From Ulva prolifera (lineage: Eukaryota; Chlorophyta; Ulvophyceae; Ulvales; Ulvaceae): a stretch of DNA of 64,000 nucleotides. Every line of letters starts with the position of its first letter. Position 1 is the first letter of the stretch. Of this stretch, positions 1 to 64,000 are shown piece after piece. Location: the NCBI GenBank assembly GCA_023078555.1, contig CM041197.1, positions 3,457,999 through 3,521,998 on the forward strand, given 5' to 3'. Made by a program: the position numbers and the translations under genes. The notes under the pieces are model-generated. The model worked only from the letters and a program-made list of their open reading frames with translations, was not told where the DNA came from and did no database searches.

Positions 1-1393
1 ACAACCATTGCCTGTGGCGCATGCGGCAGGCTGATTCGCCTGTGTTTGACACAGGGTAGAGTGTGGGGAATCAATGGCCAGGCGGGGCCTGCAGATGGGC
101 CCGTCTCTGGATGATGTGAGATACATTGAACCCCTGGCAAGGGCTATACGCTTGCTGCCGTTCCCGTAGCATTGCAACAGTGATGTGTAAATAAGAGTTT
201 GTTACTTTCACCGCCATGCTGGAGTGCCTGCCAGCCGCCTGCGCCTGCCTTCAGGCAATTGCATGCCTTCAGGCGATTGCACCAACGGTGCACTGGGAGA
301 TGTGATCAGTGACTCTCTCGGAGGCAGGCAGTGCATGTGCGTACATGTGTGCAGCTGCAGCTGCAAGCAAGGAAAACGTACACCGCATTTGGGGCCAGCC
401 CAACAGATCGGTTGGATGCTCTAGAGCATAGCGCCTGCGCCACAGCAGCTCTGCTGAGCTGAGCCCAGTGTAACAAGCGCGTTGCCTAGTAGACGAGCTT
501 TTGGGTGTATGTACAGTGTCTCAGGCTGTACATTTCACTCTGGTGTCAAGCAGAAGTTGTAGAAATGGAGCCGTCATCTGTTGCGGAGTCTGAGCAGATG
601 GCTGCATCTTGCACACTGGACAGCGCTCTTACACAGCAGGCGCACAAGATTCAGCCTCACCTTCCTCTGAGAGGAAACTCCGAAACCTGCCTGCGCAGGG
701 CGAATGATGAAGCACCCGCGCCAGTCACTTGCAATATACACAGCGGCAACAGCCAGAAACAATCAGCTAGTCACAGCAGCCACCGGCGTACATATACATC
801 ACACTCTGAATGCCTCATATGAACTTTTGAGCCATGCGAGCCGCAAAATACAACGCAGCCCCAGCAGCGGCCTCTCGAGGCACCCCCAACCAAGATGCCC
901 CACGAAAAATTAGGCCTGCCTGGCTTACAAGACGACACCCATCAGCTTCAAACAGCACTATAAACAAGAGAAATATGACCAGGTCCCACACGTTGTGTTG
1001 CATGCGAGCAAGCCAGCTGGCCGTGGCCACTGGTCACTCACGATCGCGATGGCACTTCCGTACGTTCCGGAACACCCACAGCGTGGCGCGCAGGGTCGTC
1101 AGAGGGTGCAGTGGGCCCCAGCCTTTGCGGCCTATGAACTTGCCGGAATCCTCAGCAAGTGCAGCGAGATGTGCGGTGCCTGCCCCCCCCGGCTCTCCAG
1201 TGTTCCACACCGCCCTGACCTCCTTCATGCTCAGCATTGCATCAAAAGGGACCCCCTGCAGCTACAACGCAGTCATTTCTCAATTACCTTCCACTTTTCA
1301 AACAGCTTCAGGGGGCTGCATATCAGCATTGTGCAGCCTAGGGCTCCTGCTGGCCACAACTGAGCCGTTCTGATGTGAACGGGGGCAACGCAC
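1..1393. other. No firm gene; region downstream of the split OPR gene
   Basis: I see no domain or well-supported splice model here. A minus-strand ORF at 1034-1237 and open frames at 1273-1390 could hold remaining 3' exons of OPR gene A. However, no RAP domain, which ends the related gene at 25.4 kb, can be read. The many small plus-strand ORFs have no recognisable motif. Confidence 0.4.
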
Positions 1394-1770
1394 CGTGCCA
1401 AAGTTATCAAACTTGTGGGACGAGGGGGTGACGATGAGCTGATACATCCGCGCGGCCATCTTCGAGACTGCCCCGTGAGACAGGCGAGCCTGCTCCCCAC
1501 CTCGGTGCCAGATCTTGCCCTGCACCTTCAGCACCGCGAGCGCCCACAGGTTGAAGCAAACGCCCGACAGTCGCAGGGTCGGGAGCAGCTGCAGTGTCGC
1601 GGACACGAGCGCGTCCTGCGTCTCCGGCGGGACTGCACGCTGCCCCTTCGAAAACGCCCACCAGATGCATATAACATCTTGTTTTGACATGGCTGAAGCA
1701 TGCCGGACTGTCGCGGACTGGAGTGCGGCATGCGCGCCGTCAGGCAGGGCAAGCCCAAACACTGCGAAGG
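1394..1770 (-). pseudogene. OPR gene A, 3' part, downstream of the copia insertion
   Basis: This minus-strand segment continues the OPR-type gene whose 5' part lies at 5985-7196. It begins at the copia target site and reads two degenerate repeats of about 38 residues: one starting AVFGLALPDGAHAALQ, the next ICIWWAFSKGQ..VPPETQDAL. A FNLWALAVL segment follows, equivalent to ANILWALGV in the intact relative at 25.4-28.3 kb. A splice donor (CACG|GTGCG) is plausible at 1394. Downstream exons, including any RAP domain, were not found. Members of this family bind organelle RNA. Here the exon is separated from its 5' half by 4.2 kb of retrotransposon, so this allele is probably non-functional. Confidence 0.7.
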
Positions 1771-2318
1771 TGTGAAAGAACACAGCTGCTGTGAGTGTAT
1801 CTCCCTCTAGAGTACTCACTGATGCATGCAGCCTGTGTTTAACTCCAATAGACAAGATTACAGAGGTATACACTAAGTAGAAGTATACCTGTGAAAGAAC
1901 ACAGCTGCTGTGAGTGTCTCCCTCTAGAGTACTCACAGATTCATGCAGCCTGCATTCAACATGCTGAGTTATACCAACTCAGCAGACTATGTGTCCACAA
2001 GCACAAACCAACCACATATCCATGCATGTCAGCTAGAGGACACCATACCTGTGTTTAACTCCAATAGACAAGATGTCCTACTGGAGTCAACACAAGGCTT
2101 ATATGCAAACAAGCACACAGACACATAATGTCTACCTATGTGCAAAACAACAAACGCTCCCGCTTTCTGAGTCCCTTTATCTCAGGGATCGCGTCGAGCA
2201 CGTGTACAGCAACCATGCGTACAACCACCTCTTGATATGCTAGCTTCTAGCTCCCTCACACAGCAGTCTCCTATTGAGCCATGCTTATGATTCTCCTGAA
2301 ACTCCTGGTTTCACCACA
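1771..2318 (-). repeat. 3' LTR of the copia element
   Basis: 548 bp, beginning tgtgaaagaa and ending tttcaccaca on the plus strand. It matches the copy at 5432-5979 base for base as far as I can read. It contains an internal duplication offset by 119 bp (from 1771 and from 1890), sharing the gtgaaagaacacagctgctg block, and two copies of an actccaatagacaagat block. Confidence 0.93.
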
Positions 2319-2332
2319 GCCCCCCTGAATCA

Positions 2333-5300
2333 TCAGACTGATTCAATCTGAGAGATCTGCATTCCCAGCGCCTTTGCTCCAGCCTCCTGCTTCGGGCCTG
2401 GAAGCGCCTTGGTGAGGATGTCAGCCTTCATCTCCTCTGTCTTGACAAACACTGCTTCAATGTCTCCTTGCATCACACGGTGGCGGACAAAATGAAACGC
2501 AATGTCTATGTGCTTTGTCCTACCAGCTGCTCCTGGAGTATGCTGCTTCATCAAAACAAGGGCGGACTGGTTGTCCCCATACATTCGAATACGCTGCATC
2601 TGCCCACTCAGCTCAGCCATGAGCTTGCGAACCCACAACACCTCCTTCACCGCTGCAGCTGCTGCCATATACTCAGCCTCACATGTTGAGCAAGCTACCA
2701 CAGTCTGCAACTTGGATTTCCAGACCACAGGACCACCATGCATGAGTACAACTGCACCTGAGGTGCTCTTTCTAGAGTCAGATTCACCAACGTAATCAGC
2801 ATCTCTGTATGCCTCTACAACGGGCATACCACGCTGATACACAATGCCCCTATCAAGCGTACCAGCAATGTACCGCAGCACACGCTTGGCAGCTTTCCAA
2901 TGCACATCAGTTGCAGTTGCCACAAAACGACTCAGTACACCACATGCATATGCAAGATCAGGCCGAGTGTTCACAGTCAGATACAGCAAGGACCCAACAA
3001 GCTCAGCGTATGGAGTCTCATCACCGAGAGGAGTGCCTTCATGTCGCCCCAGATGTGTGTTTGCCTCCAGCGGTGTGGTGACCGCTTTGCTGTCAGACAT
3101 GCCGAAACGCTCCAGCACATCACGGGCATACTTCGGCTGACCCAACCAGATCTGCCCTAGCTCACGGTCCCTCCGAAGCTGCAGACCCAGGAAGTAGGTG
3201 ACCTTCCCGATGTCCTTGATCTCAAAGGCGCCGGCGATTGCCGCCAAGGCTGCCTGAACCATCTGCTTCCTGCCGATGATTATACCGTCGTCCACGTAGA
3301 TTAGAATGTAGACTCGCCGCTGCCCTTCACCTTTGTAGAACATGCATGGGTCCGACTCCGATGCAGTGAATCCGAGACGGGTGAGCTCGCTTAGCAGCGT
3401 GGCGTGCCAGGCACGCGCAGCCTTCTTCAGCCCATACAGAGCTTTCCGCAGTCTGTATGTGCGGCCGCCGAATGCCTCCGGCATCCGAACGTACACCTCG
3501 TCGGTCGGGTCAAGCTCCCCATTCAGGAAAGCTGTTGCCACATCAAACTGATGCAGCTCAAAATCATGCTCCGCAGCGTGTGCGAGCATGACTCGAAATG
3601 TCGCTTGCTGAGCAGTGGGAGCAAAAACTTCTTCGAAGTCCATGCCCTTGCGCTGCAAGCACCCCAGCACCACCAGCCGGGTCTTGTACTTGTCAACTGC
3701 TCCAAACGCATCGCGCTTGATTTTGTAGACTGGTTTCATCGGCAGAACCCTCTTTCCCATTGGTACTTCAGTCACGAGGTCCAGAACCCCCTTCTCAATG
3801 ATGGATGCCCACTCTGCCTCCATGGATGCACGCCAGAGCTCCGCATCAGGTCGGCCAAGCGCCTCCGCAGTCGTCTTCGGTTCATCTGTCAGCCCGTCCG
3901 CAGCGTACGCATACGCATGGGGTTGAAATGCATCAGGTGCACGCCGCTCCCGTCTGGGGTACCTGTGTGCTGGTATCTCTTCTACGGGTGGCGCGCCCGC
4001 ATCACCGTCATTGTCGGGGTCTTCACCACCATCGGCGTTGCCGTCATCACCAGCATCACCACCGCCATCGTCGCCAGCATCTTCATTGCCGTCATCACCA
4101 GCATCGTCGTCGGAGTCTTCACCGTCCGAGTCCTCGGCATCACTGGCAGCTTCCAGTGGTGGCATGTCCGCATACATGTCTGGCTCTCCAAGATCAGGAG
4201 TCATCAGGTCTTCATCGGACTCTGAGCCCACCGGCTCTGCATACGCGGGCATCATCTCGCAGTTCATTTCATACACACGCCCACGCTTCCGTCCTGTGAG
4301 GATGATGCCTCCTTTAGCGTCCATGATCTGACATCTGTCACCCTTCTGGGTGCACTCATGAGCTGCTTCAGTTGCCAGGAACCCTGATAGAAGGTTCACT
4401 GTCATGCTCGGTACCCATAGCACCGAACGCAGCAGCACCAGGCCCGCTGGGCCTCCATCCAGCCACACTTCTCCTTCTCCCATCACATCGTGGCACTCAC
4501 CACCTCCCAGAACCACTCGCTTGGTGCTGCTAGGTCTCATGTCACGAATCACATTGCGATTGTGTACAATGTGGTGAGAAGATCCGCTGTCGTAGAGCAG
4601 AGCATCAGTGCTTGCCCCGGCGGCCATTGCCATCCCCTCGGATGGATGTGCAGCTTGTGCAACCATTGCTGCTGCTGGCCGCGGGCGATCCTCAGGCTTC
4701 ACCTTCGGTTGCCGACAGTCCTTCTGGATGTGGCCTACCTTCCCGCAGTTGAAACATTTCCGCGTCTCTTTCCGCTTCTTCTGGCCCTCGGCGTTCATCG
4801 CCTTGCCATCTCTGTTCCCAGCACTCTGCTGAGAACTCTCCACCAGTCTGACGGCAGCCTTCAGCTCCTTCATGACCTGGTTGAAGCCTGCGCTCACATG
4901 CTGTGTAAGCATCATGACCAGGGAGCCCCTCTCTGGAGCCTCCTTTAGTCCACGCACGAGCGCATTCGCGGCCAGCTGATCCGCTGCCGCGAAGTCGGTG
5001 TCTTGAAGCTTCTCAAGAACCTCAAGCACCCTCTCTGCATACCGCGTGTATGCCTCCGATGAGCCTTGCCGAATGTCATTCAGCTCGCTCACCAAGAGCG
5101 GTTGCCGAAGCTCCTGCTCCGCCTCGTATTCAGCACGCACTTGCTGCCACGCCGCCATGGTGGTGGCTGCACGGTCAATGATGCGCGCCAGACCTCTGTC
5201 TTCAACGCAGAGCAGCATCCTGCTCCGGACCTTCGCGTCCGCCATCACTTCCTGTTGTGCAGCCATGTCTGGCTCCTCTGTGAGCCAGCCCTCCACTCCC

Positions 5301-5404
5301 ATAGTAGTCAAGGATGCCCGGAACTGTGCAGCCCACAGCCGGTAGTCCCCACCCCGCTTCAGCTTGCGGACGGCATGGAGAGTGCTGCTTCGTTGATCTT
5401 CCAT
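2333..5404 (-). CDS. Copia Gag-Pol polyprotein (fossil retrotransposon ORF)
   Basis: A single frame of about 1023 codons from the ATG at 5404. In order it carries: an N-terminal Gag region; a CCHC zinc knuckle (CFNCGKVGHIQKDC, about residue 220); a protease-type DSGSSHHIV motif; an acidic Asp/Gly/Glu-rich low-complexity linker; a copia-type reverse transcriptase with a YVDD catalytic motif (IYVDDGIIIG); and a C-terminal RNase H ending near TKHIDIAFHFVRH. The polyprotein is shorter than most copia polyproteins, which usually exceed 1300 residues, so it looks incomplete although the frame is open throughout. Transcription would start in the LTR at 5432-5979. Confidence 0.9.
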   Translation of the reverse strand: MEDQRSSTLHAVRKLKRGGDYRLWAAQFRASLTTMGVEGWLTEEPDMAAQQEVMADAKVRSRMLLCVEDRGLARIIDRAATTMAAWQQVRAEYEAEQELRQPLLVSELNDIRQGSSEAYTRYAERVLEVLEKLQDTDFAAADQLAANALVRGLKEAPERGSLVMMLTQHVSAGFNQVMKELKAAVRLVESSQQSAGNRDGKAMNAEGQKKRKETRKCFNCGKVGHIQKDCRQPKVKPEDRPRPAAAMVAQAAHPSEGMAMAAGASTDALLYDSGSSHHIVHNRNVIRDMRPSSTKRVVLGGGECHDVMGEGEVWLDGGPAGLVLLRSVLWVPSMTVNLLSGFLATEAAHECTQKGDRCQIMDAKGGIILTGRKRGRVYEMNCEMMPAYAEPVGSESDEDLMTPDLGEPDMYADMPPLEAASDAEDSDGEDSDDDAGDDGNEDAGDDGGGDAGDDGNADGGEDPDNDGDAGAPPVEEIPAHRYPRRERRAPDAFQPHAYAYAADGLTDEPKTTAEALGRPDAELWRASMEAEWASIIEKGVLDLVTEVPMGKRVLPMKPVYKIKRDAFGAVDKYKTRLVVLGCLQRKGMDFEEVFAPTAQQATFRVMLAHAAEHDFELHQFDVATAFLNGELDPTDEVYVRMPEAFGGRTYRLRKALYGLKKAARAWHATLLSELTRLGFTASESDPCMFYKGEGQRRVYILIYVDDGIIIGRKQMVQAALAAIAGAFEIKDIGKVTYFLGLQLRRDRELGQIWLGQPKYARDVLERFGMSDSKAVTTPLEANTHLGRHEGTPLGDETPYAELVGSLLYLTVNTRPDLAYACGVLSRFVATATDVHWKAAKRVLRYIAGTLDRGIVYQRGMPVVEAYRDADYVGESDSRKSTSGAVVLMHGGPVVWKSKLQTVVACSTCEAEYMAAAAAVKEVLWVRKLMAELSGQMQRIRMYGDNQSALVLMKQHTPGAAGRTKHIDIAFHFVRHRVMQGDIEAVFVKTEEMKADILTKALPGPKQEAGAKALGMQISQIESV

Positions 5405-5419
5405 TGCGCTTAACACAAT

Positions 5420-5431
5420 GAGCCCATAACC
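5420..5431 (-). other. Primer-binding site, initiator tRNA-Met type
   Basis: Directly after the 5' LTR the minus strand reads GGTTATGGGCTC. This is complementary, with one difference, to the anticodon arm of eukaryotic initiator tRNA-Met (GGGCCCAUAACC). Priming from an internal tRNA half-molecule is the mode known for Drosophila copia, rather than the tRNA 3' end used by most plant copia elements. Confidence 0.75.
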
Positions 5432-5979
5432 TGTGAAAGAACACAGCTGCTGTGAGTGTATCTCCCTCTAGAGTACTCACTGATGCATGCAGCCTGTGTT
5501 TAACTCCAATAGACAAGATTACAGAGGTATACACTAAGTAGAAGTATACCTGTGAAAGAACACAGCTGCTGTGAGTGTCTCCCTCTAGAGTACTCACAGA
5601 TTCATGCAGCCTGCATTCAACATGCTGAGTTATACCAACTCAGCAGACTATGTGTCCACAAGCACAAACCAACCACATATCCATGCATGTCAGCTAGAGG
5701 ACACCATACCTGTGTTTAACTCCAATAGACAAGATGTCCTACTGGAGTCAACACAAGGCTTATATGCAAACAAGCACACAGACACATAATGTCTACCTAT
5801 GTGCAAAACAACAAACGCTCCCGCTTTCTGAGTCCCTTTATCTCAGGGATCGCGTCGAGCACGTGTACAGCAACCATGCGTACAACCACCTCTTGATATG
5901 CTAGCTTCTAGCTCCCTCACACAGCAGTCTCCTATTGAGCCATGCTTATGATTCTCCTGAAACTCCTGGTTTCACCACA
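5432..5979 (-). repeat. 5' LTR of the copia element
   Basis: 548-bp terminal repeat with the same sequence as 1771-2318. The target-duplicated bases gaagg follow at 5980-5984, and the OPR exon resumes at once in its TGGTGGGCC (Trp-Trp-Ala) codons. Confidence 0.93.
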
Positions 5980-6639
5980 GAAGGCCCACCACAGGTCGGA
6001 GACTCGAATCGCACGCAGGCCGCCGACAATCGCGTGATCCCGCGCTTGGAGAGCGCGCAGCATGTGCCGCTGCAGAGCGGCTGACGGCGGGGGTGCGCCA
6101 AACTCCCGCTGCAGCATTGCGGCAGCATGCACGACGACACTGAACTGCTCGGCGTCCAATGCATCCACGCCCGAGCGCTCGAGCCCCGCCCAGAAGTCGC
6201 TGCTGTATTGGCCAATATTAGCTTGCGCGACTGCGACCCGCGCCACCTCCACGGGATTAAGGAATAGTATTGGGTCCGCCGCGGCGAGGGAGAAGAGGCT
6301 GGCGATGTTTTCCTGGAACTCGTTGTCCTTGCGGCAGAGCATGTATAGAGATTCTTGGGCTCGAAGGAAACCGCCCAGATCAGAGAGGAGGGCGGGCTGG
6401 TACTGGGTCTCGTCACGGAGAGCGCAGGATGCGATGACGGAAATAGTTTTGGCCCATGATGGTAGTTGGTCAGGCCTAATGGGATGCGGAGGCAAGGCCG
6501 CCAGAGTCCCCATGAGTTTGCCTGAAACTGCTGGTGATTGCAGAGATCCAGCGAGCGTGTCCGGGTGTGGCCAGTCGGTGGATACGAACATGGGCTCCCC
6601 TGGCCCACCTGCATGCACATGCCGGTCTGAAGGTCTCCG

Positions 6640-6734
6640 TGGTTGAGATCTACTCTTCTAGAAATCACGGATGCACACCCACATGCATGCAAGTCGGTTT
6701 TGGTGGTTGTCTTCTCCCGTTCACGCTGTTGTAA
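6640..6734 (+). repeat. Short retroposon fragment ending ..CGTTCACGCTGTTGTAA
   Basis: Lies in the intron of OPR gene A. Its 3' end (6711-6734, cttctcccgttcacgctgtt then gtaa) matches copies at 54829, 42470 and, inverted, 43101. Similar gcac..ccacatgcat blocks on either side (from about 6673 and 6738) look like an imperfect target duplication. This suggests a LINE-mobilised short element. Confidence 0.5.
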
Positions 6735-6789
6735 GCGTGCACCCACATGCATCGATGCAGGTACCAGTACACCTAGGCCTGCAATAGTG

Positions 6790-6865
6790 AAAGTAATTCT
6801 GAATTTACTGAGCCGTATCCTATTGGACTTTGACAACTCCGAATCAACGGAACCACATATGCCGA
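6790..6865 (-). repeat. 5'-truncated copy of a tRNA-related SINE family
   Basis: Shares the block gaatttactgagccgtatcc and the following bases with copies at 47.04 kb, 51.0 kb (inverted) and 59.95 kb. On the minus strand it ends in an ATTACTTTCACTATT-type tail. Only the 3' end of the family is present here. Confidence 0.6.
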
Positions 6866-7269
6866 CCTGTGTGACGGCAAGCAACGTTGCTTGTACGCCC
6901 ATCCTAATTGAGCAGCTCTCACCTTGATGGCGTTCCTCGGACGGAGCCTCGTGCTGTGTTTGCATAGGCAGGTGTGTTCTTCTGTCGCTCACATCGGATG
7001 GTTGCTTCCCGGGTGCGTCATCGCCACTGTGACTCGCAACGCTGAGGCCCGTGCCATGGCGCCGAGATGTGGAGGTGTATTTCCGAGAGAAATTGGCAAC
7101 AGGAACTTGCCTGACGACCTGCTTGCTCTTCGCAGCAGTTGCGGAGGTCGGTGCGAAGCGCTGGGCGAGCCTCTGTCGACTGCTGCACGTGAGCATCGCT
7201 GCGTGCGTGGGAACGGTGCCCTGTGTGGCGGTGAGACGAATGCGCGCTGCTCTGAGCACCAGTGAAACT

Positions 7270-8308
7270 CCGACCTGATGAGCTTTCTCAGGTATGGGAA
7301 CGATTAGGTCGACGAGGTTTTGCTTCTTGGCGCGCGTCGCAGTGATCTTGACAGGTACACCTGCAGGTGCTCGGCCCGACCTTCCTTCTCGACTATTTAT
7401 AAGCGATGCAGCACCAGTGCTCTACAACCCCCGTATTTTATGGGGGGATTCCCGCTGAGTTTTTCCATTTTTCAGAGGGCAAGCACCGCTGGTATGCTGA
7501 AATTTCGGAGGGCTATCCCGCTGTAATTGTTTTGTTCTGGAGGGATGCCAAAAACATTTCGGCCTCGCTGCGCTCGCAATCATATATGTGTGCTGAAGTA
7601 TGGTAGTGAGGAATAACCTTTGCAATCATATACATTTACCTCCAAGGCCTGTTTGTGTGGGCAACAACAGCAACATACACATTCAGTCGCCCTCTTGCAT
7701 ACCAAAGGTCAGCAAGCGCTCTAACTCATCACGCTCAATGTCCTGCTCATCATCATTGTCACTATAGCTATAACCTACCTCCTCACCACCTTCAGCACCT
7801 GGAAGCACATCAGACAAAACTGCGTCCCACGCCTCATCAGGCTGCATGGCTACTTGTTGTGAGATACATCTCACTAGGCGCATGCTGGCGCGGCACACCT
7901 ATAGACACCTAAGGCTGCAGCGCAGACCACAACATGTGTCCTCGTAACTTGGACTGGCGTCTGTACAACGCCACTTATACATTATATACCACGTTAATTA
8001 TTATTATGCACATATGTGCACGCAATTTATGTACAGCGTCCTGTACACTCGAATCACAATGATACGTGTATGCCAGACACCTTACTGGACGTGGCTACGA
8101 GTGCACCAACTCGGCCAGCTTACGCAGCCATGCTTAGTTGGCACTGTATTATATCGGATTACCTGGACCAGCGCATTAGCGGTCATGTCCTACCCAAGCT
8201 AGACTGGTATCTTACAGACCGGGTCGCATGCAGACCTCCCATGTTTATTTGCGAACTCACGCATGTTACGCGGCAGCCTTGGGGCTTCGCATGCATGCCC
8301 GCTGTTAG
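7270..8308. other. Intergenic; one small acidic minus-strand ORF
   Basis: A possible hAT-like terminus, cagtgctctacaa, occurs at 7415; I could not find its partner. A minus-strand ORF at 7683-7898 reads VAMQPDEAWDAVLSD.. then an acidic Ser/Asp/Glu stretch, and looks like the C-terminus of a decayed protein. I do not recognise it. Nothing else in the region is supported. Confidence 0.35.
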
Positions 8309-10139
8309 CACTACAAGAATGACTTTTGCAGGAACAGGCCACCGGAACACTATTTTGGGAGCTGTTCCGGTGGCACAATGCCGTGTTCAGCGACTCTCAA
8401 ACAAAGTGTGGGAAATTAGCTTTGCAGTGGTGTCGGCGTGAGAACATCGTTCGAGGTTGTTGTAGTGGTATGCTGCACGCCCGCATGATTTCGCGGCGCG
8501 CACTGACGCTTACACGTCAGTGCACGCGCGTGTTCTCGTGTGCATGTAAGCCAGTCACGAAGTTTTCATACCACGCCGAACTCCACTGCCGTGAAGAGTA
8601 AAACGGGCGGACAAATGGATGAATTTCGAGTGTTTGTACGCTTGTTGTCGTTCTTTCCGAGCCCGTGTGCGTTCAGCACCAGGTGCGGGTAGGCTGCCTG
8701 TCTCAGCGCGGGCTCGTCATGCGACTGGCACAGGTCGACTTTCGTGACGCGATATTTTAGCTTTAAGGTTATTTGTGTTGTTTCGGTGTCGCTGTGACTC
8801 AACGGTAGCATGTTCCGTGTCGGGCGCCCGGATGAAGCAGAGATGCGTCGTACTCGCATCGTGCGCTACACCACACCATTTAGACGTGTCCACACTTACT
8901 CGCGCCCAGTGGCCCAAATTAAATGCGTGAAGGTGCATGGGCTTGCCTGAGTTGCTCACAATGCATCGATACGATGTACCGAGTGTCAGTGTACGAGGGC
9001 ACCGGTGCTGTAGTGCAGCTTGTGCGTGGTGATGAGAAGGTCTGGCGACCGATCATTCTCCGCGCTGATCATTGAAGTTGCCTACTGAGTGTTTGCGGCT
9101 GTGTTTCGGAGCACTTCTGTATGTTGCCAGCCTGGCGTGGCCGTGATCGTGTGATCAGTTGGCTGTCCGTTGTCACGGGGCGGACGCCGTTCCACCAGCC
9201 CAGCCGTGCAGCGACTCAATGCAAAACAATATAACTGACATATACTGCTATTTTCACCCGTCCTGGGGCTCTAATTCGCGTGCTTCTTTGGTTCCGCCGG
9301 GCCCGGAACAGCCAATCTGGGGTAGAGATTTAGAGTGTTTGGGGGTATGGCATGTTCCGGCGATGCTTGTGGACACGCAGGCGAACACGCAGGCGATCAC
9401 ACAGGAACGATGTATCACATAATGTACACCGAGTAAGCAACATTACATCACTGACAACCTTACGAGCGTCGCAGAATGCGTGCGTCTCATCACACGGTCC
9501 TGCCTCTCCTTGGGCAGTGCTCTCACGTTGCACAGCGCCCCGAGCATCCATATTGCGAACCACAAATTAAACTATGTCAACATCGAAAGTCGGGCTTCGG
9601 TTTTTGCTTGACTTCTGCGTTTAATTGATTGGCGTGCTGGTGCTCGTATTGGGACCCCGTTCATCGTGTAAGTGATGGCTGTTCCCTGCAAGCTATATAC
9701 CTTGAGAAGTAAATCAGCCAGCACAGCAAGGGTCAAAAAGCTGGCCTCTGTGCAGAGAGGCTGAAACTCGATCTATTGAGACATGTGCTCACCTTGTACA
9801 GCTTGTGTGAGTTCAATCATGACTGCATCTGTGAGAGCAGCCCTCAATCATGACTGCATTTGTGAAATAGGGCAGTGCCTCACTCGTTGCTGTACTGTTG
9901 TAGAAGCCGCACATGTGTGGGCGCTAGAATGAGTGTTGGACACCTGTACACATCAGCATGAGTGAAATAGCATCCTGGTCCTGTAGCTAAGTTGCTGCTC
10001 CTCGTGGTACAGCTTCAAGTTGCTGCGGAGGCAGTTGCTAGATCTCTTGTTTATGGAGGCATACCTATGCGAGAGTAGCAGCAGCGTCATTGTGTCTTGA
10101 GAAGGCAAAGCTAAATTCTCGTCCCTCTTGCACTCTTGA

Positions 10140-10428
10140 TGTTGTGGGATATCCATATCTGGGGATCCAAGAATATAGATGACATAATCAAGGGAGGAGT
10201 CATCTAACAAAGGACTCGTTGCTTCAGGTGAGCCCCAGTGGTTAGAGCATGTCGTGTGTACTCTAGAGGTCACCGGTTCAATTCTTACTTTCATTTCTGC
10301 CGCGCGACTTTACGCGATGGCAAGGTACGCTCCCCTCCACGTCGTCATGCACAGTCAGCATGCTTACCAGCTCAGGCACGCGCATTAACCCCTGTGCACA
10401 CTCGATGAGACTAACACGCGTCTTGACA
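10140..10428 (+). repeat. Left LTR of the TRIM
   Basis: 289 bp. It contains an A-box-like tgagccccagtgg (10229-10241) and a B-box-like ggttcaattct (10275-10285), 46 bp apart start to start, the spacing seen in tRNA genes. The segment agtggttagagc is a typical tRNA D-arm. The acceptor and T stems do not pair, so it is not a working tRNA gene. Confidence 0.85.
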
Positions 10429-10701
10429 GGTATCGGTGAGCAGACTTCGTAATCTGCCTTACAGCTTCCATCTTCCTTACACCTTCCGCTGTGTGAGCTC
10501 CTCCCGAGCGATCGCATCCCAGTCAACATAGCTCTCGAGCTTAAGGGAGTCCCAGTTATATGAGTTCGGTTACAGCGGGTTGGGCCCCCGTGGACTCGGG
10601 ACGCGAAGAGAAGGTTCCAACATTCCATCAGGAGTATCGAAGATATCCCACAGTTATCAGATCTGGATCTCCCTACGCTCGATCCTCGTTAAGGGGGGAA
10701 G

Positions 10702-10990
10702 TGTTGTGGGATATCCATATCTGGGGATCCAAGAATATAGATGACATAATCAAGGGAGGAGTCATCTAACAAAGGACTCGTTGCTTCAGGTGAGCCCCAG
10801 TGGTTAGAGCATGTCGTGTGTACTCTAGAGGTCACCGGTTCAATTCTTACTTTCATTTCTGCCGCGCGACTTTACGCGATGGCAAGGTACGCTCCCCTCC
10901 ACGTCGTCATGCACAGTCAGCATGCTTACCAGCTCAGGCACGCGCATTAACCCCTGTGCACACTCGATGAGACTAACACGCGTCTTGACA
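10702..10990 (+). repeat. Right LTR of the TRIM
   Basis: 289 bp, reading the same as 10140-10428. The tRNA-like boxes fall at 10791-10803 and 10837-10847. It is followed at once by the cttga target duplication. Confidence 0.88.
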
Positions 10991-12239
10991 CTTGAATATG
11001 ATGAGGTAATCTGATCTCTCCGACATCTTTGAAAGACTGCAGGAGCTCTCTCAGCTCGCATTCTTGCAAGAGATCATTGCAAGGAGAAGAGCTGGGCAAC
11101 CGCACACCTCCAAAAAGCATCTGTTCTGAACATGTGTCATGGCGACTCGATGTTAAATAGACATGTCCGTCCCATGTAGCTTGTCATGCTGAGGCGGACG
11201 TCTGTTCTTGAAAACGGATCGGTGCGATACCACATTGCGACAATTAATGTGAGCGTCGATAAGGCCAAACCAGCTTCGGATACTCGAGATCAATCCACAG
11301 CTCAACATCTCGTAAGTTAACGTGGTGGTGGCCCGACTGTTCGCGGGATGGGAAGTTGCATTGGTGCTGAAAAGTCAACACAGGCCTCGGAGCAAACGGA
11401 CATGTGAACGCAGCATGTACACATTGCCTGGCCAAGTCGTTTATCATATGTTATGCTCGAATTTGGTTTTCCGCCGATGTGCAGCATCTCCAGCGTTGCA
11501 ATTCCCGAGGTAGAAGGCATAGACGCAGTGCAGTATCATGCAGGTGTCGACAAGGCCCCACGGGACGGACTGGCCATCATGATGCATCAGCTGTGACATG
11601 CAACGAGACGTCCAGGGAAGGACTTCCAGGGGATGTGAATGACACATCACCTACGCTCGTATGCACAGCCTGAAAAGTTTCGCCAGGTTGGCCACGCGAG
11701 ACGCAGACATGGCGACCCAGACTGGCCACGCGCACAGTTTCGCAAATGGCGACATGGCCACCACTAGATAATACATCAAGATGTCTTAAGAATTCTTGTG
11801 CCACGTATGAGTGCTGTACCGCAAAATCTATAAAGTCTACACCGCGTCACTGCGTCGACAGACCGCTGCTGGGCACGTTGCCCTGCAATTGTAGTCACAC
11901 CATCGGTCTTAGTGCAGTCGATCTGATAACAGCTGCATAATTATATGGCAGGTAGGACATTCATGGGCAGCTGGGTCCACAAAGCCAGCGGTTTCGCTCA
12001 CGATGATCGTTCCCCGGAGCGCGTGTTCCGGACCGCTATGGCCGGTGTTCCTGGCAGGTTGGTGCACATACCGGATCAAGTATACCGGAACAGTTGATTG
12101 TTCTTGTTCCGGGACACCTGGGTGCCAGCTCTGATCCACGATCCCCGGAACAAGCACCTGGGACAACCAGACGGCAACGTTCCGGTACGCAGCCAGCTAC
12201 CGGACCATGTTCCGGGTCAAAGTCGTTCTTGTAGTGTAG

Positions 12240-12569
12240 CAGGCACGGCACCCACATCGAACACGAAATCAGTGTGCGATCAGCCTTCAGGCTCCGAAGG
12301 CCACATGTTCACTTTCTCCCGCAGTTACTCGGGATCTTGGGTCTGCGCTCTGCGCGATCCGGCGAGGCCAGCTCTGACAGGGGGATCGACCTGGGCGCAC
12401 ACACCATCGGTATTTATACCGAGCGCTTGCTGGGACCAGGGACGTTTTTACAGTGATCTGGTTGGGGCGCCACCCATTCGTGCATCACATTGTATTGAAT
12501 TCTTGCCTCTTTTCGCATCTGTCTGTTCTATTTCTGTCTGCCTGTACAGCCTTCGTGCTGCGGCGTTTA
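12240..12569. other. Spacer between the two CACTA elements
   Basis: About 330 bp of host sequence including the duplicated bases of both elements (TAG on the left, TTA at 12567-12569 on the right). I see no gene or motif in it. Confidence 0.5.
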
Positions 12570-15500
12570 CACTACAAGAACGACTTTCACCCGTGACATG
12601 TCACGGGCTGTCGATCTCGCCCGAGACATTGTCACGGGTGTGCAATTACGGGCCTGCGGCTCGCACCTTTGCCGGTGGCTGCCCGTTACAAGCTGGCGTG
12701 TGTGTATCGGGTGCGTTGTCGTGGGCGGTCGGCCATCGCCCGCCCGAGACAGCGGACTGCAGCAGTTTCGGGTGACTGGGTCTGAAAGCTGCTTGGAAGC
12801 CTGTTTGTGTTCGAATGCTCTTTGCAGGACGCTTGCGCAATGTGGCCAATACTGCGCGCGCTGAACGACTAAACTATCGTGGTGCTATCTACGCGACAAC
12901 TGCATCGAATTTCAACGTCCAACTTCCAGCCAACCGATGCTACATATCAAGCAACAGGTGGTGTGTTGGCTGCAGAGGTGAGGCAGCTGAAAGCACACAG
13001 GTTCAGCGTTCTAATGTCTTCGTAAACTGGATTTGGAGTATTCTCAGCCAGGCATTACTCAATAAGAATGGATCACGCTGGCAGCATAACGTATTGCCTT
13101 GCTCCGCGGGACGCCGCATTCGGGAGCCTAGCATACGCCTGAATGTGCCGTTTGTGAATCTGCGAACTTATCACCAATGACGCCAGCCTGACTTCGGAAT
13201 TGATTAGACAGGAGTGCGGAAGCACTCGTAAATGTTCACCAGATGACAGACATTTGTTACCACTGCAAGAGTTACGAGTGTGTGTCAACACTTTGAGACA
13301 GTACAGGCGCCCCTGCACTGGATTTGATACTGCATAGCACTCCGCAATCATCATACATATGTCGAGGTTGCCGATCTGAGCTGCGCGTTGACGGGATGTC
13401 TAGTCGGTCTCAACATATAGCCGTTCGTCCCGCAAGGCCTTGTCGCCACAAGTAGAAGCGAACATGTCGCCTGCACATTATATTGGAGATATACCTCACA
13501 TTGGGGGAGTAGAAGTTATGTTGACAGGTGGAAGTTTATGATGTGATGTGGCCTGCAAATGTTTGGAGGCTGCGTGCAGACGTCCGTTCACGCTGCAATC
13601 GTACTGCAACTTCCCGAACCGCGAATAGTCTAGCCAACACGATGTCGGTGTCTACCAACAGAAATTGTGTACTGCTGAGCAGCTGTCTCTGTCGTCGCTT
13701 AAAATATTTCATTTTTGTTGCGGAGTAGTGTCGCAGCGATCATCGGCGACTTCAGCTTCAGCAGGGCAACACGCAGATCGATGTGCAGGCCTCCCCATTT
13801 GACATCGAGTCCCTGCATGCTGTCTTTTGGAAGAGGTGTGTCTGGGGGGTGCGGCGGTTGCCTTGTCGTTTCATTGCACTGGTCCTGGTCAACTGCGCCC
13901 ATGGCAGCAGCGTCTGTGCGTCCTACGGTCTGACAAAGGTCGCAAATAGATCAGGCTACATCTGTCAGCATCAAGTCAATGTGCAGGGGGGGCAAGCACA
14001 CAGATTGAACCTTCCGTTCAAGACACTTCAGCACTGCAGTTGCTGATGCTGTAGCATATATCTCGAAATGATGTCTCGATAGGTGCTTTCACATCAACAG
14101 CAGACCTAGCAACTGCCTCAGAGATGCCGGAACATGCACGAGTATGATCACCTAGCCAGATTTATGAGCAAGACTTGCAGTCATACATACCGATTCATAC
14201 AGGTAAACCCATGATTGATCAGCTTCTGCCTCACCACAACAGAGCCTGAGACAAAGCCCAAGCCGACAGTAGATCTGCCACACGAGGCATGCTTCTACAA
14301 AGGTGCTGATTTGTGCACATTCAACAGGTTTGACACCTGAGCCTGACATTGCATGGCAATTTCGACACATGAGCATGATTTCAGGGCTAGGAGCAGATTG
14401 TTACAGCAGTTGTGCTGCTTGTGGCAATTGAGAGGGCTGCAGATTCGCAACTGCAGCCAACACTGACCTGCCACAAGAAGCACAAGGTGGGCACTGTTCT
14501 TCTCTGTGCTGTCAGTGTCTGTGCACGAAGATGAGCATGCTAGACTGATGTGCTGGCTGCTTCGCCTCTGAAGTTGTCCCAATTGCAGGCAACAGCTAGA
14601 AACGGCACAACAGCATAGAGTCCTGACACTAACGAGCAAATCCACTATGGCTCACAGAAGTCAAGGACGTCAAGCAGAAGTCAAGTAGAGGACGGAATCG
14701 AGTCTCCCAACAGTGTTTGTGCCGGATGCACGCTCAAAGGCGCCCGGTCTGCACTGCCGGGCGTAGGATCCAGGCTGCAGCTTATGCTGAAGGAGATGTG
14801 ACCTGGCCAGCCCAGTGGTTTCGTGGGAGTAGGGACGACATTATGTCAGCGCTGGCGGTCTAGCGCTGGTACCGAGCATGCGTGAATGTGGCTGGGCACG
14901 CCATGGACAATCGAATGTGATGTACAATACTGTAATATGTTACTTGCTGATTGATGGTGTCGCATCGCTGCGCATGCGCTGGTACTGGCCTGGCGGTAGT
15001 GCACCCGTGACACGCGTCGCCCGTTACACAACGCGATTACAGGTTGACGTGCCCGTAACAGCTTATCACGGGGAGGCGTCAACCAATGTACGCGCGCGGA
15101 ACGATGCATTCCGATAGACGAGTCAACTGTATGTTGAATGAGTATATCGAGTGGGCTTGGTTCCAGGTCTGGGATGGCCCAGGCATCGACCAGGCGCGGT
15201 TCTCGAGTGAGCAGAGTAGCTACTGACAGATGTAAAATCAGGTCCACCAGAGCCCCAGTACAGCCATACCGAGCCTGAAAGTAAGCACGGCTTCTGTAAA
15301 CCAATATCCCCCTGGGTCGAGCCTCGAGGCCAAGCCGCATCGAAAATGGAGCTTGGCCGGCACACCTACTTACGCACCTCATCGTCGCAGGTGACACTAT
15401 TAACATGCAGGCAGATCGCGGGAATTATAACCTTGATACAGACGTTAGTGAATGTGAACAATCGCGGCCGCATCAACGACCCAGCTGTATTGCAAACGAA

Positions 15501-16044
15501 CCACATAGATATTGGCGAGCAGGCCTTAACTGGACGCCCGCTACGGACCGCACACGCCATGGCGCAGCAGACATTCCAAAACGATTACATACCTGCCCAA
15601 CGTGACATTAGGCGGCTAAGAACGTGTCGTTCTCGCCAGTACGCAACCCGGCAGTCGCGATCATGGCAGGCACCATATCTGCAGGTCAACGCCAACGTTT
15701 ACTGAACCACCACCTGCTCACCAGTAATAGACCGATCGAGTGATTCAACGGCTTTAGTGGCATTCAAGCTGACAAGAGCGTCTTGGATCGCATCTACGGT
15801 ACCCGCCTGTTGGGCATGTACTCACCGAAACACGCTGGACACGGTCGACATGCCAGCCCGTTTATTTCCGAGGACACACGGTATGCAACCTGTAACATCA
15901 TTTTTTATTTCTGCACGTGATGGGGTGCAATTGCCAGCCCACAGGAGTCGATCACGAAGCACCGAAGTCGAGTAAAAGGGCCCGTGATAAAGGGTCCAAA
16001 AAGCGTCACGGGCGCCTGTCACGGGTGAAGTCGTTCTTGTAGTG
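12570..16044. mobile_element. CACTA (EnSpm) DNA transposon B, non-autonomous
   Basis: Starts CACTACAAGAACGACTTTCA and ends AAGTCGTTCTTGTAGTG, with perfect TTA duplications at 12567-12569 and 16045-16047. Subterminal motifs are CCCGTGACA/TGTCACGGG, clustered at 12590-12690, around 15005-15075 and at 15985-16025. These differ from the GTTCCGG motifs of element A, so A and B are separate families with near-identical tips. No transposase was recognised in 3.5 kb. The many small ORFs show no domains. Confidence 0.9.
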
Positions 16045-16047
16045 TTA

Positions 16048-17170
16048 GCCCATTTTATTCAGCTGTCCTCGCGCAGCACCGTAGGTCCGTTCCGCCCCGG
16101 CGACTCAGAGACCTCTACACTACTGCCCCAGCAAGCTTACGGACGAGGAGGTCACAATTTTAATCTTTCACCAGTTTCTCATACACGTCTATCATGGTGA
16201 GTGCACCCTCCTTATCATCTATGGGCCTGTTGGGATCAAAATGCTGCTCGCGAAAGTCTTCGTATGTGCACGTGATAGCTTGTTTCACGTGATAGCTTGT
16301 TTCACACGTATTTGAGAGTCAAGGGTGGCCACATGCGTCGATATCATGATGCGGCGGTCACCAATTAGCAGCTTGAGCAGAGAGAAGCCCCGCTCGACTT
16401 CGGCAGACGAAGTTGGCATTATCTCTCCTACACTGTGCACCTAGGTGCAGCTGCTCATCAAGATCGCTCGCTTCGCTCGCTCGTGTGCTCACAGCATGAT
16501 CTATGTGAACACATCCCGCTCGCTTCGCTCGCTCGTCGCACATTTCAGCGGGCAAGACCGCTCAGACGCCCGAGATACAGCGGGCTGCGCCCGCTGGCAT
16601 TTGCTGTAACAGCCCATTTTCAGCGGCGTAAACCGTCGACTTTTCAAAATCCTGGCAGCATTTTCAGGAAAAACGTCTATTTCAGCGGGAAAACCGGCGG
16701 TTTGTAGAGCACTGTGCAGCACCGTGTGACACGGAAATCGAAAGGAATGTATCTGCTTCCGGATGGCAATTTCTGTGCCGGCGAGGGCCTGGCCGTACGT
16801 CACCGTGCTGTTCTCGAGAACCATTGCAATCGAAGCAGGGCGAGCTCGAGCGCTACTAGATTACAAGTTACAAGTTACGAGCGCTACTAGATAGTATCTA
16901 GAGACACGAAGGGGCACGCCTGGTGCTGGATGACAGAGAGTTATGATCTGCAGGATGATTGTGTGCATCGAGTGCTTATAACTGGTCGAAATCAAGCTTG
17001 TGCAATGAAATCCTCATCGTCCATGGCAGCGCGACTGCTATACACCTGCTGCACCGCCGCGCATGCGACAGTGGCCTCAGGTGAACACTGGCAGCTGGAC
17101 AAGTGCGGACTCCGCACAGCTTGAGAACAGGCTCTGAGGCTTCACTGCTTGCCGATAATTTGTGGCGAAC
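16048..17170. other. Intergenic; small repeats, possible hAT-like end
   Basis: Holds a 17-bp tandem pair (cgtgatagcttgtttca, about 16270-16305), two GAGCGAAGCGAGC-type palindromic clusters near 16466 and 16520, and a terminus-like ttgtagagcactg near 16710 that mirrors the motif at 7415. No gene is supported. Confidence 0.35.
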
Positions 17171-17174
17171 GATA

Positions 17175-17965
17175 TCAATAACGCCCTCCAGGGTCATCTG
17201 AGGTCATCGGCGATCGCGGCCGCGCCCTCGTCCAGCAGCGCCAGTTGCCTGACAGGCGCAGGCTGCGGAGTGGCGTGAGGGCCAGGAGCTCCGCCGCGAG
17301 AGCGGCCGCGCCGGACGCGATGATGTAGTTGGTGCGCATGTTGAGGTACCACCTAGTAGGTGAGGCGGCGGAGGCCGGGGAAGGCGACCGCGAGGTCTGC
17401 AGCGCCGCCGTCGCTGGTGCCCGCGCCGTCGAGGGACAGGTCCTCGAGGATCGTGAGCTGGGAGAGTGCAAGCGCAAGCCCTGCGCCGCCGTCGGCGCCG
17501 CCGATGTGGTTCCCGTCCGACGCCAGCACGCGCAGCGCACTGAGCCCGCTGAGCGGCCCAGCCAGCGCCGCGTAGCCGGTTGCGCCGATGGCGTTGTTCG
17601 ACAGGTTGAGCTTCTAGCTAGAGGGCGGTGAGCGTCGGTGCGAGCGCGGGCAGTGCGGCCGCAAGCGCAAGGGCCGTGCGGTCCGACATGACGTTGTTAG
17701 CGAGGTCGAGGGTCCGCAGTGCGGTGAGGGCCTGGCACATGTGCAGCCTTGGCGTGATGTGGTGTGGGATCCCGCTCCGGAGCGGCGGCACGGTGCATCT
17801 AGATTCGGGACGCGACCACGGCCCGGCGGGACTGTCAGCATACCATGACCTGGGATGATTTGCCATTTCTGGGCCATGGCCCATGCTGATGGGCTGAGTG
17901 GGCATGGATGAGGCTGAAGTGGACGTGTGCCTGAGTATACTATGAAAGCTGTTTTCAAATAACAA
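17175..17965 (-). pseudogene. Leucine-rich-repeat (RNI-like) gene fragment, decayed
   Basis: The minus strand reads consecutive LRR units in different frames: ALRTLDLANNVMSDRTALAL, then LNLSNNAIGATGYAALAG, then LASDGNHIGGADG, then LEDLSLDGAG and finally LRSLRLSGN. Units of about 28 residues with LxxLxLxxN match ribonuclease-inhibitor-type LRRs, as in the intact gene at 41.5-46 kb. In-frame stops separate the units near 17610 and 17355, and the frame shifts after the second. No start or N-terminal domain is seen. I read it as a relic of an LRR gene duplicate; an unusual intron layout is less likely. Confidence 0.65.
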
Positions 17966-18231
17966 GTTGTTATAAGTGAGAGGGGCTCAAGCGCACTTTC
18001 ATACGCCTCTTGAATTTCGGAGGTCTAGACACCACCTCAATCACACGACCGGGGGTGACCGCATCTCGCATTTTTGCTCATCGTCCCCGGGCCAATGCAA
18101 TCGGCAAGGAATCTGTACACTGTTCGTGTTCTGTCTTAATTGGTTCGATTACATGTGGCTTGAGGTGCCATGCAGTGCACCTCTGCGGCAGTACGGCATG
18201 CACCCCTGGCAACACACAGCACGTGCTGTGT

Positions 18232-18846
18232 TACAAGGACAAAGGCAGAAAGGCGGGCAGCACCGCAAAAGGAGCAACCAGACGAAGCAAACACTCAGAC
18301 ACCCACGGACGCAGCACCCACAACTTCCAGAAAACCCATCACGCGCGCAGCAAACGACACAGATCCGCAGACCACCAAGCACACACCCACACACCCAAAC
18401 ACGCGCACGGCCCACGCACGACACAGCCCCCAACACCGCAACGCTCGCCGCCGCACGACAGGGGTGCGCCCATCACACTGCTGCCCGAGGCCGCCCATCC
18501 TGGCCGCCCGAGTGCCGGGGCCCGCCCCAGCCCCAAACCCCACCCCAACCCCCCGAGCCAAAGCACACCACGCCAGCCTGGCACACCGCCTCGCAGCCCC
18601 GCCGGCCCACGCTGCACCATACCCAGGACGATGCAGCGCTCAAGCCGTAACCGCAGTCCCTGCTCATGACAACGAAGGCGTCCCGCACGCCCAGCGGACC
18701 CAGCCTAGCTGGAGTCGGTGGCCATCGGATGGTGGCGTCAAGCGGGCGGGGTCCCCGGGGGGCACCCCACCGCTCAGGCCGGATGGCCTGTAAGCGGCGA
18801 GAGGTCATCAGACGGGACTGTGAGTCCCGCCAAAACGGCTTTGCCC
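18232..18846 (-). mobile_element. 5'-truncated LINE copy (family ending ..CCTTGTA)
   Basis: Flanked by a perfect 13-bp repeat gcacgtgctgtgt (18219-18231 and 18847-18859). On the minus strand it begins in a frame resembling a LINE ORF2 C-terminus (SRLMTSRRLQAIRPERWG..). It continues through a G/T-rich 3' region and ends ..TGCCCGCC..CTTTGTCCTTGTA. Shorter copies with the same end occur at 30.2, 31.9, 33.2, 39.2, 40.1, 43.4 and 58.7 kb. Lengths vary at the 5' end only, the hallmark of target-primed reverse transcription. The Pro/Thr-rich plus-strand ORFs over it are shadows. Confidence 0.72.
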
Positions 18847-18859
18847 GCACGTGCTGTGT

Positions 18860-20159
18860 GGTACCTGGCCACCGACGGCCTCCGCAGTAATGCACAGATG
18901 CCACCGTGACGCCAGCACCTGCGATGTCACTTCGCAAGAGCTCTTACGTCCTCTGCAGACACCATTCATGCGCACGACCGGCACCACCCGCGCCCCCCAC
19001 CACTGCCCCGACCTCCTCCTCTGCCATCCTCTGTCACCCTAGGCCTTGGGGGGGGCACGTGCACCTGCCTCCAGGCCCCCAAGGCCCTATGTGCCAGCCG
19101 CCGCATGCCGCTATCACACGGTGCCATGCAGGAGCCCAGAAGAATACCTGATCTCCCCTTGCCTCAGACGCGCCTGCTCTACTTCATGGCGCCCGCGCAC
19201 CATCCCCCCCCACGGCCAAGGGTCGCCGCTAGGATGGGGGCTGGGTCACCACATGGCACCGTTACCCTCCACACCAGCTGTCTAGCTCTATTCGAGTTTC
19301 AGTTGGTGCGCTGCAACTGGCCACCTGCACGCGCGACCCTGTCAACACAATGCTAGCCTGCACTCTGCCGCCGACTAGCGCGCTGCGCTCAGCGGCTGTG
19401 CAGCGGCTGCGGCTACCCCTATGTGCTACCACAGCCCGCTCCACCTCTTCTGGGGGGGTGGATCCGGGAGGACCTGGTGAGAAGGCAAAAGCAGATTGTT
19501 CTCATGCAGTGTGGCCTCCGGGGGTCATGTAGGCCCGGCAATAGAACCTCAGGCCTCAGGGGATGATCATAGGGGTTGTGGCCTAATCCCCCCCCCCCCC
19601 CCCCCCCCCCCCCCCCGCCCTTGGCCATCCACTGGCGCAGTGATTGCACATGGCGTTGAGGCGCTCTCTTGCGTATTAGACAGCAGTATATATGCATGCG
19701 CTCAAGGACAAGGCTGTGTGCGCTGGCGCGCTGCGTCGAGCCGACACTCGGTGGCACTGGATCCCCTTTGCACATTCTAAATACAGCGATGCGCGATGGC
19801 AATTCTGGTCACTACGCGTGCAGAACTCACCTCATGTCGACAACTCCATGGTACCCATGCGTTGCTGCTTGGACGTGAGCCCATCAGGCGCGGTTGGGTT
19901 CAAATCGACAACCATATGCCCGGACTCAGCATTGCAGCAGAAAAGGTATTCCACTCAGTACAGCTTGGAGCGGCAGGGCTTGGCTTGTGCGTGCGAATTC
20001 AACAGGTATGGCTTTGAAGCGGTACAGTCGACACATAGGGTCAAGGAAGGACTACCTACTCCAGCGCCGCTTGCTCTGTTTCTCAGGGTCTCAGAGTCAG
20101 GGTCTCGATCAATCACATGGCCACAATGCAGAAATACATGAATGCCAGGCCGACCATCA
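18860..20159. other. Intergenic
   Basis: No gene recognised. It contains a 29-nt poly-C run (19588-19616) and C-rich low-complexity sequence around 18960-19080. Small ORFs lack motifs. Confidence 0.4.
19588..19616 (+). repeat. Poly-C run, 29 nt
   Basis: An uninterrupted run of 29 C. Three similar runs occur at 46460-46483 (G), 49566-49590 (C) and 59707-59722 (G). Confidence 0.95.
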
Positions 20160-21195
20160 CTACTCAAATGGCACAATTTCTATGTCGGGAAAAGCATGCA
20201 ACAACTCGCTCATGTCCTCTTCGTCGTCGTAGCCATGAAACTCGGACCGATCATCAGGCAACACAAGCCTCGTGAGATGTGGCAGATGGGGCAGCACTTC
20301 CGTCAGGTCGGCCACTAGAGGGCCCCACAGGATGACAAACAGCGTCACCTTTCGCAGTGCTGTCAGCTTCGTGAAACACTGCAGCAACTTGTCGTCCATC
20401 TCCAGAGACATCCGGGTGTACCTCCAGAAGATATGCAGCTGCTGAAGAGCCGTCAGGCGCTGGAAGGCTTCCTGCAGGGGCCCCCCAAGCAGCTTCACTT
20501 CGTCCCTGTCATCCGGCTCGCAACCGCATGCCACCTGCCCGGCCTCCAGCACCAGGTGCGTGAGCTGAAGCAACTGCCCCAGGGCACCCGCGAGCGCCTG
20601 GTTGTGCTCCGTCACTTGCACACCATGATGCTCCCCGTCGTGCACATCAGCCAGCACCCTCACCTCGAGATGCCGCAGCTGCGAGCATCGGCTGATCGCG
20701 GGCCACAATGCACTGAAGCCCTGGCGGAGCTCAGGCAAGGTGCTATACGGGCACCCCTGAAGCGCCTTGGCCTCGTTGATGAATGAGATGGACAGGTGCA
20801 TCAGCGAATGCGCTGCATGTGCCGTTGCAGTCGCCCACGTCAGCGCCGCCCTGATGCATGAGCACTCGATCACGGCAAACTGCAGCAACGGCAGCGCAGC
20901 AACGGCACCGGCCAGGGCATCTGGATTCCGCGGCTGTGACGGCTCCGTGGCGTCAGTCTCGATCACGAGGCGGCGGACGGCGCTGAACCGGCCGAGGCAT
21001 GCCTGCCAGCAGTGCAGAGACGGCCAGCACGCGTGCCGGACACAGGACGCGTCACGGACGACCGCAAACCTCTCGGCAGGCTCACGGAAGCGACCCGCTT
21101 TGGATCTGAGCTCGATGCAAGATATAGACGCGGCATGGATGCAGCGAAGGAGCGTCCAGCTTCCACCCAGCTCCTCGAAAAGGCTGCTGCAGGTG
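20160..21195 (-). CDS. LRR-type protein, last exon
   Basis: A long open minus-strand exon. It runs from about 21195, probably after an acceptor in ACCTGCAG near 21198, to a stop at 20160. The first part, LFEELGGSWTLLRCIHAAS through WPSLHCWQACLGRFSAVRRL, resembles the region after an F-box. It is followed by irregular leucine-rich units: LLQLTHLVLEAG, LTALQQLHIFW, LTALRKVTLFV and LPHLTRLVLPDD. The acidic C-terminus ends DIEIVPFE. Several such units are typical of F-box/LRR or RNI-like proteins that bind other proteins. The start lies upstream (see 21200-21954). The specific function is unknown. Frame openness over 1 kb and the LRR spacing support a real gene. Confidence 0.6.
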
Positions 21196-21199
21196 TGGC

Positions 21200-21954
21200 A
21201 TGCATGCAGGGTTCGCCACGCAGCGCGCCTCCGCGCGCAGGGGCGCGACCGCGCCGCTGATGCTGGTCGGCTGCCCCGAGCGCAGCGTCAGCACGCGGAG
21301 GGACGGCAATTTGTGCAGGCCATCCGCCAATGCCGCGGCGCCGCCGGTGGGATCAACCTCGAGGTGGATCCCACTCGACCATGATCATGGTCAAGCCGTA
21401 GATGTGTCAGCGCGGGCAGCGGGCGGGCAGGCAGGCGCGCAGAAAACGCGCAGAGGGCGGGGGGAGACATGCATGGGCCTTGCAGATCAACCGATGCGAG
21501 GGTTGTGTGAGCAGCGAGGGCTTGCGAGAGTACCGCCGCGGCCGCCGCGGACACCGTCATCCTGACGGGAAGGTTGAAACGAACCGGTCCAGGCCCCGGA
21601 ATCACTGCTTTGGAGAGCAGGTGGAAGAACATGGCGACCGCGTTGCAGGGGGCGGTCAGCGCTCCATCCTTCACGTCGCACATGCATGCGATCAGAGCAT
21701 CATGGAGAATCCGCGGGAGGGTGGTGAACAGCGTCTGCTGACTGATGCCTGAGGTGTTGATGGCGGCGGAAAGGCCGAGGTGGAGGAGGTGGGGGGGGGA
21801 GGGCAAGCAGGTGGCCGAGCATTGCGTCCACGTCCGCATCAGCCTCGCCGCCGTTCCTCCACCTCACCGCCGACACTCTCCTCGCTGCCATCGCGACCCA
21901 TGGCGCCGGGTCGGTGTCGCCCACGTTGTCGGCTACCTGCAGCACAGTGATCAC
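21200..21954 (-). CDS. Upstream part of the LRR gene, or an adjoining LRR gene fragment
   Basis: Minus-strand frames read ITVLQVADNVGDTDPAPWVAM..SAVRWRNGG, then HLLHLGLSAAINTSG, then LAAHTTLASVDLQG, LPALTHLRLD and LPSLRVLTLRSG. These look like a BTB/F-box-to-LRR architecture. The frame changes across an 8-nt C run near 21792 and again near 21360 and 21200. Either the gene has short introns, or indels have broken it. Because the next LRR exon follows directly at 21195, one gene is the simplest reading. Not resolved. Confidence 0.4.
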
Positions 21955-21959
21955 GTGCC

Positions 21960-24900
21960 GGCCGCCGTTATGCTGAGGTGTCTGGGTGTGGGCAACTGTT
22001 CTGTATTTTGCCCTTCAGTTTTATCCGGAAATCATTTGCGCGGACGGTGCTGTGAATGGTGCGGGTGATGGCATCAAGCAGGCAGCCTGCTGGACTTCTG
22101 AGGCAAGGGGGCCCTCGCATTCTGGCTATGAAGTCACTGAGTAGGAAAGGTTTGCGGGTATGAATGTTTGACAGGGGCTGCTTTGGAGCCGTGGCCTGGA
22201 GCAGATGCAGCCTGCCAGAGCAGCCATGGCCACGAGGTGGAGAGGCTGGAACAGATTGAGATTGTGCTCACTATTTGTTGAAGTGGTCATGCTTTAAGGT
22301 TCTGAGACAGGCAATGCTAGTGAGCTGGAACGGATGAAGAGAGCTCGGGCCAATGCATGGCAGATCACCACTGCAGCCTACTGATGTTGCACCAGAGCAA
22401 TGCAACCAAGAAGCATCGATCCGAAACGACAGAAAATTAACATCGATTCAGATAGCAAGAATATCAACGCAAAGCGTGCTAGTGAGCTGCGGGAGCAAGG
22501 ACAAGGCCACGCCACGGAAGCGCGTAAATGTGCGCTGCACGCAGCCGTCCTGCGTTGCATACCTTCAGGATAGTCATCAGTTATTCAGTCGCTGGCTGCG
22601 TGTCCAACATGCAGGCAGTCTGCCAGAGCTGCAGATGCTCCGGGGTGATGCCCGCAGGAAGAGATGCACGCCCAGCCGTATCGCTCAGCCCGGAGAGCAG
22701 CCCTGATCGGCGGGCAACTTCAGCATGGACTCAATAGCCATCAACTATGGCTTCGTCACCTCTGATGCTGTCGCTGGCGTGCGGGGTCAGCACCGCGGAG
22801 CCGGTGTGGTCCGGGGGTGCCTTGCGTTTGCATGAGACATATCTCGAACATGTGCTTTCAGGGATCTCCGCCATGCTAAGCGAACAAGAATGCGGGGATT
22901 CAATTTAATTCCGAAGGCCTACGCTATCAACAGGCACGTAACCATCAGCATAAAAATTCTAAACACAGAGTGACGTAGATGATATTCGAAACATAGACTG
23001 CAGTTCTGATCTGGTGGATCGGGGTCGATTGCGACGCGAACTGCTGAGGAAACGCGCACTCAGATGTGAAGCTCGCGAACGCACGGTGGGATCGTGGGCG
23101 ATGAACCATGATCAGTGATGAGGAGGCTGACGGCTGTTTGAAGGCTACGGAGCGTGCGGACATGTCGGGTGGTCCCAGCTCCGAAGCAGCGCTCATGCGT
23201 ATGGCACGTCAGACTCTACCTCGCCACACTCGCTAGCTAGCTATAGCATGCAGTGTCGCCTGAACTCAACCAACGAGCATCGAAACATCAGTTGGACTAC
23301 GATAGAACCAAGACTGTACGTCACTTCTTGAATCGGTAGCCTCCGCAATCGAGGTCCGATGCGGTTCAGTCTGTCTGCGCTTGGTCGACTGTACTGCTCC
23401 AAACCCCGCCGTCTACTATCACAGCATGGATGGTTGTACATTCGAGCGTTGTCACCTATAATATCTATGGTCTCACGCGCGTCCACCAGGTATGCAAGCA
23501 CCTCAGGACGCGCCGACAACGTCGATAGACTGAAAAGTATCTTCTGACGTTTACTTGTGAGTCACTAGTCTGGACAGTGGTGGCCTGTGTCTCAGTTGTG
23601 TGTCCCTGTCCGATCTCTGTACGTCCATGGTGCATTGGCGTCCAGCGACATGGCCGGGCCTGCTGCGGAACGAGGACAATGGTCCCCTCAATTCATCCAA
23701 GGCTGCATGAAACTGTGTTAATGTACTAGCTGGACACTCACTTCCGGGTCGCACGAGACCAGCGATACCAACGACACCGACACACCGACAACGCTGCGAG
23801 CAGTTCAGACCCGATGAGCGCATCAGTGTGTCGCTGTCAAATGTGATATTGCATTACATCATGCATTCGGGCACAGTAGCATCTGCCAATCCACCGGTTC
23901 GCATCCGAATTTTTCATCACGACACCCAAGCGGAACTGAGCACTCAACTGAAATTGAATTCAACAACAAATGAATTTGATGTATCTACCAGGGCAGATAG
24001 CGTTTAGGACGCCATCCGTGCACGGTCTTTGTCATACCGAACGCTGCTTCTTCAGCATATGCACTCTTCTGACTGAAACTTGCTGAATCAGCCTCGGCCA
24101 GGCTCTGATCACGGCAGGCGGCTGTCCTAGTGACAGTCAGAGACATCTTCAAGCATTCATGCTGCTGTACAGTGGATGTACAAAACGTCTTGCCCTGTCG
24201 GTATGCCACACCAGCAATTTGTCAGACCAACTGTGGCACCAACGACACGAGCTAAGGTAGTAAAATTCACTTGCATGACGCTCAAGTTCTTCCGAACCTC
24301 TTAAGGGCATTCTGTGTCCCAGAAATGACACAGTTGCTGGTGCATTAGCGGTAGCACCATGTGCAACGTGAATGGGCCGCATGCAATGGAGGCAGGCGCG
24401 CGAGGGGCGTTGCTGTCTGATGGGATGTTTCAGCATTAGGTGAGTTTTACAAATATGAGCTGAACTGCTGCTGCAAACATCAATGCATTGTGGCTAGACG
24501 GCACTGAAGCCACGAGCCGGTCGCGTTTGAACACAGCCTCGCCTGGCAGGAAGCATGGACGACCCATTAACTCCCGACCGTACCCCCTGTGTCACGCATA
24601 AGTAGCCCTCTCTCCAAGCCACTGCAGTTGCAGTGGTGTCGAACAATCGGATGGCGATATGCGTGCCCGGTCGACGTGAAGCATGTGGCTAGAGGCGACT
24701 GCGCAGGCCGCGGCGCTGCCACGTGGCTCGTGTAGGTGCGGCCATGGGGGGCGCTCTCGCCCCAATCCCAGGGCTTATATGGTATCTCGAGACATAATTG
24801 ACGCCGGCGGAGGCTCAGAGGGCACATATGCATGCTGTGCACCATGCGCTCCCGTGAGGCTCCTCCTGGTCCTCCCCTCCCACAGCTCAACAGGGATCCA

Positions 24901-25358
24901 TACGCGTTCCCTGCGACATCTTCTTCCTTGCAAGACAACGCCGCGCAAGAAAACATGCTCGTCGCGCCGCAGGAGAGAAAAAAAAATCTTGCATCTGCAA
25001 TCGCGTACGAATCTGAACTGGAATGTATTGGAGATGCACCATGCCGATGTGAGTGTCAATGCATGAAGAGGAGATGCACACGTGCCGATATGAGTGTCAA
25101 TGCATGAAGAGGAGACGCAGACGTGGAGAAAGCGCTCAAAATGACCACACGGAATGATTGCTGCTGTTCACACACCATCCTGATTTCGGGGGTGAAGCAG
25201 AATTTATGACACCCGTCCAGCCTGGCAAGGCATCTAACGCGACTCCTGCGAACAGAAGCTCCACAACGGCAGTGGCATGGCATCACACAAGCGCAGAAAA
25301 GGACCTTATTGCTTAAGGCAGCCTCTCGAAGGGATGCAGGTGTGTCTGCCAGCAGGTG
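21960..25358. other. Mostly non-genic; one armadillo-like ORF fragment
   Basis: Nothing firm over 3.4 kb. A minus-strand stretch at about 23445-23540 reads ILFSLSTLSARPEVLAYLVD, which resembles one armadillo repeat and ends near a possible donor (ATAG|GTGACA). It may be a lone exon or relic. Small ORFs elsewhere have no motifs. A 40-bp tandem pair lies at 25031-25113. Confidence 0.35.
25031..25113 (+). repeat. Tandem duplication, about 40-bp unit, two copies
   Basis: Two copies of a unit containing gtgagtgtcaatgcatgaag (first) or atgagtgtcaatgcatgaag (second), starting near 25033 and 25073 and differing at a few positions. Confidence 0.8.
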
Positions 25359-28288
25359 TCAAGTCACGCCTCGCGCCCGCAGCTCCCGCAGCAGCCACGC
25401 TGTGTGCTGCGCGCTGCGCAGCTCAGCAGGCGACTTGTCCATCACCGGCACGCTGAGCACGGCATACCCCCACCCGCGCAGCTGCCAGTTGCGCAGGGCG
25501 GTGGCCCCCGTCTCGCGCACGGCCCGCCCGGCGGCGTCCTTCACGTAGTGGGAGGGCCCGTCCACCTCCACGGCGATGCGCACGCCGCGGCCCTGCAGCA
25601 GGATGTCGACCAGCCTCGAGCCGTCGCCAACCACCACCTGCACACAACGGCCCATTCGCCTACGCAAAATCCGAATGTGTCCGTATATGCAGCGCGCTCT
25701 CCATATGTGGCACAGCGGGGGTGGAAGGGTCAGATCGCACATGCATGGCACATATGCATTGGCACAGAGGAGCCTTTGTGCGTCTCGAACCAAGACGCAG
25801 CCTTCCTGCTTGCTGACAGCCCCTTGACATTCCCAAACATGGCTCAGTTACTTGTGAGTCAGTTTCGCAGAATCAGATGCTGCGGGGCTACAGCAGATCC
25901 GCTGCCGCACCTCGGGCATGATGCTGAGCTCGGACACCTCTGGCAGGCCCCGGAGCGCTTCAAGAACCGCCGCATGCAGAGCACCGATGGATGCCTCCGG
26001 GCCAGACTCTGCTTCATCGAGCGCCCGGTTAGCCACACGTTGGATGGTGGCCGCCTTGCAGTCCTGCAGGAGGAGCAGACCTTGTTTAGCCAGGCGCCGC
26101 TCTAGCCCAAGGACATCAGACACCATATGCACCTGCAGCCACTGAGTTTCCATTTTCACAACAACTCTTGCACCCTGTTCTATGGTTGTCGCTGGGCCCT
26201 GCCTTCTGAAGCGTGTGCAGACACAGATACAGGCGCAGATAGACATGGACATATATGCAGGGGCGAGTTGGGGTGCACCTGACCCTGCTCTTCAGGTGAA
26301 AACACCTCGCCAGCAGTGTAAAGCTGCACAAGCCGAGCTGCCGTTTCCTCAAGTGCCTTCTCACACACAAGGGCGCGGTCCTCGGGCTGCCTCTGGAGCT
26401 GAGTCTGCACGCCAAGCGCCCACAGGATGTTGGCAGCACCCTGCGACACCATAGTTGGCGCTAGCCGGACAGTGGCGGACTGAAGTGCATCATGCGTCTC
26501 ACCAGGCACCACGAGCCCAAGCGTCGCGAATGACCACCAGATATTGGCAACGTTCTGTGGCGCCATGGCCGGAGCTAGCCGGACGGTGGCGGACTGAAGC
26601 GCATCATGCGTCTCAGCAGGCACCACGAGCCCAAGCGTCGCGAATGACCACCAGATATTGGCAACGTCCTGTGGCGCCATCGCCGGAGCTAGCCGGACGG
26701 TGGCGGACTGAAGTGCATCATGGGTCTCAGCAGGGACCACCAGCCCAAGCGTTGCGAATGACCACCAGATATTGGCAACGTCCTGTGGCGCCATCGCCGG
26801 AGCTAGCCGGACGGTGGCGGACTGAAGTGCATCATGGGTCTCAGCAGGGACCACCAGCCCAAGCGTCGCGAATGACCACCAGATATTGGCAACGTCCTGT
26901 GGCGCCATCGCCGGAGCTAGCCGGACGGTGGCGGACTGAAGTGCATCATGGGTCTCAGCAGGGACCACCAGCCCAAGCGTCGCAAATGACCACCAGATAT
27001 TGGCAACGCCCTGTGGCACCATGGCCGGAGCCAGCCGGATGGTGGCGGACTGAAGTGCATCATGCGTCTCAGCAGGCACCACCAGCCCAAGCGTCGCGAA
27101 TGACCACCAGGTATTGGCAACGCCCTGTGGCACCATGGCCGGAGCCAGCCGGATGGTGGCAGACTGAAGTGCATCATGCGTCTCAGCAGGCACCACCAGC
27201 CCAAGCGTTGCGAATGACCACCAGATATTGGCAACGTCCTGTGACGCCATGGCCGGAGCTAGCCGGACGGTGGCGGACTGAAGTGCATCATGCGTCTCAG
27301 CAGGCACCACGAGCCCAAGCGTCGCGAATGACCACCAGATATTGGCAACGTTCTGTGGCGCCATGGCCGGAGCTAGCCGGACGGTGGCGGACTGAAGTGC
27401 ATCATGCGTCTCAGCAGGCACCACGAGCCCAAGCGTCGCGAATGACCACCAGATATTGGCAACGTCCTGTGGCACCATGGCCGGAGCCAGCCGGATGGTG
27501 GCAGACTGAAGTGCATCATGCGTCTCAGAAGGGACCACCAGCGCCAGGGCCGCAAATGACCACAAGATGTTGGACAAGTCCTGTGCATTCATCTTGGCGG
27601 GCAGCTCCTGGTCGCACTCCTGAAGAGCACGCCATATGCACTCCTGCAGTGTCAGTGATGGCCGTGGCGCGCCAAACTGTTGGTACAGCTTCGCACAGGC
27701 ATGCACAACATTGCTGAACTCCCTCGCAGGCAGGCTGCTGAAGCCGGAGCGCTCGATCCTTGACCAGAATTCGCTGCTGTACTGTCCGAGCTTCAACTGC
27801 GCGGTGGCCAGCTGCGACACATCGATGGCATTGGAGAACAAATCAGCATCTGCTGCAGCGGCGGCAAAGAGGGTGGATATGTCTTTCTGGAGATCCCGGT
27901 CGCGGCGGAGGTGCTGGCGGAGGGGCGGCTGCGCTTGGATGAATTTGCCGAGGTTGGACAGCAGGGTGGGCTTGAACTTGACTGTGTTACTACGGGTGCA
28001 GGACAGGACCCTTCTGACTGCCTGGATGCAGTCGGGAACATTGCTCTTCTGAACGAAGCCTCGAGGCAAGGCTGCGAAGCCTTGCATGCACTGACCTGGC
28101 GCACCGGGCCGCTTGGCGGTGTCGCTGTGCACTCTGCTAGCTTCCTCTAGGCACTCCTGCAGGGACCTGGTCTTCGCCTTTGCTCGATTGGCATTGGTTC
28201 TCTGACCTACATGTCCGGTGGGTGTGAGGCGGTCCAAGATGCGCGGTGCGTCCGCGAGGTGGTCGTCAGTGGCAATTTGCCACCACAT
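25359..28288 (-). CDS. OPR-RAP protein (gene B), likely organelle RNA-binding factor
   Basis: Three coding exons join in phase 0: 28288-26279, 26132-25911 and 25637-25359. The donors are CAG|GTGCAC and GAG|GTGCGG; the acceptors are GGCTGCAG and TGTGCAG. This gives 836 residues from the ATG at 28288. Residues 1-237 are an N-terminal domain shared with genes A and C. Residues 238-617 are ten 38-residue repeats of the form ANIWWSFATLGLVVPAETHD... A degenerate unit (ANILWALGVQ) follows, and a C-terminal RAP domain begins at about residue 760 (RIAVEVDGPSHYV..LRNWQLRGWGYAVLSVPV). OPR and RAP proteins are known to bind organelle transcripts and act in their stability, splicing or translation. A transit peptide may be encoded by an upstream exon at 28733. 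The frame is intact throughout. Confidence 0.85.
26438..27577 (-). repeat. Tandem array of ten 114-bp coding repeats
   Basis: Ten head-to-tail units of 114 bp, each encoding one 38-residue OPR-like repeat, with only a few differences between units. The variable positions are mainly the last residues (APQDV, APQNV, ASQDV, VPQGV). Such high DNA identity implies recent expansion or gene conversion. The long plus-strand ORF here is an antisense shadow. Confidence 0.92.
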
Positions 28289-28532
28289 GATCAGTGCTCA
28301 TAACTTATGAGTCATAAGCATTGGCAGGCTGCCTGCATTGAGCACACGGCAGCGTGCATCCACACATGTTTATGACTTCAATGCAGCCATCCACTGGTAG
28401 CTTCAGCTCTACTGAACACAGGCTACCTGCAGGGACTCGCAAATTGCCGCACGAAGGAAGATGTGCATTGGCAACACTGCACATCTGCCGAAGCCGCTCA
28501 CCTTTCTGGGGCGTCACAGGAGGATCATGTCC

Positions 28533-28733
28533 ACCATACCGCGCGTAGCCAGCCCAGATGAAACTATGATATATTTTTTGTGGCCAAGCAATGTTGGTCC
28601 GAGTGACGGGAGCGAGAGCGCCTGGCCGTCTCGTGGCAACGGTCTCTGACACACTAGCAGAGCGTGGAGCGGTATCAGGACGACATCCATTCCGCAATAT
28701 CGTCTGCGAGAGTATCCTGGATTGTAAGGGCAT
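28533..28733 (-). CDS. Possible first exon of gene B encoding a transit peptide
   Basis: The ATG at 28733 starts MPLQSRILSQTILRNGCRP.., rich in Arg and Ser and nearly free of acidic residues, and passes through RRPGALAPVTRTN. A related sequence (..PQGALAPVALTN) precedes gene C at about 33.7 kb, so the segment was duplicated with the gene. A donor (CGCG|GTATGG) is possible near 28534. I could not define an acceptor that joins it cleanly to the exon starting at 28288, so the link is an inference. Confidence 0.4.
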
Positions 28734-29101
28734 GCAACAGCTACGAGCGGTAACCCGCGTCGCCCTGCCGACTACTGTGGTGACCGAGAGTTTGCATACA
28801 CAACGAGATCGTCCGCCTAGACTCGACGTCACCCGCAAAAGAGGCTGAATGTACTGATCGAATGGTGCTCGACGTTCCTCTGTCTGCACAAATTGAAAGT
28901 CCATCTGCAGTTGTTTCGCTGTAGCAAGACAGAGTGAAGCACGGCAAGCACGGCCGGTGGGTGCGAGCACGTCACTAGAAAGCAAGAGCCTGGCTCGTCA
29001 ATGATCAGGAGAGAGGTTGAATCCGACAACAGGTATCTTCATTGCCGCGAGGTCTGCAGCTGCTATCGTTTGCATCAACGAGGCCTCACGCCACTCCCAT
29101 T

Positions 29102-29317
29102 CAGGGCTCTACATGCCGATCGGTTTCCCGACAAACTATGAGAAATGGGGCGAATTACCGACGGCCAGCGAAGCGAGCCGTCGGTTTTCCCGACGACGCG
29201 AGGGGTCTTGCGGTGCAAACCGATCGTATTCCCGCCAGAATTCGGAAACTTTGGCAAAATCCCGCCGGCTCGCCGTCGGTTTTCCCGCCAGGAAAAAATC
29301 CAGCTGTATAGCACTCA
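29102..29317. mobile_element. hAT-type MITE, 216 bp
   Basis: The left end is CAGGGCTCTACATG and the right end, read inward, TGAGTGCTATACAG, an imperfect inverted pair. The flanks ctcccatt (29094-29101) and gtcccatt (29318-29325) form an 8-bp duplication with one difference. The interior has repeated CGGTTTTCCCG-like blocks and GCGAAGCGAGC. It has no coding capacity. Confidence 0.6.
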
Positions 29318-30192
29318 GTCCCATTCACGACATACCCATGCGTACCTGTACGCAGGCTTACGAGCATGTTGAGACTAAGGCGCAGACTGCATATCTGATT
29401 CACTGTATTCTTTCAGAACAGCTGCACTCACTTGAAGCCCATCTTCGGCCTTTTGTGCTCTTCAAGCTATGATCTCTGGCGTTTGGTCAGCGCCGAGGGC
29501 GAAGCTTGCATGTGGGCGTCCGACATCAATTTCATCCACGCGACGACGAGTGTAAGCCTCATTCTGTTCACGTTATGCGAGAGTTGTCTAGATCTCTGCC
29601 GTGGCATGACGCGCTGCTACAGCGGCATCCGTGCCCTTACACACCACGCGCAGCAAGGCAGCCTACAACTTTCACCGATGAATCACCAGTGTCAGTCACA
29701 GTATGCTCTCGTATTGGCTGCTGCTGCCCTGTGACGAGGCCTGCATTCGAGGCCTGCATTCGCTAGGTGTGCTTTCGGTGCGCGGCCAGCGCACTGGTAT
29801 TCTGCAAATACAAAAGTGACAGGCTGAATTCGGTCTATGCACAGCCTCCTATGTGTAAGCTTAGAATGACGTTGGTCCTTCATGAGGCAGAGAGGAGCTG
29901 GGTGTTCCCCGTCACATCAAGCCTGACGTTGGTAGCGACAGATCATGCGGAGAGCTCCTGGACTGTACCAAATACCACAGCGAACTTAGCCACGGGCAGA
30001 CACCCGGCAGACAGATCACCCCCAGGACCATCTCTCAAGCTGCAGCATCGTGTGGCCCTGCGAGCACCCGCAGGAGAGCCACTGCACGGCTGTGTGAACC
30101 TGAAACATCCTTCCTTGCTGCGTCTGTGTCGCGCTCTGTCACTCGTCGCCACGGCCATACAGGTCCGCACATGGGCACGCAGCACTCTGTTA

Positions 30193-30261
30193 CAGGGACA
30201 AAGCCAGCGAGGCAAGTAGCACCGCAAGGCAGAAACTGTTGCTCCACACACCCACGCAACC
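30193..30261 (-). mobile_element. LINE 3' tail, about 70 bp
   Basis: The plus strand reads acagggacaaagccagcgag then gcaagtagcaccgcaa, the complement of the LINE end seen at 18232 and 31887. Flanking gcagcactctg and gcagcactgtg (about 30179 and 30265) look like an imperfect target duplication. Confidence 0.55.
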
Positions 30262-30609
30262 ATGCAGCACTGTGGGGCTGTGTTGTCTCGCTGCTACCGT
30301 CGACACAGGCCCGTTGGAGTGGCCTGCACCGCCCCCTACCGTTGCCCGCAACTACTGCTCCCGATGCCATTGTCCAACCTGCAAAGCAGTACTAATCCTC
30401 CGCCTCGACCACGGCGCCGCGTCACGCGCGGCAGTTCACATGGCCTGCAGGCCCCTGCAGCTGCGGCCTGCCAGCACAGCATACGGGGCACCAGCCCCAG
30501 GAGAACCTCCTCCCGCTCCCACTCAACAAGCCTGAAGCCACAGATCAGACCTGCCGCGCCCACACCTTGCCCCAGGCCCGCGCTACCGCACGCAGGCCTC
30601 GCGTACCAT

Positions 30610-30742
30610 CTCACGCTCCGCCGGGCCTTCTGTACGCAGGCCTCACTACTGCCCGCAGGCCTCACTCCTGCCCGCAGGCCTCACTACTGCCCGCAGGCCT
30701 CACTCCTGCCCGCAGGCCTCACTACTGCCCGGAGGCCTGACG
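30610..30742 (+). repeat. Minisatellite, 17-bp unit
   Basis: About six to seven tandem copies of a unit like cccgcaggcctcactac, alternating act/cct variants so that a 34-bp higher-order unit is also visible. Confidence 0.85.
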
Positions 30743-31886
30743 CACCATGAGGAGGCCTCCCATGTGAATCGTGCGAGTACGGTTCCTACAATTGCCGCAT
30801 CGGGCATACATCCCCAAAATGCCATGATCAACTCCCAACATCAGCGGTGGAAATTCCAACAACCTGCCGTCGTAGTCACGAAAGGAAGTGGCCAAGGTCT
30901 GCACAGTTGAGTATGGCCCGGGGCCTGCTTCAAGGCCGCTTGTGAGGCCTCAGGGAGCAGTCGACTGGCGGCCTACTGACAGCCGCCAATTGGCGGAACG
31001 ATGCTGTCCGTTCGCAGCCATCACATCATGCCTCGCGCCCGTAGCGCCCGCAGCAGCCACGCTGTGTGCTGAGCGCGGCGCAGCTCAGCAGGCGACTTGT
31101 CCATCACCGGCACGCTGAGCACAGCACACGTGGTGCACCCCCACTCGCGGAGCTGCCAGTTGCGCATGATGGTGGCCCCCGTCTCGCGCACGGCCCGCAC
31201 GGCGGCGTCCTTCACGTAGTGGGAGGGCCCGTCAACCTCCACAGCGATGCCCATCGTGGCCCTGCAGCAGGATGTCGACCCGCCTCGAGCCGTCGCCAAC
31301 CAGCGCCTGCACCGCATGGCGCATTCCTCTATGTAACGTGTGACTGTGTCTGTACATTCAGTGTGCTCTCCTCGCATGGCACAGCCGTAATTGCAGTGCC
31401 ATGTCCAATATGCATGGCACATATGCATTGGCGTACAGAAGCAAATTGCATGTCAGACGAAGACGCATCGTGCTGACAACCCTTCGAAATGCCCACACAT
31501 CACGCATGCTTGAGTGAGTCATTTGTACCGGAGTAGCTGCTACGCTGCTACGGCAGGTCCACTGGCACACCTCGGGCGTGATGCTGACCTCGGACGCCTC
31601 TGGCAGGCCCCAAAACGCTTCAAGAACCGCCGCATGCAGAGCACCGATGGATTCCTCCCGGCCAGACTCTGTGCCATCAAGCGCCCCATCAGACACATGT
31701 CGAATGGTGGCCGACTTGCAGTCGTGGAGGAGGGGCAGGCCTTCAGGACCCAGGCGCCACTCCAGTCCGAGGAGACCCGACACTGCATGCACCTATAGCC
31801 ACTAGGTAGTGATTGTCTTGTCTCACACCAACGTCTGATCCTTGTTGTGTACAGCCTTGGCTCATTCCTGCACTCTGCACCATGTG

Positions 31887-32067
31887 TGTTACAAGGACAA
31901 AGCAAGCGAGGCAGGTAGCACCGCAAGCAAGAACCAGGGGAACCGCACACCATGCAGCAAGCCACACGAAGCGCACACCAAAACACCCACGCAACGGCAG
32001 CACCCGCGCCGGACACAGACACACAGGCACACAGGCACACAGCCACACACACGCCCACGCCCACATT
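31887..32067 (-). mobile_element. LINE 3' fragment inserted in an intron of gene C
   Basis: 181 bp with a perfect 13-bp target duplication tctgcaccatgtg (31874-31886 and 32068-32080). The plus strand begins tgttacaaggacaaagcaag and ends cccacgcccacatt. The host intron is 342 bp (32134-31793) against 146 bp in gene B. The 196-bp difference is almost exactly the insert plus its duplication. Confidence 0.82.
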
Positions 32068-32284
32068 TCTGCACCATGTGCAGCCACAGATACAGAGAGG
32101 CACAGAGATGTATGCAGGGCAGATCGGGGTGCACCTGGCCCAACTGCTCAGGAGAAATCGTGTCACCAGCATGATAGAGCTGCAGAAGGGACCGAGCTGC
32201 CATGCGGGTGATCACTTCATCAGGCACAGGGGCCCGGTCCCCAGGCTCCCTCTTGAGTTGAGTCTGCACCCCGAGCGGCCATAG

Positions 32285-32386
32285 CAGTGTTGGGTCATCG
32301 GGCGCGATCACATAGAACAATTCCAAATGTCCAGGTCTAGTTTTTGGGTGGCAGCCCTGGAAATGTTGTAAAGCGACCCAACACTG
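32285..32386 (-). mobile_element. hAT-type MITE, 102 bp, in an exon of gene C
   Basis: Ends CAGTGTTGGGTC / GACCCAACACTG as a 12-nt inverted repeat with few differences. The flanks ggccatag (32277-32284) and gcccatag (32387-32394) form an 8-bp duplication with one mismatch. A second copy of the same length lies inverted at 36060-36161. Insert plus duplication (110 bp) shifts the gene C frame. Confidence 0.82.
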
Positions 32387-33181
32387 GCCCATAGGATGAT
32401 GGCCGCATCCTGCGGCACCATGGCGGGAGCAAGCCGGGTGGTGGCGCAATGGAGTGCATCATGCGTCGCAGCAGGGACCACCATCCCGAGCGTCGCAAAT
32501 GACCACCAGATGTTGGCAATGCTCTGCGGCACGATGGCCGGGGCCAGCCGGACAGTGGCGGACTGAAGTGCATCACGCGTCTCTGCGGGGATTGCAAGCC
32601 CTAGCGAGGCGAATGACCACCAGATGTTGAATGTGGATGCTGTGCATTCATCTTGCAATTGGCGGCCAGCTCGTGGTCACGCTCCTGAAGGGCATGCCAC
32701 ATGCACTCCTACAGATTCACTGATGGCCGTGGCGCTCCACAATGCTGATGCAGCATCGCGTAGGCGTGCACAACGTTGCTATAGAGGCCCTCCCAGACAA
32801 AGTGCCCAGGCCCGAGCGCTCAATTCTTGCCCAGAATTCGCTGCAGTACTGGCCAAGTTTGAGCTGCGCGGTTGCTAGTTGGGACACATCGATGGGATTG
32901 GTGAACAAATCAGTACCCGCAGAAGAGATGGAAAAAAGGTCGGAGATGTGTCTTTAAATGTCTGGAGCTCCCGGTCGCGGCGCAGGTGCTGGCGAAGGGG
33001 CGCCTGGGCTTGGACGAGCTCGCTTGCCGAGGTTGGACAGAAGGGTGGGCTTGCATTTGACGCTGTCACTGTGAGCACAAGACAGGATACTAGCGACTGC
33101 CTGGACGCAGGCGGGAACGCTGACTTTCTGAACGGATCCTCGGGGCAAGGCCGCGAGTGACCACATGCATGCACTGACCTG

Positions 33182-33217
33182 AAGCTGCCCGCCTTGCTGC
33201 CTTTGGCCTTGTAACAT
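33182..33217 (+). mobile_element. 36-bp LINE tail in an exon of gene C, intron-like
   Basis: The plus strand reads aagctgcccgccttgctgcc then tttggccttgtaacat, the LINE 3' end. It is flanked by tgacctg at 33175-33181 and 33218-33224. Gene B has one uninterrupted CAGGTCAGTGCATGC here. In the gene sense the two duplicated CAGGTCA copies supply CAG|GT and CAG|, so a 43-nt intron (33221-33179) could be removed to restore the ancestral reading. Confidence 0.6.
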
Positions 33218-34069
33218 TGACCTGGGGCTCCAGGCCACGTCGCGGTGTCATCATGCACTCTGCCAGCTTGCTGCAGGCACACCTGCAGGGCCTTTGGGGC
33301 CTTTGGGTGCGACTGATCTACTGAAACGCCCTCTGGCACCTGTATATGACAGAGGAAGTGAGGCGATCCAGCACTTATGGGGTCCTAGCAAGCTGGTTGT
33401 CATCGTATGTGCATTGTGAGGCTGCCTGCATCGTGCGCTGAGCAGAGTGCGGCCATACATGTCAATGACAGCACTTGCAAGCAAGCACACTTGATATCCA
33501 CCAGCTGTATCCCTACTAACGAGATACTGAACGCAGGCAAACGAAATTCCCACATCCGGCACGCTGGCAGAGGGTCAGCGTATACATACAAGCAAAAATC
33601 TCACAAATGACATGTCTGGGGCGTCGCAGAGGAATGTGATGCGCCATGGAGCTCGCAGCCAGCGCGTGTTAAGTAATTGGGACGGCTAGAAGGCCCACCA
33701 GTATTGGTGAGAGCCACGGGAGCGAGAGCGCCTTGCGGTCTCGTGTGACCAGTCTTGGAAGCAACAGAGATGCCTGAAGCGACACCGTGTCCTTTACCGC
33801 TCCACAAAAATGTCTTCAAGCATGAAGTCAACGATGGATGTACGAAAGAGCTACGTGGCATTCCTTGCGTCGGCCTGCTCATGGCTGGGGTTGCAGAAAG
33901 CATGCCTGTGCATCGACATCGTCTGCACAAATGCAACGATGAACACATGAGAGGCTGAATGTACCGTAGAATTCGTTTGTGTTGTTTGCCTGTCGGCAGA
34001 TATCGAAAACTCATTTGGAGCAATGAGTTTTCGATATGGCACCGCGGTGCAAGCACGGCCAAGCTGTGC

Positions 34070-36051
34070 GTCCGGGGACGTTGGCAGAGACCAGGAGCAT
34101 AACTTCCACCAGGGACAAACTAGGTCATGGTGATGGTGACTCCAGTTCCATAGTTCATTGTTATCCGCAGCGGTCCTCGTTTGCGCGATCGAGGCACCAC
34201 GCCATTTTCAAAACGAAGCATATGCAGCCCATCAACCATGTTGTCACTGATGCAAGAGCGGCAAACAGGTTAGCCACGCTTATGTCGCTCGATGTGCGCT
34301 CGATGAGAAGCCATCCTTCGGTGTTGTGCCCTCGTGAATCTGTGACCTGAGCTGTTTGGTCAGCAACGCAGTGCGCGGCAATTGCATCTTGGTGTTGAAA
34401 GTCTACGTTAGTAGCGCGACGACGAACAAAAACTCAGTCCTGTATTTGCCACTTGAACGATCCTTCACCTGACGATAGCTTGAGGCGCTGTTACAGTAGC
34501 ATGCTTTCCTCTGGCACACGGCGTCCAGCACACAGGCGACGCTTTAATGGCCAATTCACAAACATCTGTCGCAGTTCACGTGTAGATTTGCTGTTGTGGA
34601 CGTGGACACGATCTGCGTTGCCTGGATGTCCTTGTGGTGCGCCTCACGTTCAAAGCGGTTCGTCTTGCAATTACCAAGGTCACAGGAAGTCCTCGCTCTG
34701 CACGACCTCCTCTGCAGTCCTGTCAGATGCTGCGTATCTGACCACACGCCAGAAGTGAGCGCGTGCGTTGTGACAGTGCCACGGTGATCGAGGACAGTGC
34801 CACTGGTAATCGTGGCTGTGGGCAGGCAGGTACCTCCATTCACGGCTCGCTCTCATGCAGCATGCTGCAGCATCGTGCGGCCCTGCATATGGCCGCAGTG
34901 GAGCCACTGCACCACTGTGTGACAGTGTAGGATTCCTTGCTGCTTCTGCATCAGCCTCTGTCACTTGCAGGCATGCCCGGGACAGTCTGGCATACGTATG
35001 CAACACTGCAGCAATGCAGCCACGGGTGGCGATATCTCGCGTCGCAGTGCGCGGCAACCTCTACATCGGGAGATGTCCTTCTTAGTCGTCGAGTGACCCG
35101 TCATTGGAATAACCCGAGCCAGGCACGATCCGACCGAGATACTGCGGCGACGCTGGTCCGCCGGACGTGGGCAGCTCGGGCCCGAGCAGCCTGTGCTGCT
35201 TCTGACTGCACCACATCCACCACTGCCGCTGCTGATTGACGCGCAGTACACCCCGCGCTATGTTGCCGCTATTCCAGCCCGACCATGTGGCCCGCTTCAA
35301 GTTGTCCGGCCACGCCATGCTGCTGTCACAGTCAGAGGCGGACGCGCAGGCGCCTCGACGCAGCCGCCGCCGCTGGCGCCCGCATGCAGCGACATACGTC
35401 TTCCAGCATCGGTAGGAGCGCTCGCATCGCCTTTCCTGCCGAGGTGCTCCCCGGGAGGTAGCATCGCCGCGATGGCAGCCTGCCAGGCTCTGCGAGGCAG
35501 ATGCAGCTGCAGACTGTGCTCTGGGATAGGCATCTCCGTAAGGCCCGGCTCTGGGTGGGCCGTCTCAAGGCGACCCCCAGCATGACCAGGTATGTCCTGC
35601 ACAAGCGTGTTTTGTGGTTCACTCTCCCGCACATGCATGCATCGGGGTTCAGAATCACCATACATTATTGGCTGCCGGGGATGGGAGGCCGCCCCCACCC
35701 CTCAATGTCTGCAGTCCCGGCGGATCTGCCAGTGGTGGCTTGCGGCAGCAGAAGAATGTGCTGCTCATCTCCTGCATGTGCAATGCTCACACGCCGCTGA
35801 CCTCTCTGGCGATGTGCCTGACGTCACAGCCTCTGGTTTCTAAATTTTGAGTGTGTACACAGTCCAATTCCGATGAGGACATGCTCACTTAGAGCCCGGC
35901 GTACTAGCACCTCACTGACAGACAGCACTAGAAATGAATGCCGAGCTGACGACCCAGGATGTGATCGCCGTCCCATATATTAGATGTGCCGACAGGAAGA
36001 GGTGTGCAGCGTGCGGCGCTTGTGGGTGGTCCTGTGTACGTGGCTGTGGTG
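34070..36051. other. Mostly non-genic; weak minus-strand ORF at 35082-35318
   Basis: A minus-strand frame ending at 35082 reads MAWPDNLKRATWSGWNSGNIARG..SGYSNDGSLDD and is open further upstream. Its composition suggests a real C-terminus, but I recognise no family. No start or splice sites were fixed. Nothing else is supported. Confidence 0.35.
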
Positions 36052-36059
36052 CTTTGGAG

Positions 36060-36161
36060 CAGTGTTGGGTGGCTTTGCAGCTTTTCCAGGATTGCCACCC
36101 CGAAATTAGATCTGAATATTCGGAATTGTTCTATGTGATCGGGCCCGATGACCCAATACTG
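36060..36161 (+). mobile_element. hAT-type MITE, 102 bp, second copy
   Basis: Starts CAGTGTTGGGTGGC and ends GACCCAATACTG, with a perfect 8-bp duplication ctttggag (36052-36059 and 36162-36169). It has the same length as the copy at 32285-32386, in opposite orientation and diverged at roughly a fifth of positions by eye. Confidence 0.88.
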
Positions 36162-36169
36162 CTTTGGAG

Positions 36170-39100
36170 TTCTCCCGAGGTGCACGTGGGCTGTGGTGTT
36201 GCAATTGCTGGGCTGGGCTGTGCGGTTCCTACGGCGCCAACTGCCTCCAGCCTCCAGCGTTTGGATCTTGTGGAATATGGCAGATCTAGACAGTGTGTGG
36301 CGATCCAGTGACATGGCCGAGATACCGCTCATTGTACGTCGTCGCGACTATGTATCACTGGATTTCCTCACAGTAGCTGCAAGGTGACACTGTCAGTGGC
36401 AAGACGCCGGAGCCACAGGTAGGTGGGCCCAGGCGTGCAATCTGCTAGGCTGGAGACCGGCAGGCCTGGAGGCACTCTGTATATTCACACGGTCAGATTC
36501 GTTGAATCAGAGGCAAGTCACACAATATGTCTGCATCACACAGCAATTAGACAGTACAAATGCGTAATGAATATATAATCAAGACACACCAGGCTGATGG
36601 TAGACATCAATGTTGTGGGTGCATATGGTTCCCTTTGCTAGGAGTTGTTGAGGTCTGTGCAGCATGTGGCTAGCAAATCTGCACTAATGTGTTTGACCTG
36701 TGAAGCTTTGAGCTTTGCATTGACATGTGCTCCCTGTAGTGATGAGACACACTCTGGTACACAAACTGGCAATCCATTTGTAAATCAAGGGCATGTTCGG
36801 AGAGGCTGGCACCCCATTTGCGGCAGGCAGACAGCTGCAACAGACAGTTCAGATGGCTGCCGTTGGTGTTGAATGGATTACGCAGGTCAGTAAGCTTAAG
36901 CAGGTCAAGTAACTTCATCTGTTGTAGTCACTGCAACTTCCAGGTGTCAGTTATCCAGGCAGGCACCCAACAGCACACCATGCATAAGCAGCCAATGCCA
37001 TCAATTGTTCAGGGCCGCTCCTTTATGCCATGGTGCCGTAATTGTCATTGAGTGGTAATTGTCATTGAGTGTGCGGGTTGTAGGGAACCATATCCTGTTC
37101 CCTCGTTGCACACAACATGTGGTCCTGATTGTTGCCAAGTAGATCCAGATCCGCTTTACTTCACATTATTCACACGGAGTTGCCTTCCAAAGCCATTGCC
37201 AGCCACAGCAGGTGCACACGCTTTGTAGCACCAGACGTCCAGCTCTGATTGATCAACGAGGCAGTAGGCTGTTGTATTCCACACAAGGCCTGCAGGAGCC
37301 TGAAGAGCTCTGACTCAGGGTTCTGCCGAACCTGCACCTAAAGTAGGTGACCTCTAGATGTATCATATCATGCATGATGCCACTGATGAGAACCAGTGAT
37401 GTGTTAGAATACAGATAAATCCAGGCCTGCAGAACATCAAAACATGTCAGCCATATGCTGATGTGACCTTCAATGAAAACGATATTGTACGCAGTAATGC
37501 ATGCGGAGTGGGGGGGGGGAGGGGGGTTAGAGACGCTGGGGATGGGGCCGGGGCTGCGGTGTTCCTCATATTGCCTCGCGGATGCTCAGCTCCGACTAGC
37601 ATGCTAGTGAGTGGCAATAGCATGGCCGGGGGTGACTGCGATGATGCCGCCGAGTCTGGTGAGATGTGGCTAGGGGTGGGCGGGCTGCAGGGCGCACCGC
37701 CGTGGCCGCACCGCACCGACGTGGCCACACCGCACCGCCGTGGCCGCACCGTCCGCGCACCGGCGGGCTGCCCGGGTGTGCTGTGGATCTGTGGGGAGGG
37801 TGGGGTCCGGGGCGGGGCCCCCGTGGTCGGGAGGCCCGGTCGGGCAGGCTCGGTTCGAGCCGCCCGCGGCGCGGCTGCGTCGCGGACGCACGTTGGTGGG
37901 CTGGGATTGGTGCATTTCTTTGTGGATGGGTACGTGTGAGGGGACGAAACATGAGGGTGTGGGGTGCGGATTGGGTGTGTGTGGGGTGGTGCGCATGGCG
38001 GTCTGGGTGTCCTTTGGTTGTCTGTATCAGTCTCTGGGGGCGGTATGGGTTCTGCTTGGATGCGCCTATGGCCTAGGTGCGCGGTCAGTTGGATTAGTTG
38101 AATTGGCGTTCGGTAAGATTGGTTATGTCCTTGCAATGCGGGGGACGGGGAGGGAGTGGGGAGGGAGTGGCTCCGCGTGTGGTGTGGAGTTTCGTGGAGC
38201 CACTCCCCAAACTCCACACATGCGAGCTTCCTGTGGCGGATGCACACACCTCTGGTGCACTCAAGTCCAGGACACCTCAGAGGTGCTGGTGTTTTGTGAC
38301 TGCTGACATGGAGGGCCTGGATTCTGCACCGGTCTGCTGGTACAGGTGGTGCAGCATTACAGGTGGGTGACGTGTGTACAGCCTGTAAATACGTCAGCTG
38401 ATCTGTGAGGGTGGGGCCGGTGGCAGCAACTGAAAACGGATGGTTCAGCTCTTGATTCGAACAGGCCAGCCCGCATATGGGGATGCACAGTATGAATATA
38501 GTAGTACCCAATAGATTCCTGATAGGTTCACACCTACACTGTGGTTTGTTGCAGCGTCTGGCTGTGGGTCTTTCAGGCAGAAACTGTTAGCTGACAAGCC
38601 TGCAGCATGGACCAAGGAATCTTTTTGATGGTGCATGCATCACGGAATCCTGGATGAGGAGATGAGGCCATGAGGTTGTTTGTGTGGCTGACGTACCGAT
38701 GATGTGGAAAACGAACCGATGATACAAGCTTGATGTTCAGAGGTCTTGAGATGAACAGCAGCCTACTGCCTTGAAGCATTAGTGTTTCTACTGCTCGCCC
38801 ACTCTGCATGCATATGTGCACAGGAACACAGCTCCCTGTTGGTGCCAGCTGAGCCAAGAGCAAGCATTCACTGTGGCAAAAGTCCTCATCAAATCTCGAT
38901 GACTGCGATTTGTAGGTGCTGAGCTGATAACCCTATTGTTGAGCTGCGCGCTGTGACTGTGCTCATCTAGATCTTCCTCTCTGGCTGTGTCCTTGACACG
39001 CACACTATACTGTGTGTGCCTTTGGAGCTCTGGGGCCGGGCTGTGGGGCGGGGTGCGAGTGGGGTGGGCGTGCGGGTGTGATTGTGGGTGTGGGGTGTGC

Positions 39101-41474
39101 GGGCCTTTGTGTGTATGGCTGCGGCCGGGGCGAGTGCTGATGCTTGCGTTTGCCTGGGTGTGTTGTACAAGGACAAAGCAAGCGAGGCAGGTAGCACCGC
39201 AAGCAAGAACCAGGGGAACCGCACACCACGCAGCAAGCCACACAAAGCTCACACCAAAACACCCACGCAACGGCAGCACTCGCGCCGGACACAGCCACTC
39301 AGCTACACAGCCACACAGCCACACACACGCCCACACCCACACGCCCACACCCATCTGAACCCCGCCCACCAGCCAGGCGCACGAGACCCGGAAGCACAAG
39401 CAGCCAAGGCCGCCCAGCAAACAAACAGCGAGACCGCAACAAAAACCCCCAACCCTGGGTGTGTTGGTCTGTGTTGCGTGTTGATGGTTGCGTGGGTGTG
39501 AGGTGCCCCTGTGTGTGGCCTACGGTGCTACCGGCCTCGCTGGTTTTTTGCTCGTGACACACACGAACACCTGCCAATGCACCCGCGCAAACACCCACAC
39601 TCCCGCCCGCCCCCCTCTGACCCCCCGCAGTGCTGGCACGGACGACGCTGCAGCTTTGCTTGAGTCCCACCCAAACAATGCCCATGCACGGCTGGCCCCT
39701 CAGCGCCGCGCTCAGTGCAGCCGCGCTCCGGAACTCGTCAGCGCGCACGCTGTGCGGCGTGGACCTTAAACAGATCAGCTGCCGGCATCGACACCGGTGG
39801 TCGTGCACGACCTACGATATCATTTGTTGAAATCGCAACACGATGTGGAAGGCGCGGTGCCGCTGCATCCTGTCATTGCGTGCGAGAAGCCCCCCCAAAG
39901 ACACCCTAGTGCGACGGTTCTGACACTGGACTAGTACTTGGCAGGTGGTGGGGCCAGACTCGGTCCAGGAGCCGGATGGCAGGCCCCGCCGGAGACTGGC
40001 GTTGTTGCAGATGCATGCAGAATATGCATGCAGAAGGGCGGCCTGCCGCTCACGCCAGGTGGCCAGTGCGGTGTGTCTGTGGGTGCGAGCTCGAGCGTGT
40101 GGGTGTACACCTGTTTGTGAGCAGGATGTGCTAGATGGACAAAGGCGAAGAGGCAGGCAGCACTGCAGGATCGGCGTGTCACAGAGGAACAGTAGCAACA
40201 ACATCGCACACCCAAGCCATGAGAACAGCACGCATGCCGGGCATGAGTGTGCCGTCCGGATGTACGTATGGGGTTGTGTGCATGCATCATATGATATGGG
40301 CCCGGGTGCAATCCATGGATTGGCCAATGCCATGGGTTCGAGAGTACGAATGATGCAGTGCCGTGCATGTGGTGCATGTGGAGATGCACATGCGTCAGAT
40401 GACAGCTAAGGCACTGGCCGGCGCGCCGTGGTGTGGCTTGTTCTGCAGCCAGCATGCTAATATGTAGGCTCAGCGGCATGTGGCCATGGTTCAGTACTGT
40501 GATCCTGTGCGGATCTGAAGTTGTGGTGGCACCTGCCCCTCCAACTATCTCCTTGTGTGACATATTCTGCCTTAATCCACTAGCCCTGTAGTAGCTAACA
40601 ACCCGGGCTCCCACATCATGAGGGTCAGCTGATGGCGTGGCGGTAAGCCGGGCTTGCTTGTTGGAACTCCCAGTATCCACCTTCACCTCATACGAAGTAT
40701 ATATGTACATCCCATGTGATATCTATTACGTAGCAGTGCACAGACCTAAGCAAATACAACACAAGAATGTGTCATGGTGCAGTCGCCATGCTAGCTAGCT
40801 AGGAGGTATTGTAATTTTGCAGATACTTTTGAATCATGCATGCGCCCCTATGCATGTGATCATGAGCTAGCGCTGCACCGTAGCCACGATCCCATCAATC
40901 AATTGCCATTCATCGACTTCTATCAAGTTGTGTCCGCGTGCACAGCTAACTGCAGAAATGAGAACAGACGAGTGAACTGGAGAAGTACATTGAAATTGGC
41001 CGCGACGACACACGCACCTTCCAGTGCGGCTGGGGCTATTCTGATACGGCCTGAGCACCGCAGCTAACCACCAACACACGTGCCTGCATGCGACCGAGCC
41101 TGTGCGATACATGGTATGCAGCCTCACCATCGACGATGCGGAGGCACTCGAGAGCTCTCCCATCGCCTTACTGACACATATGCAGTGCTGTGTGCTGGCT
41201 GCGTGCAGTTGCTGCGGGACGTACGGCGTTGACTCGCGAATCGAGTCGCGATGCGTGAACTCCAGAGCACGCGTGCTAACGACCTTCAAAGTTGAATCAA
41301 GTACAGCTGAGCTGCAGGAGACTCAGCGGGTGCTCTCAACAGCAGCTATGGCTGCGCAGGCGCATTCCGTGATCATAACCAGCTAGCTGCTTTCTGTATC
41401 TACCGAGCCATAGCAGCCGCCATATCCACGGCCCCGCCGCTGCTGGTGGGAAATTTCCGGCTGGTTCCTCTGCC
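36170..41474. other. Long non-genic stretch with LINE debris
   Basis: No gene recognised in 5.3 kb. From 37.5 to 38.3 kb it is G/T-rich on the plus strand, resembling the 3' region of the LINE at 18.2-18.8 kb. The long ORFs on both strands there are low-complexity shadows. Further LINE ends lie at 39166-39453, about 39480-39562 (plus) and 40126-40170 (minus). The remaining ORFs show no motif. Confidence 0.45.
39166..39453 (-). mobile_element. 5'-truncated LINE copy, 288 bp
   Basis: Flanked by a perfect 13-bp repeat cctgggtgtgttg (39153-39165 and 39454-39466). Its first 135 bp on the plus strand are about 95 percent identical by eye to the copy at 31887, beginning tacaaggacaaagcaagcga. Confidence 0.78.
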
Positions 41475-44400
41475 ATGGGGGCACCACGCGCGCGAGCGCA
41501 GTCTCCGCGCGAGAGCCCGGAGATGGTCGCGCTTTGCGGTCTCGAAGGTGAGCTCAGGGTGCATGTGCACCTCCGTGAGAGCTCCGACAGTCAGCACAGG
41601 TCGCGCTCGCTCTACATCTGTGCGTCAGCGTTGGAGCGCAGCAGCGTCCTGAGGGGTCTTTCCCGCGGCATCGGGAGCGACGAGGCGGTGTCGCTGGGGA
41701 TCTCTGCGTCGGCCTTCGAGGCGTGGCTTGACATCGTTAACGACCGCTCCCCGCGGTCGCGGCCCCTCAAGTGGATGACGGCGCCCCAACTCCGACAGCT
41801 GCTGCAGGTGCGCTGCCGGCAGCCCTTCACCACAGAATAGCCAGAATTCCGCTTTCGGATTCGTTCCGATGCAGTTTTAACCCGAACTGTGCTGAAGTAC
41901 TGGGCGTGGGGGGTGTAGAGATACGTGTGTACCCTGACACGTTCACGGATCATGATGCCATCAATGATTAACATTTGTGCGCGGTGCCGTGCGTCCATGC
42001 TGCAACATGGGGTGAGGCGATACAGACGCATAGTGACGTCAACGGACGCAGCTCAGCAGTTGTCGAAACCTGATGCAACCATCACTCGCGGTCACTCGTA
42101 TGCGTTTCACGGGCAGTACACTGTGTTGCGGTCTGACGCGTGGCAGAAATCAAGGAACTTACGCAACGCGCCGTAGAGGTGGCTCGCTCTTGCAACATGT
42201 GCCACACTGCAGGGGCGCGCCGGTGCTACTCTATTCGATGTGATCGAGGGCACTCGGGCACTGTGCGCAATCGCACGTGCATGTGTTCGTGAAATATCCA
42301 ATCTAGTTGCACGTGCACTCTGCGATGCAACCAAGCACGTGTCAAATCAAGCAAATCTTGTGCTTTGTCCTGGAGGGTCAGTGTCACGAAGCGCTCAAAT
42401 GTGATCCGTCTCCAGCAATGTCAACACAAATATTTCAAACGAACCATCTTCCACACCCACAGCCTGTTTTCTCCCGTTCACTCTTTTGTAAATTCTTCCA
42501 CACCCACAGCCTTGGGCGGCACTTCCAATCAGAGTTGCATTAATACGCGTATCTTTCGATTTCGGTACGTTTGATACGCGTATTTTAGGCTTGCGTACTT
42601 TATCAGCGTACAGTACGCGCGTACGTTTCGGAGTAAGGCGATTTCGGAGAGCCTGGAGCTCTGCATTGCTCCAATCAGAGTCTGCAATGTGGTGCACCTC
42701 TAGCCACAAGGCCAAAGAAGGTTTTGAACATCCCTTGCATTGCATAACGAACCTGAGTGACCTGATCATCTGATTGACTGCTAGTCCATTGCTATCACCA
42801 TTCTCTGCAATAGTGTGCCTAAGCACAGATGACTCACTGTCGGACAATCACCGTGGCACCACGTCTGGCCATCATGACGCGTGACTTGGCTGTAGGCGCT
42901 GTGACGCGCCTGGCATGCAGCCCATGGGCTTGGATCCTCCGCCACCAAGCCAGCCATGTAGCCCATACAGTGTACTTTTCAACCCCCCCTAATTAGAGCC
43001 AACTTACTATACGCGTATTGTTGCTCAACATACTTTATCACGAAACGTACTAATGCAACTCTGCTTCCAATTTGGAAGAGAGTCTCAACGTTATAGACAT
43101 AATTAACAAAAGAGTGAACGGGAGAAAACAAACACAAAACTATAGACAAACAATAACATGTTACAATGCACGAGTGGTGAGTTGCTTGCTGCTCGGAGGT
43201 GGGTGGAGGCTGGAGGCGGGGATGTCGATAATCCGAGGACAAGCCCCCAGCTCCTGGACCCCCCAGAACCCCTCCCGGGGAGGGGTTCTGGGGGGTCCAG
43301 GAGCTGGCGGTTTGTCGGCCACAGGCTCTGCATGTGCCTGGCGGCTGCGGCCGCGGCTGCGGCCGCGGCTGAGGTTGCGGGTGAGGCAGATGCGACTGCA
43401 CCTGTCCACCACAAAACGCCCTGCCTTGCTCGCTTTGACCTTGTAACACAACACCCCTGAGACACACACTGCAGGCACTCTCGCTGTTATCATCCAAACA
43501 GCACCACACGGCGATCACCAGTATTGGTGCCGCCATTGACTCAATGGCATCGGCGGTTGCACCAATATTGATCATGCCATATATGCATTCATCTGCAGCA
43601 TGATATGAGCTTTGCATCGATCACAACCTGGGAGTGTCAAGTGGCCATGAAATCGTGTAGGCTTAAATTGGTTCACGATTGTGGGCTGGCAGCGTTCACT
43701 TGCTAGTTATTTACTTGTTATTTCCTCGATGAATGTAACTGTAGCTAGCTGCAGTGTGATTCTGGGGTGCCTGGGCTACGCCTCCACATGTGGATGCATC
43801 CATGCATGGGGGTACATTTAACACAAAGACTGGGCAAGTCTGCTACAGCTAGCATACACACAATCTCATGGACAAGTGCACAGTCCATCATCAGTGGGAG
43901 GCATCTGCTTGAGGGTGTCTGCTTCGGGTTGTGCCGAGGTCATATGACCACATATGTTTTACAAGCCCGCGCTCAAAAATTCTTAAGGCCAGTAGCACTG
44001 CCAATACCACGTATGACTACGTATGTCCGTGCCAAGGGATAACCCCTCCAGGGTATGTGCTGCACTGTCCGACCCCATGCACATGCTCTGCTCCTGCTCA
44101 GGCTTCGCTGCGGCCGCAGGTGGCGGTGGCTCTCGGGGACGCGCACACGGCGGCGGCGGCGTGCGCCGACATCGCCGACCTCCTCTTCTTCCGCCTCGGA
44201 AGAACGCAGCACTCCGCCCCCCTGCACAGGCTGCAGAAGGCCACAGCGCTCGGGGTCTGCGCCTGTCCTCCTGCACACATCACATGCATCTGTTGGCCTG
44301 ACAGCTCAGCAACGTGCATAGCCTCATCAGAGTGTGAATTCCATTGACGTGTGCTTTTTGTCGCATGGCCGCTGTGGCGGATGCCATTGCCCACACCATC

Positions 44401-45984
44401 AGAATGTAGATGTCACACTTTACACGCATGGCATGTGGCCCCAAAGTTCTGGATTTGGCAAAGTATGTACAGGTTGACATTTGCACATGCATAGGGACCT
44501 ACCGCATGCCTCTTCAATGACACAGTCCTACTCTGCAGGTGCTGGAAGGCCTACCTCCCATACTCCAAGCCGCAATCATCGAGGCCGCACCCTCCTCCGA
44601 TCTCTCGGCCCTCCTAGCCACCCTCCCCTTCTGGGCCGCTTTCACCGCGCTCAAGGTGCATGCCGCCGCCGCAGCCACCACCGCACCGGCCGTGCGCACC
44701 TGGCTCGAGGGCACCGGCCTGCACCTCTCCGCAACTTTCGCGCCGCCGCCGCACAACCCCGCCGCCGCCCCGCACGTCTCCACCCTAGAGCTCACCGGCC
44801 TCCTCCCCCACGGCCCGTCCTGGGGGGCCGCGCGCCATGCGTACGCCGACGGCGACATGGCGGCCCTCATCCGCAGCATCTGTAGCCACCGCGGCCTCGA
44901 GGAGCTATCGCTGTCCGGCGTCCGCCTCGGGCCGGAGAGCGCGGCCGCGCTGCGCGCCGGGCTCCCGGCCATGTACGCGCTGCGGCGGCTAGAGGTGTGC
45001 AACACCGGCGCCGACCTGCACGACCCAGCGCTCGGCGGCGTGGCCCTGCAGCAGCTCCACCTAAGCCACGTCCGCGCCGGCCCCGGCGCATGCGACGCCG
45101 GCGGCTTTGCAGCGCAGCTCACCAATAGGGAGCAGCTGACTGCGCTATCCCTCACGTCGTGCCGCCTCGGCGTGGCGGGCTGGCGGCAGGTGATCGCGAA
45201 GGTCTCGGAGCTCCCGTACCTGCACACCCTGGTGCTGGAGCGCAATCGCCACCTGCGGGAGGCCCTGAGGGAGATGCTCGTCGCAGAGAGCATGCGTGCG
45301 GATGATGGCATCGACGCGCCGGCGACGCTCCTGCGATGGCCAAGTCTCGAATTGCTGAGCCTCAGGAGCTGCAGCAGCCATACCGCTGAAGGCAAATCAT
45401 CTGTGGCCACCATTGACACGATCGCATGTGGCTCCAACGCTGGCCTCGTGGCGTTCGTCCAGGGGCTGACAGGACTCACGTCGCTCACCCTGGCACAGGC
45501 CGGGCTCGACGGGGAGGACGCGGCGGCGGCTGTCGCGCCGCTGCGGCGGCTGCGCGCGCTGAAGCTGCTCGGCAATCGGATCAACGGCGCCGGTATGCGT
45601 GCGCTCGCGCCGCGCCTGCCGCACCTCGAACACCTCTCGAGCCTCGATCTCAGCCTGAACCAGCTCGGCGACGAGGGGGCCGCCGCCCTTGCGGCCACAG
45701 CACCATTCCTCCACCAGCTGGAGGTGTGCAAGCTGTGCCACAACGGCATCGGAGACGCGGGCGCGCGGGAGGTGTTTGCGGCTGTGACGGCCGTGCGCGC
45801 GCTGCGCGACCTGCGCCTCGTAATGAATTCGATCACCGACGTGGTCGCGTTAGATCTCGCGGCGGCACTGCCGCGCCTGCGGTCGCTGGAGAGTGTGCAC
45901 CTGCACCACAACGCGGTCGGCCGGGCAGCGCAGGCCGCGGTGCGGTCGTCCGCGAGGAGCGTCGGCTGCGACGTGCGCTTCTGA
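41475..45984 (+). CDS. BTB-like / F-box-like / LRR protein, three exons
   Basis: Exons 41475-41807, 44120-44254 and 44539-45984 join in phase 0 (CTGCAG|GTGCGC .. GCCGCAG|GTGGCG; CTCGGG|GTCTGC .. CTCTGCAG|GTGCTG). They give 637 residues from an ATG in good context (GCCATGG). Residues 1-156 look like a BTB/POZ domain: LYICASALERSSVLRGL, then SASAFEAWLDIV, then QLRQLLQ joined to VAVALGDAHTAAAACADIAD. Next comes an F-box-like LPPILQAAIIEAAPSSDL..LPFW. Then follow about a dozen RNI-type LRRs, such as LRALKLLGNRINGAGMRALA and LSSLDLSLNQLGDEGAAALA. Such proteins are typically substrate adaptors of cullin ubiquitin ligases (inference). The donor of intron 2 (GTCTGC) is unusual. Intron 1 is 2.3 kb and full of mobile elements. 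Confidence 0.75.
42448..42512 (+). repeat. 29-bp retroposon tail between 18-bp direct repeats
   Basis: cttccacacccacagcct occurs at 42448-42465 and 42495-42512. Between them are 29 bp (gttttctcccgttcactctt then ttgtaaatt), the 3' end of the family also found at 6711 and 54829. This looks like a severely truncated insertion with an 18-bp target duplication. It lies in intron 1 of the BTB/LRR gene. Confidence 0.7.
42530..43063. mobile_element. Non-autonomous hAT transposon, 534 bp
   Basis: The ends CAGAGTTGCATTAATACG and CGTACTAATGCAACTCTG are inverted repeats with one difference. The 8-bp target duplication cttccaat is perfect (42522-42529 and 43064-43071). The interior is rich in TACGCG/CGCGTA motifs and has no transposase. 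It lies in intron 1 of the BTB/LRR gene. Confidence 0.88.
43101..43130 (-). repeat. Second short retroposon tail, inverted
   Basis: The complement reads tgttttctcccgttcactct then tttgttaatt, the same tail as at 42466-42494. Local tatagaca repeats on both sides (near 43093 and 43142) suggest an independent insertion, not the far end of one large inverted-repeat element. Confidence 0.55.
43249..43305. repeat. Perfect palindrome: 28-bp arms, 1-nt centre
   Basis: Arms begin agctcctggaccccccagaa and meet at cctcccggggagg, with the complement following and no loop beyond one G. It lies in intron 1 of the BTB/LRR gene. A (cggccgcggctg)-type short tandem (43330-43375) and a LINE tail (about 43417-43450) follow. 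Confidence 0.9.
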
Positions 45985-45999
45985 AGCCTCGGCGACCGC

Positions 46000-46984
46000 C
46001 AGAACGAGGTTCCCTTGGCCATCTATAAGCCCGCGATGCTGAACAGTGCAGGTCGCTGTGGGGGCTGTGCATGACTGTGTCTGTGATTGTTGAGGTAGCT
46101 ATGTGAGGGAGTGGCGGGGAGCCATGTGAGGGGTGGGCGGTTTTCAGTCTGTCAGCTCGGAACGATGCAAATTGTCTGCTTTGATACAAGTTGATGGGAT
46201 GGGTATAACGCACACCGGGGAGGGGGGTATGGGTGTAGTTTGACTGTCGCAGCGATCGCGGTGTGACCGCGGCGAGCCGGTGCATCACATCGCTGTGCCT
46301 TGAATTTGCGCGAACGTGTGAGAGTGCTGGAGCCCTGTCTTTCTTTGTTGCACGGCCAGCACTCATGACGGGGTTATGTATGAGACGCGTGTGCTTGTGC
46401 TATCGGCTGTGCTATCAGCCCCTAGAACAAGCCTGGTGCATGCATGTATGGTCGATGTTGGGGGGGGGGGGGGGGGGGGGGGGCAGTGGATTCCACCTGC
46501 TTGGCGACGCGCTATATGCGCTGACGATGCATGTTGTAGCGAGCAGCTGTGCCCACTCTGCTGGGGGGCAGTAGATCTGATCACAAAAATAACGCCAGCA
46601 GGGCAGTAGTCCCGGGCCAGTGCGCTGGTTGTGTGCATGACAGTAGAGCCGGGCTGTGTCTCTGTAGTGTGAAGACAGTATGCGTGAACTCTATAGCAGC
46701 CACTAGGTACGAAGTTGACCAGTAGATCTGATTAGGAGGCGCCAGTGAGGCAGTAAGAAAGGGCCAGTGAGCCAGCAATATGCAGGCACTATGCTACGTA
46801 GCATTGTGCCTGTATACCAGTAGCGTACTAAATAGTATTGAGCCGATAAACATGTAGTATGTGTACATGCTGTACCAGCATGAGGGTGTGTCCGGTTCCC
46901 GAGTGCCCCCGTGGATCTGAACAGACGGGTAGCACCAGTAGGTAGTAGCAGATGGCAAAGTGGCAGTTGCGTGAAGAGAATGAC
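46000..46984. other. Intergenic downstream of the BTB/LRR gene
   Basis: Contains a 24-nt poly-G run at 46460-46483. No gene recognised. Confidence 0.5.
46460..46483 (+). repeat. Poly-G run, 24 nt
   Basis: An uninterrupted run of 24 G, preceded by gtcgatgtt and followed by cagtggattcc. Confidence 0.95.
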
Positions 46985-47300
46985 AGCTTTCATATATATA
47001 GTAATGTAAATATAGTAGTGTAAATCTATTGTAATGTAAATCTGAATTTACTGAGCCGTATCCTATTGGACATTGATCACTCCGAGTTGACGGGACCAAA
47101 CATGCCGAAGGGGCAAACCACCTGGAAACCCCCCTCAGACGACCTATGCAACTCACAGGGCCTCCTGCTGTGCTAAGCGAGGCGGTCACGCACGGCCGGC
47201 TCGATTTCCCAAAGCGTACGCCGAATCGAACCCACGACCACTGCGTGTTGGTGTGTCCAGCCGGCAAGTGCACGACCCAGTGATATGGGCGCTATGACCG
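46985..47300 (-). mobile_element. tRNA-related SINE, longest copy
   Basis: On the minus strand a B-box-like gggttcgattcgg lies at 47233-47221, with a weaker A-box-like region upstream (about 47280-47260). A body shared with the copy at 59.94-60.12 kb follows (gagttgc..agggcctcct in complement). The shared 3' block ggatacggctcagtaaattc comes next. It ends in short tandem ATTTACATTA-type repeats (47040-46995). Head, body and simple-repeat tail fit a tRNA-derived SINE. The tRNA fold itself is degenerate. Confidence 0.6.
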
Positions 47301-50300
47301 GATGCCACTGGCTTGCGATGACCTGCTTTTATGACTGGAAGGTTTCAATAAAAACTTATAGGAAGTAAAAACAACCCATTTCAAATCAGTGGCATAGGGC
47401 CAGTAGCCGGAAGGCAGTGAAAGCCAGCTGCAGTGGGTGCACCCCGGCGCAAGCGCACCTGCTCTACACCTGTCGCACATCTCACCGGAACTGGATACAT
47501 GCAAAGCCAAGGAGCCAGTAAAACTGGGCCAGCGTGCCAGTAGTGATTCGTGAGTAGACAGAGCTGTGCCTGTTCCTGAAGCCAGGAGCCAGTGTCTCGC
47601 ACACCTTTCGATGCACCGTGATCATGCACACACTTCATGGAGGCAGCACGAGCGGCCGCCCATGGGCCTGCGTGCCAGCCTTCGCGGTTCTGTGGACGGC
47701 AGCCACCTTGGTGCCTGAAACGTCTGAGAGTGTCTGAGGATGATCAGATGCCAAAGCGCAACCCTCCGGTGCGCTGCGCTCCCGACCAGGAACGGAAACG
47801 GGGTGTAAATGACAGGCAGCTTCCACAAGGTGGTGCTACAGAGTCCAGCTGCTGGCGGAGTTTGGCCAGCCTGGATTGAATTAGGGCTGCTGCTATCGCT
47901 CACAGTGCTGCTGGCTTACGTCTGGCAATAAACACGAGATCCAAAGTATGCTACAGGCACCCGCGGCGGGTGCCAGCAACCCTGCGCTACAATGGCTTGA
48001 CTGGCAACTGCAGCACAGTCTTGGAAGCACAGGATTTGGCAGAGCATCTGGGTTTTCCCAAATGGCGATGTATATGCACAGAATGCTGCCCCGGGTGCAG
48101 CATGCTGAGCAGAGGTGTAGAGACAGCTCTGCGGCTGCACTGGCGATGGCCGCATGTATGCTCTGTGACGCCCCTCTTTGAGTTCCCCTCTATGAGTTCG
48201 TGCACGGGATCTCCGCCCTGTATACACCTGATACCTTACTTCTATGCAGCGATGCCAGCCAGGTTGCCCTTCCGAGGGAGTAACTGTACAACAACTGGTC
48301 AGCTGTGTTCAGTGGGGATTCTCCACATGCTGCTGGCAGCGATTATGCGTGAAACGATGTTTTGGAGTGCATGTCACCGACGCAAATGCACTTGCCTGAG
48401 ATCTGTTGTGGAAAGTTCATCGCCGAGGCGTCCCGTTTCCACACATCAGCGACTGTGCAGTTCAGGGAGCAGCCAAACATGATAGAAAGTATGCAGCAAG
48501 ACTGAGACAGCACTACGGTGCCACCATGTGTCCGCGCAACGTGTGCATCGGTGACGAACACATTCGGCCATCACGGACTCGAACAGCACATGCCAAGTGC
48601 ACCTCATGGTCCTTCCATGAAGCATGTGCCGTGCGCATAACACACTCGAGGAAACCCTGCACAAAAGAATAGCTCTGGAATTAAATCACAGCATATCTGT
48701 AATCATTTATACCTAGTGTGCTTGAGCACTGCATAGTCGTTCAATGCATTCTCGCAAGGCAGTCCAGGAGAACGGTGTGCCCCTTCACCACTGTGTGAGG
48801 TCTGTACCACCACCGCCACCACAGGAAGAGTAGACGGCAATGCAATGTGCATCTCAACCACTGGCACAGACCACTTCGGGCTGCACTGGGCCGAGGCCTA
48901 GCGTACACCACCAAGGCAGGTGCCGCCAATCAGATCAGTGCGCCATCTTTGTGCTGTACTGCGGATGGGGCAAGGCATCTCTTGACGGAACCGCCTAATT
49001 CGATGACATGCTCGATGACACGTCAGGAAGGCGACCGTGGGCACGAACTGCACACACAAGCACGCAGCTGCTCTTACAGGGGCCTCATGAACGTGCTGCA
49101 ACTGCTGCAAACACCTGCCCAGATGACGATCTAGACTAACACCTACGGGTTGCACCCGCCTTTCAGTCACTCTTTCTCTCTCGTACCACGGCCTCCATCC
49201 CATGGAGCCTTACCACGATGTGGCCCCTGGTTCCACGCCAGCCCGGCCACAGCCATGATACAGTCTACGAAATCCCACTAACCCGGCACCCCCTCCTTTG
49301 CGCAGCCGCCTGCGGCTTCCCCGCTTTACCACGCAATTCACAATCAACCCCCCCGTAGCCACCCGCACCAGCAGCAGAACTCGCGTGGTGCTCGTCTCTT
49401 CGTATTTGCTCCCCCCCCCAGCCACCAGCGCCAGCACCGCCCTGCGCATGCCCTGTTCGCTACAGACAGTCAGAACCACAAGGTATCTTGTTAAAAGGTA
49501 CGGGATGGACCCGCTTCATTGCCTTCTGCTGTGGACAGAAGATGTGACATTGTGAGACGACGCAGCCCCCCCCCCCCCCCCCCCCCCCCCATCCCTGTGG
49601 CATCAGCACTGTCCTATATTACATGACTAACAGTCAAAGTCGCCTCCCGCATGGCCACACCGCCGCTGCCTCGCATCGCCACGGCCTCCCACAGCTGCTG
49701 TGAGGCGGCGGGGGCCCCAGTGCTGCACCTCGCAACGAACAGCCACCACACTCTGGCCTCCCGAGAGGAATAGCGTCAGTTGCTCAGCCGTAGACGGAGG
49801 GACACAGCGGCCAGTGCCGGACATGGCACCAGGCTGGACGTCACGGCGGCGCCGCCGCAGCGACGGTCACCTGCACCCCCAGGCCACACTGTCAGCCCGG
49901 CAGCGGTGCGTTGAGACACGCGCCCCACACGCCGCCTGCGTTGCTACGCCGCGTTGTTGTTATGCCCTACAGGCCCGGACGCACTGCTGGACCGCAGTGC
50001 TGGGCTGTCGCGCCTGATCACACAGAGAACATGCGACTGATCATCTATGTTCTCTACATAAACTTTCATGATTAGCGATGATGTGAATGGATGAACGTAG
50101 CGAAAATTTGTGTTCATGGGACCAGATGTGGATGACAGGCGGCCCGAGCCTGCAGTGGAGCCCGCGGTCCTTGTGGCAGGCATTTGTGAGCAGGGACAGG
50201 ATTTGCACAGGTCAGTGCATCCCATAGGATGTGCACAGGTCAGGCCCGGACACAGCGGCACTTCGGCTGCAGCCCCGCCAGCCACGGACTGGAGTTCAGG

Positions 50301-50334
50301 TGCGGCTGCCCTCTCAGCCACATCAAGTACACAC
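47301..50334. other. Mostly non-genic
   Basis: No domain recognised in 3 kb. A 25-nt poly-C run sits at 49566-49590. Frames at 49944-50330 (minus) may contain further 3' exons of the hnRNP Q-like gene but could not be spliced with confidence. Other ORFs lack motifs. Confidence 0.4.
49566..49590 (+). repeat. Poly-C run, 25 nt
   Basis: An uninterrupted run of 25 C between gacgacgcag and atccctgtgg. Confidence 0.95.
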
Positions 50335-51818
50335 CTGCGCACGCGGTCGCGCTCCCGGAAATCCCGTTCGACGAGGTCACGGTCACGCTCCAAAAACTCG
50401 CGGTCGCGCGACCGCCGCTCAACGTACTCCCGCGGCGTGTGAGCAGAGGCGCTGCCGCGGCCGTTGGCTGCGCCGGCCCCCGTGCCGCCGCCCCGGCCGC
50501 CGCGGCCCCCGCCGCGGCCACCCCGCCCGCCGCCGCCGCCCGCCCGGTGGGGGTCCCGCTCTTCGTGGTATCGGCGCAGCATGCCCATGAGGTAGCCCGC
50601 CGGGTTGTTGATTTTCTCATGGTCACACTTGGCAAACTCGTGGATGATCTGCGAGGCGGGAGGTCACTGAGATGCATGCTGCACATGCATGATGACTGCC
50701 GAGCCGTGAATGCCTTCGCCAGACTCCCGCTATAAGACATGCGGTGTCGAGCGCTCTTGATGCGACGTGCGGACAAGTGCGATGTGCAGCTTGCAGGGCG
50801 TAGGGGAGCAGCGTAGGGAAGCTCCCGGGCAGCTGCTGCGCAGAATTCTGGCGCAGTCGCCCATGCATGCGCCCACAGCCGCACACAGTTGGGGTAGGGA
50901 ACACGGCGGAGTGGTGGCTGCCGGTGTCGGCCAACTAAGACCTTCAGCCTGTCAAACCTCCAGCCTTTGCGACACATCAATGTCAATGTCCAATAGGATA
51001 CGGCTCAGCAAATTCAGATTGACTGTGCTTTACATGGCAGTACTGGCCCTGCACATCCTGCGGTGCAAGTGGCGCAGCACTTCCCACACTCGTAACACGA
51101 CCCCGACGTGATTAGCGGGTGGCTCAAAGGCAATGCCCTTACTCGCCATGCCCCGGCGCGGAGCATGCACTTCCGCCTTGCTGCAGCCCACACGCAGACG
51201 CACATTGATCACCCAGCACACAGACGAACGGCTAACCATCAGGGACCCCGCAGGCCTCGGCTCCGGGAACGCAAGGACAGGCGGACAGCAGGCGGGAAGA
51301 GAGCAGGCCTCGATCACCCAGAACACAGACGAGACAGGGTCCCGGCAGCCAGATTTGATGAGAACTTTGCAGGGGGCAGGCGACGGCGGACTCGTCCACT
51401 ACACGGGCAGCGGGGGGTGCACCAGCACGTGTTGATCGCCGAGCACACAGACACGGCACGTGCTCGGGAGGAGTTGAGAGGAGACGCAAACACTGCCAGC
51501 GCGACACGCATGAGCAGGCGCCGGCAGGCGGCGGGGGGGGGCGCACCTCGACGGCGGCGTTGACGGGGAGATCGTTGAGGACCGCGATGCAGCGCTCCGA
51601 GAGGTCGTCGGGCGAGATGCGGCGGGCCTCCACCTCCCGGTGCACCGCGTCCTTCACGCGGCGCGACAGGTCCTCGATGTCGCCCGGCTGGTGGCCCTCC
51701 CCGAGGTCGGCCTCCTTCCGCAGCAGGCTCTGCGTCCAGTTATTGATGTTGCGCACGTCGCGCAGGTCCTTGTTGAGCACGATGCTCGCGACCTTGTCGG
51801 CCGTCTTGCGCTCGAGGT
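50335..51818 (-). CDS. hnRNP Q/R acidic-domain protein, partial (two exons)
   Basis: Exon 51818-51547 reads DLERKTADKVASIVLNKDLR..RKEADLGEGHQPGD.. and ends SERCIAVLNDLPVNAAVE at a GAG|GTGCGC donor. Exon 50648-50335 starts after CCTCGCAG with IIHEFAKCDHEKINNPAGYL, then MGMLRRYHEERD, and ends at CGCAG|GTGTGT. Across the junction this matches the N-terminal acidic (NURR) domain of hnRNP Q/R (SYNCRIP), where ERAIEAL..F....AL..L..F....L.....KSAFL.GV is conserved. A Gly/Arg-rich linker (RGGRGGGRGGRGG) and an Arg/Asp/Glu-rich helix (REFLERDRDLVERDFRERDR) follow. This suggests a nuclear RNA-binding or splicing role. No RRM is visible. The 5' exons and 3' end are unresolved. Confidence 0.65.
50975..51035 (+). 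repeat. SINE 3' fragment in the intron of the hnRNP Q-like gene
   Basis: The plus strand reads ccaataggatacggctcagc then aaattcagatt and a gctttacat tail. This is the complement of the shared block at 6797 and 47041. Truncated at its 5' end. Confidence 0.65.
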
Positions 51819-52699
51819 CTGCATGCATGCGCGCGTGGGGCGGCGCGGGCGGAGCTGGGGGGCGGGGCGCGGCGGGGGGCGGCGGGGCGGGTGAGCTGGG
51901 CGCTGGGGGGGTGGTTATGGTGGCAGGTGTGTGGGTGTGTGAGTGGGGGGTGCGGAGGGGGGCGGGGGAGGGGGAGCCTCCCGGGTGTCTTGCGGGAGCG
52001 CTGGTGTTGGGCACCTGCGGTGAGCGGGAGGCGGAGCCTTGGTGTTGTGGGTGTGGAATCGAGGTTCCTGGCATGGGTCTGCCGGTCTCAAAGGGGGGTG
52101 CGTGGAGGATGGACACTGGACAGCATGGCTGCGTGGCTGGTTGAAAGGAACGTGTGGAAGGGTCACACATAGTGGTGGGAATGGCTCAGGAGTCCTGCAG
52201 CGGCCTGGATCGATGGAGAAGTTGGGTCAGATGAGGTCTCAGCCAAGATCGCTGCAGATGTGGAATCAGCAAGAACCAGGGCAGCTGCGTGGTAGTAATC
52301 AACCAGGCGGAGTGTCGTGTGTGTGTGCCGCACTCGCACGCATACACAAGCGCAGTGAGCCGACCCGACAGCGAGTGCGCCCTGTTGACGGCAACATGTG
52401 TAACACGCGAGCAATGTATGGATTAGAGTGGGATCGTCGTATTCGACGGTGACAAAGCAGCCGTGGCGAGCGCAGGTGCAGTGACAGACTGGCGGGTAGT
52501 GCGAGCAGCCGGAGCGGGCGCGACAGGCGAAGCCGCAGACGCTCCACCAGTGCATAATTAAGGGCTACAGCAGCAATTTAATCAACTCTTGACAGCCAAT
52601 TCAGTTGAAGTGGGGGTATATGCGCGACGAGACGACTTGCAGACGTAACGACAGACAGTATCACTCACACTAAACGTATGGCACGAGTCTGGTGATACG

Positions 52700-52992
52700 T
52701 AGGACAAGCAGCTTCCGAAATGTATTATGCAGCCACGGCGGAACGCACCAAGCAAACCCGACCAGGTTGCGAAATCCAGATCCTGTCGCCCAAGACCGTG
52801 TTGTTCCAGGTGGTCAATCAACTGATTCTGCAAACACACAAACACAATGATATTGACTTTCACATGTCTTATACGACAGAGTAATTCGCGTGGGACGTCC
52901 GGTCCATGACATCTCAGTGACCCATCCGGGCCATCGACAGGCACGCACCACCCAGTCCCGCGCCTTCGGTGCAGGATCATCCTCTTGAACAC
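52700..52992 (-). CDS. Two exons of an unrecognised gene
   Basis: Exon 52992-52864 starts after TCTTCTTCAG and reads VFKRMILHRRRGTGWCVPVD.. to LLCRIRH (43 codons). After a 36-nt intron (GTGAAAG..TTTGCAG), a second exon starts at 52827 with NQLIDHLEQHGLGRQ, then DLDFATWSGLLGAFRRG. The phases agree (0 to 0) and the splice sites are good, so coding is likely. I recognise no family. The end of the second exon (near 52710) and the rest of the gene are not defined. It lies upstream of, and on the same strand as, the hnRNP Q-like gene, so it could be a 5' part of that gene. Confidence 0.4.
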
Positions 52993-54759
52993 CTGAAGAA
53001 GAGAACGAAGCTTTGCGCGGTGTGTGCACCAGCAGGAGCGCTTGATCGCGGACAGTATACGCGCCTGCCCACTAGCAGACGGAACGAAGACAGCAACAAC
53101 GCCAAACACACAACTGAAAATTCCTCACACACACCAGTCCACAGCAGGTCACACTGAACATTAGCTTTGTTGAGCATGGAGCGCTGGTATCAAACACGAT
53201 GCAGCCGCAAGTCAGCTGGCATGAATGCGCTTGTACTCGGCTACCTAAGCTGCCCAGACAAGATATCACGATGGCAGACATTATCATCATCCATTACCAT
53301 ACCTGTCCAGTGTGCAGGCATGGGCGACCGGGATCGTGACCGCCTTTCAGGCATGTGGTGATATGTACGGTCACTGCTCCCGTCCCGCACGACCAGCCCT
53401 CGTCCCATTTGCACTCACCAATACACAGAGGCAGACAGCTACGCAGAGATAGAGATCATGCCAGAATGTATGGCCTCCGGACGAATATGAACATCCGAAC
53501 ACAGTGTTGGTAACGGCCTCCGTCTGAGCTAGCTTCGGACTGCGCATGCGGGCAGCATCGAGAATACATGTGACATATTCAATCGCGCTGATTAATGCTT
53601 TCGGGCGTCACGTGGACCGCACCTCTGGGACTCCTGGGTCGCATTCCCGCACTGTGTCGTCTAAGGGCCTGTCGATGCACGCAAGGCGATTTCAGGATCC
53701 CGCCACGAGACTGACGCTTGCATGTCCAGATGCACCCTTTCTACAGCGTCCTAGACGCAGCCTTGCTCCATCACTCGAGGCCTGCTGCGGTGCATTTCAA
53801 CTGCAACTGACACATGTCAACCAAGGCGATGTTGCGCGTGCCGCGGTACAAGCCGGTACCGGGCATGCACTGGAAGCTTGGATGTGGCACCACCTTCCGG
53901 TCGAAAGCCAGGATCATACACGCAACAAAATGCAAGATCATGCGCATGCGACGCTCTATCTGGCATCTCTCGGCCCGCGCGACCTCGTCGGCTGTGCACG
54001 TATACCTCCCAACGCTCGAGCAATGTCAACGTCTTGAAAGACGATGAATGTATTTCGCGCATGCCCCATCTGCAGCACCGAGACGAACATCTGGAGGCCT
54101 TCGAAAGGTTTGCGATCGCTCCGTCAAGTCAAGTTTACTGCGCAAAGACACGCGCACGCGACCCGCAGTGGGGCAGCTTGATGGGCAGTCCATAATTTTG
54201 GCAATTCTCCTGTCAGAATATTGCAATGGCCTGCCAGGCACGTGCCGGCCGGAACCAGCACCCGCACCTATCCCCATGCGCACATCTGCCATTTCATGTT
54301 GCGTCGGGTCCATAATAACGTCATATATCTTGTCGACACCCACAACTGGGCTGATAGGCGATCGATGCGCGGCCTCGCAGCCTCACGTCAGCAGCGAAAG
54401 TCAGACAGTGCACTGCAACGCAGCATTCACGGCGGAATTTAGTATTCAACTCTTGCATGACATATGAGGATGCATCATGGGGGTGGCGGGTGTCGTTCTG
54501 GACATCCGTTCGTGCACACGTGTGAGTGAACTCACATACATGGCAACGCGGGATGATAATGTGCATGCATGCGGATCGGCCGCGACGTCAGGGCGCGGCC
54601 CCGCGGTCGCGCGGTGCCACGATGTCAATTCCGCGCGACAACTGGACCGCGGCGCCACTGTCTCTAGAGCCAGTCCGCAGGGCTGCCCTGGGGAGCTGGT
54701 GCAGTGCGGACATGCCCCCATGCGGAATCCCTGTAGCTCCGGAGGTAGAAATGCGTGTC

Positions 54760-54852
54760 GATTTGAACCGAGTGGACACCTTGCCCATCGGGTGTTGATT
54801 CGAATGAGATTCAGTTGTGGGATTTGTCTTCTCCCGTTCACTCTTTTGTAAG
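54760..54852 (+). mobile_element. Short retroposon copy, possibly tRNA-derived
   Basis: Has an A-box-like tgaaccgagtgg (near 54765) and a B-box-like tgattcgaatg (near 54796). Its tail ends cttctcccgttcactctttt then gtaa at 54852, shared with 6711, 42470 and 43101 (inverted). Confidence 0.5.
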
Positions 54853-55870
54853 ACCAATGAACACCGTGCCGATCGCAGTTGAGAGGCCGGGCTGCGGCAC
54901 CGACCTGCGCTCAAGATCACTCCTACGTACGATCAGTCGACTGAAACGAAGGTCGAACACACTTATGCGTGGCGTGATCTGGTAGCACGCCGACGCTTTC
55001 GTCTACCCGTTCAGTAACGATGGTGGCAAAGTAGCCTGGACTGGACCGCGCTGGGCTCCAGGCTCAGTGTCGTTCTGTGGTGAGATCCGAAGCTGGGCTG
55101 CCAAACTTGCGAGCCCACGCGGACATGTCAACATGCATGTAAGCAGCATGCAGCTTTATGAGAGCCATGCATATGCTATGGGTGTGGGCCGCGTTCGACC
55201 GTTCACGCAGTTCCAACCCATGCATGTGAGCTTCAGGTATGTCCGAAGCATGCATGATGGCACGAAATTGAGGCGCGCGAAGAGTGCCGTCAGCCGCACA
55301 GCACAATTTTGCCGGCTTCATGCCGTGTGACTGCCGAGCTGGCTTACATCACTTCTCCAGCGGCCATGACTGAGATGCAGAGCTCCATGCCGCGGCACTG
55401 AGTGCACTTTGCATAAGCAGCTGCATAAGCTTTGTAGCTCTCGACAGGCACCGTTGTGGCCACATCTGGCCGTGACCGCAGGGGCTTGTCATGGTTGCGC
55501 CTGTCTGACATACCTCATCACAATGCAACGCCCACACTCCCTCAAGTGGCCTGCCTCATCCTTGTATCTCGGGATAGCAGTTCTTGAGTGGAACAAAAGT
55601 TTCATCCCATTTGCATGCATGCATCCATGGATGTAAGTGAACTACAAGGACAGATGCAAAAGGTACAAACACACACTGTACCATCCACCGCGCAGCCCAC
55701 TTCCTGCAGGAGCTTGGGGTGCACCAGCTGAGCTGTGCTGAGTTGTACAACAGTGTGCTGAGGCGGTGTGCTGAGGCAGTGGCAGCCTACGTTTCTCAGA
55801 TACATGGCACTGACACAACAACTGTGCTTCACAAAGCATGCTTCATGAAGCACAGCCATAACTTATAAGT

Positions 55871-55912
55871 GCCTCCTCGTCGTGGTCCCCGCAGGGACCA
55901 CGACAAGGAGGC
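55871..55912. repeat. Hairpin: 19-bp arms, one mismatch, 4-nt loop
   Basis: gcctcctcgtcgtggtccc and its complement surround cgca. It could be a foldback fragment. I see no gene beside it for which it would act as a terminator or regulator. Confidence 0.75.
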
Positions 55913-58900
55913 AGGTATCACCACAGGAAGAGCCTAGGCCTGCAGCAGAGGAACAAAGCAGACAGCACACTCAAGCCACTGCAGAACAAGCAGCTGCCCA
56001 ACATCACCACCATATGACTCAAGTGAGGTACTGGTGGTACTGGCTTGAGTCGATGAGGCTGACCACCACCATGTTACTGGTGGTGGTCGGTGAGCCATTG
56101 ATGGTGGTGGTCAATGGCATGGTATGCAACTTGAGCACCATTTTCCTGGTCTGGATTCACCTGGCCATAATCTGACCAGATATTGACTGACAACACTGTA
56201 GCAGCACTGCACACACCATGGCCTGAAGTGCCGAACGGTTTCACCACAGTATATGAGCCTGTAGATCGCGTGCAACTGGCAATTGGCACCATGCTGGAAG
56301 TGTGGGCCATAACGATCAGCCCCATGAGGCAGCGCAGGACCAACCACCGACCTCACAGGCTCAGCTTGGATGTGGCTGGTTCCGTCAACATCTTGGCCCC
56401 GAAGTTGCCCCTGTGCCCGCAGACAGGCTGCTCCAGACAGCCTGTTCCAGACATTTGCCTAGCACCATGCTATGCAGCTCTGTCATGCAACGGTGCATGC
56501 TGTTGTAATTTGTTCTACACCAGACTATGGCCCTGGGTCCTGCCGCTCCCTCTGTGCCAGAGACCAGATTCACACCAACCGCAACCATCACCAGGAAATC
56601 ACACAGAGTTGACCACAGCTGCAGATGATCCACGTCTTGCTCCTTGCAAGCTCCTCAACCGCCTTCCTCAGCCTCGGCCCGGAAAACCCATGCCGTCCTC
56701 AGATGCTGCGGCATGATACCAAATGGCAAACAGCTCAGCTGCACAGCCTCTTAGAGACTTGCCCCTTCCATTCCATGGGCTGTATTTGCCCCAGCTAGCA
56801 GCATCGCCTGGTTTCACACGGCCAACTCCATGTCCACATCCTGCGCCATTGCCCCGGTCTGAATCCCGCCAAACACAGTTATCCAGGCGGACCCAAGCCA
56901 CCGGCAGCCGGCGGCCCAGCCCAGCCGCTCTGCAGGACATGCCCCTCTGCAGCAGGTGCAGCAGATCCGGGCCAAGACGGACGGCCTCGACGAGGACTCC
57001 TTGCAAAGCGCCTGCGCAGTGCCGGGTCACGCGGACCCCGGGGGGGAGGGGACTCCGCCATGACACATGGCATCAGGCCAAGCCCTCGGGTAGGGTGTGC
57101 AGCGCGCGGTCCCAGGAGGGGTCATACTGCTCCGGCGGCGCGGTCCCCGGCGACGCCCGGCGAGGCCCGCAGGGCAGCTTTGTTGGGCAGTTGTCGGACG
57201 CGAGCCAAGCCACGGGCACGGGGGGCTGCAGGTAGTGGGGGGCCGCGGCGGCGGCGAGCCGGGGGCCGCCGTCTGGCTCGAGGCCCAGGTGGAACAGCGC
57301 CCCTGCAGCACAGTCCTGTGTCGCTACATACATACAATCGACGCAGCACAGAACATACCAGGTGGCAGCATTGGTGGGTGGGTGACCAGAGGGCTGGGCT
57401 CATATGGACTCATATGGTTGTTTGGCAGTTGCTTTTGGCAGTTGTGTTTATCAGGGAATTTGTTGTCATGCGTGATCATGCCTCATGCTGTGACTGCTTG
57501 TCATGATCTCCATGATGATCATGCCCTGAGGTCCAGTGGTGATGGTGTATCTGGCTGGTGAAGATGCAGCTACTGCTATGACTTCGAGCATCAGCTGCTG
57601 CTTGAGGAAGTCTAAACTGTACCAGAGGTTTAGGCAGGGCTCAACCGCTGTGATAGTAAAGTGTGTGTCTGCTCTTGTGGTGAATACTGCAGCACAGGGC
57701 CACGTGTTGTGGATATGACCTCCTGGAAGGCTGGTGTAGCCGATATGAGAAGACTTGCAGGCAGGCCAGTGTTGATGCCAGTGTTGATGCAGGCAGCAGC
57801 CAGATTTCAGCAGCCGTCTCAAGAAATCAGTGCTGTCTCTGGTGCTCCAGGTTTTCCTCTGCACTCCAGAGTGGCCACTGCGTGAACATTTCAGCAAATG
57901 GATCAAACGTTCAGGTGCAGGGATACACCACAGGGACAATCGAGCCAGACATACACATAAACCTGCAAATGTTGGTACAGAGAGTTGATGGGGAAGTGAC
58001 AAGACACAGATTGTATGACTGTGGCAGCTACATGGGGCACACAGCTGTGCATGGGCCATCCTTCAGGATGAGAAGCTGCAGCGCATCTGGTGGCAGCTAC
58101 TGCTGACAATATGCATTCTGCAGCAAGTCATCAAGGCATCAAAATGCACTGTGAGTACAACCCAGTGGACCCGTTTGCCAGTAGAAACTGCATGACAGAG
58201 GCTGACCTTGACACAATGTGTGCTTGTTATCACATCAGCACAAACACCGCAGTCAGTACTCAGTACTTAGATGACATGAATCTACCTCATTTGGTGAAGG
58301 TGCTGGTAGGATGCCAGATGTTTGATATTTTCCACATGATATTTGCATCGGGGTGATATTTGCATTGGGGTTGCCCACCCATACATCGTGTGAGGTGGTA
58401 GTGGGGCAGCCTTGCAGATGCATCAATGCCCATCCAAGACAGCCAGGCACGCGCCGTTTGAGCTGACAAATGGCAGCAACACCTACCAGCTCAGCAGACA
58501 ATATCAAGCAGCACCTGCGCTGTGTCGTGCAGACTCTCTCCGAATCATTCCATACCATACCCCATGCTGTATGCCACGCAGGAACTTCTCCACAGAGCAC
58601 ACAGACAGCATGTCAGACAGCAGGTCCATCATCACGCAGGCGATGCAGCACAGTCAGCTGATAGTTCACCGATGCACACACGTGATGCACTGCAGCCGTG
58701 CTGCCCGCCTCACTGCCCTTGGCCTTGTAAAAAACACGTGATGAACTGCGGCCGCCCCAGCAGGTTTGCAAAGAAGCGTCTTACCACGCAGCTCTAACGC
58801 ACGGCCAGCACGGCCCTGTGCATGCAGACGGCAGAGGGGAGACAAGCAGACCGGCCGGGCACGCAGTGCATGCCCCCCGCCCCGGCGCCCGCCTGTCCGC

Positions 58901-59010
58901 GAGTGACAGCCACGCGGCAGCGCAGTATCCACTGCTCTGCGTTCCAAAGGCACGACAGCTGCGGCACGAGTGCGCATGCAAGCAGCAGACGCACGGGCCG
59001 GGCTCGCCAA

Positions 59011-59094
59011 GGGCGTGGCGCCGAGGGCGTGGCGCCGAGGGCGTGGCGCCGAGGGCGTGGCGCCGAGGGAGTGGCGCCGAGGGCGTGGCGCCGC
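59011..59094 (+). repeat. 15-bp GC-rich minisatellite
   Basis: About five and a half copies of gggcgtggcgccgag, one with a single change (gggagtgg). It begins just beyond the donor at 59097, so it sits in an intron of the armadillo gene. Confidence 0.92.
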
Positions 59095-59096
59095 AC

Positions 59097-61504
59097 CTGT
59101 GCAGGCGGCATGCACCGCGGGGTTCTTGCTCTTGAGCAGCGCGACGAGCAGCGGCGCGCAGCCGGCGGCCGCGAGAGCGCGCTTGCACGCGTCCGCGAAC
59201 GACAGCTGCCACACGAGCTCGCTGCCGTGGTGGAGCACCATGCCCACAAACGGCGGCAGCGCCTGCAGCGGCACCGCGCGGCCGCGGCCGGTGTACAGCG
59301 AGGCGCGTAGGATGCTGCATGCATGGGGCGGCAGTGACCGTGGCCGTTGGACGGTGATGCGTGCCAGGTACATGAGGAGGCAGAGGCCGGTTGAACCAGG
59401 ATGGACAAGATCTGCAGCGCTCCCGCTGTGCCTCGGCCGGCGGGGCCACTGCAGGGCTGAGCAGGACGTGGCACGACGAGATGAACAGCGGCTTTCCTAC
59501 CGCGGCAGATGCATCAGGCGTCGTGGCGCGGGGCATGCGGAGCGCACGACTGCACGTACTGAGCGTCACACCCCGAGGACCTCAAGGGCCCACACCCTGC
59601 CACCAAGCAGCAGCGGATGTGTGTTGCGGACAGCAGCGGTGCAGCGGCAAAACCGATGCAGCGGCAAAACTGGCAGCAGCGGTGCAGCGGCCAAAACAGC
59701 ATGCCCGGGGGGGGGGGGGGGGAAGGGCTCACCGGGTGATGGTGGAGCAGCCGCCGGAGTCGGCGATGATGGCTTTCGCGGGGGCGGCCACGGCGGCCTC
59801 TGCGAGGGTGCCGAGCACATAGGCCTGCCTCTCCGGCTCGCTCACCAGCGCCAGCCCGAGCAGCCTCTGCACGCATTCAGACCTCTCGAGCCTAAACAAG
59901 GCTGAACAACTTCTGAGAGGGACGGCGGCGGCAGATCGTACAGTGAAGTAAATCTGGATTTACCGAGCCGTATGCTGAATAGGGCAAGGGGAAAACCACC
60001 TGGATACACCCCTCAGACAATCGTACGCAACTCACAGGGCCTCCTCCTGTGCAAAGCGAGGTAGTCCGGCATAGCTGTTTCGATTCCCCGAAGTGCATGC
60101 ACAGTCGGATCCACGATCTCCTGAACTGGAGGGGGTACCTTTTATACCGTCCCCCCCAACCGATCGTGCTGGGGCCTCGCAGTGGCGGCGCGCTGAGCTC
60201 ACAACTCCGGCGCCCGGACAGCGGCCGTGACGGCACTGTTGCTACTGCTCAAGTCGCAAGCTATGAAGTGATGCATGCAGGCGCGCCTGGCCAGGAGCAG
60301 CAGAGGCAGGCCATGAGTGAAGTCGCCGGATGGCCGAGAACATCGACGGGAGCTGTCTGTGTACAGGGCCGAAAGGTGCTGCAATCGAGTACCCAACCAT
60401 AAAAAGAGCACAAGGCATCACAGTGCTGTGAGGGAGCAGAGGATCAGGGGCATGTGATGCAGCAGGTTGAGACAGGGGGGACGTCCTGGGGGGCAGCACC
60501 GTCGCGACAGATATGTCCAAGCAGCTCAAGTCGCCAGCGCGCTGAGACACCACCCAGTACAAGCATCCAGCCGCCTTTGCTGTCAGGTTTGTGGGTCCAT
60601 GGGATAAGGCAGAAAGCAGAGTGGCGGTGCCTGAGGGTGTCGCCATGGGGGCGAGTAAGGTCTTCAACAGCTCTGGGTGGCGGATTCGAGATGCCGGGGC
60701 CAAGGCGGATTGGATGAGGCGCAGCAGACCTCCTGCGATCGACGCGTGTGCTGCTGCAGTGTTGCTCCAGAGCGGCCCGTGTGTGGACAAGAGTGACAGT
60801 GCAGCTGGGACCACTGCTGAGAGGCGGACTGTAGTTGTACGGAGCGCCGCCATGTGGAAGAACAGCTCGGCCGCAGTGATCTGAACAGGTGACGAGAGCA
60901 TACCTGACCACAGTTGCAATGTGGCGGTCGCTGTGTGTGGCTGCTGCGAGGGCTGCACACTGTGCGAGTGGCACAGGCTGCCATGCTGTGGGAAAGGTGG
61001 CTTGTGCAGGCAGGAGCGCGGCGACAAGCTAGTATTGCGTGCATAATGATGCATATGTGGCTGGGTCTTGGGAAGAGAATGCAGTGGTACAACAACAAAG
61101 GCCACTGTTTCCCATGCGCTTATCATGGTGATCTAAGCACTCGGGCGAGTGCACTGCCCTCAACAGCCGCTGTGAATTCAGAAACACGACGCAGTATGAC
61201 AGGGTAGTACCTTGCTTCTGTCGTGCCCTGATTCGCTGACGAATATGCGATTCATAGCATTGACAGCGCGAGCCGAGACAGCATGCCGAAACATCGTCTC
61301 ACTTGCATCTGGATCAGCTGCCATGACCGACAAAAGCCCTGCACTGACGTGCTGTTCTTCTGGTTTGCCACTTTCAAGTAGCCTACTGGCGACTTCGGCG
61401 TAGTTTGTTTTCGCAAGTTCCATCCGAATTCCAGAGTTGGCCAAAGCAAGCTTCCACAGCTCTGCCGCGGCCTCTTCCCTGGTCGATTCTGCATCTGAAA
61501 CATT
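59097..61504 (-). CDS. Armadillo-repeat protein, partial model
   Basis: The best exons are 61504-61211 (after CTGCAG; NVSDAESTREEAAAELWKLA..; donor AAG|GTACTA) and 60880-60500 (after TTCAG; ITAAELFFHMAALRTTTVRL.. to LDISVAT|GTGCTG). They join in phase 0. Further exons are about 59909-59733 (CVQRLLGLALVSEPERQAYV..; donor CG|GTGAGC) and 59314-59097 (LQALPPFVGMVLHHGSELVW..CAPLLVALLKSKNPAVHAAC; donor ACAG|GTGCGG). Helical Leu/Ala-rich units of about 42 residues, with patterns such as EEQHVSAGLLSVMAADPDAS, fit armadillo repeats, which form protein-binding superhelices. Linking exons around 60.3 and 59.45 kb and both gene ends are unresolved. A SINE and a minisatellite lie in its introns. Confidence 0.6.
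59707..59722 (+). repeat. Poly-G run, 16 nt
   Basis: 16 G directly downstream (in gene sense) of the donor at 59733, inside an intron of the armadillo gene. Confidence 0.9.
59935..60122 (-). mobile_element. tRNA-related SINE copy in the armadillo gene
   Basis: The plus strand reads gtaaatctggatttaccgag then ccgtatgctgaat. It continues through aaccacctgga and ctcacagggcctcctcctgt, parallel to the copy at 46985-47300. It lies between the exons at 60500 and 59909. Confidence 0.6.
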
Positions 61505-61509
61505 CTGCA

Positions 61510-62985
<1,476 letters not shown>

Positions 62986-62989
62986 AGGG

Positions 62990-63970
62990 TCAGAGGGCCA
63001 CACGGTTCCACAAAGCAACCTGCTGCGTTGCCCATACATGCACGCATCCCACAGAGACATACACAGCATAGAATATCCACGACGCCGTGCGCGGGCACCG
63101 CCTCCGCAGGCGCATGATCGCGCATCCCCAGCCGGGCAGCCACGGCAGCCCGCCCTGGCACACAGGCAACGCATGGCCACCATGCATGCGTTCAACACCA
63201 TTCACAGGCAGGTCCAGCTCTGCTGCGTGCTGCGTGCTCCGCAAGTCAGCGGTGGACAGGTGCATCGCCGGCTGCGCGGCTGACTCAGCCGGGGTGGGGA
63301 GGGGCCTCAGGGCTAGCGCCGCCGAGAGTGGCTGAGGTGGGCAGGGGCGGTAGGCATGCAGCTTTGACCCTGCGGCAGGGAGCGTGCAGTATGCATGGGC
63401 CTTGGGACGGCCCGGTAGCTGATCATACAGCGAGTTCGGGGGCCACACAGAGGCAGCAGTGGCAGAGGTGTCTGTGCTTTCGAGAGCTGCAGGCTGCGCT
63501 GCCGTGCATCCGCGGCGCACGGGCCAGGGCGGCCCCTCTGCCCTAGCCACGTCTCCATCTGAAGCCGTGGACGGCGCCATCCGCGGGGCTAGTAGCCGCG
63601 ACTGTGCCACCATCGCCAACATCGCCCCACCCTCCCAGTCCACAGCGGCAACACTCGGCCGCGGCGACGGTGGCTGCCGCGTGGATGTTGCAGAGCCGCT
63701 GGAGGTGACGGGGCCGAGCAGCGGCTGGCATACATCGGCGTCGGTGGCCGGGGCGCCCGGCGGGCGATTCAGGAGGCTGCTGGGGCGGCTGGGGCAGTTC
63801 GGCGGGGTGGTGTTGTGAAGCGATGCATGGTGCGCATGCATGCGGAGGATGCTGCGAATGGAGAGAACAGCACAGACAACAGTGTAGCAGTTGCCAGTGA
63901 TGGATGCGGCGTACCACGCCAGCTGGGCGGTTCGCATCCATCCTAGCGCATGCACCTGCACGACAGCCAC
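62990..63970 (-). CDS. Unrecognised ORF, partial at the window edge
   Basis: A 327-codon open minus-strand frame that continues in frame toward the right edge (..IAAKLTVAVVQVHALGW). Near its start a hydrophobic stretch (YTVVCAVLSI) may be membrane-associated. The rest is Ser/Pro/Ala-rich and low in order, for example RPSSLLNRPPGAPATDAD, with no known domain. No start or splice site was fixed. GC-rich sequence can keep frames open by chance, so coding is not certain. Confidence 0.35.
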   Translation of the reverse strand: MAVVQVHALGWMRTAQLAWYAASITGNCYTVVCAVLSIRSILRMHAHHASLHNTTPPNCPSRPSSLLNRPPGAPATDADVCQPLLGPVTSSGSATSTRQPPSPRPSVAAVDWEGGAMLAMVAQSRLLAPRMAPSTASDGDVARAEGPPWPVRRGCTAAQPAALESTDTSATAASVWPPNSLYDQLPGRPKAHAYCTLPAAGSKLHAYRPCPPQPLSAALALRPLPTPAESAAQPAMHLSTADLRSTQHAAELDLPVNGVERMHGGHALPVCQGGLPWLPGWGCAIMRLRRRCPRTASWIFYAVYVSVGCVHVWATQQVALWNRVAL

Positions 63971-64000
63971 TGTGAGCTTCGCGGCAATGTTCCGCCGAGG

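Follow-up and report, generated by a model that had tools for sequence, protein, structure and literature searches.

TRIMs with tRNA-derived sequence in their LTRs were named Helenus by Kojima 2024 (PMC10886601), the text of which groups them with Cassandra and Ajax as TRIMp3. As described there, Helenus elements occur in fungi, in six animal phyla and in Selaginella as the only plant, and their reported lengths are between 311 and 1263 bp. The fungal and plant families possess 5-bp target site duplications (TSDs), and most, but not all, Helenus families carry the TRGCY of box A. Use of these elements by RNA polymerase III (Pol III) is given as an inference in the same text. TRIMs were reported from Chlamydomonas and Volvox by Gao et al. 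2016 (PMC4717578), and 5S rRNA sequence was, according to the text of that paper, present in no TRIM family besides Cassandra. An algal Helenus was not found in the literature searched, supplementary tables being outside the scope of this statement. An earlier note on the DNA analyzed here had inferred that a TRIM with a tRNA-like promoter would be new; this class, however, has already been published in the text of Kojima 2024 as Helenus and part of TRIMp3 (PMC10886601).

The window, a stretch of 64,000 nucleotides of DNA from Ulva prolifera, contains at positions 10140 to 10990 of the forward strand a TRIM, an LTR element without coding capacity, with a total length of 851 bp. Its two LTRs at 10140 to 10428 and 10702 to 10990 are 289 bp each, start with TG, end with CA and are 100% identical to each other. 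The 5-bp TSD CTTGA is present on both flanks (10135 to 10139 and 10991 to 10995). The internal region of 273 bp (10429 to 10701) begins directly after the 5′ LTR with GGTATCGGTGAGC (10429 to 10441; GGTATCGATGAGC in other copies), which by its position is a putative primer-binding site, and ends directly before the 3′ LTR with the polypurine tract AAGGGGGGAAG (10691 to 10701). No open reading frame (ORF) of at least 180 amino acids, the threshold of the ORF listing, overlaps the element. Within the 5′ LTR, tgagccccagtgg starts at 10229 and ggttcaattct at 10275, 46 bp from start to start, and both recur in the 3′ LTR. The TRIM with its identical 289-bp LTRs, 5-bp TSD, purine tract and non-coding nature was thus as initially described, including the presence of both box sequences at this spacing in each LTR, and a sequence resembling a primer site is in place.

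The genome, 88.9 Mb on 44 contigs, was searched for further copies. A query with the initial 42 bases of the LTR gave 149 sites with up to three mismatches (backward control, 0), the 24-base box A region gave 108 matches (control, 0), and the 48-base span from box A to box B gave 65 (control, 0). From the fetched loci, 84 complete LTR instances were extracted as the copy set, leaving aside 17 partial matches in locus L069 and later loci plus partial matches in earlier ones. These 84 LTRs belong to 12 full elements, one of them with three LTRs, to two elements with one LTR and an interior, and to 57 solo LTRs. All 12 full elements contain an interior of 273 bp and the polypurine tract AAGGGGGGAAG, and 8 of the 12 have identical LTR pairs. 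Perfect 5-bp TSDs flank 10 of the 12 full elements and 49 of the 57 solo LTRs. Copies entered the set through matches to the LTR, to the start of the LTR, to the region of box A or to the span from A to B, which biases counts in these parts towards conservation. The family is large, has been recently active, includes many solo LTRs and integrates in the manner of LTR elements.

Among 100 listed matches of the box A region (108 in total, with both LTRs of one element counted), 38 were located within 1.5 Mb or less than 2% of the genome (G000, C7:3.53-5.02 Mb), a strong cluster that is perhaps pericentromeric or non-recombining. In L051 at 1501 to 2912 (C7:4650413-4651824), three LTRs alternate with two interiors in a tandem TRIM enclosed by a single TSD, CAGGG; the LTRs are derived from different subfamilies, as are the primer sites. 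The full element of L052 (C6:6858591-6859440) has the matching TSD CCCTG and two LTRs from different subfamilies, which differ mostly in the tRNA-like part, and this element has probably undergone conversion or recombination after its insertion. Two LTR copies, L032 at 2973 to 3072 and C2:10552530 (L144), are 1.2 to 1.5 kb away from tRNA-Ala genes, which is too few for any claim of targeting. A 27-mer of the LTR had no exact match in the viral contigs. A Pfam comparison of ten ORFs in the vicinity of copies and of tRNA genes yielded only Sua5 and retroelement domains.

The origin of the tRNA-like part was analyzed with a reference of host tRNAs, for which 60 tRNA matches were reported and sequences were taken from 49 distinct loci, with L022 and L089 counted once because they are one and the same site. 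A set of 37 sequences did not contain the four longer than 76 nt (Leu, two Lys, and Thr-AGT), and a set of 41 sequences did. For all four forms of the LTR piece, tRNA-Thr(UGU) was the top match among the 37 tRNAs, with scores of 33, 48, 45, and 40. None of 500 shuffles reached the score of any of the four forms, and the best non-Thr tRNA scored 26 to 28. With the set of 41, the real copies scored against tRNA-Thr(UGU) 48 (L109 and L121), 45 (L068), 38 (L064), 37 (L073), and 33 (window), and the best non-Thr tRNA was at 26 to 28 over these pieces and at 26 for L109 and L121. Shuffles reached 19.9 ± 2.4 for the form scoring 48 and 20.0 ± 2.3 for the window form. Scores of tRNA-Thr(UGU) far above those of the shuffles and of the other tRNAs indicate that the LTR piece, located at 10236 to 10282 and identically at 10798 to 10844 in the 3′ LTR, descends from a tRNA-Thr gene, as judged by alignment that of tRNA-Thr(UGU). 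A score of 33 was likewise obtained at a single unrelated site of the window, which means that the claim of this origin is based on the better-preserved subfamilies rather than on the window form.

The tie at 33 and the 30 occurrences of GWTCRANNC in the window, which show that sequences similar to box B are not rare, could be used to argue that the resemblance to Pol III boxes arose by chance, in the absence of any tRNA ancestry. Such a coincidence is highly improbable when the scores of L109 and L121 and their distance from all shuffles are considered, and the match, about 47 nt long, takes in the anticodon region. It covers only the middle of the tRNA gene. ARAGORN called no tRNA in the window or in 24 loci with copies, and Rfam reported none in the window, none in the element at E values up to 10 and none in five further loci, so that the cloverleaf fold is lost. 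A functional tRNA inside the LTR was rejected for the same reason. The parallel to Cassandra drawn in the earlier note was supported, in that this is a real TRIM family with an LTR piece derived from a tRNA gene.

How this piece came into the LTR is a separate matter. A SINE headed by tRNA-Thr may have inserted into the LTR of an older TRIM, with the SINE family surviving elsewhere in the genome, and this origin would be compatible with the explanation preferred below. The text of Kojima 2024 (PMC10886601) suggests that Helenus arose when a SINE inserted into a TRIM, and the restriction of the tRNA likeness to the middle of the gene agrees with such an event. No match similar to tRNA-Thr or to the piece, however, was found outside the LTRs in the window and in the non-tRNA loci examined, and 20 of 20 further loci with a match to the box A region aligned to the LTR. 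On balance, such an origin is considered less likely than not.

The preferred explanation, judged to be slightly better than an even bet, is that of a Helenus-type TRIM (TRIMp3), which would be transcribed by Pol III from its 5′ LTR, primed by a tRNA, and integrated in trans. In competition with it, the element may be an ordinary TRIM in which the TATA-like stretch of the LTR serves Pol II as the promoter, and the tRNA-Thr piece would be a passenger, a captured tRNA or a SINE fragment, without any role as a promoter. This is a serious possibility, although held to be somewhat below even. The quality of the two boxes bears on both. Box B, GGTTCAATTCT at 10275 to 10285 and at 10837 to 10847 in the 3′ LTR, scored 14.7 bits, within the range of 9.3 to 16.7 of 36 host tRNA genes and therefore as strong as in these genes, which argues against a mere passenger. 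The box A-like sequence TGAGCCCCAGTGG at 10229 to 10241 (10791 to 10803 in the 3′ LTR) reached only 0.2 in its best frame, compared to 10.1 to 16.4 for the host tRNA genes, in favor of transcription by Pol II. Box B was thus better than expected by chance and box A was not; a clear excess over chance was seen for the alignment to tRNA-Thr.

The box A-like sequence is very degenerate. It does not agree with TRGYNN(N)ARN..GG, and a one-base gap is needed to align it with a tRNA; YGG is present, but TRGCY is absent and represented by GAGCC with one extra base. Because box A is poor, the proposed promoter would depend mainly on box B. The best pair of A and B sites in the LTR scored 15.3, with the A site at LTR position 81 instead of at the box A-like sequence. 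When 864 further stretches of 289 nt from the window were scored, a single one reached this value; the LTR pair was nevertheless below all 36 pairs of real tRNA genes (23.1 to 31.8). With both strands counted, the 64 kb contain the motif GGTTCRANNC seven times, and two of these seven are the two box Bs.

A TATA-like stretch is located upstream of the boxes at 10173 to 10187 and is a possible upstream element for Pol III or Pol II. Its ATATA (10173, LTR position 34) starts at −50 and its ATAA (10184) at −39 relative to the tRNA-like position 1. Of 30 host tRNA genes, 14 have a TATA-like 4-mer starting between −40 and −26, in comparison to 7.6% of random places in the window, and the stretch in the LTR would suit either polymerase. 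The position of ATATA would resemble that of a Pol II TATA box, as expected for an ordinary TRIM; the presence of such stretches upstream of host tRNA genes and the sense orientation of the tRNA-like piece count on the other side. TTTT does not occur in the element, but it is also missing in 267 of 1,000 shuffles, which makes its absence unremarkable. After LTR position 76, TTTT was found in 7 of 84 LTR copies. Among the 49 distinct host tRNA loci, 44 have a run of four or more T residues within 60 nt downstream, or within less where the sequence was shorter. Without such a stop in the window copy, a Pol III transcript starting in the 5′ LTR would cross the whole element.

All 27 LTRs adjoining an interior kept GGTTCAATTCT, compared with 26 of the 57 others, and TGAGCCC[CT]AGTGG was kept in 27 of 27 versus 36 of 57. 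Presence of both boxes in all interior-adjoining LTRs speaks against a passenger piece, although these 27 LTRs are young. Changes were counted on a tree that contained 71 LTRs and, as the reference, the window LTR (L040); the 13 LTRs preceded by a purine tract had been dropped. Boxes A and B together had 7 changes on internal branches, a number not exceeded in 74% of the same-shaped comparison windows, and 61 terminal changes, not exceeded in 89%. The ratio of internal to terminal changes was unremarkable, being as low or lower in 30% of these windows. In copies diverged by at least 6% outside the piece, box B was intact in 5 of 20, and the average 10-nt window elsewhere in 45%. In the less diverged classes, box B was intact in 24/27, 7/12, and 5/12 copies, and other 10-nt windows in 95%, 84%, and 68%, respectively.

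Box conservation as proof of function was rejected on the basis of both the tree and the divergence classes. The boxes, predicted in the earlier note to be better conserved than the flanking LTR sequence, were not; box B even decayed faster in old copies. This agrees with transcription of an ordinary TRIM by Pol II. The fast loss of box B in old copies could be methylation-driven decay of the CCGG at the start of box B. The majority of the copies, being solo LTRs, have lost the ability to transpose, which renders the conservation test weak, so that it says little about the source copies. In 13 young 5′ LTRs, a comparison excluding L044 with its insertion between the boxes, four of the five sites that varied in more than one copy were at LTR positions 97 to 126, outside box B, which counts in favor of a role for the promoter. 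Of these four, however, position 97 belongs to the box A-like sequence, another site is a change in the length of a T run, and the remaining two are adjacent and may represent a single event.

Under the preferred explanation of a Pol III-transcribed, Helenus-type TRIM, transcription by Pol III would begin in the 5′ LTR, slightly before the tRNA-like piece, with box B as the main guide and the upstream TATA-like stretch as a possible second one, and would read through the whole element. The RNA would be primed by a tRNA at 10429 and copied, and the strong-stop copy of the 5′ LTR would pair with the matching 3′ LTR. A Pol III stop within the LTR would be dispensable, as this strand transfer only needs the 5′ part of the RNA to be present again in the 3′ LTR. 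An autonomous element, probably of the Copia type, would supply the proteins for integration in trans. A more specific version sees the family as the first algal TRIM with a tRNA promoter, in which the source copies keep a box B-based Pol III promoter derived from tRNA-Thr(UGU), the anticodon-arm part drifts and the 3′ LTR is read through in the absence of a T4 stop; taken as a whole, this version is unlikely.

In each of the 12 full elements, the 5′ LTR is succeeded by the sequence GGTATCG[GA]TGAGC, which presumably is similar to the site primed by the 3′ end of the plant initiator tRNA. Its complement was not found among the 37 host tRNA sequences, a set without the initiator tRNA, with 7 bases as the longest exact run. 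An autonomous element with these LTRs was not found among the loci examined. Three pairs of LTRs were considered as belonging to such a partner. The pair C3:1860607/1870411, as the LTRs of a 9.8-kb element, was rejected: it is within a stretch of at least 797 bp duplicated with 97.9% identity, and no reverse transcriptase was recognized by eye among its ORFs of at least 150 amino acids. The pairs C8:302489/306297 and C8:1233956/1237187 are 3 to 4 kb apart; in the former, the primer site is missing after both LTRs and the outer flanks differ from each other, and in the latter, the first LTR is truncated.

Other elements are present in the same genome. In L070, at 3803 to 4553, a second TRIM possesses 280-bp LTRs different from those of this family, a 191-bp interior, the primer-type site GGTATCGATGAG and a similar purine tract. 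Its tRNA matches did not exceed 24 and no clear tRNA-like part was present. This TRIM is counted for the preferred explanation and, as a TRIM of the same genome without a tRNA match, also for the Pol II alternative. A Copia element is located on the minus strand of the window at 1771 to 5979, with identical terminal direct repeats of at least 300 bp, visibly longer than the 300 bp reported, and a TSD CCTTC recognized by eye. Its single ORF of 1,027 amino acids matched the Pfam families for gag, zinc knuckle, Pol_BBD and RVT_2. None of the Pfam integrase families matched at an E value of 0.001; an acidic stretch is present at the position expected for the integrase. Its site GGTTATGGGCTCAT looks like a primer site for the anticodon region of the initiator tRNA. 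Also on the minus strand, at 26180 to 28288, a long tandem-repeat protein with about ten near-identical repeats and a match to FAST_1 is encoded. A PDB search with this protein gave no match. Proteins of this repeat type occur among the organelle RNA-binding proteins of algae, and its presence would suggest an algal host.

With tRNA-derived sequence in the LTRs of a TRIM, the window family falls under the definition of Helenus and is, on the evidence of its sequence, a new family of this type. An algal host would extend Helenus beyond the sole plant in the 2024 list, as given in the text of Kojima 2024. Near-identical recent copies, subfamilies that differ mainly in the tRNA-like part, and a TRIM without a tRNA part are available in the same genome, and such a family should be a good test bed for the question of whether captured tRNA sequence drives LTR retrotransposition.

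Compared to Helenus as described in the text of Kojima 2024, the 851 bp of the element are inside the range of 311 to 1263 bp, and the 5-bp TSD is that of the fungal and plant families. The GGTTC of box B is present in 27 of 27 interior-adjoining LTRs, as in Helenus, yet it is not kept better than the flank in old copies. In contrast to Helenus, the box A of the window element lacks the usual TRGCY, and its primer site matches none of the host tRNAs fetched. With Cassandra, the element shares the sequence of a small-RNA gene within the LTRs of a TRIM, able to supply a Pol III promoter, but this sequence is that of a tRNA and not of 5S rRNA, and the window copy has no T4 stop. The 5S family of Rfam had no match in the window at the gathering score nor in the element at E values up to 10. 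Ajax, as far as the published text describes it, is similar in the TRIMp3 concept and the 5-bp TSD and different in carrying 5S rRNA sequence. The tRNA-derived SINEs (SINE2) are likewise short, non-coding retroelements with tRNA-derived sequence; the window element, unlike these, possesses LTRs, a purine tract and TSDs fixed at 5 bp, and it is not a SINE of the LINE-dependent kind.
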